A program made the position numbers and the translations under genes. Of a stretch of 40,146 nucleotides of DNA, positions 1-40,146 are shown piece by piece. Within the stretch, counting starts at the first letter, position 1, and each line of letters starts with the position of its first letter. A model generated the notes under the pieces. It worked only from the letters and a program-made list of their open reading frames with translations. It had not been told where the DNA came from and searched no databases. The DNA is from a virus: the IMG/VR virus record IMGVR_UViG_3300046804_001050, positions 1 through 40,146 of that record. One strand, 5' to 3'.

Positions 1-135
1 TCTATGTGGTTGTCACTGTTGTCATGCGATTTGAAACGCATAATGCCATTGTTGTCATTGTTGTCATGACAATTAAAAAGCATTTAGCAAAAAGCTTGCG
101 GTTGTTGTCATGTTGTCACGGTTGTCATGACAACA
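1..135. repeat. Forward cluster of TGTTGTCA repeats
   Basis: Perfect TGTTGTCA copies start at 17, 50, 59, 103 and 111, and GTTGTCA cores sit at 9-15 and 121-127. Two pairs are spaced 9 bp (50/59) and 8 bp (103/111). At 121-134 a forward and a reverse copy meet as the 14-bp palindrome GTTGTCATGACAAC. No convincing gene lies here: the frame that is open across it is only the repeat read as Val/Ile. The arrangement resembles iterons or an operator array; the binding protein is unknown. Confidence 0.8.
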
Positions 136-213
136 AAAATCCATTTTCAGTCACGTATACCAATACTGTATGCCTATACAGTATTATATTTTTCTATATA
201 TCTAATAAACTAA
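136..213. other. AT-rich core between opposed repeat clusters
   Basis: This stretch is strongly AT-rich (notably 183-212) and lies between the mainly forward repeats on its left and the reverse repeats on its right. It contains the LexA-like box. An AT-rich core flanked by inverted iteron clusters is a common origin layout, so a DNA unwinding element is a reasonable guess; this is inference only. Confidence 0.4.
164..183. promoter_or_regulatory. LexA-type SOS box
   Basis: TACTGTATGCCTATACAGTA is a perfect 8-bp inverted repeat around 4 bp. It satisfies the CTGT-N8-ACAG rule for LexA boxes of beta- and gammaproteobacteria. It lies upstream of the early + strand genes inside the control region. 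The role could be host LexA repression or a phage regulator of the same specificity. Confidence 0.6.
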
Positions 214-316
214 TGACAACATTGACAACAAACAGCAAAAAGCTAGTATTTTCGGGCATTTCGCGCCATGCAAAAATGACAACATCTCGACAACATTAAG
301 ACAACACATGACAACG
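214..316. repeat. Reverse cluster of TGACAACA repeats
   Basis: Perfect TGACAACA copies start at 214, 223 (9-bp spacing) and 277. Seven-of-eight matches start at 288, 299 and 309. Their orientation is opposite to that of the cluster at 1-127. From 317 to 416 I see no gene; a weak TTGACG at about 343 could be a -35 for the early genes, without a convincing -10. Confidence 0.75.
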
Positions 317-416
317 CCAGTCTTAACACTTCTTTGCACACTCTTGACGTTCCTTAACAATCAGCTTGCTACTATCTCTCTCACGCAATAACGCTTTTTC
401 AACCTGGATAAATGAC

Positions 417-620
417 ATGCTAAACGGCAATTTGATAAAACGTGAAGGTCGCGCTGCTTTATTTCGTCGCGAGTATTTTTGCGGACGTACAACACCGATT
501 GTTGAATATTACATTGAATACCAAAACCGAGACGGCAAAATTTGCCGTTCGCATGACTACAAGTTAAAGCGCGACGCAATGCAAGAATTTAATTTTGTAA
601 AAGATAACTTTTACAATTAA
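417..620 (+). CDS. Small early protein, unknown
   Basis: Not recognised. About 67 residues, basic, with an N-terminal Leu-Ile-Lys-Arg-rich part and a Tyr/Arg-rich middle (VEYYIEYQNRDGKICRS). I prefer the ATG at 417 over a TTG at 366 because the latter has no ribosome-binding site; a GGAT about 10 nt upstream of 417 is only a weak one. It is the first gene after the control region and heads a run of similar small genes, which is typical of phage early genes that act on the host. Confidence 0.55.
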   Translation: MLNGNLIKREGRAALFRREYFCGRTTPIVEYYIEYQNRDGKICRSHDYKLKRDAMQEFNFVKDNFYN

Positions 621-672
621 CCACCCACCCACCGGCGCACGGACGCGCCACACACTGAGAGACACACAAATC

Positions 673-870
673 ATGTACACAACAGCGACAGCATTAGAGA
701 CTATTACATTCTTTCAAAATTGGCTTGCTAGAGAGATGGAAGGCCGCGATTTAGACGCCGATTTCTGGCAAGCCCATGATTTCGCAATGGGCATGATTCA
801 AGACAACCCTGAAATCTGGTCAACCCGTAGCTGTCGCGATATTTGGAACCGAGCACGCGAACTAGCCTAA
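673..870 (+). CDS. Small early protein, unknown
   Basis: Not recognised. 65 residues, acidic and aromatic, predicted soluble, with no cysteines except one near the C-terminus. The ATG follows the leader CACTGAGAGACACACAAATC, in which GAGAG serves as ribosome-binding site. Almost the same leader precedes the next gene. Member of the early + strand cluster. Confidence 0.7.
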   Translation: MYTTATALETITFFQNWLAREMEGRDLDADFWQAHDFAMGMIQDNPEIWSTRSCRDIWNRARELA

Positions 871-898
871 TTTATATACACACACTGAGAGCACACAT

Positions 899-1045
899 AT
901 GATCGCCCACGACTACAAGTCAATCGATACCAGCCCTAAACCTTGCAAATGCTCGCGCGTATGGCTGCGAGTGTCTGAAGTATTCCTCGCGCTGGCGCTT
1001 GCTGGCTTTTTCTACACGCTCGCGCTAATCGGTTTTTCTCTTTAA
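899..1045 (+). CDS. Small single-pass membrane protein
   Basis: 48 codons, too short for many gene finders. The start follows the leader CACACTGAGAGCACACAT, nearly identical to that of the gene before. The first 22 residues are polar with a CKCS cysteine pair; residues about 26-46 (VFLALALAGFFYTLALIGFS) form one clear membrane segment that reaches the C-terminus. This predicts an inner-membrane protein with a short cytoplasmic head. Function unknown. Confidence 0.6.
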   Translation: MIAHDYKSIDTSPKPCKCSRVWLRVSEVFLALALAGFFYTLALIGFSL

Positions 1046-1056
1046 TAGGTGACACC

Positions 1057-1266
1057 ATGAAAACCGCCCCATTGTCAATTTACAGTATCCGATTCTCAGT
1101 CACACGTGGATGGACAGCCTACAATGAGCGCGCTTGTGCTGATGACTACGCGCTTGAATGGCTCAACGTATTCAGAGCTGATGAGCCTAGCGTATATTTC
1201 ATGCTGTCACGCAAGAAACCGACAGAGAAACAAATCGCCGCGATTGTAGAACATGGGTTGGCCTAA
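1057..1266 (+). CDS. Small early protein, unknown
   Basis: Not recognised. 69 residues; the middle has a Trp/Tyr-rich stretch (RGWTAYNERACADDYALEWL), the C-terminus a Lys-rich helix. The start is preceded by AATAGGTGACACC. It is followed by the next gene after a single base. Confidence 0.65.
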   Translation: MKTAPLSIYSIRFSVTRGWTAYNERACADDYALEWLNVFRADEPSVYFMLSRKKPTEKQIAAIVEHGLA

Positions 1267-1267
1267 C

Positions 1268-1438
1268 ATGACGCGCCCCGTTCTATTCTTTGTTGATGAA
1301 TCCATGCGCGCCCATTACGAGGCGCGCTTAGATGAGGCTGAGGCGCTGATTCGTGAAAGGTTACAGCAACTAGGCGAACAGATAGACAGAGACAAGGCCG
1401 CCGCCGTTGACAATTCTATACAATCCCCTGCCAAATAA
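1268..1438 (+). CDS. Small helical early protein, unknown
   Basis: Not recognised. 56 residues with a long amphipathic charged helix (about residues 18-46, EARLDEAEALIRERLQQLG) that could be a coiled coil. An upstream in-frame ATG at 1253 would overlap the previous gene; I chose 1268 because it lies directly behind the previous stop codon. Confidence 0.55.
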   Translation: MTRPVLFFVDESMRAHYEARLDEAEALIRERLQQLGEQIDRDKAAAVDNSIQSPAK

Positions 1439-1485
1439 TCCTTTACACTTTAAACTGTCAATTCACTCAACACAGGTACACGACC

Positions 1486-1740
1486 ATGCAAGCTATCACT
1501 ACCAAATTCTTAGGCGCTACCAACACACGCGGCAGCCGTATCAAGGCCACATGTGACGCTGGCAGCGTTACTATCAGCTACCCTCACGAATTAAACTACC
1601 GAGAAGCGCATCGCAAGGCCGCGCAAGCTCTCGCCGATAAGCTAGGCTGGAACACTGACAGCTACGGCAGTCTAATCGGCGGCGGCCTGCCTAATAACGC
1701 GGGCTGTGTGTTTGTATTTAATTCTGGCTTTGCTTACTAA
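1486..1740 (+). CDS. Conserved phage protein of unknown function
   Basis: 84 residues. The pattern 'TKFLGATNTRGSRIKATC ... VTISYPHELNY..AHRKAAQALADKLGW ... GGGLPNNAGCVFVF' is one I recognise from many phage and prophage early regions as a conserved hypothetical protein. No catalytic motif is visible. Start follows CACAGGTACACGACC. Confidence 0.75.
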   Translation: MQAITTKFLGATNTRGSRIKATCDAGSVTISYPHELNYREAHRKAAQALADKLGWNTDSYGSLIGGGLPNNAGCVFVFNSGFAY

Positions 1741-1757
1741 CCATAGGACACGCGCAC

Positions 1758-1946
1758 ATGCTAACGCACACATTCACAAATAACGGCCAGACTTGCCAAG
1801 TCTATTACTTCCCGCGCAATCGCTGGCCGTATTCCGTCGACGTTTTAGGCGCTGGCTTCAAGCTAGGCGAACCCGTGCACACTGTGCACTGTGCGACCGA
1901 GGCCGAGGCCGTCGACTATGTTAAACAACAGTTGAAGCTAGTTTAA
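1758..1946 (+). CDS. Small early protein, unknown
   Basis: Not recognised. 62 residues, beta-rich in the first half (THTFTNNGQTCQVYYFPR), with a C-terminal helix ending in KLV. It starts 17 nt after the previous gene behind ATAGGACACGCGCAC, so the two are probably cotranscribed. Confidence 0.6.
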   Translation: MLTHTFTNNGQTCQVYYFPRNRWPYSVDVLGAGFKLGEPVHTVHCATEAEAVDYVKQQLKLV

Positions 1947-1965
1947 TCAATATAGGAGCACACAC

Positions 1966-2154
1966 ATGACCGCCGCAGAATTAAAGACAATACTTCAAAC
2001 GTCGACCAGCTACCGCGCACGCACTGAACGCGCACTAGCTGAAACTATTGAGCTGTTACAGACAGAGCTAGGCTACAAAGAGCACTTACAAGATCAGGCT
2101 AAAGTGTCCTTTTATACCGCCCACATTGCGCTATTGACCGACGCGCTCAACTAA
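1966..2154 (+). CDS. Small helical early protein, unknown
   Basis: Not recognised. 62 residues, predicted almost wholly alpha-helical, with no cysteine. Strong ribosome-binding site in TATAGGAGCACACACATG. Part of the same early transcription unit. Confidence 0.65.
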   Translation: MTAAELKTILQTSTSYRARTERALAETIELLQTELGYKEHLQDQAKVSFYTAHIALLTDALN

Positions 2155-2185
2155 CCCACACACCACACAATAGAGGCACACGAAC

Positions 2186-2392
2186 ATGAACGCTTTTGAA
2201 TCTTTTGCTTGCGATTTCTTCCTGACAGAAAATGACCCTGCTATGTCATTCGACGACGTACTCGACGCGGTCGCGGCACGTGATGAATCGGTCACAGTAT
2301 GGGAGCAATTCGAAGACACACCGCCGCGCGATCTGGTCATTCAAATGCGCGGTATGGTCATTGCTTTAGAAAATCGTTTTATCGCTAAATAA
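2186..2392 (+). CDS. Small acidic early protein, paralogue of the 2798 gene
   Basis: 68 residues, acidic. It can be aligned over most of its length with the product of 2798-3025: an aromatic start (FFLTEND), a 'DDVLDA' or 'EQILDA' helix, then 'VTVWEQFED.PPRDLVIQMRGMVIAL' against 'VKLWVMFESLDPSDIASAVNDLLHLI'. This suggests an old duplication within the cluster. Function unknown. Ribosome-binding site AGAGG before ATG. Confidence 0.7.
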   Translation: MNAFESFACDFFLTENDPAMSFDDVLDAVAARDESVTVWEQFEDTPPRDLVIQMRGMVIALENRFIAK

Positions 2393-2406
2393 CAGGAGCG
2401 CACGCT

Positions 2407-2613
2407 ATGAAATACGCAGTCGAAACGCTCGAGATATTCGGGTATATAAACAACTGGACAGAAGACGGCGAACCGTTACTGTTCGACACTCATGCGCAAG
2501 CTGAACAGGCACTGCGCGATCATCTCGCCGACTGTGCCGAGGCAGTTGAAGACGGCCTAATGTCAGACGCGCCAACACTGGCAGACTTTAGAATAATTGA
2601 GGTAAAAGCATGA
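2407..2613 (+). CDS. Small acidic early protein, unknown
   Basis: Not recognised. 68 residues, strongly acidic. The ribosome-binding site AGGAG lies before the start. Its TGA overlaps the next start (ATGA), implying translational coupling with the gene at 2610. Confidence 0.65.
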   Translation: MKYAVETLEIFGYINNWTEDGEPLLFDTHAQAEQALRDHLADCAEAVEDGLMSDAPTLADFRIIEVKA

Positions 2614-2801
2614 ACGACACACAACTAACAGAACAAGAACTTTCCCGCTTGCGGTTTAATAAGCTGGCGGCAGAGATCAAAATGACCAAAGCGGAGCTTG
2701 CGGTAGATAAAGCAATCAGCGACTTACTAGCTGCGCGCAAGGTATACCATGAAGCATACGCGCAGGTCATCAAACACAATGCAGAGAGGGTAACGAAATG
2801 A
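2610..2801 (+). CDS. Small helical early protein, unknown
   Basis: Not recognised. 63 residues, highly charged, helical with likely coiled-coil character. Both ends overlap neighbouring genes by 4 nt (ATGA), so it is the middle of a coupled series 2407-2613-2798-3022. Confidence 0.65.
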   Translation: MNDTQLTEQELSRLRFNKLAAEIKMTKAELAVDKAISDLLAARKVYHEAYAQVIKHNAERVTK

Positions 2802-3025
2802 GCAGCAACATGACAGCAACAGAGCACGAAGCAATAGCTTTTTTCTTCAAAGAGTATCCCGACGGCTGGGACGTTGAACAGATACTTGATGCGCACCACG
2901 ATAACCACCCGCGCGTTAAGCTGTGGGTCATGTTTGAATCTCTCGACCCGTCAGACATTGCCAGCGCAGTCAACGACCTGCTGCACTTAATTCGACGCAT
3001 TAAAAAACAAGGAGCAACGCTATGA
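2798..3025 (+). CDS. Small acidic early protein, paralogue of the 2186 gene
   Basis: 75 residues; resembles the 2186-2392 product as described there (conserved aromatic FF, ILDA helix, W..FE..D segment, hydrophobic C-terminal helix). The start overlaps the previous stop and its own stop overlaps the next start. Function unknown. Confidence 0.7.
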   Translation: MSSNMTATEHEAIAFFFKEYPDGWDVEQILDAHHDNHPRVKLWVMFESLDPSDIASAVNDLLHLIRRIKKQGATL

Positions 3026-3261
3026 CCAACGATGACCGCCAAGCGCTCTATAAGTCCGCACAACTTACGGAACGTGAGAAACGCTACTTGCGCTTACTCA
3101 CGCAACAGTCAAACAACGCAGAGGCGCTCGCGCACTTTTGCAAATATGTCGGGTGGACTGACACGGACACCGCACGGCCTAAGCAAAAGCCGTTCTCTTA
3201 TCAACTGCAACGCTTAAAAACACTCGCAGCAATGCCTAATCTTTGGAATAAACTGAGGTAA
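3022..3261 (+). CDS. Small basic early protein, unknown
   Basis: Not recognised. 79 residues, basic, rich in Gln, Leu and Lys, helical, ending in NLWNKLR. A nucleic-acid-binding role would fit its charge but no motif proves it. Coupled to the gene before by an ATGA overlap. Confidence 0.6.
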   Translation: MTNDDRQALYKSAQLTEREKRYLRLLTQQSNNAEALAHFCKYVGWTDTDTARPKQKPFSYQLQRLKTLAAMPNLWNKLR

Positions 3262-3266
3262 AAAAC

Positions 3267-3548
3267 ATGGCTATTGATCTTCTCTCTCTACACCCTGACG
3301 AAGCTGAGCGCATTGCATACGCTGAGGGCTTCAGCTCCGCCGCTAAACTGCTGTCACGCGTGGCAGATGCCCAGAACGGACGGTATTTCGCCATCGAGCA
3401 CCTCAAAGCAGTACTCAAAGCAGCAACAGAAGGCGACACGGCACAACTGACACGCGCCGTGTTTTCTGCGTATGTTTTTTTAGAAAAAATTGGGCATAAT
3501 ATAGCGCCCGACACAATCCTGGAGCATGACAATGACCAAGAAAAATGA
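3267..3548 (+). CDS. Small early protein, unknown
   Basis: Not recognised. 93 residues, largely helical, with a hydrophobic stretch 'LTRAVFSAYVFLEKIG' and a charged C-terminus. It starts 5 nt after the previous stop behind TGAGGTAAAAAAC and overlaps the next gene by 17 nt. Confidence 0.65.
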   Translation: MAIDLLSLHPDEAERIAYAEGFSSAAKLLSRVADAQNGRYFAIEHLKAVLKAATEGDTAQLTRAVFSAYVFLEKIGHNIAPDTILEHDNDQEK

Positions 3549-3735
3549 TTTCACAATCATAAATGACCTTAAAGAGCACGCGACATACCTAGAGTCCATC
3601 GCGCAAGCGCCAATCAATCCTGAGTTTGCGTACAAACTCGAACGCGCTGCCCGTGTTATGCGCAAAGCGTCGCGTATGTTAGAGCTCGAAGACGATGGTT
3701 ATATTCCTATGTTTTTACGCAAACAGGCTCGATAG
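3532..3735 (+). CDS. Small early protein, unknown
   Basis: Not recognised. 67 residues, helical and basic. Two ATG codons occur two codons apart (3526 and 3532). GGAG ends 1 nt before the first but 7 nt before the second, so 3532 is the better start. It overlaps the end of the gene before. Confidence 0.65.
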   Translation: MTKKNDFTIINDLKEHATYLESIAQAPINPEFAYKLERAARVMRKASRMLELEDDGYIPMFLRKQAR

Positions 3736-3736
3736 T

Positions 3737-4090
3737 ATGGAGCACCCAAACGATAGGGGCTGTCGCGGGCTGGTCGCTGCAATGATCTTGCAGGGGTTCA
3801 AAGACCTGCGCATGATGACCAGCGCGGACGGTCACAGCCCTGAAACTGTGCGCGATCTGGCTTGGGCATGGATACACGAGAAAGTGACGTATGCCCGCGA
3901 CCCTAGCAGCCATAAGAACCCGAAGAAGCAGCGCCTGAGAGCGTATAGAACACAGGACGTGGGCGGGTTCGAGTGGTGCTGCTGTATGCTCGACCTTGAT
4001 CCTGAGTATTACAGAACCCTTAGCATGACCCGCGAGGGCATCAACTCGATTCTAGGCCGTCACGGGAGCAACCAACACCATGCAAAATGA
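3737..4090 (+). CDS. Conserved-looking phage protein, unknown
   Basis: 117 residues. The middle is basic; the second half holds a triple cysteine in 'GGFEWCCCMLDLDPEYYR', a pattern I have seen in phage early proteins without a known function. An upstream ATG at 3695 is in frame but lies within the previous gene; 3737 begins 1 nt after that gene's stop and is preferred. Its last 11 nt overlap the next gene. Confidence 0.6.
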   Translation: MEHPNDRGCRGLVAAMILQGFKDLRMMTSADGHSPETVRDLAWAWIHEKVTYARDPSSHKNPKKQRLRAYRTQDVGGFEWCCCMLDLDPEYYRTLSMTREGINSILGRHGSNQHHAK

Positions 4091-4367
4091 TGACACCAAC
4101 GGGCGCAAGTTTGACACGGGCAAACTGCAATATAGTCTGATCCCACCTGAAGCCCTGCGCGAGACTGTTGCAGTGTTGACCTATGGCGCTACAAAGTACG
4201 CGCCAGATAATTGGCGCTATGTGCCAGACGCTAAGCGCCGATACTTTGACGCAGCACAGCGCCACCTCTGGGCATGGAAGGCAGGGGAAGAAACTGACAG
4301 CGAGACAGGCGCAAACCATCTCGCGCACGCTATTTGCTGCTTAATGTTTTTGTTAGAGACTAAATAA
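4080..4367 (+). CDS. MazZ-type dATP/dGTP diphosphohydrolase-like (DUF5664)
   Basis: 95 residues. The order 'KFDTGKLQYSLIPPEAL ... VLTYGATKYAPDNWRY ... RYFDAAQRHLWAWKAGEETDSETGANHLAHAICCLMFLL' matches the dATP/dGTP diphosphohydrolase N-terminal family (DUF5664), an all-helical MazG-like fold. The EE..D..TG..H segment carries the acidic residues expected to bind metal and phosphate. Family members hydrolyse purine dNTPs; the best-known, MazZ of cyanophage S-2L, works with PurZ. I see no PurZ in this window, so a role in general nucleotide-pool control is more likely. It is the last gene of the early cluster. Confidence 0.75.
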   Translation: MQNDDTNGRKFDTGKLQYSLIPPEALRETVAVLTYGATKYAPDNWRYVPDAKRRYFDAAQRHLWAWKAGEETDSETGANHLAHAICCLMFLLETK

Positions 4368-4397
4368 AAAAGCCCCCAGCCGGAGAGCATGGGGGCT
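4366..4397 (-). terminator. Intrinsic terminator after the primase/helicase gene
   Basis: Stem AGCCCCCA (4371-4378) with TGGGGGCT (4390-4397). On the - strand the hairpin is followed by six T (the A run at 4366-4371). It ends the leftward replication transcript 20 nt after the stop codon of the 4417 gene and lies between convergent genes. Confidence 0.85.
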
Positions 4398-4416
4398 GCC
4401 TAGATAGGCTAATTGC

Positions 4417-6720
4417 TCATTTCCTAAGCGGTATCACATTACCCACCACAGGCGCGGGTTCGCACATGCGGCGCAATTCTGACTTTGCTGTGTATTCAAA
4501 CTCAGGTGCACAGAACACATGCCGCTTGTTTGGATACTCACGCGACGCAATGCGCCCTAAATCTACCCAGCCCGCCTCGCGTAGCGCGTGCAATAGCGCG
4601 GCCTGCGGCACTTTGACCCCTGCCGGAACATAACCAACCAATGATTCGCAAATGGCATGGAACGGTGCGCCGATCACACCCTTGGCGAACACGCCCTCAC
4701 GGCGCTGCATCAAGTCCACAAGGTAAGATTCGGCGGTAGACATGCCGAGGCCAATCAATACCTGCTTCGCTTCTGTCATCGGTGGGCACATGCCCGCGTT
4801 AAAGTTTGAAACGTCGCGGGCGTACAGGTAAGCGCACACGGCAGACTTGCCGCCGGACTCATACCAGCGCCACAAGGCGCGACTCTGTTCTTCTGGCATA
4901 CGCTCTGCATCAGACCAAACGACAAACCAGCGCCGATCATCTGAGGGCAAGCTGATCGCGGCACGCTCGTTTGAGTACGCTAAAACAAACAAGCGATTAA
5001 GCGCGTAGTAAGGCGCAAGCCCTTTGCGGTTGACGGATAGCAACTCAGGCGGGGCGGCGATTAGGGGCTTGAGATTGTTCTCTAACGCTCTGCGGTCTTT
5101 CGCTTCTGCCTGTCGCAGTTCGTTAATGAGCATGACCTCAGCTTCAAGCGCATAGCCCCACGCGCTGTTGAGTTCTTCATTGCGCACGATGGAGACGTTC
5201 ACGAGCTTATCGCCGCCGATGCCCCACAGGAACGGGGCGTAGAGCGAGTCCTTACCAGAACCGGCGCGGCCTGCGTGCAAAATGGCGTGATTGATCTTGA
5301 CGTTCGGGTGCTGCAACTTATAGGCGAGAACGTCCAGCACATGTTCACGCTCGAATTCCTCTGGGATCATGCGCTCAAGGTGATCAAGCCAAGGCTTGAC
5401 ATCGCCCGCCATAACTTCTGGGCGTGCATCTTTCCACCTATTGCCATACGGCAGACCATCGCGTGCCACTTGTACGTCCTCGCCTGCGGCGTAGGTCACG
5501 CCGATCAAACAGCGTGCGCCCATTTGCTGCCTGTTCTCATCAAAACAGACAGACGCCTCGACGCGGCGCTTGCCATCGTGAATAGACTTGCAGGGAATAT
5601 GCCGGAACAATGCGTTGAACGTGCTGCGGGCGATCTCGCGACGTTCTGAGAGGTCAAAATAAGCGTCGTCGTCTTGCAGATAGGCAAAACGCTCGTACCA
5701 GCTCGCCTTCTCGATCCGTCCCAGCTCTTTGCGTTCTACTTCTTCGATCACTGCGGCGGCTTGGTCTGGGAACATGTCAGTTGGCTTCAATTTCGATAGG
5801 GTGTCGGTCATTGTGGCAGCCAGTAGGTCATCTCGCAAGCCCGTTTGGACGGGCGGTGCGCCGTTCTCTGCCGTCCACGCTAAAAAGCGTGCGCTGTTCA
5901 AATCGCCGCAATGCTCATGGAAACATGAGAACGAGCGCGTAACAGGGTGGTAGCGTGCCTCTGGATTGCCGTCACTGTGCTCGTCCTTGTTTGGGCACGC
6001 GACGCTGTACCAGCCCTCTGGGTTGCGGCCTGACAGCACTAAGCCCTGAGTATTCAGCCAGCCCAAGATCGCGTCCTGTCCGTCGTCCTTCAGCCGTATG
6101 GCCTGAATCTGTGCGGTGTCGGCTTCTTCTGGCACAACGCCCAGCGCCTCGCAAATCTGGCGCAGGCTGAACTCGCGCTCAGGATGGAACTCGACCAATT
6201 TAGAGGCGAAGCCGCCCTTGCCTTCTTTTAGGTTGACACTTCCAGGAATTCGGAAGTTGCGCACGGCATTGATCGCGCCGCCATCGGTGTAGCCTGCGTT
6301 CGCTATGGCCTTAATCGCTGCGCTAAACTCGCCCGTCGTGGGCTGATCGTCTAGTCCGAAGGTATAGCCCCACTGATAGTTATCCGTAGAGGTTTCGATT
6401 TTCCACGTAGGCTCAAGCGGTGGCACTTTGGACTTCGTGCCTACATCATCGAGCACCATGACAAGCACGTGCGTGCAGTTTGCGCTCGAAGCTGACAGCT
6501 TGCCATCTTTGAAGCGGTCAAGAATAAAGCTGCCCGTGTTGCCGTACCAAGCGCCCTTGCCTGTATACTCAGACGGCAGGAACGGAGGCCAAGTGTACTT
6601 CGGCGAGCCGTCGCCGTGATACTGTTGTTCACCATTGACAAGTTTAGGCTTTTGCTTTACAAAGAGAGCTGTCTCTCCTTCCGGCGCAAGTTTGGTGAGG
6701 TAGTCGACAAAATTGTTCAT
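4417..6720 (-). CDS. AEP-type primase fused to SF3-like helicase
   Basis: 767 residues. The N-terminal part resembles phage RepB/AEP-type primases: hydrophobic strand then acidic pair LVMVLDDVG (about 86-94), and 'FRIPGSVNLK' (156-165). A zinc-binding-like segment follows (C242, C266, H268/H270, C271). The C-terminal half is a DUF5906/SF3-type ATPase: Walker A GRAGSGKDS (484-492), Walker B EVMLINEL (528-535), and an arginine-rich sensor region near 'SLPSDDRRWFVVW'. It should unwind the fork and lay down primers for the family A polymerase upstream. Start ATG is preceded by AGGAGCAATGAGTC. Last gene of the leftward replication operon. Confidence 0.85.
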   Translation of the reverse strand: MNNFVDYLTKLAPEGETALFVKQKPKLVNGEQQYHGDGSPKYTWPPFLPSEYTGKGAWYGNTGSFILDRFKDGKLSASSANCTHVLVMVLDDVGTKSKVPPLEPTWKIETSTDNYQWGYTFGLDDQPTTGEFSAAIKAIANAGYTDGGAINAVRNFRIPGSVNLKEGKGGFASKLVEFHPEREFSLRQICEALGVVPEEADTAQIQAIRLKDDGQDAILGWLNTQGLVLSGRNPEGWYSVACPNKDEHSDGNPEARYHPVTRSFSCFHEHCGDLNSARFLAWTAENGAPPVQTGLRDDLLAATMTDTLSKLKPTDMFPDQAAAVIEEVERKELGRIEKASWYERFAYLQDDDAYFDLSERREIARSTFNALFRHIPCKSIHDGKRRVEASVCFDENRQQMGARCLIGVTYAAGEDVQVARDGLPYGNRWKDARPEVMAGDVKPWLDHLERMIPEEFEREHVLDVLAYKLQHPNVKINHAILHAGRAGSGKDSLYAPFLWGIGGDKLVNVSIVRNEELNSAWGYALEAEVMLINELRQAEAKDRRALENNLKPLIAAPPELLSVNRKGLAPYYALNRLFVLAYSNERAAISLPSDDRRWFVVWSDAERMPEEQSRALWRWYESGGKSAVCAYLYARDVSNFNAGMCPPMTEAKQVLIGLGMSTAESYLVDLMQRREGVFAKGVIGAPFHAICESLVGYVPAGVKVPQAALLHALREAGWVDLGRIASREYPNKRHVFCAPEFEYTAKSELRRMCEPAPVVGNVIPLRK

Positions 6721-6747
6721 GACTCATTGCTCCTAGTGTGTGACCTT

Positions 6748-6777
6748 AGCCCCTTGCTCAAACAAGGGGCTTTTTTT
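6748..6777 (+). terminator. Rightward terminator-like hairpin between leftward genes
   Basis: Perfect 9-bp stem AGCCCCTTG/CAAGGGGCT with a 6-nt loop and seven T (6771-6777) on the + strand. The genes on both sides point left, so it would stop rightward, antisense transcription. On the - strand it has no T tract behind it and would lie in the leader of the primase gene. Confidence 0.7.
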
Positions 6778-6781
6778 ATGC

Positions 6782-7006
6782 CTAAAATACTTCAACAGGT
6801 GCTTCGGTAACAATCGCTACCCTCGCACCGCATTTCAATAACGTACATTCGTTCCCTGAATAAATAACTTCAGACGCGCCGTGAATAACGACGCGGTGTC
6901 CGTAAGTATTTTTACGACCTTGCTTAACAGTCAGCACAGGATCGTTTGTGCCGTTCTTCTTATTAGCTTTAATAACATGCTGATTAACATGAATATAAGT
7001 TTTCAC
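6782..7006 (-). CDS. Conserved small phage protein (IHVNQHVIKAN family)
   Basis: 74 residues from a GTG start that overlaps the TGA of the polymerase gene (GTGA). GAGG lies 8 nt before the GTG. The sequence 'YIHVNQHVIKANKKNG...PVLTVKQG..NTYGH.V.I.G...VIYS...L.CGARVAI' is one I recognise as a conserved hypothetical family in phage replication modules. Beta-rich, likely a small barrel; function unknown. A longer reading frame from 7063 exists but lies within the polymerase gene. Confidence 0.7.
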   Translation of the reverse strand: MKTYIHVNQHVIKANKKNGTNDPVLTVKQGRKNTYGHRVVIHGASEVIYSGNECTLLKCGARVAIVTEAPVEVF

Positions 7007-8946
7007 TTGCCATACCTCGTCATGATTTTGATTTCTACATCCAACGGTAGCCCAGTTGCCCAAGCCGGTTCAGTAACCATGATTTGACGCAAGGCCTCCT
7101 TCCTTTCTTCTGCGTCTCCTGCTCTGCACTCAATGACCACTTCGTCATGAACGTGCAGAACGCAATCAGGGATTGATCTGAGCGTGGCTCTGAGAACGTC
7201 ATTGGCTGCGGCTTGGCAGATGTTTTCTGCCGCGAGACCTTTCCAGAGACGGGCACGCGGCCAGACTTCGGCTTTCGCTTCGGGTTTCCAGCTTGCTTTG
7301 GCATAAGTAACTCCATCATTGTCTAGTTTAGCGAACGGATAGCAAAGAATACGACCAGATGGGAGAGCATACCAAAGATGCTGCCCGTCAAACAAATAAG
7401 TCACGCGGCCTGCGTGGAATTCCTTACCTGTGTTGCGCATGGCGCGGGTGTAGGCGGTCTCAAGGTTCTGCCAGTAGCGCACAGCCCAGACGTTAGCACG
7501 CCGCCAAGCGTCCACAGTGCGCTTAGAATCGGACTCCTTCATGGTCAGGCCATAGGCTCGACCCATCGCTGTGAACGCCCCTAAGCCGCCGCCGTAGCCG
7601 CAGGCGAGCGAGGCGACCTTGCCTATAAATCTCTGGTCAGGCGTGACCTGTTCTTCTGCCACTTTGTAAATGCCAGCCGCCTCTTTAATGTATATGTCAC
7701 GGCCTGAGCGGAACACATCAAGCACCGCGTCAGCGTCAGGCTCGTTCGACAGCCACGGGTTCATACGCGCTTCGATCGCTCGCCAGTCAGCCACGACGAA
7801 CACGTTGCCCTTCTCTGGGATCAATGCAGGGCGCAGCATACCGCGCAGCACATCAGTGATCCGCTTGCCATGTGCAGGGATCAACTCATGCCCCCGCACC
7901 ATTGCTTGTCTTGTGGCCTCTGGGTCTTTGGCGACCTTGCGTGTGAAGTTGTGCACCTGTGCGCCGTAAGATGACGCACGGCCTGTGGCTGCACCGCCAG
8001 CAAACACGAACGCGCCGCGCACCCGTTCATCTTCATCGTCAGCTAAATTAGCCAAGCGTTCAAATTTGGCCACAGATGATGCCCACAAGTCATCTGCGCA
8101 TTGGATCACTTCTTTCACATGCGGCGGTACTTGTTCAGGGTCTTCAATGGCAAGCAGATTAGCTCGCACACTCTTGTCAATCGACTGCTTCGGCTCGCCA
8201 TCTTTATAGACGCGCATGAGTTTAAGTGCTTCATCACCCAAGCGTGCAGCGACCCACTCACGCATCTTAGGCGAACGCACTGACAGTATCTCGCCGTCAG
8301 TCACTTCCGCAACGATGCGCTGAATATCATCTTGTTCTGTTGCAGCGTACTGCATCGCTGAATAGCAGAGCGGCACATCGACCTTGACGCCTCTGTCATT
8401 GATGCGCTCGTTGACATGATAGTCAGCGAGTTCTTCATCAGACAACGGCCTCATGCTCTTGCTCACTGCCCGCATGACTTCTACGTCTGTCTCACAGTAA
8501 CGAATCATCTCCTGCATTAAAACAGGGTCTTCGTTGAACGAGCCATCAGCACGCGGGATAGATAGCAGGCGAATGAGTTGTGCGCCTCTGTGATCTTTAC
8601 GCATAGATGCGCCAGCGAAGCGGCCTGCATCTTCAAGCGAACCTGGAGCGCAATTAGCGCGGGCTTGTGTAGCAGTGCAATAAAATTGAGAAAGATCAAA
8701 ATTGATCTGCAATACATACCAGAAAATTAAACGCTCAAACGCGGCGTTGTGAGCGTAGATCATTCCATCGTAATTTTTTACATCGTATGGAAACGGCTTA
8801 TCAGGCGTCCACGTTTTAACGTCGCCATCATCAAACGCATACGACATACACAGCACTTCGGTGCTGCGGTCTTGTGCGTAGTTGTACACGCCGCAGGTCT
8901 TTAAGTCACGACGGCTGCGTGTTTCAAAATCTAGATATAGTGGCAT
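7003..8946 (-). CDS. Family A DNA polymerase with 3'-5' exonuclease
   Basis: 647 residues. Exonuclease motifs: ExoI YLDFET (D6, E8), ExoII around YAHNAAFE (64-71), ExoIII YCETDVEVM (D154). Polymerase motifs: A in VVADWRAIEAR (D387), B around 'RFIGKVASLACGYGGG' (439-454), C in VLHVHDEVVIE (HDE 600-602). No 5'-3' exonuclease domain, as usual in phages. It should be the replicative polymerase. The ATG is fixed by ExoI lying at residue 6. The start has no free ribosome-binding site: a terminator-like hairpin ends directly before it. Confidence 0.95.
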   Translation of the reverse strand: MPLYLDFETRSRRDLKTCGVYNYAQDRSTEVLCMSYAFDDGDVKTWTPDKPFPYDVKNYDGMIYAHNAAFERLIFWYVLQINFDLSQFYCTATQARANCAPGSLEDAGRFAGASMRKDHRGAQLIRLLSIPRADGSFNEDPVLMQEMIRYCETDVEVMRAVSKSMRPLSDEELADYHVNERINDRGVKVDVPLCYSAMQYAATEQDDIQRIVAEVTDGEILSVRSPKMREWVAARLGDEALKLMRVYKDGEPKQSIDKSVRANLLAIEDPEQVPPHVKEVIQCADDLWASSVAKFERLANLADDEDERVRGAFVFAGGAATGRASSYGAQVHNFTRKVAKDPEATRQAMVRGHELIPAHGKRITDVLRGMLRPALIPEKGNVFVVADWRAIEARMNPWLSNEPDADAVLDVFRSGRDIYIKEAAGIYKVAEEQVTPDQRFIGKVASLACGYGGGLGAFTAMGRAYGLTMKESDSKRTVDAWRRANVWAVRYWQNLETAYTRAMRNTGKEFHAGRVTYLFDGQHLWYALPSGRILCYPFAKLDNDGVTYAKASWKPEAKAEVWPRARLWKGLAAENICQAAANDVLRATLRSIPDCVLHVHDEVVIECRAGDAEERKEALRQIMVTEPAWATGLPLDVEIKIMTRYGK

Positions 8947-8976
8947 ATAAAAATGGGGGCTGTGCGGCAGCCCCCA
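8947..8976 (-). terminator. Terminator/attenuator hairpin abutting the polymerase start
   Basis: On the - strand a 9-bp stem TGGGGGCTG/CAGCCCCCA with a 5-nt loop is followed by TTTTTATATG; that ATG is the start of DNA polymerase. The only purine-rich candidate for ribosome binding (GGTGGGGG) is in or next to the left arm of the stem. It should terminate part of the transcription from the gene at 8982 and also restrict polymerase translation. Confidence 0.75.
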
Positions 8977-8981
8977 CCAGA

Positions 8982-9623
8982 TTAGCTACGACGACGACGA
9001 CCTGATGCCCCCGCATCTGCCGCCGCTTCCGCAGCAACTTCTTCTTTCGCTTGCTCGCCTTCCATTGAAATCCAATCAACGATTTCAAACACGGGCGTGT
9101 AAATACGTCCGTAGCTCTTGTGCTGATAGTGTTCCTTTTTCAAGTTCACAACAGGCACAGGCTTAGAAGGGTCTTTCTCCACCTGATTGGCAATGCTCAC
9201 AGCAAGTGCTTGTACGGCCTTCTTACCGCCTACAGACGTCACGCTGTAGCGTGCATCCATACCAGTATCTTCACCGCTTAAACACTTCAATGACATACCG
9301 ACTTGTGCTTCCCAGCCTTTCTTTGCGGCTGGTGGTGCTACGCCCAGATCGGGCAATGGCTCGCTGATGCTTACCATTTTCTCGCCAAGCACTTCACCGT
9401 CACCCCAAGCAATAAACCCGTGCGTAAATGAGAACGGATTGATTGCCCAACGTGCATCGGCCTCAGCTTCAGTCTGGTCAGCACCGAATACCCAATGACC
9501 GGTCTTGTCCATCTTGATGATGACAGAACCAACATTGTTAGTGGTTTCGAGCTTACGCAGAGTAGACGCGAGGTCTTGAACGGCAGGAAGGCCAGCTTTA
9601 GAAAAAGCAACTAGATTAGACAT
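8982..9623 (-). CDS. Putative ssDNA-binding replication protein
   Basis: 213 residues. No catalytic motif; mixed beta-rich domain (about 20-185) with aromatic and basic positions (HWVFG, FSFTHGFIAWGDGE, YGRIYTPVFEIVDW) and a low-complexity Ala/Glu tail ending in SGRRRRS. It lies between a Cas4-like nuclease and the family A polymerase, where many phages keep their ssDNA-binding protein. The role is inferred mainly from position; the basic rather than acidic tail differs from bacterial SSB. Its transcript meets the hairpin at 8947-8976. Confidence 0.55.
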   Translation of the reverse strand: MSNLVAFSKAGLPAVQDLASTLRKLETTNNVGSVIIKMDKTGHWVFGADQTEAEADARWAINPFSFTHGFIAWGDGEVLGEKMVSISEPLPDLGVAPPAAKKGWEAQVGMSLKCLSGEDTGMDARYSVTSVGGKKAVQALAVSIANQVEKDPSKPVPVVNLKKEHYQHKSYGRIYTPVFEIVDWISMEGEQAKEEVAAEAAADAGASGRRRRS

Positions 9624-9636
9624 GATATACCTCAGT

Positions 9637-10764
9637 TTAGACTATTTTAGAAAGAGCAGCAGTGAGTTGCTGCCCGATGAGTAACACGGCAGGGCGCGGA
9701 TCAGAATCCGGCACTAACGTGTTGCCTGAAGACAAGGCTACCACTGATCCCTCTGGCAAGGCAAGTTTCAGTTTCTTCAACTTCTTCTCCGCCTGTGCAG
9801 GAGTAATCAATGATGATTCCATGACTTCATGCTCTGGGAGTGATTGAAGCAGTGCAGCGCGAGCATCGCCTTCATTCACCCATTGTCTTGTTGAGCGTTT
9901 CGCTACCAGCTTATAGCCTGGCAGCCCTTGGCCTGACTCAGCCATTTGAAACGCTAATGCGCGAAGGTCTTTGATCCATTCTTCTAATAGATCAGCCTTA
10001 GCAAGATATTCAGCGATGCCTTGTGCATCTAATGATTTTAATGCAGTGTTTGCAGCGCGTTCGAGTTGACCTGTCATCAATGGACAGATCGGCTTGGCTG
10101 CACACCATTTGCAATGATCGCCCATTGACAATGGAGCATCAGGTGTCAATGCAAGACGCACTGCCATCACTAACGTATTAGCAAATTGTTCAATGCGTTC
10201 GGGTGTAGTGATCCATCGACGAATGTAGGGCGGCTGTACAATGACACATTCAATTTCTTTAACGCCTTCAAATGCCCATTTTGTACGCTCTGTGCGCATG
10301 GCACAGGCCGCATAAAACATTAGCTGAGGGTTCTCCTCCACATCGACGACAACACCGTCGCCAAACTTCCAATCAAGAACAATGGCGCGAGAGCGAATAC
10401 GACCAATGAGATCAGTAGAACCAAAGACACCGCTGAGAGTGTCTCCAAAATATACTCGAGATTCAACTTCATATTCCATCTCCTTATTAGGATCAACTTC
10501 ATCAAGCAACGCCAACGCAGGTGCAATCTTATTGTCATACAATTCTTGGTCAAACACAATGCCGCGATATTGACTGCCAAATAAATCTTCTGGCTTTTCG
10601 TCAAACTCAAGGATCAATGCGATCATGTTGTGTAGCAGCGTGCCGGTGTCGGCGTATTTGCTGCTAGGCTGCGGCGGCATCTTTTGCACTAGCGCAACAG
10701 AGCCTGGACAGTTTATGACGCGCTTGGCGGTGCTACCGCCGACTATATTACTGTGTGCTGACAT
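9637..10764 (-). CDS. DUF2800 PD-(D/E)XK nuclease, Cas4/RecB-like
   Basis: 375 residues. 'SVFGSTDLIGRI...AIVLDWKFGDG...ENPQLMFYA' carries the PD-(D/E)XK set D118, D131, K133 and Q147, with H45 in 'GTLLHNM' as the upstream histidine. Cysteines C19 near the N-terminus and C218, C221, C227 near the middle have the spacing of the iron-sulphur cluster of Cas4/AddB-type exonucleases. Such proteins act in phage recombination or end processing. GAGG lies 5 nt before the ATG, and a near-consensus promoter begins 28 nt upstream. Confidence 0.8.
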   Translation of the reverse strand: MSAHSNIVGGSTAKRVINCPGSVALVQKMPPQPSSKYADTGTLLHNMIALILEFDEKPEDLFGSQYRGIVFDQELYDNKIAPALALLDEVDPNKEMEYEVESRVYFGDTLSGVFGSTDLIGRIRSRAIVLDWKFGDGVVVDVEENPQLMFYAACAMRTERTKWAFEGVKEIECVIVQPPYIRRWITTPERIEQFANTLVMAVRLALTPDAPLSMGDHCKWCAAKPICPLMTGQLERAANTALKSLDAQGIAEYLAKADLLEEWIKDLRALAFQMAESGQGLPGYKLVAKRSTRQWVNEGDARAALLQSLPEHEVMESSLITPAQAEKKLKKLKLALPEGSVVALSSGNTLVPDSDPRPAVLLIGQQLTAALSKIV

Positions 10765-10791
10765 ATTATCCTCGTGTGTTAATGAGGCGGG

Positions 10792-10820
10792 ACAATACGC
10801 CGCAAAATAATAGTTGTCAA
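10792..10820 (-). promoter_or_regulatory. Leftward sigma70-type promoter of the replication operon
   Basis: On the - strand -35 TTGACA (10820-10815), 17-nt spacer, -10 TATTGT (10797-10792), 27 nt before the start of the DUF2800 gene. Its -35 lies in the palindrome AGTTGTCAACT (10812-10822), which also supplies the -35 of the rightward promoter. Confidence 0.75.
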
Positions 10821-10842
10821 CTTTTTATTTATTCTTTATAGT
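10814..10842 (+). promoter_or_regulatory. Rightward sigma70-type promoter of the VRR-NUC operon
   Basis: -35 TTGTCA (10814-10819), 17-nt spacer, -10 TATAGT (10837-10842). Expected transcription start is about 10849, the A of the VRR-NUC start codon. It shares its -35 with the leftward promoter and contains GTTGTCA, the core of the repeats at the window ends. Confidence 0.75.
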
Positions 10843-10848
10843 CGCCCT

Positions 10849-11139
10849 ATGAAAGAAAGCGAAGTCGAGCGCCACTTAGTATGGCATGTATTACGGATGG
10901 GCGGTAGGTCATACAAGTTCGCCAGCCCTGCGCACCGAGGCGTGGCTGATCGCATCGTGTGCTTACCGAATGGCGATACGTGGTTCATCGAATTGAAAGC
11001 TAAAGGCGGACGTCTAGCGCCGTTACAGGAACGCTTTGCGCTGGAGATGGAAGAACAGAACCAGCTCTATGCTTGCCTGTGGACAACGCATCAGATTGAC
11101 GAATGGGTCGAATCGCTGGGGTTAGAATGGCTGCATTAA
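10849..11139 (+). CDS. VRR-NUC domain nuclease
   Basis: 96 residues, the usual length of the stand-alone phage form. VRR-NUC pattern: N-terminal E4, 'HRGVADRIV' with D34, 'WFIELKAKGGRLAPLQ' with E48, K50 and Q60. This PD-(D/E)XK subgroup cuts branched or flap DNA, and phages often place it next to an SNF2-like helicase, as here. No ribosome-binding site precedes the ATG, and the promoter predicts transcription from the start codon, so the mRNA is probably leaderless. The stop overlaps the SNF2 gene by 13 nt. Confidence 0.85.
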   Translation: MKESEVERHLVWHVLRMGGRSYKFASPAHRGVADRIVCLPNGDTWFIELKAKGGRLAPLQERFALEMEEQNQLYACLWTTHQIDEWVESLGLEWLH

Positions 11140-12461
11140 GACCCTACCAAGAACTCGCGGCTGATTTCCTCTACGCCAACGACCGCGCCATGATGCTTGC
11201 GCCTGTGGGTGCAGGCAAGACCTGCACTGCGCTGACGGCGATGCAGGCAATGATTAAAGACGGCATTGTCAAGAGGTTTCTTGTTGTTGCGCCCAAGCGC
11301 GTATGCGAGTCGGTCTGGCCTGTCGAAGCTAAGAAATGGGCGCAAATGGATGTCGCTGTGGCTGTCGGTACGCCAAGCGCACGAATGAAAGCGCTTAATT
11401 CTAAAGCGCCTGTCGTGGTGACAAACTATGACAACCTACAATGGCTGGCAGGCCAAGACTTAAACTTTGACGGCATCGTGTTTGACGAGTTGACCAAGAT
11501 GAAGAACCCGTCAGGCAAACGCTTCAAAGCGCTGCACAAGATCATCGACCAGTTCAAGGTTCGTATTGGCTTGACAGGCTCATTCACCAGCAACGGATTA
11601 GAAGATGTGTTCGGTCAGTGCAAGATCATCGACCAGTCGCTGCTAGGCCGTAGCAAAGGCGCGTTCATGCAAACGTACTTTATACCGATCAATCCTGAGT
11701 ACGGCGAGTGGATGCCACGCCCCAAGGCGCTTGAGCATGTGATGGCGAAGATCAAGCCTGCGACCTTTGTGCTAGAAGCCGGTGAATATAAAGACAAGCT
11801 GCCAGAACTGCATACCGTTGAGCTGCGCTGCGACATGGATCGCACGCTGTATGAAAAAATGAAGCGTGACTTTGTAGTGCAGTTTCCCTCTGCCGAAGTG
11901 ATAGCTGCAAACGCTGCGGTAGTGACTGGCAAGCTACAGCAGATGGCTGGTGGCTGGGTGTATGAGACCACGACAACGCCGACAGATGTCGCAGGTAAAT
12001 TCAAGACCACGCAGACGCCCGTATGGTTTAGCAGCCACAAGTTTGATTTATTAGATGACTTACTACAGGAGAATCAACATGCTAATACCATTATTTTCTA
12101 TATGTACAAGGAAGAATTGGCGGAACTTAAAAGGCGCTATCCGCAGGCTATTACTTTGGATGACGAAAATGCTATAGAAAGATGGAACAAAGGCGAAATA
12201 GAACTGTTATTAGCTCATCCGAAAAGCGCACAATTTGGCTTGAACTTACAGTTTGGGGGAAATAGAATGGTATTTACCAGCCTGCCGTGGAGTCTTACGG
12301 ATTTTGAACAAGCGATTGGACGAATTCACCGTAGCGGACAACGGCACGATGTTTGGGTATACATACTTCTAACCAACAAAACAGTGGATGAAAAAATATG
12401 GGCGGCGCTAAACGACAAACAGACTCTGGCACAGATAGCAATGGACGAACTTGCGCCATAG
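11127..12461 (+). CDS. SNF2-family helicase/translocase
   Basis: 444 residues from the ATG at 11127, which follows GGGG by about 6 nt; an in-frame ATG at 11103 would add only eight residues. Motif I APVGAGKTCTAL (about 25-36), motif II FDELTK, motif III LTGS, motif VI QAIGRIHRSGQR near the C-terminus. It is the compact phage form with two RecA-like domains, likely an ATP-dependent translocase acting with the VRR-NUC nuclease in replication or recombination. From about 12040 on, base use becomes clearly more AT-rich than in the first two thirds, continuing into the HNH/AP2 gene that overlaps its end. Confidence 0.9.
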   Translation: MAALRPYQELAADFLYANDRAMMLAPVGAGKTCTALTAMQAMIKDGIVKRFLVVAPKRVCESVWPVEAKKWAQMDVAVAVGTPSARMKALNSKAPVVVTNYDNLQWLAGQDLNFDGIVFDELTKMKNPSGKRFKALHKIIDQFKVRIGLTGSFTSNGLEDVFGQCKIIDQSLLGRSKGAFMQTYFIPINPEYGEWMPRPKALEHVMAKIKPATFVLEAGEYKDKLPELHTVELRCDMDRTLYEKMKRDFVVQFPSAEVIAANAAVVTGKLQQMAGGWVYETTTTPTDVAGKFKTTQTPVWFSSHKFDLLDDLLQENQHANTIIFYMYKEELAELKRRYPQAITLDDENAIERWNKGEIELLLAHPKSAQFGLNLQFGGNRMVFTSLPWSLTDFEQAIGRIHRSGQRHDVWVYILLTNKTVDEKIWAALNDKQTLAQIAMDELAP

Positions 12462-13078
12462 GCGATAAGTTTAATTACCTAACGGTTATTAACGAGCCAA
12501 AAACCAAAAGGAAAAATACTTATGTTGATTGCAGGTGCGATTGTGGTGCTGTTCGTAATATTCGTTTATCTAGACTTTTAGACGGCGAAACTAAGTCTTG
12601 TGGCTGTAAGCATAAAGAATACTTGCGTGCGAAATTTACCATTCATGGGCGATATTTTGAGCCAGAGTATAGAGTTTGGACTAATATGAAAAAACGATGC
12701 ACCGATCCAAGGCTTGCCAAATGGTACTCAACTATATCTGTATGTGAACGATGGTTGAATAACTACGATGCGTTTATACAAGATGTTGGCCGTAAACCAT
12801 CAGACAAACATACGTTAGATAGGATTGACAGCACTGGCAATTATGAGCCTGCTAATGTTCGTTGGGTCACTATGTCAACGCAGTCGCGTAACACTAAAAA
12901 CCATTGCACCAATAAAACAGGTATACGCGGTGTAAGTTGGTCTAAAGCAAAAAATAAATGGCGTGCAGCTATTTATGTGCACAACAAGCAAAAGCATGTT
13001 GGGTATTTTGATTCTATTGACGATGCTAAATTGGCTAGAAAAGAAGCCGAAGCTAAATACTGGAGTGAAGTGAAATGA
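12398..13078 (+). CDS. HNH endonuclease with AP2 domain (homing-type)
   Basis: 226 residues. N-terminal part 'IGDKFNYLTVI...CRCDCGA...SCGCKHKE' with cysteine pairs as in many HNH/AP2 phage proteins; central HNH region 'KHTLDRIDSTGNYEPANVRWVT...QSRNTKN'; C-terminal AP2 DNA-binding domain 'GIRGVSWSKAKNKWRAAIYVHNKQKHVGYF'. Such proteins are free-standing homing endonucleases. It overlaps the SNF2 gene by 64 nt in another frame and is AT-rich compared with the genes upstream, both signs of later arrival. The first 20 residues look non-conserved and may be translation of SNF2 sequence forced by the insertion. Confidence 0.8.
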   Translation: MGGAKRQTDSGTDSNGRTCAIGDKFNYLTVINEPKTKRKNTYVDCRCDCGAVRNIRLSRLLDGETKSCGCKHKEYLRAKFTIHGRYFEPEYRVWTNMKKRCTDPRLAKWYSTISVCERWLNNYDAFIQDVGRKPSDKHTLDRIDSTGNYEPANVRWVTMSTQSRNTKNHCTNKTGIRGVSWSKAKNKWRAAIYVHNKQKHVGYFDSIDDAKLARKEAEAKYWSEVK

Positions 13079-13305
13079 ATTGGGCAGAAGATAACGGTAT
13101 AGATATTGGTGATGCAGATGACTTTGATCAAGATGTTGAGTATCAAGTCGAGCATCTTTGGCAAACAAAAGATGGCAGAACGATCAAGATTTCTGAGATG
13201 ACAAACCAGCATCTATACAACGCATACAAATTGAAAGGCGCTCAAAGTTTGCAACATGAAATGATATTGCGGTTGTTTAAGAAAGCCTTTGAGGATGTGA
13301 AATGA
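13075..13305 (+). CDS. Conserved small phage protein, unknown
   Basis: 76 residues, acidic at the N-terminus (DNGIDIGDADDFDQD), then 'WQTKDGRTIKISEMTNQHLYNAYKL', a pattern found in small phage proteins near recombination genes. No known function. It overlaps the stop of the HNH/AP2 gene by 4 nt (ATGA) and shares its AT-rich base use. Confidence 0.65.
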   Translation: MNWAEDNGIDIGDADDFDQDVEYQVEHLWQTKDGRTIKISEMTNQHLYNAYKLKGAQSLQHEMILRLFKKAFEDVK

Positions 13306-13341
13306 GAACAAACGTAGCAATTTTTAGAACGGTGAACTGAA

Positions 13342-13527
13342 ATGAATTGGCGTGAGATGAACAAATACTTGATGCAGTTGTCAGAACAAGAACTGCTTAA
13401 TATGCTTAATGAAGAACGCAACGGCGCTCGCCGTGAATCAGCACTGGTACGTATACATCAGCGGTATAGTGCGCTGCGTACTATCCGTGAACGTGAGGAA
13501 ATACTGGCAGAGGCTCGAATCGTATGA
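13342..13527 (+). CDS. Small helical protein, unknown
   Basis: 61 residues, highly charged, fully helical (QELLNMLNEERNGARRESAL...TIREREEILAEAR). The sequence around its start (TGAAATGAATTGG) repeats that around the start of the gene at 13075. Its stop overlaps the next start (ATGA). Function unknown. Confidence 0.6.
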   Translation: MNWREMNKYLMQLSEQELLNMLNEERNGARRESALVRIHQRYSALRTIREREEILAEARIV

Positions 13528-13661
13528 CTAAGTTTGGTTATTACGTCATCGAACGTCTATGCACTGCCTGCGGTAAGCACAAGCCCATCCGTGGCGGTAC
13601 GGTTGCACCGCGCTTTAAGTGTGCGCAGTGCTCGCCGAAAAAGAAGAAAAAGAAAGAATAG
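13524..13661 (+). CDS. Small zinc-ribbon protein
   Basis: 45 residues. Two CxxC pairs, LCTACGK and FKCAQCS, about 19 residues apart form a typical zinc ribbon, followed by a Lys-rich tail (SPKKKKKKE). A small DNA- or RNA-polymerase-binding protein is possible. Translationally coupled to the gene before it by ATGA. Confidence 0.6.
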   Translation: MTKFGYYVIERLCTACGKHKPIRGGTVAPRFKCAQCSPKKKKKKE

Positions 13662-13695
13662 CCATGCTGTTGTTGTTTGTGCTATGGCTATTTTT
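13657..13695 (+). terminator. Terminator at the convergent junction
   Basis: Stem AATAGCCAT (13657-13665) with ATGGCTATT (13684-13692), 18-nt loop, followed by TTT on the + strand. The - strand side reads into a T/C-rich stretch, so it may work both ways. It separates the rightward VRR-NUC operon from the end of the leftward late operon. Confidence 0.5.
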
Positions 13696-13726
13696 GATCT
13701 GGTTGTCAGTCAAATATCTGCTTTAG
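13664..13726 (+). CDS. Possible 20-residue membrane peptide
   Basis: MLLLFVLWLFLIWLSVKYLL is a continuous membrane segment with a KY end. It starts 2 nt after the zinc-ribbon gene and overlaps the end of the convergent gene by 4 nt. Most of it lies in the terminator stem-loop, and no ribosome-binding site is clear, so it may be chance. Confidence 0.3.
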   Translation: MLLLFVLWLFLIWLSVKYLL

Positions 13727-13974
13727 CCGATGTCAGTTAAAATCCATTGTGGCGTATCGTCTATCCAGACATCTGCGCGGAAGAATTTTTGCTTGGCTTT
13801 TCTACCTGTATATATTACAGGTACAGGCATATCTGTTAAGCGTTCATCTTCGCTATCATGTCGCATAGTTACGATGTCAACTGTATGACCTCTAGCTCTG
13901 GCCTCGCGTATAACATTAGTCCAGAATACAGGGTCTAACGTATAAGTCTTATCGTAATCTAGTGCTATTCTCAC
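13723..13974 (-). CDS. Small HAD-like phosphatase
   Basis: 83 residues. 'IALDYDKTYTLDP' gives the HAD motif I DxDxT near the N-terminus; 'VDIVTMRH' resembles motif II; 'DVWIDDTPQW' supplies the acidic motif IV. The lysine motif III would be in 'GRKAKQKFF'. It is a compact cap-less form often found in phages; the substrate is unknown. Its ATG overlaps the stop of the phosphoesterase gene (last gene of the late operon). Confidence 0.75.
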   Translation of the reverse strand: MRIALDYDKTYTLDPVFWTNVIREARARGHTVDIVTMRHDSEDERLTDMPVPVIYTGRKAKQKFFRADVWIDDTPQWILTDIG

Positions 13975-14918
13975 ACTACGCTGCCTCTGAAGTACGCTTG
14001 GCTGCCCATAACGTAACAGAACTCAGGCCATAGCAGTTTGCCGTTGGCGTACTTCAGAATGGCAAAGCCCTGCACATGCGGCACGCCATCTTCTGTATAG
14101 TCGAACGCATCTGAGCTAGGGTCAGACAACGAGCCGCAGTCAACGCTGAACTTAAAGTCGTGGTACTGCGGCATCGCCATACAGCCCAGCTTATGTAGAT
14201 GTCCATGCACGTAATGACAGCCTGCTTTTTGTGCTTGTTGGGCAAGTGCTCCACCCAAATGCCTGTGACGAACGATTGTGTTGCTGTTGATCTCCAGCGT
14301 CCACGACAACGGCCAACTAGGAATATAGTCCTCTAGCTTAGTGCCTGGCAGGTTCTCCATGTGCGGGGCGTTCATTGCAAGATACCGCGACAAACGCGCA
14401 TCGTGGTTGCCCAGCGTCATGTATGTGATTGCACCTTTCGCTGCCTTCTTAATGGCTGTCATTGACTCGCAAACGCAGGCCAACTGTTCCTGCAACGACA
14501 CAGGCTGATGCCAACCGCGTGTTGGGTCGTGTCTGCCGATCTGCGTGCCGTCAAGCGCATCGCCGCCGCACAGCACAGCCTTTGGTTTTAGCTCTTTAAT
14601 TAGCTTTATAAGCGCATCCTGAGCCACAGTGTTGTGGTCAGGATAAAAATGAGGGTCACTAAAAATAATGACATAGCCGTCTTTTACTTCAAGTTGTCTG
14701 CGTTTTTCAAAATGTACTGCGGGGGCTTCGTCTGGTGAAAAGGTTGTTCTACGATTGTCTGAATGGATTGTCGGTAAGTCATGTCCTTGACTGACTAATT
14801 TCGCCCTACGGACATGAATGTTTTTAACATTGATGCCTAGTTCCATTGCAACTTTGGTAGGGGAGTGATGTTTCTTCCAGACTTCTATAAATTTTGCATC
14901 GGTTACTTTAGTTGTCAT
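13971..14918 (-). CDS. Calcineurin-like metallophosphoesterase with N-terminal HTH
   Basis: 315 residues. Residues about 8-48 look like a helix-turn-helix that recognises a repetitive or DNA ligand ('TKVAMELGINVKNIHVRRAKL'). The phosphoesterase part has all metal motifs: SDPH (87-90), GGD (118-120), GNHD (170-173), a later H, and GHLH (239-242). Phage members of this type are conserved near DNA metabolism genes; the substrate is unknown. The start overlaps the zincin-like gene by 11 nt. Confidence 0.85.
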   Translation of the reverse strand: MTTKVTDAKFIEVWKKHHSPTKVAMELGINVKNIHVRRAKLVSQGHDLPTIHSDNRRTTFSPDEAPAVHFEKRRQLEVKDGYVIIFSDPHFYPDHNTVAQDALIKLIKELKPKAVLCGGDALDGTQIGRHDPTRGWHQPVSLQEQLACVCESMTAIKKAAKGAITYMTLGNHDARLSRYLAMNAPHMENLPGTKLEDYIPSWPLSWTLEINSNTIVRHRHLGGALAQQAQKAGCHYVHGHLHKLGCMAMPQYHDFKFSVDCGSLSDPSSDAFDYTEDGVPHVQGFAILKYANGKLLWPEFCYVMGSQAYFRGSVV

Positions 14919-15225
14919 AGGTCGCCGTAGTGTGTAGTTGAGCTAAATGATGTCCGATTTGATCGACTAGCTTTTCGTTAGTGTAGGATTTCGGCAAAGC
15001 CACCCATAGCAATGCGTGGGTGTACTCGTGCCAGAAGGTTTGAAATATGATTTGTTTTGCGCCCTTATTCCGTGGCGGCCATTTACAGAGGTAAATGGTA
15101 AGCGTATTAGGGTCGAACATGCCATACGCATTAGAACCTATCTTCTTTACGAAGGCATCCTCATCCAGCAGCGCCACGGTAATTGTGTAGCTACCTAGCT
15201 GAAAGCTGGATGGGATGCGCTTCAT
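14908..15225 (-). CDS. Zincin-like small protein (HExxH)
   Basis: 105 residues. 'FWHEYTHALLWV' (66-70) is a HExxH zinc motif preceded by hydrophobic residues; 'DQIGHHLAQL' may hold a third ligand. The beta-rich N-terminal part ('YTITVALLDE...GMFDPNTLTIYL') is typical of ImmA/IrrE- or SprT-like phage metallopeptidases. The target is unknown. It lies between the holin and the phosphoesterase genes. Confidence 0.65.
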   Translation of the reverse strand: MKRIPSSFQLGSYTITVALLDEDAFVKKIGSNAYGMFDPNTLTIYLCKWPPRNKGAKQIIFQTFWHEYTHALLWVALPKSYTNEKLVDQIGHHLAQLHTTATYDN

Positions 15226-15233
15226 GGCGCGTA

Positions 15234-15404
15234 TTAAGCGGCTTTTACCTTATCGCGCACTGACCATAGGATGCCAACAATCGTGGCAACTGCGCCAGCA
15301 AGGGCGTCAACACCTGCGCCATCGAGACCATATTTAAGCAGAAACGCACCGCCCACGGCAGTAATCAGATGGCGTACTAAGCCTTGAACAATCGCTGAAG
15401 TCAT
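15234..15404 (-). CDS. Small holin-like membrane protein
   Basis: 56 residues from the ATG at 15404, which overlaps the endolysin stop (ATGA); a longer frame reaching to 15467 lies within the endolysin gene. 'MTSAIVQGLVRHLITAVGGAFLL' and 'GVDALAGAVATIVGILWSV' are two weakly hydrophobic glycine-rich membrane helices, with a basic RDKVKAA tail. This resembles the small Pam3-gp28-type holins. Directly follows the endolysin, as expected for a lysis cassette. Confidence 0.7.
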   Translation of the reverse strand: MTSAIVQGLVRHLITAVGGAFLLKYGLDGAGVDALAGAVATIVGILWSVRDKVKAA

Positions 15405-15784
15405 TTGTAGAACCTCGGATGTAGTTGGAAATGCGGGCCGTCTCTCATTTTCCAATCCCCGCCCCATTGGATATTAACCTTCAATTCTATCGCTGCGTCT
15501 TTCATCGCCGCAGCCAATTTAGAATATAAAGGCCAGTCCCATCTTACCTCTTTTCCAACGACGGCTGCAAGGTCTACGGCGTGGCCTGTCAGATGACGGG
15601 AATTTAATGTGCGTGACGCACCGGCGGCGACCAATTCTTTCTGACGCTCTAGCGTCCGTAATCCTTCGATGACAGTGAAGTCAATAGGGCTTTTTTGAAT
15701 TGCCAACTTGACGACATTGACCAGATCAGGGTGCACACCCTGTAACTTTTCCATTGATTTCTGGCCTAAATAGTACGTGCTCAT
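15401..15784 (-). CDS. Endolysin, M15 (VanY-like) peptidase
   Basis: 127 residues. Zinc ligands of M15C peptidases: H64 and D71 in 'SRHLTGHAVDL' and H118 in 'DGPHFQLHP'. It should cut cross-links of peptidoglycan (L-Ala-D-Glu or D-Ala side). No signal peptide, so export needs the holin. It overlaps the 15781 gene upstream and the holin gene downstream by 4 nt each. Confidence 0.9.
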   Translation of the reverse strand: MSTYYLGQKSMEKLQGVHPDLVNVVKLAIQKSPIDFTVIEGLRTLERQKELVAAGASRTLNSRHLTGHAVDLAAVVGKEVRWDWPLYSKLAAAMKDAAIELKVNIQWGGDWKMRDGPHFQLHPRFYK

Positions 15785-16005
15785 TTTCTAAACAGCCAGT
15801 CTACAGCTATAGCAATCGCCCCGCCAATCGCCCCACTAATCAATTTGCCTACGTGCATACCGCCCTTGGCCTGATTAGCAAGGGCTAGAAGCTTTTCAAT
15901 GTCGCCTTCCATCTTATCAATCTTTTTGTGAAAATCGTCAAATCTACGCTCGTAATTCTGCACACGTTCCCACATGACTCCATATTTTACTGGGTCGATG
16001 TCCAT
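15781..16005 (-). CDS. Coiled-coil protein with C-terminal membrane helix (lysis accessory)
   Basis: 74 residues. Residues 10-45 form a coiled coil (RVQNYERRFDDFHKKIDKM); residues about 52-70 (GKLISGAIGGAIAIAVDWLF) are a membrane helix ending in RK. This layout resembles XhlA-like holin partners. Position next to the endolysin supports a lysis role. Confidence 0.65.
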   Translation of the reverse strand: MDIDPVKYGVMWERVQNYERRFDDFHKKIDKMEGDIEKLLALANQAKGGMHVGKLISGAIGGAIAIAVDWLFRK

Positions 16006-17849
16006 TATTGCGGCCTCAAGGCATTGGTTGACGCTGCGCCTATTGGCGCGGTAATAAATGGTGAACGTAAAGCATTAGATACTGCTCCGCCAATTTCAGC
16101 GGCGGTTGCAGCTCTTGCTTTTCCTTTAGCTTCACGCAGGATTGCTTTATCAATAGCTGCCGCTGTCGTGTCTGGATTAAGCATTTCTGTCGCTAATTCA
16201 ATAGCAAGTTTTTTATCTAATTTACCTTGTACACGGCGCATAATGGCGTTAGCTACGGTAGTAACTTTACTTAAAAAGTTAGGCGCTCTAACTGCACCCG
16301 CTACGTCTTCTACTAATGCGCCAAGTTTAGGCGCTGTTGCCATACCTGCACTAGCCTTAAACTCTGCTTGCTGCGCACGAGCCAAATCATCACGGACTGC
16401 ATTTACTGCGGCTAATTGATCTGGCTCTAATACTTGAGATAGTTCTGTAAAACGATCTTGTCCAGTTGATTTTTTAATCGTTCTAGGTGCTTCTTCCACT
16501 GCCGTAGCAAACCCAGAAGCGCGTAATTTTGCTGTTTCTTCCCCTAATGCAGGTGTCAATTTCTTTTCTAAAAATTGACCCACTTCCATTTGATTGATAG
16601 GTTTGCTTTGTTTTGCATAAGTTTCGCGTGCTTCTTTATATTCTGGGATACTTTTTTCAGCCCAGTCCATAAATTTTTTCCTTGTATCGCTAATGGCATT
16701 TACTTCAGCCGCGCCAATTCCAAATTGTTCTGGATTTTTGATTAAATCATCAAAAGCCATTTTCATGCTATGAATACTTGTTCCAGGATATTTAGCAACT
16801 TCAGCAGGCGTAGTTACTTCGCCTAATGGTCTGCCAAATTCATCAACTAAAGCTGAAGGTGTTGTTTTAGCAGGAACATTTTTACCTATTTGAAAAGGTA
16901 TTTGTCGTTCAGCAGCAATATTAGCTGCACGCGAAATAACTTTATCCATAGATGGACGAGCTAACAATACATTTAATTCTTCATTAGTTTTGGCAGTTTT
17001 CTTACCTGCTTGAGCATATAGATCACCCGCAGTAGCTCGGCGTAAATTTTCAGCCGTTGATAATGCTTCTGGTGTTTGACCGATACCACGAATAGCAGCT
17101 AATTGAGCTTCTTTTTGTGCGGCTGCACGGTCAAAATATTCAGTTGGTAATACTTTTTTAGCTTCTTCACCCAATGCAGCAAATTTAGTACCGCTGACAG
17201 TTGCAGCGGCTTGAGCCGCAGTTGGCACGCTACCAGGAACTATTGTTGTTTGCCCACGTAACGCATTAGCAATTTCAGGCGCACGTCCTTCAGCTGCTTC
17301 CATATATGCAACTAATTTTGGGTCTAACATATTGTAAACAACGCCTGCGCCTTTTGCTCCTAGCTTAAAAGGAAGCTCAATAGCAGGCATCGCTAATGTC
17401 GTTGGATTAGTATATTTAGATGCGACAGCAGCGGCTTTAGATACTGAAGGTGCAGCGCGAGCTGTAGCCAATTCAGCCCCGCCAAATATTGCAGATAAAT
17501 CAGCCGCAGCGCCTACTGGGTCTTCTGCTACTGTTCTTTTTAGACTTTCATAATCGCCATAACGATCTTTATACACGCCGCCAATTTTCTTGGCATGAGC
17601 GATAGCTACGTCTGGGTACATATTAACTATTCTTTGCAGAATAGGCGTAGTAAGCGCAGTTTTTGCGGTGTCTACGACTCCGCCAATAAACTTCTTGGTG
17701 CTTTCACCTATATTAGATAACGCAGCGCCAGGAACTTCGCTCAGTTTATATTCTTTGCGCTGATATTCATCTGGAGGCGCAGCCGTATCAAACTGATCAA
17801 AAGGATTAGCTTCTGCCGTATCAAACTGATCAAAAGGATTTGCAGCCAT
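16005..17849 (-). CDS. Ejection/internal virion protein with NPFDQFDTA repeats
   Basis: 614 residues, Ala/Lys-rich, mainly helical, without an enzymatic motif. The N-terminus has NPFDQFDTA twice in tandem (residues 4-23), encoded by a 26-bp exact repeat 33 bp apart (17782-17807 and 17815-17840). NPFDQFD-type short motifs recur at the N-termini of phage internal proteins. A position after the two other internal proteins and before lysis fits a P22 gp16/gp20-like ejection protein. Confidence 0.7.
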   Translation of the reverse strand: MAANPFDQFDTAEANPFDQFDTAAPPDEYQRKEYKLSEVPGAALSNIGESTKKFIGGVVDTAKTALTTPILQRIVNMYPDVAIAHAKKIGGVYKDRYGDYESLKRTVAEDPVGAAADLSAIFGGAELATARAAPSVSKAAAVASKYTNPTTLAMPAIELPFKLGAKGAGVVYNMLDPKLVAYMEAAEGRAPEIANALRGQTTIVPGSVPTAAQAAATVSGTKFAALGEEAKKVLPTEYFDRAAAQKEAQLAAIRGIGQTPEALSTAENLRRATAGDLYAQAGKKTAKTNEELNVLLARPSMDKVISRAANIAAERQIPFQIGKNVPAKTTPSALVDEFGRPLGEVTTPAEVAKYPGTSIHSMKMAFDDLIKNPEQFGIGAAEVNAISDTRKKFMDWAEKSIPEYKEARETYAKQSKPINQMEVGQFLEKKLTPALGEETAKLRASGFATAVEEAPRTIKKSTGQDRFTELSQVLEPDQLAAVNAVRDDLARAQQAEFKASAGMATAPKLGALVEDVAGAVRAPNFLSKVTTVANAIMRRVQGKLDKKLAIELATEMLNPDTTAAAIDKAILREAKGKARAATAAEIGGAVSNALRSPFITAPIGAASTNALRPQ

Positions 17850-17850
17850 G

Positions 17851-19185
17851 TTACTTTAACACTCTGTCAGCAGCGCCTGCGCCGTATTTTTTATCGAATT
17901 CGGCTTTAAGTGCTGGATTTGCTTTTAAGTGCGATATTGCAGCAGCAGGGATATTTCCTGCGCTGCCAGCAGCAGGTGCAGAGGGTGCAGTAATATCTTC
18001 GTAATAGTCATTGATTGTAGGATTCTTTTGAGACAAAAATTTCTTACGAGAATTATATTTATCAATAGCTAAGTTAGAATACTTATCATTAAGCTCCATA
18101 ATATGCTTAATTGATTCAGGCGTTAATTTTTTACTGCCACCAACTATAGCTTCTGCGTATGCACGGTCGGTATCAGATATAGCCGTTCCGCTACCAAATG
18201 CTTTAATATTTTCCGCCACTTGTCTACCAATACCAGCAAAAAATGTTTGCGTTTCTTCAACGCCAGGTAAGCCTAATACCTTAGCTACTTCTAACCTAGC
18301 ATCAGGAAAAACACCAGAAATAAAATCTTTACTATTAACTAATGGGCGTAATAGTTGTGAAGTTTCCATGCTTGATCTTGCGGATTGCGCTTTTGTGCTA
18401 AGGTCTGATAGTTCAGTTGCTACTTTTCCACCAAGTTCTTTAGAAAATGCTGCACCTGCGGCTTCAGCAGTATTGATATTTACGCTAGTACCAGTTTTAG
18501 CAGCAGCTCCTAAATCTTTAATAGTTTCGCCAGTCTTTTCATTTATCAATAAACGACGTCCACCAGCTTCAGTTAAAGAAGTTTTTACTTCTTCAGGCTT
18601 AACTCCCAAAATAGAATCAAAACCTTTCTTAGACTGTTCGATCAATGTCTTAAGGCCGCCTTCTTGCGACAATAAACTATTGATTTCAGCGCGACGATCT
18701 TCTTTGTTAATACCGTGAGACGCAAAATATTTGCTTAAATATGGATCGGCATGATTAGCTTCATGCCATTTCAAATATTCTTCAGGTGTAGTAATGTTAT
18801 CTAACTGGCTACGTGAATATATCATCGAACTTTTAACGCCAGCGTCAAACATTTCTTGTTGTTTAGCCGCTGCTGCCGCTTCTTCCTGTTGCTGCAACGC
18901 ACGTTTCTGCGCAATTTCCGCCATGCTTTGTGACTGCTTCTGCGCATCACCCATAATGTCTGGGATATACTTACTAAGACCACTCTGCGCAGCTTCACCA
19001 ATCAGGCTATTATAGTTCACACCGCCTGTTTGTGGGTCGTAGTGTTTAGCATAAAGCTGTGCAAGCATATTGCTCTGCTGTTTAGCCTGTGCAGTTTCAT
19101 ACGCCTTGACTGGATCGAGCGTAACCTGTGGGCCAGAATAAAGTTCAGCGCCTGGGTTAAGAAGATTAAAATTGACTTCTGGCAT
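17851..19185 (-). CDS. DNA ejection protein (internal virion)
   Basis: 444 residues, rich in Ala, Gln, Lys and Ser, mainly helical, with a Gln/Ala-rich coiled coil (ALQQQEEAAAAAKQQEM near 90-110). N-terminal 'NFLNPGAELYSGPQVTLDPVKAYETAQAKQQ' is like those of podovirus ejection proteins. No enzymatic motif. Together with its neighbours it replaces P22 gp7/gp20/gp16. Confidence 0.7.
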   Translation of the reverse strand: MPEVNFNLLNPGAELYSGPQVTLDPVKAYETAQAKQQSNMLAQLYAKHYDPQTGGVNYNSLIGEAAQSGLSKYIPDIMGDAQKQSQSMAEIAQKRALQQQEEAAAAAKQQEMFDAGVKSSMIYSRSQLDNITTPEEYLKWHEANHADPYLSKYFASHGINKEDRRAEINSLLSQEGGLKTLIEQSKKGFDSILGVKPEEVKTSLTEAGGRRLLINEKTGETIKDLGAAAKTGTSVNINTAEAAGAAFSKELGGKVATELSDLSTKAQSARSSMETSQLLRPLVNSKDFISGVFPDARLEVAKVLGLPGVEETQTFFAGIGRQVAENIKAFGSGTAISDTDRAYAEAIVGGSKKLTPESIKHIMELNDKYSNLAIDKYNSRKKFLSQKNPTINDYYEDITAPSAPAAGSAGNIPAAAISHLKANPALKAEFDKKYGAGAADRVLK

Positions 19186-19194
19186 GATTGACTC

Positions 19195-19992
19195 TTAAAA
19201 ATCTATACGGTATTGACCTGTAGTAGGGTCAACAGTTGCGTTTTGATATCCAAGCTGCGATTGCATACTGTTTGCACCATAAGTGCTACCGCCACCGCCG
19301 CCAAAGAACTTACCAAATCCACCAGCACCACCAACTGAACCTAAGAAATTAGCACCGGATTTAAGAATGTCGCCATACATGCCGTATTGTGCACCAATTT
19401 TTGCAGCGTCAATAGCACCTTGACCCATAGCATAGTTCGCCATGTTAGCGCCGTAGTTAGTAGTTAAATTAGCTAAATTTCCGCCAGCTTGAGTTCCAAC
19501 GCCTTGTTGCGCAGCAAGTATGTTGTATAAGTCTTGTTTTTGTTGTCTATATCTATCATACGCATTGCCATATTCTTGTGATGCTAAATCTTGTGCTCGT
19601 CTTTGAACACCTCTAGTAGTAGCACCTGATAATAGCCCTCCGCGAGCAGCGGCAGTGCCTTCAGCGGCTTTTAGCCCTTCTTTTAATCTAAACGCATACC
19701 CAGGATCGGCTTGATAGTCAGACATACTAAAGTTACGTGTAAAGTCACCAAAACCAGGTGCAGAAGTATCTTGACCAAGACCTAGCCGTGCTGCGAGCAG
19801 TTTATTAGCACCCAAACCTGTTTCAAAAAAGGGATTGTAATATCCTTTACTTGTTTCAAAAGCTCTGGTCGTCTCACCCTTGGCTTCTGCAAGTGCTCGG
19901 CGTTTAGCTTCCGCCTGCTTTCGCGCTGATGCGCCACCAAGTAAAGCCCCGCCTATAGAACCGACGGTTGCTGCTGTTACTGCCCAAGTCAT
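19195..19992 (-). CDS. DNA transfer protein, P22 gp7-like
   Basis: 265 residues. The N-terminus is a glycine/alanine-rich hydrophobic helix (AATVGSIGGALLGGASARKQ), followed by 'ETTRAFETSKGYYNPFFETG..A...LAARLGL' and a glycine-rich C-terminal part, the pattern of P22 gp7-type DNA transfer proteins found in many phages. It likely enters the host envelope during DNA delivery. Overlaps the cupin gene by 4 nt. Confidence 0.8.
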   Translation of the reverse strand: MTWAVTAATVGSIGGALLGGASARKQAEAKRRALAEAKGETTRAFETSKGYYNPFFETGLGANKLLAARLGLGQDTSAPGFGDFTRNFSMSDYQADPGYAFRLKEGLKAAEGTAAARGGLLSGATTRGVQRRAQDLASQEYGNAYDRYRQQKQDLYNILAAQQGVGTQAGGNLANLTTNYGANMANYAMGQGAIDAAKIGAQYGMYGDILKSGANFLGSVGGAGGFGKFFGGGGGSTYGANSMQSQLGYQNATVDPTTGQYRIDF

Positions 19993-20450
19993 GTCGACAC
20001 CTCAATAAGTTTATCCTTTAGATTGTTCAACGCATCGAACGCACTGTCAGGATCATCTTCGACTAATTCATCTGCTGCACCTTCAACTGTATTGGCGTCG
20101 GCTCGATGAATCGTCATGCACATCGCATCTGTTACCGCAAATACCGCCCGTTGCGTGCCGGGTTTTGAACAAAGCATTGCGGGCGCAGTCAACTCCTGCA
20201 CCCCGTCATCCGTCGTAATAATCACAGTGCCAACAACCACCATATAAAAGTGTTCTTTTTTATGAACCTTTCCTACGATGGTGCAGCCCGCAGGCCGCCA
20301 AACTTGACGACAATACATGCCGCCGTGAAACAGATGCTCCGTTGGCAAATCAATCTGTTCCATTTTTAACAGTTCTGTCTTAAGGGATTGTACCCTATCT
20401 GTCAAGGGCTTATCCGCTACAAAGAAATTCTGTTCAATGACATCGGTCAC
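19989..20450 (-). CDS. Cupin-like protein in the tail region
   Basis: 153 residues. Residues about 40-125 look like a single cupin barrel: '[50 protein letters not shown]'. H84/H88-like positions in 'KVHKKEHFY' are compatible with a metal site. Phages often carry such a protein beside tail genes; function is unknown, possibly structural. Four-nt overlaps with both neighbours. Confidence 0.7.
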
Positions 20451-21520
20451 GTATAAGTCCCCTGCAACTGCGGCGGAGCGGCTAACGCCATCGTCACAAT
20501 CGCTGATGGCGTGCCAGGTCGCGTGGGCGAGGTCTGGGGGCCGATGTACTGGATCGTGGTGTTAGAGCTGTTAGTCGCCCACATTATCTCAACATCGTCG
20601 CCCGCTGCCAAGTCAATATAGAAATTGAGCGCGCCAAGCAAGTGGCCGTCTACCCCGCCGTGTCTGTTAGGAACGGAAAACTGACTGTTGCTTTCTGCCA
20701 CATCCGTGCCATTTTTACGGAACCAGATGTCAACGTCATGGATTGACGCGTCGGTGCTGACAAGCTGCACGCTAAACTGGATGTTGTACAGCCCAGGCAA
20801 TGCAGCCACTAGCCGTGAGGCCACAGTGCCGGTAATGTCTGTAGACGCTACCGTCTGAGCGACGCTGACTACATACGTACCCGTGCTACCAGCCGTGCCA
20901 GTTGATTGGGATACGATTCTCGTGCCTGCTGTCACACCCGTACCCGTCAAAACCATGCCCGGATAGATCACGCCTGAAGTAACTGCCGTTACAGTCATTG
21001 TGGTGCTGGCAGGGCCAATGGATGCAGTGAATACAGACGAACGGTTCTGCACACTGACATTGTTAGTGTACGCCGTGTTGTTCAGCGTAATCGGATAAGC
21101 TGTGGTTGTCGATCCGTCAGGCTGGTTCTCTGTACTGTAGAACGACCCATAAATCAGACGGGCATTGGCTGAAATCGTGCTGTTACCCGTAGGATTAGAT
21201 ACAGTAATGCCATTGCCAGCAACATTAGTTAATACGCCAGAGTTGGCAACGCTGACTGTACCTGAACCGTTGGTGACTTCGATGCCTGTGCCTGCGGTTA
21301 ATGGATTGAGCGTATATCCACTGCCGTTGCCAATGAGCAACTGACCGTTAGCCGGAATGTCAGACAGTCCAGTGCCACCTTGACTAACAGGCAGCACTGC
21401 GGGAGTATCAGCAGCGTTATATAGACTGAAAAAGAACCGATACCATTCACGCGACACTAACCCTGTCTTAGGGTCGAGTAGTTCTACTCGTGGCGGCGTG
21501 ATTTGGGTATTGATCGCCAT
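20447..21520 (-). CDS. Tail-associated protein, fibre-like
   Basis: 357 residues. The N-terminus '[31 protein letters not shown]' is widely found in phage tail proteins next to gp10-like genes. The middle is a Gly/Thr/Ser-rich beta repeat ('[28 protein letters not shown]'), and the last 120 residues form a beta-sandwich-like domain (jelly roll, C1q-like impression). Probably a tail needle or fibre part. Confidence 0.65.
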
Positions 21521-23169
21521 TATGCGTTAGTCCCGCTGGCGTGAAGTTCAGCGCCCATAATGGCTATTTTAACAGGATCAGTACCAGAGATTTCATACAC
21601 GCGGTCACGCAACTTGAGCGTCATGCCTAAACGACGCCAGAACACGCGGCGGAAGTACTGTCCGACTTTACCCATCTGAGCCCAGTGCTCATTCGACCAC
21701 GTATGCCCGCCATCATCAGACCAGCGGAGCATGACCTGTGGGATAACACCTTGTGTATATTCTTCTGTCACAACGATAGAATCGCCGGATTCGGTAATCA
21801 TCGTATCTGACAGTTCGCCGTCAGACGTATAAATTAGTTCACTATCTTCTGTATATAAGTCCAATACAGGCGTGGCAAGCAGCCAATCTTCAGTCGTATA
21901 ATCTTCTGTGCCAAGGTAATAAAATACAGGGTCAAACGGATCGAACCCGTTCACGCCTACTCCTGACTCACAATCAAGTTGCAGACTATGATGCGCTGTG
22001 CGTTTGAGATCGTTCTGACCTGTTGGAATCGCACGCCATGAACGCAGCCAGCGTTGTGTCTGTCCGTTGTCATCATATACATCTAAGTCAAACGCATATA
22101 GGTTTCCATTGACAAAATCGCCGACAATGATTTCGCCATTGAACGCCATCTGACAGTTGCTGCGATGGCGGTTAAAGTGCGAGTTCTCCCAACTGGCGCG
22201 TTCGTGCCATGCCTGTGTTGCTACGTCATAGACCCAAGTTGCATTGGCTGTTGGGAAGGTCAGTACGTAGAACGAATGGCCTTCTTGTTGATACGTGTAA
22301 GCAATCGCGTCAGAAATGACGTCGTATTGTGCGATGGCGTATTCAATCGCATGAGTAGAAATTCGTAAACCAGTATAGCCATTAGAACGATAGACGATGC
22401 CTTGACCACGAGCGTCAGCGCCTAGCCAAAACAAACCGTTATCCAACTTGGCAACAGAATATGCCGCAGCGCAGCCGATTTCGTTAAATGCGCCTTGAAT
22501 ACGGGCAAACGGAAAATCAATATCGCCGCTGTAGTACCAGACTTCAACAGACTGAGTGCCGAACAGCCAGATTTCATTATGGTCAACGATCATGCTGACC
22601 AGCGCATCGGGGCTACCATCTACAGTCGAAAAGTCCAGAATATCCCAAGTCAAGCCATCGTTAAGCGCCGAGATTTGAAACGTCAGGCCATTAGACTGCA
22701 TCGCCACGAAATAGCCCGGCGAGATAAAGTCAACAAGTTTAGCACCACGGAATTGATCAGTAGTGATCTGGCTAAACGTGCCGGTCGTCGTGTCATAAAT
22801 ATAAGAGTTTGGATTACACGCAATCATCAACTGCGCGTTACTGCCTACTTCAGCAGTATTGACGTTACTTGCCATGCTAACAGGGCCAGTGCCATCAACC
22901 GTGCCTAACAGCGTTGCGGTGTATAGCGAGTTGATTTTATATAGTTTATTGCCGCTAACGACATAACCGAATCCACCGAATGTCCACAGCCCACGGATCG
23001 GGCCATCACCAATGGTGGTTAATAATCGAAGTCCAGGCGCACGATTCAAGAAAGCGGCTTCTTTGCCGCCTTCTGGAATAGCTTCTGGAAAAAGATTTAC
23101 AAGCCTATTGTCAGCAGCATTGACGCTGCGGGCTACATAGGATTGACCTAGGATAGGGGTTTTCATCAA
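21520..23169 (-). CDS. P22 gp10-like tail hub / DNA stabilisation protein
   Basis: 549 residues. '[52 protein letters not shown]' and later '[16 protein letters not shown]' are typical of the packaged-DNA stabilisation protein family of P22 gp10: a beta-propeller-like hub that closes the portal and joins tailspikes. It overlaps gp4-like and the next gene by 4 nt and 1 nt. Confidence 0.85.
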
Positions 23170-23891
23170 TAGTTGCCAGCATAGATGTTAAAGCGTTGAC
23201 GAGTAGCCACAAGGCTGTACGGCAACGACATAATATCTTCAGGATTGTTAATGCGCTTGATGTTGCGCTTGCTGGTCATCGCAATGCGCTGGACTTGAGT
23301 TGACGGCTCAACGCCGAACTCAGGAGCCAATTCCATTGCTAAGTTATATACGAACGCTCGCAAATAGCCTGGCGGGAACGCCAATTCAGTTGCCAGCGTT
23401 GCAGGCTGTGATAGCTCCTGCACGGAAATAAAATGCCATTCCAGTAAGCGCGTAGGCTTAGGGTAAATGGTCATTTGAATGTTGGGATATTCCATGTTAA
23501 TCCACATGACTTGTGGATACGTAGAAGTTACCGTCTTAACAGCGATACCGTCATACTGCTGTTGGTTAATAAACTTAATGCCGAACGAGACGTTCGTGCC
23601 AGGATCGCGGTAATAGGTTGAGTCGTCTAACAATAGGGGGCGAATACCGTCAAAGCCGCCAAATGCAGAACCCGTAGGGCCAAGGTGCTGTTGAATTTCG
23701 CCCGCAGGCCAGTTAAATACTTGGTCAATCGTATTGTAAATAGATAGACGTTCAGTTGACCACGAATCCAACATCTGGTTTAGGGCAGTCAACGCATCTT
23801 GCGACACTTCTGCTGAGGGCGTTTCGCCTTCAGCTAACACGCCTAATAGCCGTAAGGCACGATTGATTTGATCGCCCGCAGTGACGCTCAT
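23166..23891 (-). CDS. P22 gp4-like tail accessory factor
   Basis: 241 residues. 'GDQINRALRLLGVLAEGETPSAEVSQDALTALNQMLDSWS' is the N-terminal signature of the P22 tail accessory factor gp4 family, which extends the portal after packaging. No lysozyme motif visible. Normal family length. Placed directly before gp10 as in P22. Confidence 0.85.
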   Translation of the reverse strand: MSVTAGDQINRALRLLGVLAEGETPSAEVSQDALTALNQMLDSWSTERLSIYNTIDQVFNWPAGEIQQHLGPTGSAFGGFDGIRPLLLDDSTYYRDPGTNVSFGIKFINQQQYDGIAVKTVTSTYPQVMWINMEYPNIQMTIYPKPTRLLEWHFISVQELSQPATLATELAFPPGYLRAFVYNLAMELAPEFGVEPSTQVQRIAMTSKRNIKRINNPEDIMSLPYSLVATRQRFNIYAGNY

Positions 23892-23902
23892 AGCTTACCC
23901 TG

Positions 23903-24091
23903 TTATTCAGAAGTCCGACCGCGACGACGCGGTAATTGATTAGTCACTTCCTGAGTTACAGGAGCCGCTTGTGGGGCCGAAAGCGTGTCGGGATCGAATC
24001 GCTCCCACCCGTGCTGCTCATCGTGTTCAGCTTCTAGGTCGAGCGAGGCAATTTTAACCCCATGCTGGGGGTGTTTCAAATATATTTGCAT
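23903..24091 (-). CDS. Small virion-region protein, unknown
   Basis: 62 residues, acidic centre and a basic C-terminus (LPRRRGRTS). 'YLKHPQHGVKIA...EAEHDEQHGWERFDPDTL' is a conserved small protein found between coat and gp4 genes of many P22-like phages. Its ATG is reached just after the T run of the hairpin at 24099-24116, with no clear ribosome-binding site. Confidence 0.65.
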   Translation of the reverse strand: MQIYLKHPQHGVKIASLDLEAEHDEQHGWERFDPDTLSAPQAAPVTQEVTNQLPRRRGRTSE

Positions 24092-24098
24092 AAAATAG

Positions 24099-24116
24099 AC
24101 GGGGCCGAAGCCCCGT
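24099..24116 (-). terminator. UUCG hairpin 3, abutting a start codon
   Basis: On the - strand ACGGGGC-TTCG-GCCCCGT, followed by CTATTTTATG where ATG starts the 24091 gene. Third of three UUCG hairpins behind the coat gene. The T tract is short, so it may be a weak terminator or an mRNA-stabilising end. Confidence 0.6.
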
Positions 24117-24119
24117 ATA

Positions 24120-24347
24120 TTAGCCGATTACCCAGTTTGAGCCATTGCAGTAGACGGGAACGTAATTCGATCCGCCGCCAGCAACAGTAGAAGCAAAGGT
24201 GGTAGCATTAGCATCGCTTACGAACATCTTCATGCCGCGAAGTGCAGTAGAAGCCGTAGGCAAAGAAGCTACAGTGACAGTAGTATAGGTAATGCTGCTG
24301 ACTTGTGGGTCGGCATACGCTACACCAGTAGAAATGGTATTAGGCAT
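24120..24347 (-). CDS. Small decoration-like protein, unknown
   Basis: 75 residues, rich in Thr, Ser, Val and Ala, beta-type ('SSITYTTVTVASLPTAST.LRGMKMFVSDANATTFASTVAGGGSNYVPVYCNGSNWVIG'). Such domains occur in phage head decoration proteins and in fibre tips. It lies two genes after the coat gene and is bordered by UUCG hairpins on both sides. The ATG follows CAGGAGTTACC. Confidence 0.6.
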   Translation of the reverse strand: MPNTISTGVAYADPQVSSITYTTVTVASLPTASTALRGMKMFVSDANATTFASTVAGGGSNYVPVYCNGSNWVIG

Positions 24348-24367
24348 GGTAACTCCTGATTAAGAAC

Positions 24368-24385
24368 GCCCCGCCGAAGCGGGGC
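24368..24385 (-). terminator. UUCG hairpin 2
   Basis: On the - strand GCCCCGC-TTCG-GCGGGGC followed by GTTCTTAATC, between the genes at 24394 and 24347. The weak T tract suggests partial termination or a processing/stability element. Confidence 0.55.
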
Positions 24386-24393
24386 TATTCAGA

Positions 24394-24810
24394 TTAGACT
24401 ATTCGGTACAAAGTCCAGTTACCATCCGAAGTCTTACGACAACGGAAAGAAGCTGAAATGCCAGTAAGTACAGTCAAAGTACCTACGCCAGTTGCCCAAC
24501 CAGTAGCGCCGACAGCAATAGTAACCGTACCAGAAGCGGTATTGATTACATTGAAATCAAACGCACTGTTTGCACGTGCACTAGCTACAGGGGCGCTGTA
24601 GCTAGAAGTGCTGACGTCAAGGTCAGAACCAGCAGGAAGAGTAACAGTGTAAGTAGTACCAGAAGTCAGCACAATACCATTAAGCAGTTCAGCAGCAGTC
24701 AAAGTAGCCGTAGTAGACTTAGATACTGGTGTTGTTTGAACAGTCAAAAGTACTTCGTTTGGGTTACCGGCAGCATATTGATAACCGCTAGAGCCATTTG
24801 CAAGAGCCAT
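24394..24810 (-). CDS. Head decoration-like protein
   Basis: 138 residues, almost without charged residues, all-beta and rich in Thr, Ser, Ala and Gly. 'YQYAAGNPNEVLLTVQTTP' then 'LTAAELLNGIVLTSG..YTVTLPAG' and 'NTASGTVTIAVGATGW'. It directly follows the coat gene, where decoration proteins are usually found. Function inferred from position and composition. Confidence 0.6.
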   Translation of the reverse strand: MALANGSSGYQYAAGNPNEVLLTVQTTPVSKSTTATLTAAELLNGIVLTSGTTYTVTLPAGSDLDVSTSSYSAPVASARANSAFDFNVINTASGTVTIAVGATGWATGVGTLTVLTGISASFRCRKTSDGNWTLYRIV

Positions 24811-24839
24811 AATTTATATCCTCAAAAAAGTTTCAAGAA

Positions 24840-24859
24840 GCCCCTGCCGAAGCAGGGGC
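24840..24859 (-). terminator. UUCG hairpin 1, after the coat gene
   Basis: On the - strand GCCCCTGC-TTCG-GCAGGGGC, then TTCTTGAAACTTTTTT. An 8-bp GC stem with a UUCG tetraloop and a T run a short way behind; placed 8 nt after the coat stop codon. Confidence 0.7.
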
Positions 24860-24867
24860 CGTCAAGG

Positions 24868-26023
24868 TTAGCCCCAAACGCGGCAGGCCATCTGCGGACG
24901 GATCACGCTGTAGCCGTACAGGACGTCTACGCGGCATGGCATACGGTCGTTGTTGATGTCGTATTGACGAACAACGCGTAAGCTGATGCCGTTGTGAACT
25001 GCGCGAGAAGCCATGTCAACGCCTTGTGGTAACAACAAGTCAGCAGTTGCAAAAGCAATCGCATCTTTGTGGTACACGAGGTTCTGAGCATAACCAGTAG
25101 AAGCAGAGCCCAAGAAGATGACGGCTTTGCTGTTACCAGGCAAAGAGTCAACCGTAGCAAGGGCATGAGCAGAAGAATAAACAGGAGCAACAGTGATGTT
25201 ACCAGCACCTGCGCCGCTGAGGGTCACATCAGCCAGTGCAACGAACTGGAACAGAGAACCAGTTGATTCACGGGTTTGTGGGTTGACAGCATAGCAGTCA
25301 GCAACAGTGAATACGTCACCAGTCTTAACAGTTGCAGAAGCACCAGCGCCAGTGATAGCGATGGTCGTTGCGCCTTCAGAAGTTACAGCAGCAGAAGTGC
25401 TACCACCAGTAGCAGTACGAGAACCCACGGTGAAGTTCTTGATCGACTGAGACATGTTGACTTCTTCCAAGCCCAAGATGCCTTCGCCCATCATGCCGTT
25501 CTTGAACTGCTTGCTGATGGTAGAAGTTGGGTTGAACAAGCCCTTCATGCCTTCAACCAAAGCGGCGTTAGCAGCTGGGTTGACGGTAGCATAACGAGGA
25601 GACATGCCAGCGGCATTTTCGTTCAGCTTCTGTTGAGCTTGCAACAGAACCAAAGAAGTGCCAGGCGTTGTGCCAGGAGTACCAACGCTGTTACCAATGT
25701 ACTTGAAAGCGTTAGCAACGTCGGCGTCCACAGAGGCAGCCAACTGGCTGATACGTGGCTTCAGCACGCGGTCAGCAAAGTCGTCCAACTGCATGGTCAG
25801 TTCGGCGCTGGTGAAGTTAATGCCGATGTGCTTTTGTGAAGAAACAGACAGCGTGGTGTACTGTTCGTTGTCATCCTGTGTTTGCAGGGCAGCACCGTCA
25901 GTAACAAGAGCGCGATCCGGCAAGCGGATACGCAGAGTAGAACCGATCTTAGCACCTTCAACAGCGAAGCTGTCGTCGTACTGACGGTTTACGTTACGGG
26001 TGATCACCAAGTTGTTCTCTAGG
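24868..26023 (-). CDS. Major capsid protein, P22 gp5-like, exon 2
   Basis: Codes for residues 19-402 of the coat protein. 'LENNLVITRNVNRQYDDSFAVEGAKIGSTLRIRLP' and 'HIGINFTSAELTMQLDDFADRVLKPRISQLAASVDADVAN' are clear marks of the P22 coat protein (gene 5) family, HK97-like fold. The frame is open upstream to 26082, but those codons (MTYSSPKGRFESNDFKRTFG) match nothing expected and lie in the 3' end of a group I intron. Joining GAT at 26775 to CCTAGAG at 26023 keeps the frame and gives ...TRKSLEI-LENNLV..., the expected coat N-terminus. Length 402 residues. Confidence 0.88.
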
Positions 26024-26774
26024 CCAAATGTTCGCTTGAAGTCGTTACTTTCAAACCGCCCTTTCGGGCTGCTGTACGTCACCGTACAGAGCAGACTATC
26101 TCTTCACCCATTTCTGGGGCTGTGCGCTTCCGGCCACTTGGCCGTACTCCCTTTCGGGATAGTCGTTACGCCTTCTGTTGGTGAGGACAAACGCCGCCGT
26201 TTTTGTATTTGCCGACTTGACAATTCATGCAAAGAACTTGGTATCCAGAAGGAAAGTTACACTTTCTAAGCCACATATAAAAAGCAGTTCCGCTACCTTT
26301 ATATTTACCTGACTTTCTTTCTTCTGCACCATCGTTATTCACGTGGTCAATCGACAAAAACATTCGCTCAGTCTCTCCGCAGCAGTTGCATTTGTAGCCT
26401 CCGTAGGCATCAAATACTTGATTTCTGCATCGGTCTTGGTTTCGTTTGGTTTTCGCTGATTCTGCTGCGCGTATTGCTGCAACTTCTTCAGAATTACCAT
26501 TCGCCAATTTCCGATTGCGCCAATTGCGAGCATGTTCACGAGATTTCTCTCTGTTTGCAGCTCGCCAATCGCGCATACGCTGATTGACTTTTGCTCGGTT
26601 ACGTTCCCGATACCTTGCGGCAGCTTTGCGGTTTTCCGCTTTGCGCCGTTCGGCATCATGACTATCTTCACTTTCAGCTTGGCTCGGTGTTTTCATGTAA
26701 TCATTATACATGACGTCCACCGAGTTCACACAGTTTTTTTCTTGGGGTTACCCCCAAGGGAGACCGATTAGTTA
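26024..26774 (-). mobile_element. Group I intron in the major capsid gene
   Basis: 751 nt on the - strand. P1: exon GGAGAT (26780-26775) pairs with intron GTCTCC (26764-26759), with a U.G wobble at the splice site as group I requires. P2-like hairpin CTTGGGG-GTAA-CCCCAAG (26758-26741). P7-like pairing GACTATC (26164-26158) with GATAGTC (26100-26094). Near the 3' end CTGTACG-GTGA-CGTACAG (26089-26072) and GCCC-GAAA-GGGC (26069-26058), both with GNRA loops. The last intron base is G. The HNH gene ends just before the P7 strand. Exact 3' site is inferred from frame, terminal G and protein conservation. Confidence 0.88.
26166..26711 (-). CDS. Intron-encoded HNH homing endonuclease
   Basis: 181 residues from the ATG at 26711, which has GGTGG 5 nt upstream; a GTG at 26729 would add six residues. 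The N-terminal third (20-70) is Arg-rich and helical, a likely DNA-binding arm. The HNH part: C108, C110/C111, 'FLSIDHVNNDG' (D122, H123), 'FYMWLRKCNFPSGYQVLCMNC' with C161 and C164, and 'GVCPH'. This is the zinc-finger HNH type usual in phage introns. It should cut intron-less coat genes near the insertion site and spread the intron. Its stop codon lies just before the catalytic core of the intron. Confidence 0.88.
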   Translation of the reverse strand: MYNDYMKTPSQAESEDSHDAERRKAENRKAAARYRERNRAKVNQRMRDWRAANREKSREHARNWRNRKLANGNSEEVAAIRAAESAKTKRNQDRCRNQVFDAYGGYKCNCCGETERMFLSIDHVNNDGAEERKSGKYKGSGTAFYMWLRKCNFPSGYQVLCMNCQVGKYKNGGVCPHQQKA

Positions 26775-26827
26775 ATCTCCAAAGACTTCCGGGTGATCAT
26801 GTCAATTGTCAATAATGAATTAGCCAT
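26775..26827 (-). CDS. Major capsid protein, exon 1
   Basis: Codes for MANSLLTIDMITRKSLEI (the last codon is completed by the first base of exon 2). MAN-LLT-DMIT is the conserved start of P22-type coat proteins of this branch. Preceded by a strong ribosome-binding site in GGAGGATAATTTAGATC. Without splicing, translation stops one codon later (AAC TAA), so unspliced mRNA yields only a 19-residue peptide. Confidence 0.88.
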
Positions 26828-26854
26828 GATCTAAATTATCCTCCAAAATAAAAG

Positions 26855-27643
26855 TTAGCGGTTGCGCTGCGCTTCCCACTTCTTAATCTGACGTAGTCTT
26901 TCGGCTTCAATCCACTCTGATGCTGACATGTTCTTAGTAGAACGTGGGTCAGTCGTATCGTAAGTTGGATTTCCTGAAGCCCTCGACGTTACGGGAGTAA
27001 TCGGCGGTGGTGCAGAAGTTGTACGTTTCACGGGTGGATCAGACGCTAATTTAGCCTCGATCCGTCCAATTTCTTTAGCCTGCAAAAAGGGCGACAGTTG
27101 GGAAATACGTTCCGCTTCTTTGGCGTTAGCACCGAGGTAGTAAGCTACATCAGGGCCAATGTCAGAGTTTTGGATCGTCTCAGCCATCACAGCCGTGATT
27201 TTAAGGGTAGGGTTATAGGCGACTTGTTCAAAGTCGTCGTACTTATCCCGTGCCTTTTCCTCAAGGTCGTGATACTGGTTCAGAGCTTGGGCGTGCTGCC
27301 GTTGGCGTTCCCGTTCTGCCAGCAGTTCTTCAGCCTTTTTGACGGCCAACGCTTCCGCGTAGGCTTCAGGGCTTTCAAACTGATCAGCAGGCGGAATCTC
27401 CTTTGGAGCTTGCTTGGCTTGCGTTTCGGCAAGTTTAGCGGCCTGTTCTCGTTCCCATTTGCGCTGTTCTCTTGCGAGGCGCTTACCAATGGCTGCGTCC
27501 AGTTCTTCTTGTGTGAAGGTCTTGGTCGCTTGCTCTACTGGTTTTTCTTCCGGCGTACTTACTTCTTCAGCTACAGGTTCAGCCGTCACAACCTGTTCTG
27601 GCGCGGAGTCTACTTCCGCTAGGGCTTGCACTTCATCAGTCAT
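26855..27643 (-). CDS. Scaffolding protein
   Basis: 262 residues. Acidic, disordered N-terminus (1-40), then a helical charged middle (EELDAAIGKRLAREQRKWEREQAAKLAETQ) and a basic C-terminal helix (WIEAERLRQIKKWEAQRNR) that would bind the coat protein, as in P22 gp8. Lies directly before the coat gene. In the P22 order it also sits between portal and coat, but here a tail cassette is placed between portal and scaffold. Confidence 0.85.
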   Translation of the reverse strand: MTDEVQALAEVDSAPEQVVTAEPVAEEVSTPEEKPVEQATKTFTQEELDAAIGKRLAREQRKWEREQAAKLAETQAKQAPKEIPPADQFESPEAYAEALAVKKAEELLAERERQRQHAQALNQYHDLEEKARDKYDDFEQVAYNPTLKITAVMAETIQNSDIGPDVAYYLGANAKEAERISQLSPFLQAKEIGRIEAKLASDPPVKRTTSAPPPITPVTSRASGNPTYDTTDPRSTKNMSASEWIEAERLRQIKKWEAQRNR

Positions 27644-27706
27644 TTTGATTCCAAAGAATCCCTGGTCAATCGGGCCAGTACAAGGGTTATTTACAGCAAC
27701 CCACGC

Positions 27707-27736
27707 TGTTTGTCAATAGGTTTTGGCGAGGAGGGA
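27707..27736 (-). pseudogene. Nine-codon remnant of the 30730 gene
   Basis: The - strand reads MLSLLAKTY and stop, behind the tailspike gene. This matches the start of the intact gene at 30969 (MLSFLAKLPYDKA), including the DNA around it (GCGAGGAGGGAGAGCAT against GCGAGGAAAGAGAGCAT on the + strand). It looks like the trace of a duplicated or exchanged receptor-binding module. Up to 27643 nothing else is seen. Confidence 0.6.
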
Positions 27737-27741
27737 GAGCA

Positions 27742-29658
27742 TTACCATATATCCTGTTGGAATTTAGAAGGATAATTTTCTCTTAATCCAGACAACGGAA
27801 GAATATATGCCCAAGCAAATTTGCGATTTTCGTCCGTATATCTTCCATACCAAGTTGCCGTAATATAAGTAGCAGTGCCTGGTGTTGTGCTTGGTAAAAT
27901 GTCAACAGAACCTGTATCACCACTTCCCCAAAATACTAATGGGGCTGCACTTGTAGTAAATGTTGCGCCGCCTTGAGCATCTTGCAATGTAGTAGTAACA
28001 ATTCTTCGCTTTGCAGTTCCGCTATCGCCGCCAATTATAGTTACTAAAGTAGTAGCTTGTGATCTATAATATTTTTTACCTAAAACTTCACCATTGGCAT
28101 CTGAAACTGTAACAAGGATGAAACTTAATATATCACGGTTAGGAACTGTATACGTATCATCAAAATATACAGGTATTGTTGCTTTAACATATCCAACACC
28201 AGCGCCAGGTGCTGTTTCACCAACTATTCTATAGTCAATATCTTTATATATTGATCTTTTATATTTACTAGTTGGTGGAGTAGAATCATAGCAAAATGCT
28301 TCTAATAAAGGATCAACCAGTTTATCTGTTTGAGCATTGTATATATTAGAAAAGCCCAATCGAGTAGCTTCATCTATAGTAATTGAATGGTATGTCAAAG
28401 TGCCTGGTACTGACGGAACAGGATAAGTTGTATTAGCTGTTCCGCTATATGTGCCAGCAGCATTAGCTGAAATTAACCCATCTGCACAATAACCGCCCTT
28501 TACATTGCGAAGATTTACAGATCCAGGATACCCTTGGATGTAGGTGACTAAGGGCTTTCCATTACCAAAATATACGGTGTCCTCAATCGTAATAGACGGC
28601 AATTTTAAGTATCCGCCAGTGATGCTGGTTTCTGCTGGGCCGGTTAAATTGTCATAGAACCAAATTAACGGGCGCGTACTTTCGGCTGAGAAACGGCAAT
28701 TTTTAATGTTTAAGAAACGCAAACTTCGTGCGTTTGAATCGCCGTTAGATGAATTGCAAACCATGTCAATCCAGCGAGAATTATTTACTGGAGATACTTG
28801 AATTCCGTGCGGGATAAAAAATGTATTTTCAATGGTTACATTGCCATCGCCAGAAAGATAAATTGGTGCGGCTAAAGAGTCTCTCTTGGCATATATCCAG
28901 CAATTTTTTATGTTCATTACATCTGTATAACCTTTAACAAATACAGTTGTATCAAAACAATACGTATCTTGAATATTTACTAATGTAGACCTAGAACTGG
29001 CATACGCAACAGTGTCAATAAAAGTTGTGTTATTTGCTGATTCGCAAGATTCTACTAATAATTCACCAAAATTGGTGTTTGATGAGTTAAAACTAATTGC
29101 AGTAGCAAAATATCCGAACATCATTTTTTTGAAAATGTTCTTTTTTGCTCCGCCAGTAAAATTAAACCCAATATTTGTTCCAGAAACAGTTGCACTTCCG
29201 TTGCCGATAATAACTGTACCTTGTTCTGCTTCAAAAATTAAACATGCTTGTCTATTTGTAAGCGCCGGTGCTGGAATTACAACACCGTTTGTTTGCGCAA
29301 TTTTGTAAACGCCATAAGGAAAATATACTCCAGCATATCCATTTGAAGATGTTCCTCCGTCTTGAGAATAAATTCTATAGCTTGTTTGTTGGCTTATTGT
29401 TATTGCATAATCCACTGCTGCCTGAATCGCAGCCGTATCATCCGTCACGCCATCGCCAACAGCACCAAAGTCCTTAACAGACACGGTCTCACGCAATTTG
29501 GTTTGCACGCTTGTAGTGACAGCACCCGTTCCAGCAGGTACGTATGGCATCGCAGCCAATGTCGTACGTACCGTTGTGCCGCTTTGCACAATCGGTACGA
29601 TCTCAGAGCCGGTGAGCGTTGAGGCGGGGTTCAGACCAGTTATACTTACACCAGACAT
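27742..29658 (-). CDS. Tailspike with pectate-lyase-like beta-helix
   Basis: 638 residues. N-terminal virion-binding part 'ISITGLNPASTLTGSEIVPIVQSG' (1-30), then 'VQTKLRETVSVKDFGAVGDGVTDDTAAIQAAVDYA' (51-85), the standard entry to a right-handed beta-helix of pectate lyase 3 type. The centre (90-440) has the Asn/Ile/Val ladder expected of the helix ('NIKNCWIYA', 'TIENTFFIP', 'LNIKNCRFS'). C-terminal 180 residues look like a beta-sandwich for trimerisation or binding. It probably degrades a surface polysaccharide. The first 85 residues are paralogous with those of the 30972 gene; the body is AT-rich, as expected of exchanged host-range modules. Confidence 0.8.
   Translation of the reverse strand: MSGVSITGLNPASTLTGSEIVPIVQSGTTVRTTLAAMPYVPAGTGAVTTSVQTKLRETVSVKDFGAVGDGVTDDTAAIQAAVDYAITISQQTSYRIYSQDGGTSSNGYAGVYFPYGVYKIAQTNGVVIPAPALTNRQACLIFEAEQGTVIIGNGSATVSGTNIGFNFTGGAKKNIFKKMMFGYFATAISFNSSNTNFGELLVESCESANNTTFIDTVAYASSRSTLVNIQDTYCFDTTVFVKGYTDVMNIKNCWIYAKRDSLAAPIYLSGDGNVTIENTFFIPHGIQVSPVNNSRWIDMVCNSSNGDSNARSLRFLNIKNCRFSAESTRPLIWFYDNLTGPAETSITGGYLKLPSITIEDTVYFGNGKPLVTYIQGYPGSVNLRNVKGGYCADGLISANAAGTYSGTANTTYPVPSVPGTLTYHSITIDEATRLGFSNIYNAQTDKLVDPLLEAFCYDSTPPTSKYKRSIYKDIDYRIVGETAPGAGVGYVKATIPVYFDDTYTVPNRDILSFILVTVSDANGEVLGKKYYRSQATTLVTIIGGDSGTAKRRIVTTTLQDAQGGATFTTSAAPLVFWGSGDTGSVDILPSTTPGTATYITATWYGRYTDENRKFAWAYILPLSGLRENYPSKFQQDIW
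29435..29505. repeat. 71-bp direct repeat, copy 1 (tailspike N-terminal module)
   Basis: Identical with 32389-32459 except for two bases. It codes for the segment QTKLRETVSVKDFGAVGDGVTDDT in both spikes. It could serve as recombination site for swapping spike bodies. Confidence 0.85.
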
Positions 29659-29699
29659 TTATTTGTACCTTAAAGAGTTACAGCCAATATATAAGGCAT

Positions 29700-30719
29700 T
29701 TAATTTGAAAAAATTAACACATTGCCATATAAGGCGTCTTGATCTGTTCTTACTTCTGTATACCCATCGCGCATAGTAGAGATGGTTAATGATGAGGCTG
29801 TAGGCGCACTAGCGATAGTAAACCAGCATCCTGAAGCACCTGGGTAGCCAGCACCAAAAACTACGCAATAATCAGCAGTAGAAAAAGGCGTTGTGAAATT
29901 TATTGTGTAATTTCCTACGCTATTTCTAGTTACTGAAGATACGTTATAACTTGATCTAATCGCGCCTGTTGTGCCGTTAAAATTTACCCATGCTTTTGAT
30001 ACTTTAGGGCTACTTTGCACATACGCAGTCGTTGCTATTTTTGTTGAATTGTCGCTGGTTGATGGACTGGCTGTCAGCGTAGAGCCTGTCGCTAACGTGG
30101 TTGTGCCAGAAGTCGTCATTGTGCCTGTAACATTTAACGTACCAGTCACATTACCAGCAACACTAAGCGTGCCGTTTAATGTCGTATTACCTTGTACTGT
30201 AGCTGCACCATTGAGCGTCGTTGTACCTGTTACTGACAATGCACCGCTGGCCGTGACGTTACCCGTCAGAGCAGATGGGCCTGCGACATTCAGGTTTGAG
30301 CCAATAGTTGCAGCTCCTGCAACGCCTAAATTAGTGCCATCAAACGTCAGATTTGTACCGCTAGAGAACGTACCAACGCTGTTGAAATAAACAACACCAT
30401 TATTTACGCCGGTCAGGTTTAATGACGACACCAGCGATGGGATATTGTCCCATGTGCCGATCAGCACATCGGAAGAATCTTTAAGTACAAATTTGGCGAT
30501 TGACGAGCTATTCACCCAGACTTCCGCAGGCACGCGGCCAGCTGAATCAAGGATAATAGGATTAGGATTAAGCGCAACTGCGCTACTGCTGGTGTAAGTT
30601 GTCAGCGGCGAAGTCGAACCTGCGGAGTAAGTATATAGTTTACCGCCGGACAGGATTGTGCCGTTGTTATCGAAGAACTGCCATCCAGCACCAGCAAAAA
30701 GCGAGAGAGAATAAGACAT
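29700..30719 (-). CDS. Tail fibre-like protein
   Basis: 339 residues. N-terminal 'LFAGAGWQFFDNNGTILSGGKLYTYSAGSTSPLTTYTSS' is a common phage virion-anchoring domain. Residues about 125-215 are short Asn/Gly/Thr/Val repeats ('LNVAGPSALTGNVTASGALSVTGTTTLNG') expected to form a triple beta-helix stem. 'SPSTSDNSTKIATTAYVQ' (about 218-235) is a well-known fibre linker before a C-terminal binding domain. No enzymatic motif. Lies between the two spike genes. Confidence 0.75.
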   Translation of the reverse strand: MSYSLSLFAGAGWQFFDNNGTILSGGKLYTYSAGSTSPLTTYTSSSAVALNPNPIILDSAGRVPAEVWVNSSSIAKFVLKDSSDVLIGTWDNIPSLVSSLNLTGVNNGVVYFNSVGTFSSGTNLTFDGTNLGVAGAATIGSNLNVAGPSALTGNVTASGALSVTGTTTLNGAATVQGNTTLNGTLSVAGNVTGTLNVTGTMTTSGTTTLATGSTLTASPSTSDNSTKIATTAYVQSSPKVSKAWVNFNGTTGAIRSSYNVSSVTRNSVGNYTINFTTPFSTADYCVVFGAGYPGASGCWFTIASAPTASSLTISTMRDGYTEVRTDQDALYGNVLIFSN

Positions 30720-30729
30720 TTAAGGTTCT

Positions 30730-30969
30730 CTATAATAAGGTTGATGCACAGACTAAAGCGCCCGCCATAGTTGCAACAAAATCCCAAAAGTCAGGGGTGT
30801 GTGAGTCACGGTGCAAATAATCGTAAATCTCTTTGCCAGAGGCAATTATACATACGGCCCAAAGCGAGTTGCCAGTGCCTAGCAGATGATAGCAAACAGC
30901 GAACAGCACTGAACCATATACATAGTGCAATGCTTTGTCGTAGGGAAGTTTGGCGAGGAAAGAGAGCAT
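30730..30969 (-). CDS. Small membrane protein in the spike cassette
   Basis: 79 residues from the ATG at 30969, which directly follows the stop of the spike gene; an upstream frame to 31026 lies within that gene. Two or three membrane helices: 'LHYVYGSVLFAVCYHLLG', 'SLWAVCIIASGKEIYDY', 'FVATMAGALVCASTLL'. The HY...G...FA and GKEIYD motifs are seen in a family of phage membrane proteins of unknown role (lysis or superinfection exclusion are options). A nine-codon trace of its start is found at 27707-27736. Confidence 0.65.
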   Translation of the reverse strand: MLSFLAKLPYDKALHYVYGSVLFAVCYHLLGTGNSLWAVCIIASGKEIYDYLHRDSHTPDFWDFVATMAGALVCASTLL

Positions 30970-30971
30970 TA

Positions 30972-32654
30972 TTATAAATCTATTGAAGCAAAACCTAATG
31001 CCGCAAACCCTGTATAAGCGTTCCAAACTGCGCCGGTTGGTTTCAATATTACAAAACGCGAGTTAATGTTTTCTAACACTACATTAAAAGACGCATTGCC
31101 TGACGCTGCTGTTCCTGAAGATGTTGTCACACTAGCAACAATAGACCCTGTACTCATTGCTGTCGTGTCTGGAACTAATACATCAAATGTCCCATATACG
31201 CCTGGTCCTACGCCGTTATTAAAATATGTGCCGTTTATTTTTACTGATTTAACGATTGCCCCGAAATCTATTACTACTTGCTGGGCCGCAGTAACAAATA
31301 TACCAATACGGGTAGAAAGTCTTGCAGGATAATATTCAATAGTTGCAGTAGATCGTGAATCTATCATGCTAATTATGGATGCTTTTAATTTATCTAATGT
31401 ATAACCATAACTTGTATTCAAAAAACAAAAGTAATTTGCTCTAGTCGATCTATCGTAAGGGATTGAAAATTGCATTACCGATTGAGCAGAACGTCTCAAT
31501 TTTGCAGTATTCTGAATACCTAACATTGTAGGATTAGTTTTATTTGCAGAATACATGAAAAATGCGCCATATCCTTGCATACGCTTTTTATACAGTAATG
31601 TACGCAATTTATTTGGTTCTGAAATATCTGTTGCCGAAGAACTAGATAAATAAGTTTCATACACAGGAATAATTCTATTTGCACCATATAACGGCGCAAA
31701 AGAACCTAATACCGCATAAGTATTCAGAGCATCTGTATCTGTCAAAACTGGATTATTGCTGTTTTTAGTTTGATAATATAAATCTATAAAAACAAAATCA
31801 TAATTAGGTGAAAGCGCAAAATTTGGGAAATAATCACCGTTTTCTGCGCAAACGCAAGGCAAATTTAATACGGCTTTTGAAGCTGTAATTGCTGCATCTT
31901 GATCCGCTAATGAAACGCCAGTGGCATTTGGCTCGTCAAATACATACCAGCCGATAAGATTTTCAACAGTATTAAATTGACTTATTCTTGTGGTTCTAAT
32001 TCCTGTATCTGTTCCATTATACACCCACAATAATACTCCTATGCCATGTGTAGCAAAGTTAGCAAAATCTTTTTTTGCATTAGCTACACGGGTAGAGTCT
32101 GTAGTTCCATTAAAATAATATATGACGTACGAAACACCGAGGCTTGCAATATCAGCTGCCGCGTTAACATCACCATCCAGTTCTTCGGTATAAACACCCC
32201 AACCGTTGTTAAAATTTTTATTTACGCTTTTTCCAGCAGCTTTTAAATTTGCATAATAAACGTCAACACTTGGAAATGTAATATCATTATACGCAAAAAA
32301 AGTGCCGCTAACGGAAGTTGTAACTAAATAACTTCCATAAGGAATATAAACTGGTTGCCCTGTAGCCGCTGCATTCGTAAATGCCGCAGTATCATCCGTC
32401 ACGCCATCGCCAACAGCACCAAAGTCCTTAACAGACACAGTCTCACGCAATTTGGTCTGTACAGTAGTGGCTACTGCGCCAGTGCCTGAAGGCAAATATC
32501 CGACTAAAGCTGATCCATTAGTTTCAGCTAATGGATTTAACATGTTATCTACAGTCGTCTGTGACGTCACGCCACTCTGAACAATAGGAACAAGCTCCGC
32601 GCCTGTGAGCGGCGTGGAGGCAGCAGGAAGGCCGGAGATTTTGACGTTTGCCAT
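30972..32654 (-). CDS. Tailspike with putative TIM-barrel glycoside hydrolase domain
   Basis: 560 residues. N-terminal 'ISGLPAASTPLTGAELVPIVQSG' and 'QTKLRETVSVKDFGAVGDGVTDDTAAF' are paralogous with the 27742 spike. From about residue 125 the sequence is not a beta-helix. It reads like an alpha/beta barrel: 'NNGWGVYTEELDGDVNAAADIASLGVSYVIYY', 'HGIGVLLWVYNG', 'NLIGWYVFDEPN' (D240/E241), 'YDFVFIDLYYQ', 'RIIPVYETYL', 'GYGAFFMYSA'. A hydrophobic strand ending in FDEP with a preceding GWY is characteristic of many clan GH-A type glycosidases. The last 150 residues look beta-rich. I infer a surface-glycan hydrolase; specificity unknown. Confidence 0.7.
   Translation of the reverse strand: MANVKISGLPAASTPLTGAELVPIVQSGVTSQTTVDNMLNPLAETNGSALVGYLPSGTGAVATTVQTKLRETVSVKDFGAVGDGVTDDTAAFTNAAATGQPVYIPYGSYLVTTSVSGTFFAYNDITFPSVDVYYANLKAAGKSVNKNFNNGWGVYTEELDGDVNAAADIASLGVSYVIYYFNGTTDSTRVANAKKDFANFATHGIGVLLWVYNGTDTGIRTTRISQFNTVENLIGWYVFDEPNATGVSLADQDAAITASKAVLNLPCVCAENGDYFPNFALSPNYDFVFIDLYYQTKNSNNPVLTDTDALNTYAVLGSFAPLYGANRIIPVYETYLSSSSATDISEPNKLRTLLYKKRMQGYGAFFMYSANKTNPTMLGIQNTAKLRRSAQSVMQFSIPYDRSTRANYFCFLNTSYGYTLDKLKASIISMIDSRSTATIEYYPARLSTRIGIFVTAAQQVVIDFGAIVKSVKINGTYFNNGVGPGVYGTFDVLVPDTTAMSTGSIVASVTTSSGTAASGNASFNVVLENINSRFVILKPTGAVWNAYTGFAALGFASIDL
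32389..32459. repeat. 71-bp direct repeat, copy 2 (tailspike N-terminal module)
   Basis: Partner of 29435-29505, with two mismatches, at the same place of the reading frame of the other spike. Confidence 0.85.
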
Positions 32655-32659
32655 AATTT

Positions 32660-32965
32660 TTAAGCGTAGTAGCTGACGTTAAGGATCGCACCAGCAGATT
32701 GCTGAATAAACTGAATCTTTGTTAGGTCGCCATCGTAAATGAAAGTGACGCCCACTGCTAGTGGCATCCCGCGAGTAGAAGACAACGTACTTTCGTCGTC
32801 CAACCAGCGTACACCTGCCGTTTCAGCAATAATGACTGCCATTGCAGGCTTACAAGCTAAACCTTGTTTGTCAACGGTAGGCACAGTCAGGCTAGTTGCA
32901 GAACTCAATGAAGTGATCTGTTGATAACCTAAACGTGTAGTGATTGTTTTGAGTCCGGCAGACAT
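32660..32965 (-). CDS. Small virion-region protein, unknown
   Basis: 101 residues, beta-rich, few charges ('YQQITSLSSATSLTVPTVDKQGLACKPAMAVIIAETAGVRWLDD...GVTFIYDGDLTKIQFIQQSAGAILNVSYYA'). A small beta-barrel or decoration-like protein is likely; homologues stand near portal or tail genes in other phages. Lies directly before the glycosidase-like spike gene. Confidence 0.6.
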   Translation of the reverse strand: MSAGLKTITTRLGYQQITSLSSATSLTVPTVDKQGLACKPAMAVIIAETAGVRWLDDESTLSSTRGMPLAVGVTFIYDGDLTKIQFIQQSAGAILNVSYYA

Positions 32966-32983
32966 AATAAAAACCTCTTAAAA

Positions 32984-34738
32984 TTAAAACGGTTCGCCGT
33001 AAGTTGGATCAATTTTACGCAATGTAATTGATCTAATAATTACAGTATATGGCCCAGCCCCTAATGTGCCAGACTGAACGCCAACTTGAGCATACAACTG
33101 AGCATAATTACTAGCTGGAGTAATGCTATATGTTCTTGAAGTAACAATAGGCGTTGCTACTGTGCCTTCAAAAGCAATATCCGTAGTGGCATACGCCGTT
33201 ACAGCCGCATAGTCAGTTGAGGCTTGGTTAGCAAAACAGCTAAAGTTTTGAACGCTTGAAGTTGATGCTGGATATTCAATTTTTTCTGCTAAAACAATAG
33301 CAGGCATTTGATATACAGGGTTACCAGATATAGTTACGCCGGATGACGGTATGCTGACTTCCATTTCAGCTTGAAGTGAATCGCCAGCACTATAAGTATT
33401 AGCAGCAGTTGTAATTGTACCGTTAGCATTATTTACATAAATATAAACTGTTTTTGGCCCTGTACCTGCGCCAAACTTTAGAACAAGTTCAAAGCCAGGT
33501 AACAAAGTACCGTCAGGACCAGTAGCCGTACTTGCCTGTACACCAGCAGTCACGGCAGATGTACCTGCGCCGATGGCTTTTACATATACGCTGTCAAATA
33601 AAACAGCCGTGGTTGTTAACGCAGTGTCAGCTATAGCTTGCGTAAAAATACCGCCAGGAACTGAAGATACGCCAGTGTTTATCACAGGAACAATGCTTCC
33701 AGTGACATTATAAGTAGCGTCTATGGCATCCGCAGCAGTTAATGCTGGAGAACCGTTAGGAGGCAAAATTTTGCTTAAAACAGCATTGATAGCCGTTCCG
33801 TCTTTTTTACCGCCAAAACCACCTACGTGAACAAAGTCTTTGTAAATTCTTGCCAAGTTGCCACCGACGGCGGCATTGGTGCTATTTACATCGCGGCTTA
33901 ATGAATTACTGTCAACATATACCGCACCAACTTGACGGCAATAGTTTTGCAGCCATTTGTTGTATTGTTTTGTCTTTTTGTTGACTTGCAAATTAGTAAT
34001 TGCATAAGAAGCTGATGCTTGTACTGGTCTAATTGCCATCATTACAGGAATAATTCCCGCAGATAACAATCTAGTCATAGACGCCGTAACAACTGATTGC
34101 AGGTTAGCCAATGAGTATGTTGCTGTTGTTTGAGTCATATCATTGATGCCTAGATCAATGTATACATACTGAGGCGCAGGATTTTTTGCAATCATTTGCG
34201 TTACATACGTTGCTAATCCTGGGTCATCGTTACCACCAATAATAGTGCCGCCAGAATAAGCGTATATATAGCTTGCAGGTACGCAAAATGCGCGTTTAGA
34301 TAGAATCATTCCCCAAACAATACCGCCTGATCCAAGGTATCCTGCACCTGCGCCTGACGATCCTTGATAATAAGCGTAAGCAGTAGCAACTGGTACGTTA
34401 AAAGTTGCCACTGCTGCTGTACCCACAGCCGCAGGGTTGTTGTAAGTATATGTTGCGTAATTAGTGCCGCCTGGCTGACTTAAAGCGGTGACTCGCCAAA
34501 TGCCATCATAAGGTGAGCCAAGTCCATTAATTCGTATGGTATCGCCTACTGCTGCGCTAAAAGATAATTGAGTTTTTACAGTAATATTGCCTAAAGCATC
34601 ATCAATACTGGCGGTAATAATCTGGTACTTAAATAAAGTATTTGTGCCAAAGCTATGCGCAATAACTCCCATAATAGGAACTGTTTGCGTTGCCGCATTA
34701 CTATATTTATTTACACCGTTATTAAAAAATTCCATCAT
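32984..34738 (-). CDS. SGNH/GDSL-hydrolase-like tail protein
   Basis: 584 residues. Block I 'MGVIAHSFG' with S29, a glycine block in 'YSGGTIIGG' (about 161-169), block III 'YIDLGINDM' with N199, and block V 'DFVHVGG' with D301 and H304 (DxxH). This is the SGNH set in the right order, though block I has AHS in place of GDS and a beta insertion (35-130) splits the fold. The last 230 residues are beta-rich. Probably a virion esterase that deacetylates surface glycan. Two adjacent ATGs follow GGGAGAGG; spacing favours the second (34735). Confidence 0.75.
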   Translation of the reverse strand: MMEFFNNGVNKYSNAATQTVPIMGVIAHSFGTNTLFKYQIITASIDDALGNITVKTQLSFSAAVGDTIRINGLGSPYDGIWRVTALSQPGGTNYATYTYNNPAAVGTAAVATFNVPVATAYAYYQGSSGAGAGYLGSGGIVWGMILSKRAFCVPASYIYAYSGGTIIGGNDDPGLATYVTQMIAKNPAPQYVYIDLGINDMTQTTATYSLANLQSVVTASMTRLLSAGIIPVMMAIRPVQASASYAITNLQVNKKTKQYNKWLQNYCRQVGAVYVDSNSLSRDVNSTNAAVGGNLARIYKDFVHVGGFGGKKDGTAINAVLSKILPPNGSPALTAADAIDATYNVTGSIVPVINTGVSSVPGGIFTQAIADTALTTTAVLFDSVYVKAIGAGTSAVTAGVQASTATGPDGTLLPGFELVLKFGAGTGPKTVYIYVNNANGTITTAANTYSAGDSLQAEMEVSIPSSGVTISGNPVYQMPAIVLAEKIEYPASTSSVQNFSCFANQASTDYAAVTAYATTDIAFEGTVATPIVTSRTYSITPASNYAQLYAQVGVQSGTLGAGPYTVIIRSITLRKIDPTYGEPF

Positions 34739-34805
34739 CCTCTCCCGAAGTGGCTTTTATCGCCACATCCAGTCTTAAAAGTTTGAGCGTTACTGAAGTC
34801 TATGC

Positions 34806-35168
34806 TCATGCCAAAAACTTCAGCTTATACAATGTAGACAAATACAGTTCGACAATATTGTCGATCAACTGTTGTAGCGACGAGTCGCTTTTATCTACTA
34901 CTTCATAGCGGCATTTTTCAATTTCAGCCAACTGATCTTCCAAAAACTCGACCACATTTGCAGTCTTTTTAGCTGACATCAGTGAAATTGGCCCAATCAG
35001 ACCCTTACGGCCTTGATAGGCTTCTGCAAAAGTATCGGCATGATCGACAATTCCCTCATAAAACTCCTGTAATGCCTTGTGTTTGGCATAACTACGAGTG
35101 TTTAGATGAACGCTGTGCGTCACATCACGGGCTAGAAACAAATATCCTACAAAATCGGCGGCTTTCAC
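34806..35168 (-). CDS. Ferritin-like protein (DUF5856-like)
   Basis: 120 residues, all helical. 'TRDVTHSVHLNTRSYAKHKALQEFYEGIVDHADTFAEAYQGRKG' resembles Dps/ferritin-like helices with H, E and D positions (HLNT..H..L..FYE...D..D), as in the phage DUF5856 family. Role in the phage is unknown. It overlaps the portal stop by 4 nt. Confidence 0.65.
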   Translation of the reverse strand: MKAADFVGYLFLARDVTHSVHLNTRSYAKHKALQEFYEGIVDHADTFAEAYQGRKGLIGPISLMSAKKTANVVEFLEDQLAEIEKCRYEVVDKSDSSLQQLIDNIVELYLSTLYKLKFLA

Positions 35169-37318
35169 TGTGGCATACCTTGTTCTGGTGGCATTTCAGG
35201 CTGCATTTCTGGCATTTCACGTGGAACGCTACCAGCAACGACGTCGCCAGTGTCAATCGCAGCGTGGATTGTGCCCATCACTATATCCTGAATCTGTTCG
35301 GGTGTCATCCCTGCTTGAACGGCGCTGATGCGCTTAGTTTCAGCTTCATATTCCTTAATTCGTAGCTCTTGCGCTTCCATCGACTTGCCGACGTTCTGCA
35401 ACATGCTATGCAACTGGTCAAGTTCTTGACCCATCGCCTGAATCTGCTGCTCTGCGGCTTGAAGTTCTGGCGTTTTGTCGCCATCTTCAAGCAGTTTAGG
35501 ATCAATGGTCTTAGCAAAACGCTTCGCCATCTCTTGAGCACCAGGCCAATCCATGTTTTTAACAAACAGATCGCCCGCCACAGCCCACAGTTCTGGGTTG
35601 CCTTGTAACAACTGAGACATAGCATCCAGAGCTTCTTGACGTTTAGAGGCATAGCCAGGACCAGTCTCGACCATAACGTCGTATTTACCCACAGTTGGGT
35701 TGTAAATCTTTTCAATAACGATACCGGCTTGGTCAACGATCTTTCTTACTGGCTCTTGTTGCTCAGGGTTGATCTTTGCGTGTTCAACCTTGCCATCTTC
35801 GCCGATAATACGAGCAATTCGCTGCGTATCGTAAATTTTCGGAATCAAATCAATAATGATGCGGCCCACATAGCGAACTGCACGGCCCAAATTATCAACA
35901 TAATGATAAGTGCCCGTGTCGCCTTCTTTCTGTCGCGCCAGAATCGCTTTACCAGACCGTTCATTAGACGTCATCCCCAAGGACGCATTGTATTGCCCTG
36001 TAGCCGATTTAATGTCCTCAGAGGCTCCAGACTTCGCCTGAAGCAGACCAGAGGAGGCCATTGGTGGCTGTGCTCGTTGAGGCAGGGGTAGAACACCCCC
36101 TTGGCCGTCAGTGACGTCTGGATTGACCTCCAAATAAGGCCAATTCTGCGTATTCGCAGTCTTCCATTGCTGTTCGTAGCCTTCAAATTGCCCGCCATAG
36201 CCAATGAACGGAGCTTTCGGGGCAAGTGCCAGCATTTCAGCTTCTTGGGAGACCCAATAGTTGTACATGCGCTGTGCATCTTTGGCATTACGAACCAGAC
36301 CACTTATATAAATGCGGCCATCCACCTCAAACTCGTTACCTATGACGCGCACAACGGGGATATATTTACCCGCCCACTCACGTTCTTCTAGGATTTCATA
36401 CCCGTTGATCTTGCACCACTTCACTTTCTTGCGGTCAGATTCACGGGATTTTAGCGGCTTGCCATACAGCGCCTTAAGCTGCTTGTCTTCTGGCGAACCT
36501 TCAAAAGCCGTCGCGTTGCCTGGATACAGGTTCAACGTCGCGCGGTCGTACTCAATGTAGAAATACTCCGCAATGCGGACAGTATTCTCGTTAATCCATT
36601 GAGATATAGATTGATCGCCGACACCGAGTGTTTCTAAAGTAGATATAGGAGACGCGTTCGGGTATAGGCGATCATATTCTTCACGGGTGATGTCTTCAGT
36701 AATGAAGCACCACTTGGCATCCATGCCGCAAGGGTCTTGAATTAGCGGGTCCATGTATACGCTAAAGCTGTTTCTTACACGCCCGATCTTGATGTCCTGA
36801 TCGAACGTGTTGTCGTCACAATAGTCCGTTAGGATGCGGATGTAGCCTTCGCCAAACGTCACCTGATTTTCACAGGCGGTGTCGTAGGCCACATCAGCAT
36901 CAGAGATGTACTGAATGTGACGGATCATTCCGTTAAATACTTCTGCGACCTCCACATCAGCGTTGTCATCCACTGGGATGACCTTGATGCTGGGGCGGTT
37001 CTGCCGTTGGTCGTTAGTGACCTGCTTAACGTGCTGTGGCAGCTTGTTAATGGTCAAACATGGACGGGCATTGATGGTCTGGCCTTGCACCGCACCACGT
37101 GTAGCGAGTACGTCTGCGGGCCATTGCCACTGCGAATCAGGAGATGCGGCGTAGAATTTTAGATCATCTTGTTCATCTTCGCGGGATTCAGAGTAAGCAG
37201 AAATTGCCATGTTTAGCCGATCACGGGCAACAGACAATACATCTGCGTCAGCGTCTTTGCTTTTTTTACCGCCACTAGCAATGTTGCTAACGGCTTTCAT
37301 GCCAGTATAGTCAACCAT
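35165..37318 (-). CDS. Portal protein, P22 gp1-like
   Basis: 717 residues, like P22 gp1 (725). 'RPCLTINKLPQHVKQVTNDQRQNRPSIKV' and 'DVAYDTACENQVTFGEGYIRIL' are typical of the P22 portal family; the C-terminal part has a long coiled coil (about 620-680) matching the P22 barrel helix, ending in a Met/Pro/Glu tail. Dodecameric DNA gate of the head. Start overlaps the 37318 small gene stop (TAATG). Confidence 0.9.
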   Translation of the reverse strand: MVDYTGMKAVSNIASGGKKSKDADADVLSVARDRLNMAISAYSESREDEQDDLKFYAASPDSQWQWPADVLATRGAVQGQTINARPCLTINKLPQHVKQVTNDQRQNRPSIKVIPVDDNADVEVAEVFNGMIRHIQYISDADVAYDTACENQVTFGEGYIRILTDYCDDNTFDQDIKIGRVRNSFSVYMDPLIQDPCGMDAKWCFITEDITREEYDRLYPNASPISTLETLGVGDQSISQWINENTVRIAEYFYIEYDRATLNLYPGNATAFEGSPEDKQLKALYGKPLKSRESDRKKVKWCKINGYEILEEREWAGKYIPVVRVIGNEFEVDGRIYISGLVRNAKDAQRMYNYWVSQEAEMLALAPKAPFIGYGGQFEGYEQQWKTANTQNWPYLEVNPDVTDGQGGVLPLPQRAQPPMASSGLLQAKSGASEDIKSATGQYNASLGMTSNERSGKAILARQKEGDTGTYHYVDNLGRAVRYVGRIIIDLIPKIYDTQRIARIIGEDGKVEHAKINPEQQEPVRKIVDQAGIVIEKIYNPTVGKYDVMVETGPGYASKRQEALDAMSQLLQGNPELWAVAGDLFVKNMDWPGAQEMAKRFAKTIDPKLLEDGDKTPELQAAEQQIQAMGQELDQLHSMLQNVGKSMEAQELRIKEYEAETKRISAVQAGMTPEQIQDIVMGTIHAAIDTGDVVAGSVPREMPEMQPEMPPEQGMPQ

Positions 37319-37455
37319 TATTTCTTCTTGTGTGAGGCCGCACGTTTAGTAGAATACGCAATAGCAACGGCCTGCTTCACAGGCTTGCCCGCCTTGACTT
37401 CAGCAGCGACGTTCTTGCGGAAAGCAGCTTTGCTTGTTGACTTGACTAAAGGCAT
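37318..37455 (-). CDS. Small basic conserved phage protein
   Basis: 45 residues: 'PLVKSTSKAAFRKNVAAEVK' and 'GKPVKQAVAIAYSTKRAA' then KKK. This 'GK..KQAVAIAYS' pattern is a common tiny phage protein, mostly located near terminase and portal genes. Joined on both sides by TAATG overlaps with TerL and portal. Function unknown. Confidence 0.75.
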   Translation of the reverse strand: MPLVKSTSKAAFRKNVAAEVKAGKPVKQAVAIAYSTKRAASHKKK

Positions 37456-38984
37456 TACGACCCCATCCAACTACTTGATACACCGCCGCCGCCCATCTGA
37501 GCCACTCGGCGCACTGGTTTCTCAACATACGTCCTGCTTGCTACAGGATACGCAAATGTCACTGCAAGCGCGTCGGCGGCATCGGGTGATGCTAAGCCAC
37601 GCGCTTTCATATCTTTCTTGGACTCTAATTGAATCACGCCCGAAGATGTAGGCTTACTTTTTACACCTGTCAAGTCGCTTTTTAACATCTTGTCTGCTGG
37701 GACGCAAGCAGTTTTTAACCACTCTCTCATAGCGCCCCAAAGTTCTGCGCGTTTGTTGAGCCACATAATAGGGTTCTTAGACTTCCATCCGAAGTTCACG
37801 CCTCTCACCTTGTACCGTTGTTCATTTAGTCGGTCTAAGATGCCGTAACCTAATCCACCTTCGTCCATCACTACCAATGTCGGCTTATACTCCTCAATCG
37901 CTTCAATGATGTGCCCGACGGTCGTCATCGTATCGTCGCCGCGGTATCGCTTGATCGCAACCAAGTCACGCCCTTGCCGAACTACAATCACCGTCGAGTC
38001 CATACCGCTACGCGCTGGGTCAACGCCAATGACTATCGGCGCAGACGTATCCTTATAAGGCTGCCGCTTGATGGCCTCATCAACCATAGCAGCGCCGATG
38101 AACTGATCGTCACCGACTGATGGGAACTCGCCATAGACTTCGACTTTAGCTTGAGGCGAGTCAGCGCCATATTCTGAAATAATTTGCTCATAGACGTTCT
38201 TGTCGGTGTCTTCCACAGTCCGTGAGTCAATATTGCGTGACTCCCAAAAGTCCCGCTTCGAATGAAACGCTTCATAAAAATACCCCTGGTTACGACGTGG
38301 GTTACTGAACGCGAACCAATAACGATCCAAGATGTTCTCAGTAAAGAAACCCGCGCCCACTGACCAGATCGGGTCAGGTATACCCGACGCTTCGTCAAAT
38401 ATCAGCATCATGCCCGCATGGTTGTGCACACCAGCGTACGAGTCAGGGTTCTCCTCACTCCACAGCTTCCCTTCCGCCGCCCAGTAGCGCGTACCTAATT
38501 TAAGGTCACGCTCTACCAGTTCTGTCACCCATTTAGCCGGTACGACCTTCGTCGCCGAGATCTCCCACCAGTGATTGTTGATGAGCATCGCACACCATTT
38601 AGTGAGTTCACCCCATGTCACCGAGCGTAGCTGCGCTTCGCTGTTTGCACTGACCACGACGCTCGATCCGATGCGGGTAGTTAGCATCCACAAGATCAGC
38701 CAACTGACCAGCGCCGACTTACCGATACCGCGACCTGACGCCACCGCCACGCGCAGTGTGTTCATGTCCAGCTTGCCTTGGTTGTCCTTTATATGCTGCT
38801 TGATCGTGCGCATCACCTCGCGCTGCCATTTACGTGGCCCGTTGAACTTAGCCAACGGCGTGTTCTGTTGACCCCACGGAAAGACGTACAGCACGAAAGC
38901 TTCTGGGTCGTCCTTTAGCGCAGGCGACCACAGTTGGGCCATGAGCGTCTGTTCTTCACTGGCACTATATATAGGTGTTTGCAT
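37455..38984 (-). CDS. Terminase large subunit, P22 gp2-like
   Basis: 509 residues. ATPase: Walker A ASGRGIGKS (82-90), Walker B MLIFDEAS (193-200). RNase H-like nuclease: D322 in 'VIGVDPARSG', D374 in 'LVVMDEGGLGYG', D471 in 'SPDAADALAVTFA'. Full length. It pumps DNA into the head and cuts the concatemer; similarity to P22 gp2 suggests headful packaging, in line with a circularly permuted genome. Confidence 0.93.
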   Translation of the reverse strand: MQTPIYSASEEQTLMAQLWSPALKDDPEAFVLYVFPWGQQNTPLAKFNGPRKWQREVMRTIKQHIKDNQGKLDMNTLRVAVASGRGIGKSALVSWLILWMLTTRIGSSVVVSANSEAQLRSVTWGELTKWCAMLINNHWWEISATKVVPAKWVTELVERDLKLGTRYWAAEGKLWSEENPDSYAGVHNHAGMMLIFDEASGIPDPIWSVGAGFFTENILDRYWFAFSNPRRNQGYFYEAFHSKRDFWESRNIDSRTVEDTDKNVYEQIISEYGADSPQAKVEVYGEFPSVGDDQFIGAAMVDEAIKRQPYKDTSAPIVIGVDPARSGMDSTVIVVRQGRDLVAIKRYRGDDTMTTVGHIIEAIEEYKPTLVVMDEGGLGYGILDRLNEQRYKVRGVNFGWKSKNPIMWLNKRAELWGAMREWLKTACVPADKMLKSDLTGVKSKPTSSGVIQLESKKDMKARGLASPDAADALAVTFAYPVASRTYVEKPVRRVAQMGGGGVSSSWMGS

Positions 38985-39446
38985 TTAAGGCATAACCAAT
39001 ATGTTGTTAGGCTCTACTCGTGAAAAATACGCTTTAAGGTCTTCTGGACTCCACATTGGCTCACGTACCTTAGATACGCCAGGCGTAAACGCCCATTGGC
39101 CGTTAGCCAGCTTAGACCACGATCCGCCAACGTGTCCTTCTACGCCGCTGTATTTACTTTGGTCAGAAAACGTAGGGTGGTTAGGCTTCTTAAACGCATC
39201 AGGAAAATGACCGTTCTCCGCCGGATTTAGCCCTGCCTTAAACGCGCCTTGTAAGTCATAATCACGGGCGTTGCGTTGATACTCAGGCAACGTCATCAGC
39301 CACTTCTGATATTCTTTCTTTTCCGCTGGTTTTAACGGCGTGTTGTACTTGTCGCTAAAGTCCATCGGATCGACCATTGTTGGCGGCTGGGCGAAGCTCG
39401 CCAACGCATTATATACAGGTGGCGCTAGTGCATTGTTTGCCATCAT
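38985..39446 (-). CDS. Conserved protein next to terminase, unknown
   Basis: 153 residues. 'YDLQGAFKAGLNPAENGHFPDAFKKPNHPTFSDQSKYSG...GGSW' is a conserved pattern in proteins encoded beside the terminase in many podo- and siphophages; a structural or packaging role is assumed but not known. Start overlaps the stop of the small subunit (TAATG); a second ATG follows immediately. Confidence 0.7.
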   Translation of the reverse strand: MMANNALAPPVYNALASFAQPPTMVDPMDFSDKYNTPLKPAEKKEYQKWLMTLPEYQRNARDYDLQGAFKAGLNPAENGHFPDAFKKPNHPTFSDQSKYSGVEGHVGGSWSKLANGQWAFTPGVSKVREPMWSPEDLKAYFSRVEPNNILVMP

Positions 39447-39907
39447 TAACCTTTCAATAGTGGGTTGGCCGGTTCAGCGTCGATGGTCAGGCCCGTGCTG
39501 ACACGTTCCTGGGCCATACGCAGGGCCTCGGTGATACTGATCTTGTGCGTGACGTCCACGCTGACTTCTTGCTTCGGTGTCCAGTCGTGCCGGTGGTTGA
39601 GGATCGCCAGCGCCGCTTTATAGTCGCCGCCCAACGCCGCGTCGGTGACAACCTTAGCCATCTCCGCCTCAGCGTCCGCTTTGCCTTTCAGCGCAGCGAG
39701 TTCAGCCAATGGGTCAAACTGACACAGTTGTCGATACTCGGTGGGCAGCATCCCCGCAGCCAAGGCCAGCGAGTCGCCCTTTAGCCCTTTGCGTGCGGCG
39801 TTATATATAGACTGCAACCGCGCTTCGGTGGCCTCGAGCTTGCGAACTGTCAACGGTAAAGATTGGAACATGCGGGCGTTTATACCAAAAGCATTGAGTT
39901 GGGGCAA
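39446..39907 (-). CDS. Terminase small subunit-like protein
   Basis: 153 residues from a TTG at 39907; the first ATG in frame is at 39871 and neither has a clear ribosome-binding site. Residues about 23-65 contain an HTH-like part ('LQSIYNAARKGLKGDSLALAAGMLPTEYRQLCQF'), followed by a charged helix 'LAALKGKADAEAEMAKVVTDAALGGDYKAALAILNHRHDW' as in phage TerS proteins (DNA recognition, then oligomerisation). It is the first gene of the late operon, next to the non-coding region where a pac site may lie. Confidence 0.7.
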   Translation of the reverse strand: MPQLNAFGINARMFQSLPLTVRKLEATEARLQSIYNAARKGLKGDSLALAAGMLPTEYRQLCQFDPLAELAALKGKADAEAEMAKVVTDAALGGDYKAALAILNHRHDWTPKQEVSVDVTHKISITEALRMAQERVSTGLTIDAEPANPLLKG

Positions 39908-40013
39908 GTAGCTTGGGGCTGTGTGCTGAAAAATAAAAAAAATTCAAAATTTTTTTCTAACACCATATATCTATATAGACCTGTCGCTCGGCCCTACCCG
40001 GGGGCCCGGTGGC

Positions 40014-40047
40014 CTGGATATCCGTACAGTACTGTACAAGCATCCAG
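40014..40047. promoter_or_regulatory. 34-bp palindromic structure
   Basis: CTGGAT (40014-40019), 4 nt, GTACAGTACTGTAC (40024-40037), 4 nt, ATCCAG (40042-40047). The outer arms pair, the inner 14 bp is a perfect palindrome and the internal loops are equal. The TACAGTA/TACTGTA halves also form the LexA-like box at 164-183. It could be an operator, a pac-related site or a cruciform. The rest of 39908-40086 has GC palindromes (CCCGGG, GGGCCC at 39998-40008) and no gene. Confidence 0.55.
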
Positions 40048-40086
40048 CCGCAAGCTAACAGCCACGCAGCTAGTAGCTGGCAAGCG

Positions 40087-40119
40087 TGTTGTCATTGTTG
40101 TCATTTTGCAATGACAACA
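40087..40119. repeat. TGTTGTCA repeats at the right end
   Basis: Perfect TGTTGTCA at 40087 and 40096 (9-bp spacing, as at 50/59) and TGACAACA at 40112. Same motif as in the left 316 bp, so the two window ends probably belong to one region of a circular map. Confidence 0.75.
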
Positions 40120-40146
40120 AATAGCCATGCGCCAAGTGCCATGTGC

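Follow-up and report, generated by a model that had tools for sequence, protein, structure and literature searches.

A paired, inverted repeat array as the probable replication origin of a family of podovirus-like phages, proposed to be read by the phage primase-helicase

We describe an array of paired 8-bp repeats that is kept at one place across a large phage family, while the 8-mer itself changes and tracks the wing of the C-terminal winged helix of the phage primase-helicase. Taken together, these sequence patterns make it highly probable that replication of the phage, which is podovirus-like and maps as a circle, starts at the array, and that its own primase-helicase reads the repeats. 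The window analysed is the whole of virus record IMGVR_UViG_3300046804_001050 (40,146 bases).

The repeat array of the window

The first 316 bases contain nine perfect copies of GTTGTCAT, five on the plus strand (18, 51, 60, 104 and 121) and four on the minus strand (127, 213, 276 and 308), and the right end contains three more (40088 and 40097, plus; 40111, minus), exactly as counted in the first-pass annotation. The last 60 and first 316 bases together (376 bp) thus hold 12 perfect copies, against a mean of 0.05 and a maximum of 2 in dinucleotide shuffles (n = 1000), and no 8-mer of any kind exceeded five copies in 1000 such shuffles of this segment. Elsewhere in the window the 8-mer occurs as single scattered copies only. 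A position weight matrix finds 17 sites in an array running from ∼40084 through 319, with the weaker sites at 5, 108, 221, 286 and 297. The sites are read as TGACAACA, and the site strands below are those of TGACAACA.

40084..40146, no strand: outer end of the left arm, joining base 1 on the circular map (perfect 8-mers at 40088, 40097 and 40111, and weight matrix); sites 40084-40096 (minus), 40093-40105 (minus) and 40110-40122 (plus)
1..138, no strand: left arm of the array (weight-matrix sites, shuffle enrichment; pairs 8–9 bp apart); sites 5-17, 14-26, 47-59, 56-68, 100-112, 108-120 and 117-129 (all minus) and 126-138 (plus)
139..211, no strand: AT-rich core between the arms, the presumed melting region (∼75% A+T; the gap between inverted arms recurs in relatives)
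164..183, no strand: LexA-like operator TACTGTATGCCTATACAGTA (CTGT-N8-ACAG) in the core (motif match)
212..319, no strand: right arm, reading outward from the core (perfect 8-mers and weight matrix); sites 212-224, 221-233, 275-287, 286-298, 297-309 and 307-319 (all plus)

The pairing of sites 8–9 bp apart that had been noted earlier is present at 40084/40093, 5/14, 47/56, 100/108/117 and 212/221, and so is the change of orientation around an AT-rich core, since positions 127-214 are 75% A+T against ∼60% in the flanks. Both arms point outward from the core with two exceptions. The mirror symmetry proposed for the array therefore holds in that the two arms are inverted, but it is imperfect, with the sites at 126-138 and 40110-40122 running against the orientation of their own arm.

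The left and right groups of repeats had been counted at the two ends. In the closest relative (L086/G001; terL 95% and primase 91% identical to the window), the early genes, the array and the terminase small subunit follow one another in unbroken sequence. Because this relative is contiguous across the window's two ends, the window is a circular map opened inside the array; the copies at both ends are real, but the two ends are one place on the circular map. The small-terminase-like gene is the first gene leftward of the array, and the array lies ∼4 kb from the primase gene, with early small genes between.

37455..38984, minus strand: terminase large subunit (PHROG terminase large subunit), the query used to find relatives
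39446..39907, minus strand: small-terminase-like protein, 153 aa (position before terL and homology in relatives)

The window also encodes portal, capsid and tail proteins, and carries a PolA-type polymerase gene separate from the primase-helicase. Megablast of the window against GenBank phages gave no match, and Rfam and tRNA searches of the window found none. We note several local features of this region. A 153-aa ORF at 38985-39446, between the small and large terminase genes, has no match in 20 relatives and is apparently an insertion of the window's lineage. Between the small terminase and the array there is an imperfect 17-bp inverted repeat (40014-40047) that includes the perfect palindrome GTACAGTACTGTAC at 40024-40037. 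L086 has a tRNA-Thr gene (anticodon TGT; 13186-13261) between array and small terminase that is absent from the window.

Arrays in related phages

Terminase and primase searches yielded several hundred relative loci. Where the sequence is usable, most of these have an array built in the same way between the terminase and divergent early genes, with another 8-mer. These 8-mers include TTGCTTAT (in G001), TTGCCCACA, TTGCCCAAA, TGACCCAAA, TGACCCACA and TGACCCATT, as well as TACCCCAC, TTGCCTAAA, TTGCCAACA, TTGTCCACA and GGGTACAA. Direct pairs of sites, spaced at 9 (8–10) bp, make up two arms whose main orientations are opposed and between which lies a gap of ∼85–130 bp. The first-pass annotation had looked to relatives for the motif at the same place, and had taken their lack of the repeats as the contrary outcome. 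Position and pairing of the array are kept but the 8-mer differs; the window's own 8-mer is indeed absent, but another one stands there, matched to the relative's own primase-helicase.

Some relatives have GC-rich tandem arrays, or no array was found. Head-to-tail GC-rich repeats with units of 6–8 bp and up to 25 copies are present in L006, L007, L008, L009, L071 and L138, close to the terminase or within the array region, and may represent an origin that is degenerating or expanding, or something else. Two phages, W01 (OR003940, phage DSL-LC05) and G015, are without the window-type primase. In W01 a CCCAGTGGGTCA-like repeat array occupies the same slot (∼33430-33960) beside an unrelated primase (Prim-Pol, PriCT_2, DUF3987), and because of this pairing the slot appears to be kept despite replacement of the initiator. 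Close relatives in bacterial genome assemblies (L290–L299) are found in metagenome-bin contigs only, several of them freshwater betaproteobacteria, and none in isolates.

The primase-helicase and its winged helix

The candidate initiator has a RepB-type/PrimPol N-terminal domain, a DUF5906/D5-like AAA+ helicase and a C-terminal winged helix; across primase members, Pfam finds DUF5906 in 31/31 and RepB_primase in 26/31.

4417..6720, minus strand: primase-helicase, 767 aa, proposed initiator (PHROG DNA primase; Pfam; fold matches)
4441..4698, minus strand: C-terminal winged helix, residues ∼675-760, proposed iteron reader (structure model and winged-helix matches)
4540..4542, minus strand: codon of the wing residue Arg727, which covaries with the base that follows the invariant A of the motif (...CA-A-C in TGACAACA)

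The full structure model matches the NrS-1 polymerase CTR (Z 23.5 over residues 339-739, 16–17% identity) and the SaPI5 primase-helicase (7ola; Z 17.7 over 304 residues), with further matches to poxvirus D5/E5, papillomavirus E1 and AAV Rep helicases, and its N-terminal part matches RepB' and the S-2L PrimPol. From these fold matches the protein is therefore predicted to be an initiator-type D5/SF3-like primase-helicase.

The C-terminal domain is modelled as strand-helix-helix-strand-wing-strand, with pLDDT of 85–93. Searched alone, it gave nothing relevant by sequence against the PDB, no Foldseek match at E≤0.001, and by VIA only generic winged helices, with Z up to 6.7. The P4 alpha structure 1KA8 is not among the matches listed for this domain, an absence that does not exclude homology.

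Covariation of the wing with the repeat

An association between arginine in the wing and motifs in ...AC was first seen by eye, before all primase columns were scanned. In the scan, 40 of 41 non-redundant relatives obey one rule: those with C directly after the invariant A of the motif have arginine at 727, and those with another base do not. Column 727 has a corrected MI of 0.66, against 0.30 for the next column, and the next-best accuracy is 31/41; over 500 label permutations the maximum accuracy across all primase columns was 0.85. Loci left out of the scan were those with no clean non-tandem array (G010, L125, L093, L134, L138, L128, L257 and L160), with an ambiguous motif alignment (W02 and L268) or with a split gene (G016), together with L265, which was set aside for a mixed base after being seen as a possible exception; it has Arg727 with mixed CAC/CAT sites. 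In the sole misfit, L048, the array is of TGACCCAT although the primase has Arg727. In this contig (∼5470-6172) the primase and flank are those of the TACCCCAC group and the array is that of the TGACCCATT group; on this sequence L048 is evidently a recombinant (mosaic) or an assembly chimera. For the other motif positions (-5 to -1, and +2), there is no primase column as prominent as 727 is for +1.

A phylogenetic tree from which the C-terminal domain had been omitted shows ten changes of the motif base and ten of residue 727. With the mosaic contig L048 excluded, base and residue agree in all eight of the independent pairs that have support (p = 0.008); with L048 included, they agree in seven of eight, the other pair being without a residue change (p = 0.016). 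Of ten hand-picked pairs, column 727 accounts for all ten, and 721 in the same domain comes second with 7/10; six of the seven columns that differ in at least nine of these pairs fall within 721-743. The primases of L246 and L248 are 97.2% identical over residues 1-640 and only 27% identical in the wing, and their motifs are TTGTCCACG and TGACCCAAA, respectively.

The rule was then applied to 75 later loci, labelled by a motif dictionary settled in advance of their retrieval, and 74 agree, in a set that is unbalanced (67 Arg/C and 7 non-Arg) and in which many loci are close to each other. Scan and later loci together cover more than a hundred related viruses. The single miss, L291, has the site TTGCTTACA, in which the base after GCTTA is C, as its Arg727 predicts; the miss is explained by the dictionary entry for GCTTA, which had been set to T from G001 with the next base unread. 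Covariation at column 727 and the L246/L248 swap, which are genetic evidence rather than evidence of binding, indicate that the C-terminal domain sets iteron specificity. The earlier statement that no recognisable origin-binding protein is encoded thus gives way, since the motif base tracks a wing residue of the phage's own primase-helicase.

LexA-like boxes in the array core

The box at 164-183 fits CTGT-N8-ACAG in a TACTGTATATATATACAGTA context, a consensus of the Gamma-/Betaproteobacteria type. Such boxes number 21 in 29.9 kb of array sequence and 7 in 302 kb outside it, a ∼30-fold enrichment, and are present inside the array in 20 of 52 loci (a set that includes some overlapping records), usually ∼28–37 bp from the early-side arm. 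G011 contains the exact E. coli LexA consensus. The form TACTGTAT...ACAG is seen between the arms in the window (164-183), in G002–G005, G011 and G016, and in L086, L088, L095, L102, L228, L231, L232, L237, L239, L253 and L267. An operator in the core of the window array and of many related ones suggests, more tentatively, that the SOS state may gate the early promoter, the origin or both. More generally, the occurrence of LexA-like boxes within array cores hints that phage replication control and the SOS response are connected in a way so far unrecognised.

Alternative readings of the array

It is unlikely that the array is instead a secondary initiator-binding region, such as a copy-control or enhancer element resembling P4 crr, with the true origin elsewhere. 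P4 does have two separate binding regions, and cumulative GC skew, with no V-shape and no origin signature, does not mark the array's place. However, GC-rich tandem repeats aside, no short repeat is more strongly clustered than the array in most of the genomes that were examined in full, and the array comprises two arms as well as an AT-rich core.

A quite improbable alternative is that the array is the operator of a repressor or regulator encoded in the small early genes and controls two divergent promoters. The array does lie between divergent transcription units, with a LexA-like box in its core and a promoter-like pair at 222-249, although promoter-like hits are near shuffle level. The first-pass annotation had likewise named an uncharacterised small protein, or a host protein, as ligand. 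Comparison with 20 mostly near-complete relatives speaks against this, as none of the window's early small genes is conserved where the array is kept and early small proteins were rejected as ligand, in contrast to the retained genes for primase-helicase, polymerase, small terminase, terL and structural proteins; the covariation, too, points to the primase-helicase. Repression by this same primase-helicase may occur as a side effect. A conserved 61-aa protein (13342-13527) was also rejected as ligand: G001, the closest relative, has an array, yet the protein was not detected there.

The sites could be template sequences at which the PrimPol starts primers, comparable to NrS-1 TTTGGTTA, and not double-strand iterons, which we regard as very improbable. 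The nearest solved structure is indeed that of the NrS-1 polymerase, whose priming takes place at a short recognition sequence (PMC8718748). There, however, recognition is ascribed to the HBD beside the N-terminal domain (PMC8718748), whereas here the covarying residue lies in the C-terminal wing, and paired, inverted arms fit double-strand binding better than primer-start templates.

Barely tenable is a role in packaging, with the small terminase recognising the array as a pac or cos site: a small-terminase-like gene adjoins the array in the window and in relatives, and there are headful-packaging phages among the relatives of the window terL, but small terminases that are 100% identical (L246/L248 and L050/L226) accompany different motifs, contrary to what a pac or cos site would lead one to expect, 210 pairs with small terminases at least 92% identical differ in the motif base, and, because of these identical proteins and because the best small-terminase column predicts that base at only 0.67 (0.97 for primase 727 at the same loci), the small terminase is ruled out as specificity factor.

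Discussion

The origin reading retains much of the cooperative binding by an initiator or repressor that was first proposed: paired, inverted arrays around an AT-rich core look like initiator sites and are kept in relatives, while the identity of the ligand has changed. Subunits of the primase-helicase would bind the sites of both arms as direct-repeat pairs. By analogy with SaPI and PICI Rep proteins, they would then assemble a helicase ring on each side of the AT-rich core, melt it and prime synthesis. Specificity would turn over through joint change or exchange of the array and the winged helix, above all its wing.

P4 alpha is a fusion of primase, helicase and origin-binding functions with a C-terminal winged helix and 8-bp repeats, and to this extent resembles the window's protein and array; it differs in that ori1 and crr lie apart as distinct regions and that its primase domain is of another kind. 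A close parallel is with SaPI and PICI elements (SaPI5 primase-helicase, PDB 7ola/7om0/7pds), with which the D5-like primase-helicase fold is shared. PICI origins consist of two iteron sets flanking an AT-rich region (PMC6092414), a two-arm layout also seen in the window (40084-138 and 212-319 around the 75% AT core) and in its relatives, and SaPI Rep reads its iterons with the C-terminal domain (PMC7581432), as proposed here. In contrast, the PICI ori is directly 3' of the initiator gene, whereas that of the window would be ∼4 kb away, between the terminase and the early genes; these satellites are without structural genes of their own, whereas the window is a phage with structural genes and its own DNA polymerase; and the core of the window array has a LexA-like box. 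From its sequence the window array appears to work like a PICI origin but is no PICI, and compared with SaPI/PICI the motif family and the wing code are new here.

The NrS-1 phage polymerase (PDB 6k9c, 6lrb) is the closest solved relative of residues 339-739, but it is reported to have two 8-nt priming sites in its genome and not an iteron array (PMC7102993), whereas the window has an iteron array and a separate PolA-type polymerase. In PLE RepA of Vibrio satellites, initiator and iterons likewise covary and are exchanged as a module (PMC8263062), although RepA is of the RepA_N family, has ∼30-bp semi-palindromic iterons and is unrelated to the window protein.

We also consider, as a tentative idea that is possible but rather doubtful, that origin and initiator form a rapidly diversifying self-recognition pair, in which single wing residues (Arg727 to a C:G pair) and exchange of the winged helix switch the iteron code and a LexA operator couples firing to SOS. 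If so, close relatives would replicate without cross-recognition by co-infecting relatives or satellites, and the operator in the melting core would couple firing of the origin or early promoter to the SOS state of the host.

The analysis provides a computed origin and names a candidate initiator for podovirus-like phages that form a large group, uncultured and mainly from freshwater. Its dozens of matched initiator-iteron pairs are a natural data set for a specificity code of one residue to one base, with which the evolution of initiator specificity would become directly testable and origins would be predictable from primase sequence.

Follow-up and report, generated by a model that had tools for sequence, protein, structure and literature searches.

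A putative mobile group I intron in the coat protein gene of a P22-type podovirus and its relation to free-standing HNH endonuclease genes at the same locus

Introduction

A spliced group I intron within a capsid gene has been described for mycobacteriophage LittleE, where splicing was shown by RT-PCR and N-terminal sequencing (PMC3706429), and that account also cites lactococcal phage Tuc2009. Free-standing endonucleases that target intron insertion sites are documented for cyanophage psbA and for T7-like phages, a relationship known as collaborative homing (PMC3984707). In phage ICP1, group I introns with variable endonucleases reside in the tape measure and terminase genes, and endonuclease turnover has been offered as an alternative to collaborative homing (PMC10448857). 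How endonucleases and self-splicing introns unite into mobile introns has so far been argued from few phage examples.

The locus analysed here lies in a record of 40,146 bases, the whole of which is referred to as the window. It resembles that of LittleE in having a group I-like intron of ~0.8 kb in a major capsid gene, an endonuclease ORF and relatives with an empty site. By contrast, the capsid family and the insertion site are different, and the LittleE ORF, which is LAGLIDADG-like or HNH, lies on the opposite strand (PMC3706429). The consulted text on LittleE describes no free-standing counterpart of its endonuclease next to uninterrupted capsid genes. A preceding reading of the window from its sequence alone had called the coat gene an uncommon choice of host gene, a point that LittleE partly pre-empts. 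The collaborative homing systems (PMC3984707) share with this locus an endonuclease gene adjoining its target, a conserved intron site and ORF-less introns; unlike in those systems, the same endonuclease family occupies both places within one phage group here, and cleavage is what we infer. ICP1 is similar in that late structural or packaging genes are split, HNH content varies while the junctions stay, and a HEG lies beside a split gene. However, other genes are concerned, and its variable ORFs are only ~30% alike, as compared with 60-80% inside and outside introns here (PMC10448857). The HNH enzyme gp210 of phage PhiPA3 is likewise encoded within a group I intron that interrupts an essential gene; it differs in that this gene encodes a jumbo phage RNA polymerase and that nicking and blocking of a rival phage's gene have been proven (PMC11620839). 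Spliced capsid-gene introns (LittleE), variable endonucleases in late genes (ICP1) and collaborative homing are known already. Within the searchable literature, and as far as the papers show, what is new is that one endonuclease, together with its hairpin, occupies both positions at a coat gene, and that there is a series of insertions in capsid genes.

Results

The portal, terminase, scaffold and coat genes are all encoded on the minus strand of the window, the coat gene coming behind the scaffold gene (Table 1). Exon 1 (MANSLLTIDMITRKSLEI...) begins with ATG 26827 and has GGAGG just before the start. In the unspliced form its frame reaches a stop (ATT AAC TAA) two codons past the start of the insert and yields 19 residues, exactly as the sequence-only reading had stated for an 18-codon open start behind a strong ribosome-binding site. 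Joining of the two exons results in a 402-aa protein that matches Pfam family P22_CoatProtein (PF11651) end to end (126 bits, profile positions 1-423), while the coat body without exon 1 scores 117 bits; it is this full-length match of the joined exons that places the product among the P22-type coat proteins. The 5' splice site reads GAGAU^U and the 3' site G^C. The intron had been placed after codon 18, and the site is right, except that the 5' junction lies one base earlier than the codon boundary so that codon 18 is split AT/C. The proposed insert length of 751 nt turned out to be exact.

Table 1. Coordinates of genes, intron and predicted ribozyme elements in the window
Feature	Position	Strand	Remarks
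Scaffold gene	26855-27643	-	coat gene comes behind it
Coat gene exon 1	26775..26827	-	53 nt; codons 1-17 plus AT of codon 18
Group I intron	26024..26774	-	751 nt; covariance model, covariation
P1	26759..26780	-	exon GGAGAU with intron GUCUCC; U.G at splice site
P2 hairpin	26741..26758	-	CUUGGGG GGUAA CCCCAAG region; double changes in 7/7 pairs, strong covariation
P3 5' strand	26727..26733	-	CUGUGUG; partner 26126-26120
P4-P5 domain	26683..26724	-	P5 hairpin CAUGUAUAAUGAUUACAUG at 26712-26694, contains and would hide HNH start codon
HNH endonuclease ORF	26166..26696	-	176 aa; ATG 26696; inside P6 loop; coat-gene strand
P7 5' strand	26159..26164	-	GACUAU; partner AUAGUC 26099-26094
P7.1 (CCCGAAAGGG) and P7.2 (CGGCCAAGUGGCCG)	26131..26158	-	covariation
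P3 3' strand	26120..26126	-	CGCACAG
P8, J8/7, P7 3' strand	26094..26119	-	covariation
P9 (GUGA loop), P9.1 (GAAA loop), P9.2	26035..26089	-	covariation
Coat gene exon 2	24868..26023	-	from C 26023 to stop at 24868; P22_CoatProtein PF11651

That the coat gene is split by a group I intron, as the same reading had claimed, is borne out by homology, covariation, empty-site alleles and invariant splice-site bases; the U.G pair of P1 at the splice site, the GNRA hairpins and P7 that it listed are all present. In an alignment of 39 distinct introns, 13 helices (P1-P9.2) comprising 72 proposed pairs were recognized, and standard pairs make up 98.5% of the cells at these positions. Double changes occur at 34 of the 72 pairs, against a maximum of 24 among 500 shuffles and 1-12 when one strand was slid, and sliding by 1-3 bases left pairing at only 30-44%; both controls were run on helices that had been chosen from these same sequences. 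The U of exon 1, its G partner in P1, the last G of the intron and the first C of exon 2 are invariant in all 39 introns. The intron has the conserved core helices P3-P8 and the P7 with R/S sequences that characterize group I, and the location of P7.1 and P7.2 between the P7 5' and P3 3' strands is that of subgroup IA2. Judged by these predicted helices, the intron is of the IA type with P7.1 and P7.2.

The ribozyme core of the window was recovered with 164 bits (E 2.9e-46) by a covariance model trained on 16 other introns and not on the window itself; the same model found no ribozyme core at 35 loci with a free-standing HNH gene. The search with Rfam Intron_gpI (RF00028) that had been proposed earlier gave no match to the window at the gathering score (28.8 bits versus a cut-off of 50), whereas ORF-less introns at the same codon (L005, L086, L094, L112) reach 64-75 bits against that cut-off. 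The low score of the window is probably due to the 0.5-kb ORF, which splits the Intron_gpI model. Taken as sequence evidence for a predicted group I intron, the 164 bits with our own model and the 64-75 bits of the ORF-less homologs outweigh the sub-threshold Rfam score. Matches to bxd_4 and Yar_1 in a small-region Rfam search were discarded as chance matches to short lncRNA models. The reading frame of exon 1 ends two codons past the splice site in 45 of 50 introns; early in-frame stops are common in phage group I introns and are thought to clear ribosomes (PMC3984707).

The sequence-only reading made no mention of the intron-borne HNH ORF, which is key to what the intron is. The start codon of this ORF lies within P5, and its N-terminus MKTPSQA is read from the P4 and P6 strands. 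The encoded protein matches a PHROG of HNH endonucleases (phrog_2255, E 3.5e-6), resembles phage proteins annotated as IceA or HNH (38-51%) and belongs to a family with invariant DH, N and CxxC pairs. Its AlphaFold2 model has a pLDDT of 85, and the structural matches in the PDB are weak (best Z 4.2) and mostly to HNH nucleases. Comparison with Pfam and NCBIfam gave no match, and a PDB sequence search returned nothing. From motif, profile and these weak but consistent fold matches, the protein is a putative HNH enzyme. Median dN/dS values of 0.12 in introns and 0.13 for free-standing genes point clearly to purifying selection on the HNH gene. A longer ORF of 187 aa starting from GTG 26729 was rejected since most relatives have a stop at its codon 8; the conserved start is ATG 26696.

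Viral contigs supplied 80 close coat relatives, of which 79 were readable across the junction. The coat frame is uninterrupted in 77 of these, where the junction reads MANS.LTIDMITRKALEI/LENNLV without a break, and two (L005, L052) have an insert at the same codon. A second sample of 118 loci, picked by coat pattern, contained 109 uninterrupted genes and no intron, the remaining loci being contig edges, start-codon variants or other coat types; an HNH gene is located in front of the coat gene in 8 of the 109. Bacterial genomes with this coat gene (Rhizorhabdus, a Rhodoferax MAG and others) are also intronless. On these counts, the intron is rare and its absence is the normal state.

On a coat tree built from codons 41 on, intron presence requires 23 changes (at least 18 if well-supported branches are counted) and the presence of a free HNH gene 25 (at least 22). 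Synonymous difference among intron alleles is 0.21-0.29 at codons 10-24 versus about 0.45 in the rest of the gene, where they behave like empty alleles. Patchy distribution and local dip would fit repeated homing with short co-conversion. P1 pairing alone accounts for codons 16-18 only, and shared ancestry or site preference may add to the dip over codons 10-24. Judged by its distribution among coat alleles, the element appears to be mobile at a single site, and it behaves like a parasite rather than a regulator.

Scans seeded with the HNH protein yielded 85 distinct relatives of more than about 60% identity with readable context. Fifty of them reside in an intron at coat codon 18 and 35 are free, with the scaffold gene on one side and an uninterrupted coat gene on the other; these 35 end 74-87 bases ahead of the exon-2 position. 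At any other place none of the 85 was found. Ahead of the free HNH genes lies a hairpin whose loop reads (U/A)(A/G)AUGAU, or an abbreviated version of it; the hairpin pairs with the HNH ribosome-binding site in 18 of 21 folded leaders and shows double changes at 6 of 13 pairs. In HNH-bearing introns, P5 is a hairpin of the same kind, whereas ORF-less introns have different P5 and P6 hairpins and an otherwise unchanged core. Because the hairpin is common to free leaders and HNH introns and absent from ORF-less introns, the two seem to move together with each other, hairpin and ORF forming a single cassette. The intron of L005 is 99% identical to that of the window over the core, and this comparison suggests that the ORF was lost or gained as one block. 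In the aligned stretches (L005 2742-3000; window 26774-26024), P5 and P6 alone differ between these near-identical introns, of which that of L005 is without the HNH ORF.

The loop of the free leader hairpin (e.g. L054 2355-2410) is similar to a -10 box (TAnnAT) and might serve a second function. A promoter role of this box in the shared hairpin is possible but less favoured: there is no convincing -35, and the covarying stem speaks for a role as RNA. Free HNH genes and ORF-less introns exist at the same coat gene, but in separate records; none held both, a weak negative result as records may be incomplete. Codon usage at the target differs in genomes with a free HNH gene; we do not claim these differences as marks of resistance, relatedness being an equally good explanation. 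In HNH trees the intron and free states need 2-4 changes, and the root is weak. At least two independent switches between intron and free state, as hinted at by free trees, were withdrawn as a claim because the AU test does not reject a tree with all free forms in one clade (p-AU 0.81).

A search for distant HNH relatives with the ctDrO704 protein as query revealed four that adjoin the same type of ribozyme core (L190, L274, L276, L288). The first three interrupt a Phage_capsid_3 gene (PF13252), each at a different site; in L288 the split gene is again a coat gene of the P22 type, and the site lies about 12 codons further on. Every intron-borne member found (50 plus 4) interrupts a major capsid gene, with five insertion sites spread over two capsid families, in what is a small sample from scans seeded by the endonuclease and not by capsid genes. 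The other distant HNH genes are without intron. Related RNA cores occur in many phages, where they are found in DnaB, polymerase and other genes, and the preference for capsid genes would therefore belong to the endonuclease. L190 corresponds to MW202512.1 24162-30527 (Podoviridae ctDrO704), where the Phage_capsid_3 gene (2804-4498) is split after about codon 35 by an intron carrying an IceA-like HNH. In the public annotation the internal piece alone is given as major capsid protein, an example of how annotation pipelines truncate such coat genes.

Discussion

Very probably, the coat gene of this P22-type podovirus harbours a mobile, ORF-bearing group I intron, for which we infer splicing, cleavage and homing. 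Ribosomes would stop two codons into the intron, which would then fold. Guanosine would attack after GAGAU, and the exons would be joined as GAG AUC CUA, with GAGAUCCUAGAG as ligated exons. The coat protein would be made from the spliced RNA and would contain the junction-spanning peptide SLEILENNLVITR. The HNH enzyme is expected to cleave, close to codon 18, the coat genes of co-infecting relatives that lack the intron, and repair of the break off the intron-bearing copy would carry along short flanking exon stretches. The same cut would let the free-standing form both guard and propagate itself at this locus (intronless or collaborative homing).

At one coat site in one phage group, empty genes, ORF-less introns, HNH introns and free HNH genes coexist in dozens of natural variants. 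Since the same HNH gene also sits outside unbroken coat genes, several stages of mobile-intron origin may be on view at a single site, and with all four states present there, the question of this origin becomes testable by simple cleavage assays. It is tempting to speculate, and we do so tentatively as we hold it to be somewhat less than probable, that a single HNH lineage specialized on major capsid genes alternates with its leader hairpin between life in an intron and free life. Both forms would cut the same coat site; the hairpin would hide the ribosome-binding site in the free form and serve as P5 in the intron, and the step between the two would amount to formation or break-up of a mobile intron. 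If true, such an event has been caught in nature.

The free HNH genes may be ancestral and have been captured, together with the leader hairpin, by an intron with which they collaborated, or else the free forms escaped from the intron; we give an origin of this kind about an even chance. Compatible with it are the common HNH family, locus and hairpin of intron and free forms and the other P5 and P6 hairpins of ORF-less introns, and an old age of the intron form is suggested by the distant relatives that reside in introns of capsid genes. As to direction, the free forms scatter in the trees, yet a single free clade is allowed and the root is weak.

That the intron of the window is a fossil which still splices but whose endonuclease no longer cuts, and which is inherited vertically in this phage, is in our view unlikely. 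In its favour, the window HNH is far from its nearest relative (dS > 1), and the same RNA occurs ORF-less in the close relative L005. Against this, the ORF of the window is intact with all family-invariant residues present, and dN is far below dS.

The sequence-only reading suggested that splicing could time capsid production, which would make the intron a regulatory switch kept to the benefit of the phage. The coat protein is made late and in bulk, and an unspliced message gives nothing but the 19-residue peptide. However, this proposal found no support and is very improbable: the coat gene is unbroken in the great majority of relatives, the intron is patchy on the coat tree, and no feature ties splicing to timing. 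Still more improbable is translation of the coat protein without splicing from an in-frame start in the insert (e.g. GTG 26082) with exon 1 as a relic, because, although 27 open codons precede exon 2 in its frame and some start exists in the window and in 33 of 50 introns, such a start is preceded by a Shine-Dalgarno motif in none of the 50 and is absent from that frame in 17, intron alleles retain frame, ribosome-binding site and sequence of exon 1, and the segment in question is structured ribozyme (P9-P9.2) with compensatory changes.

Apart from the coat locus, the window contains a second, unrelated free-standing HNH gene (12398-13078, plus strand; phrog_374, weak AP2 domain) beside a helicase-like gene. 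A 134-nt direct repeat (29412-29545 and 32366-32499; 79% identical) is found in two tail-type genes with a common N-terminal module.
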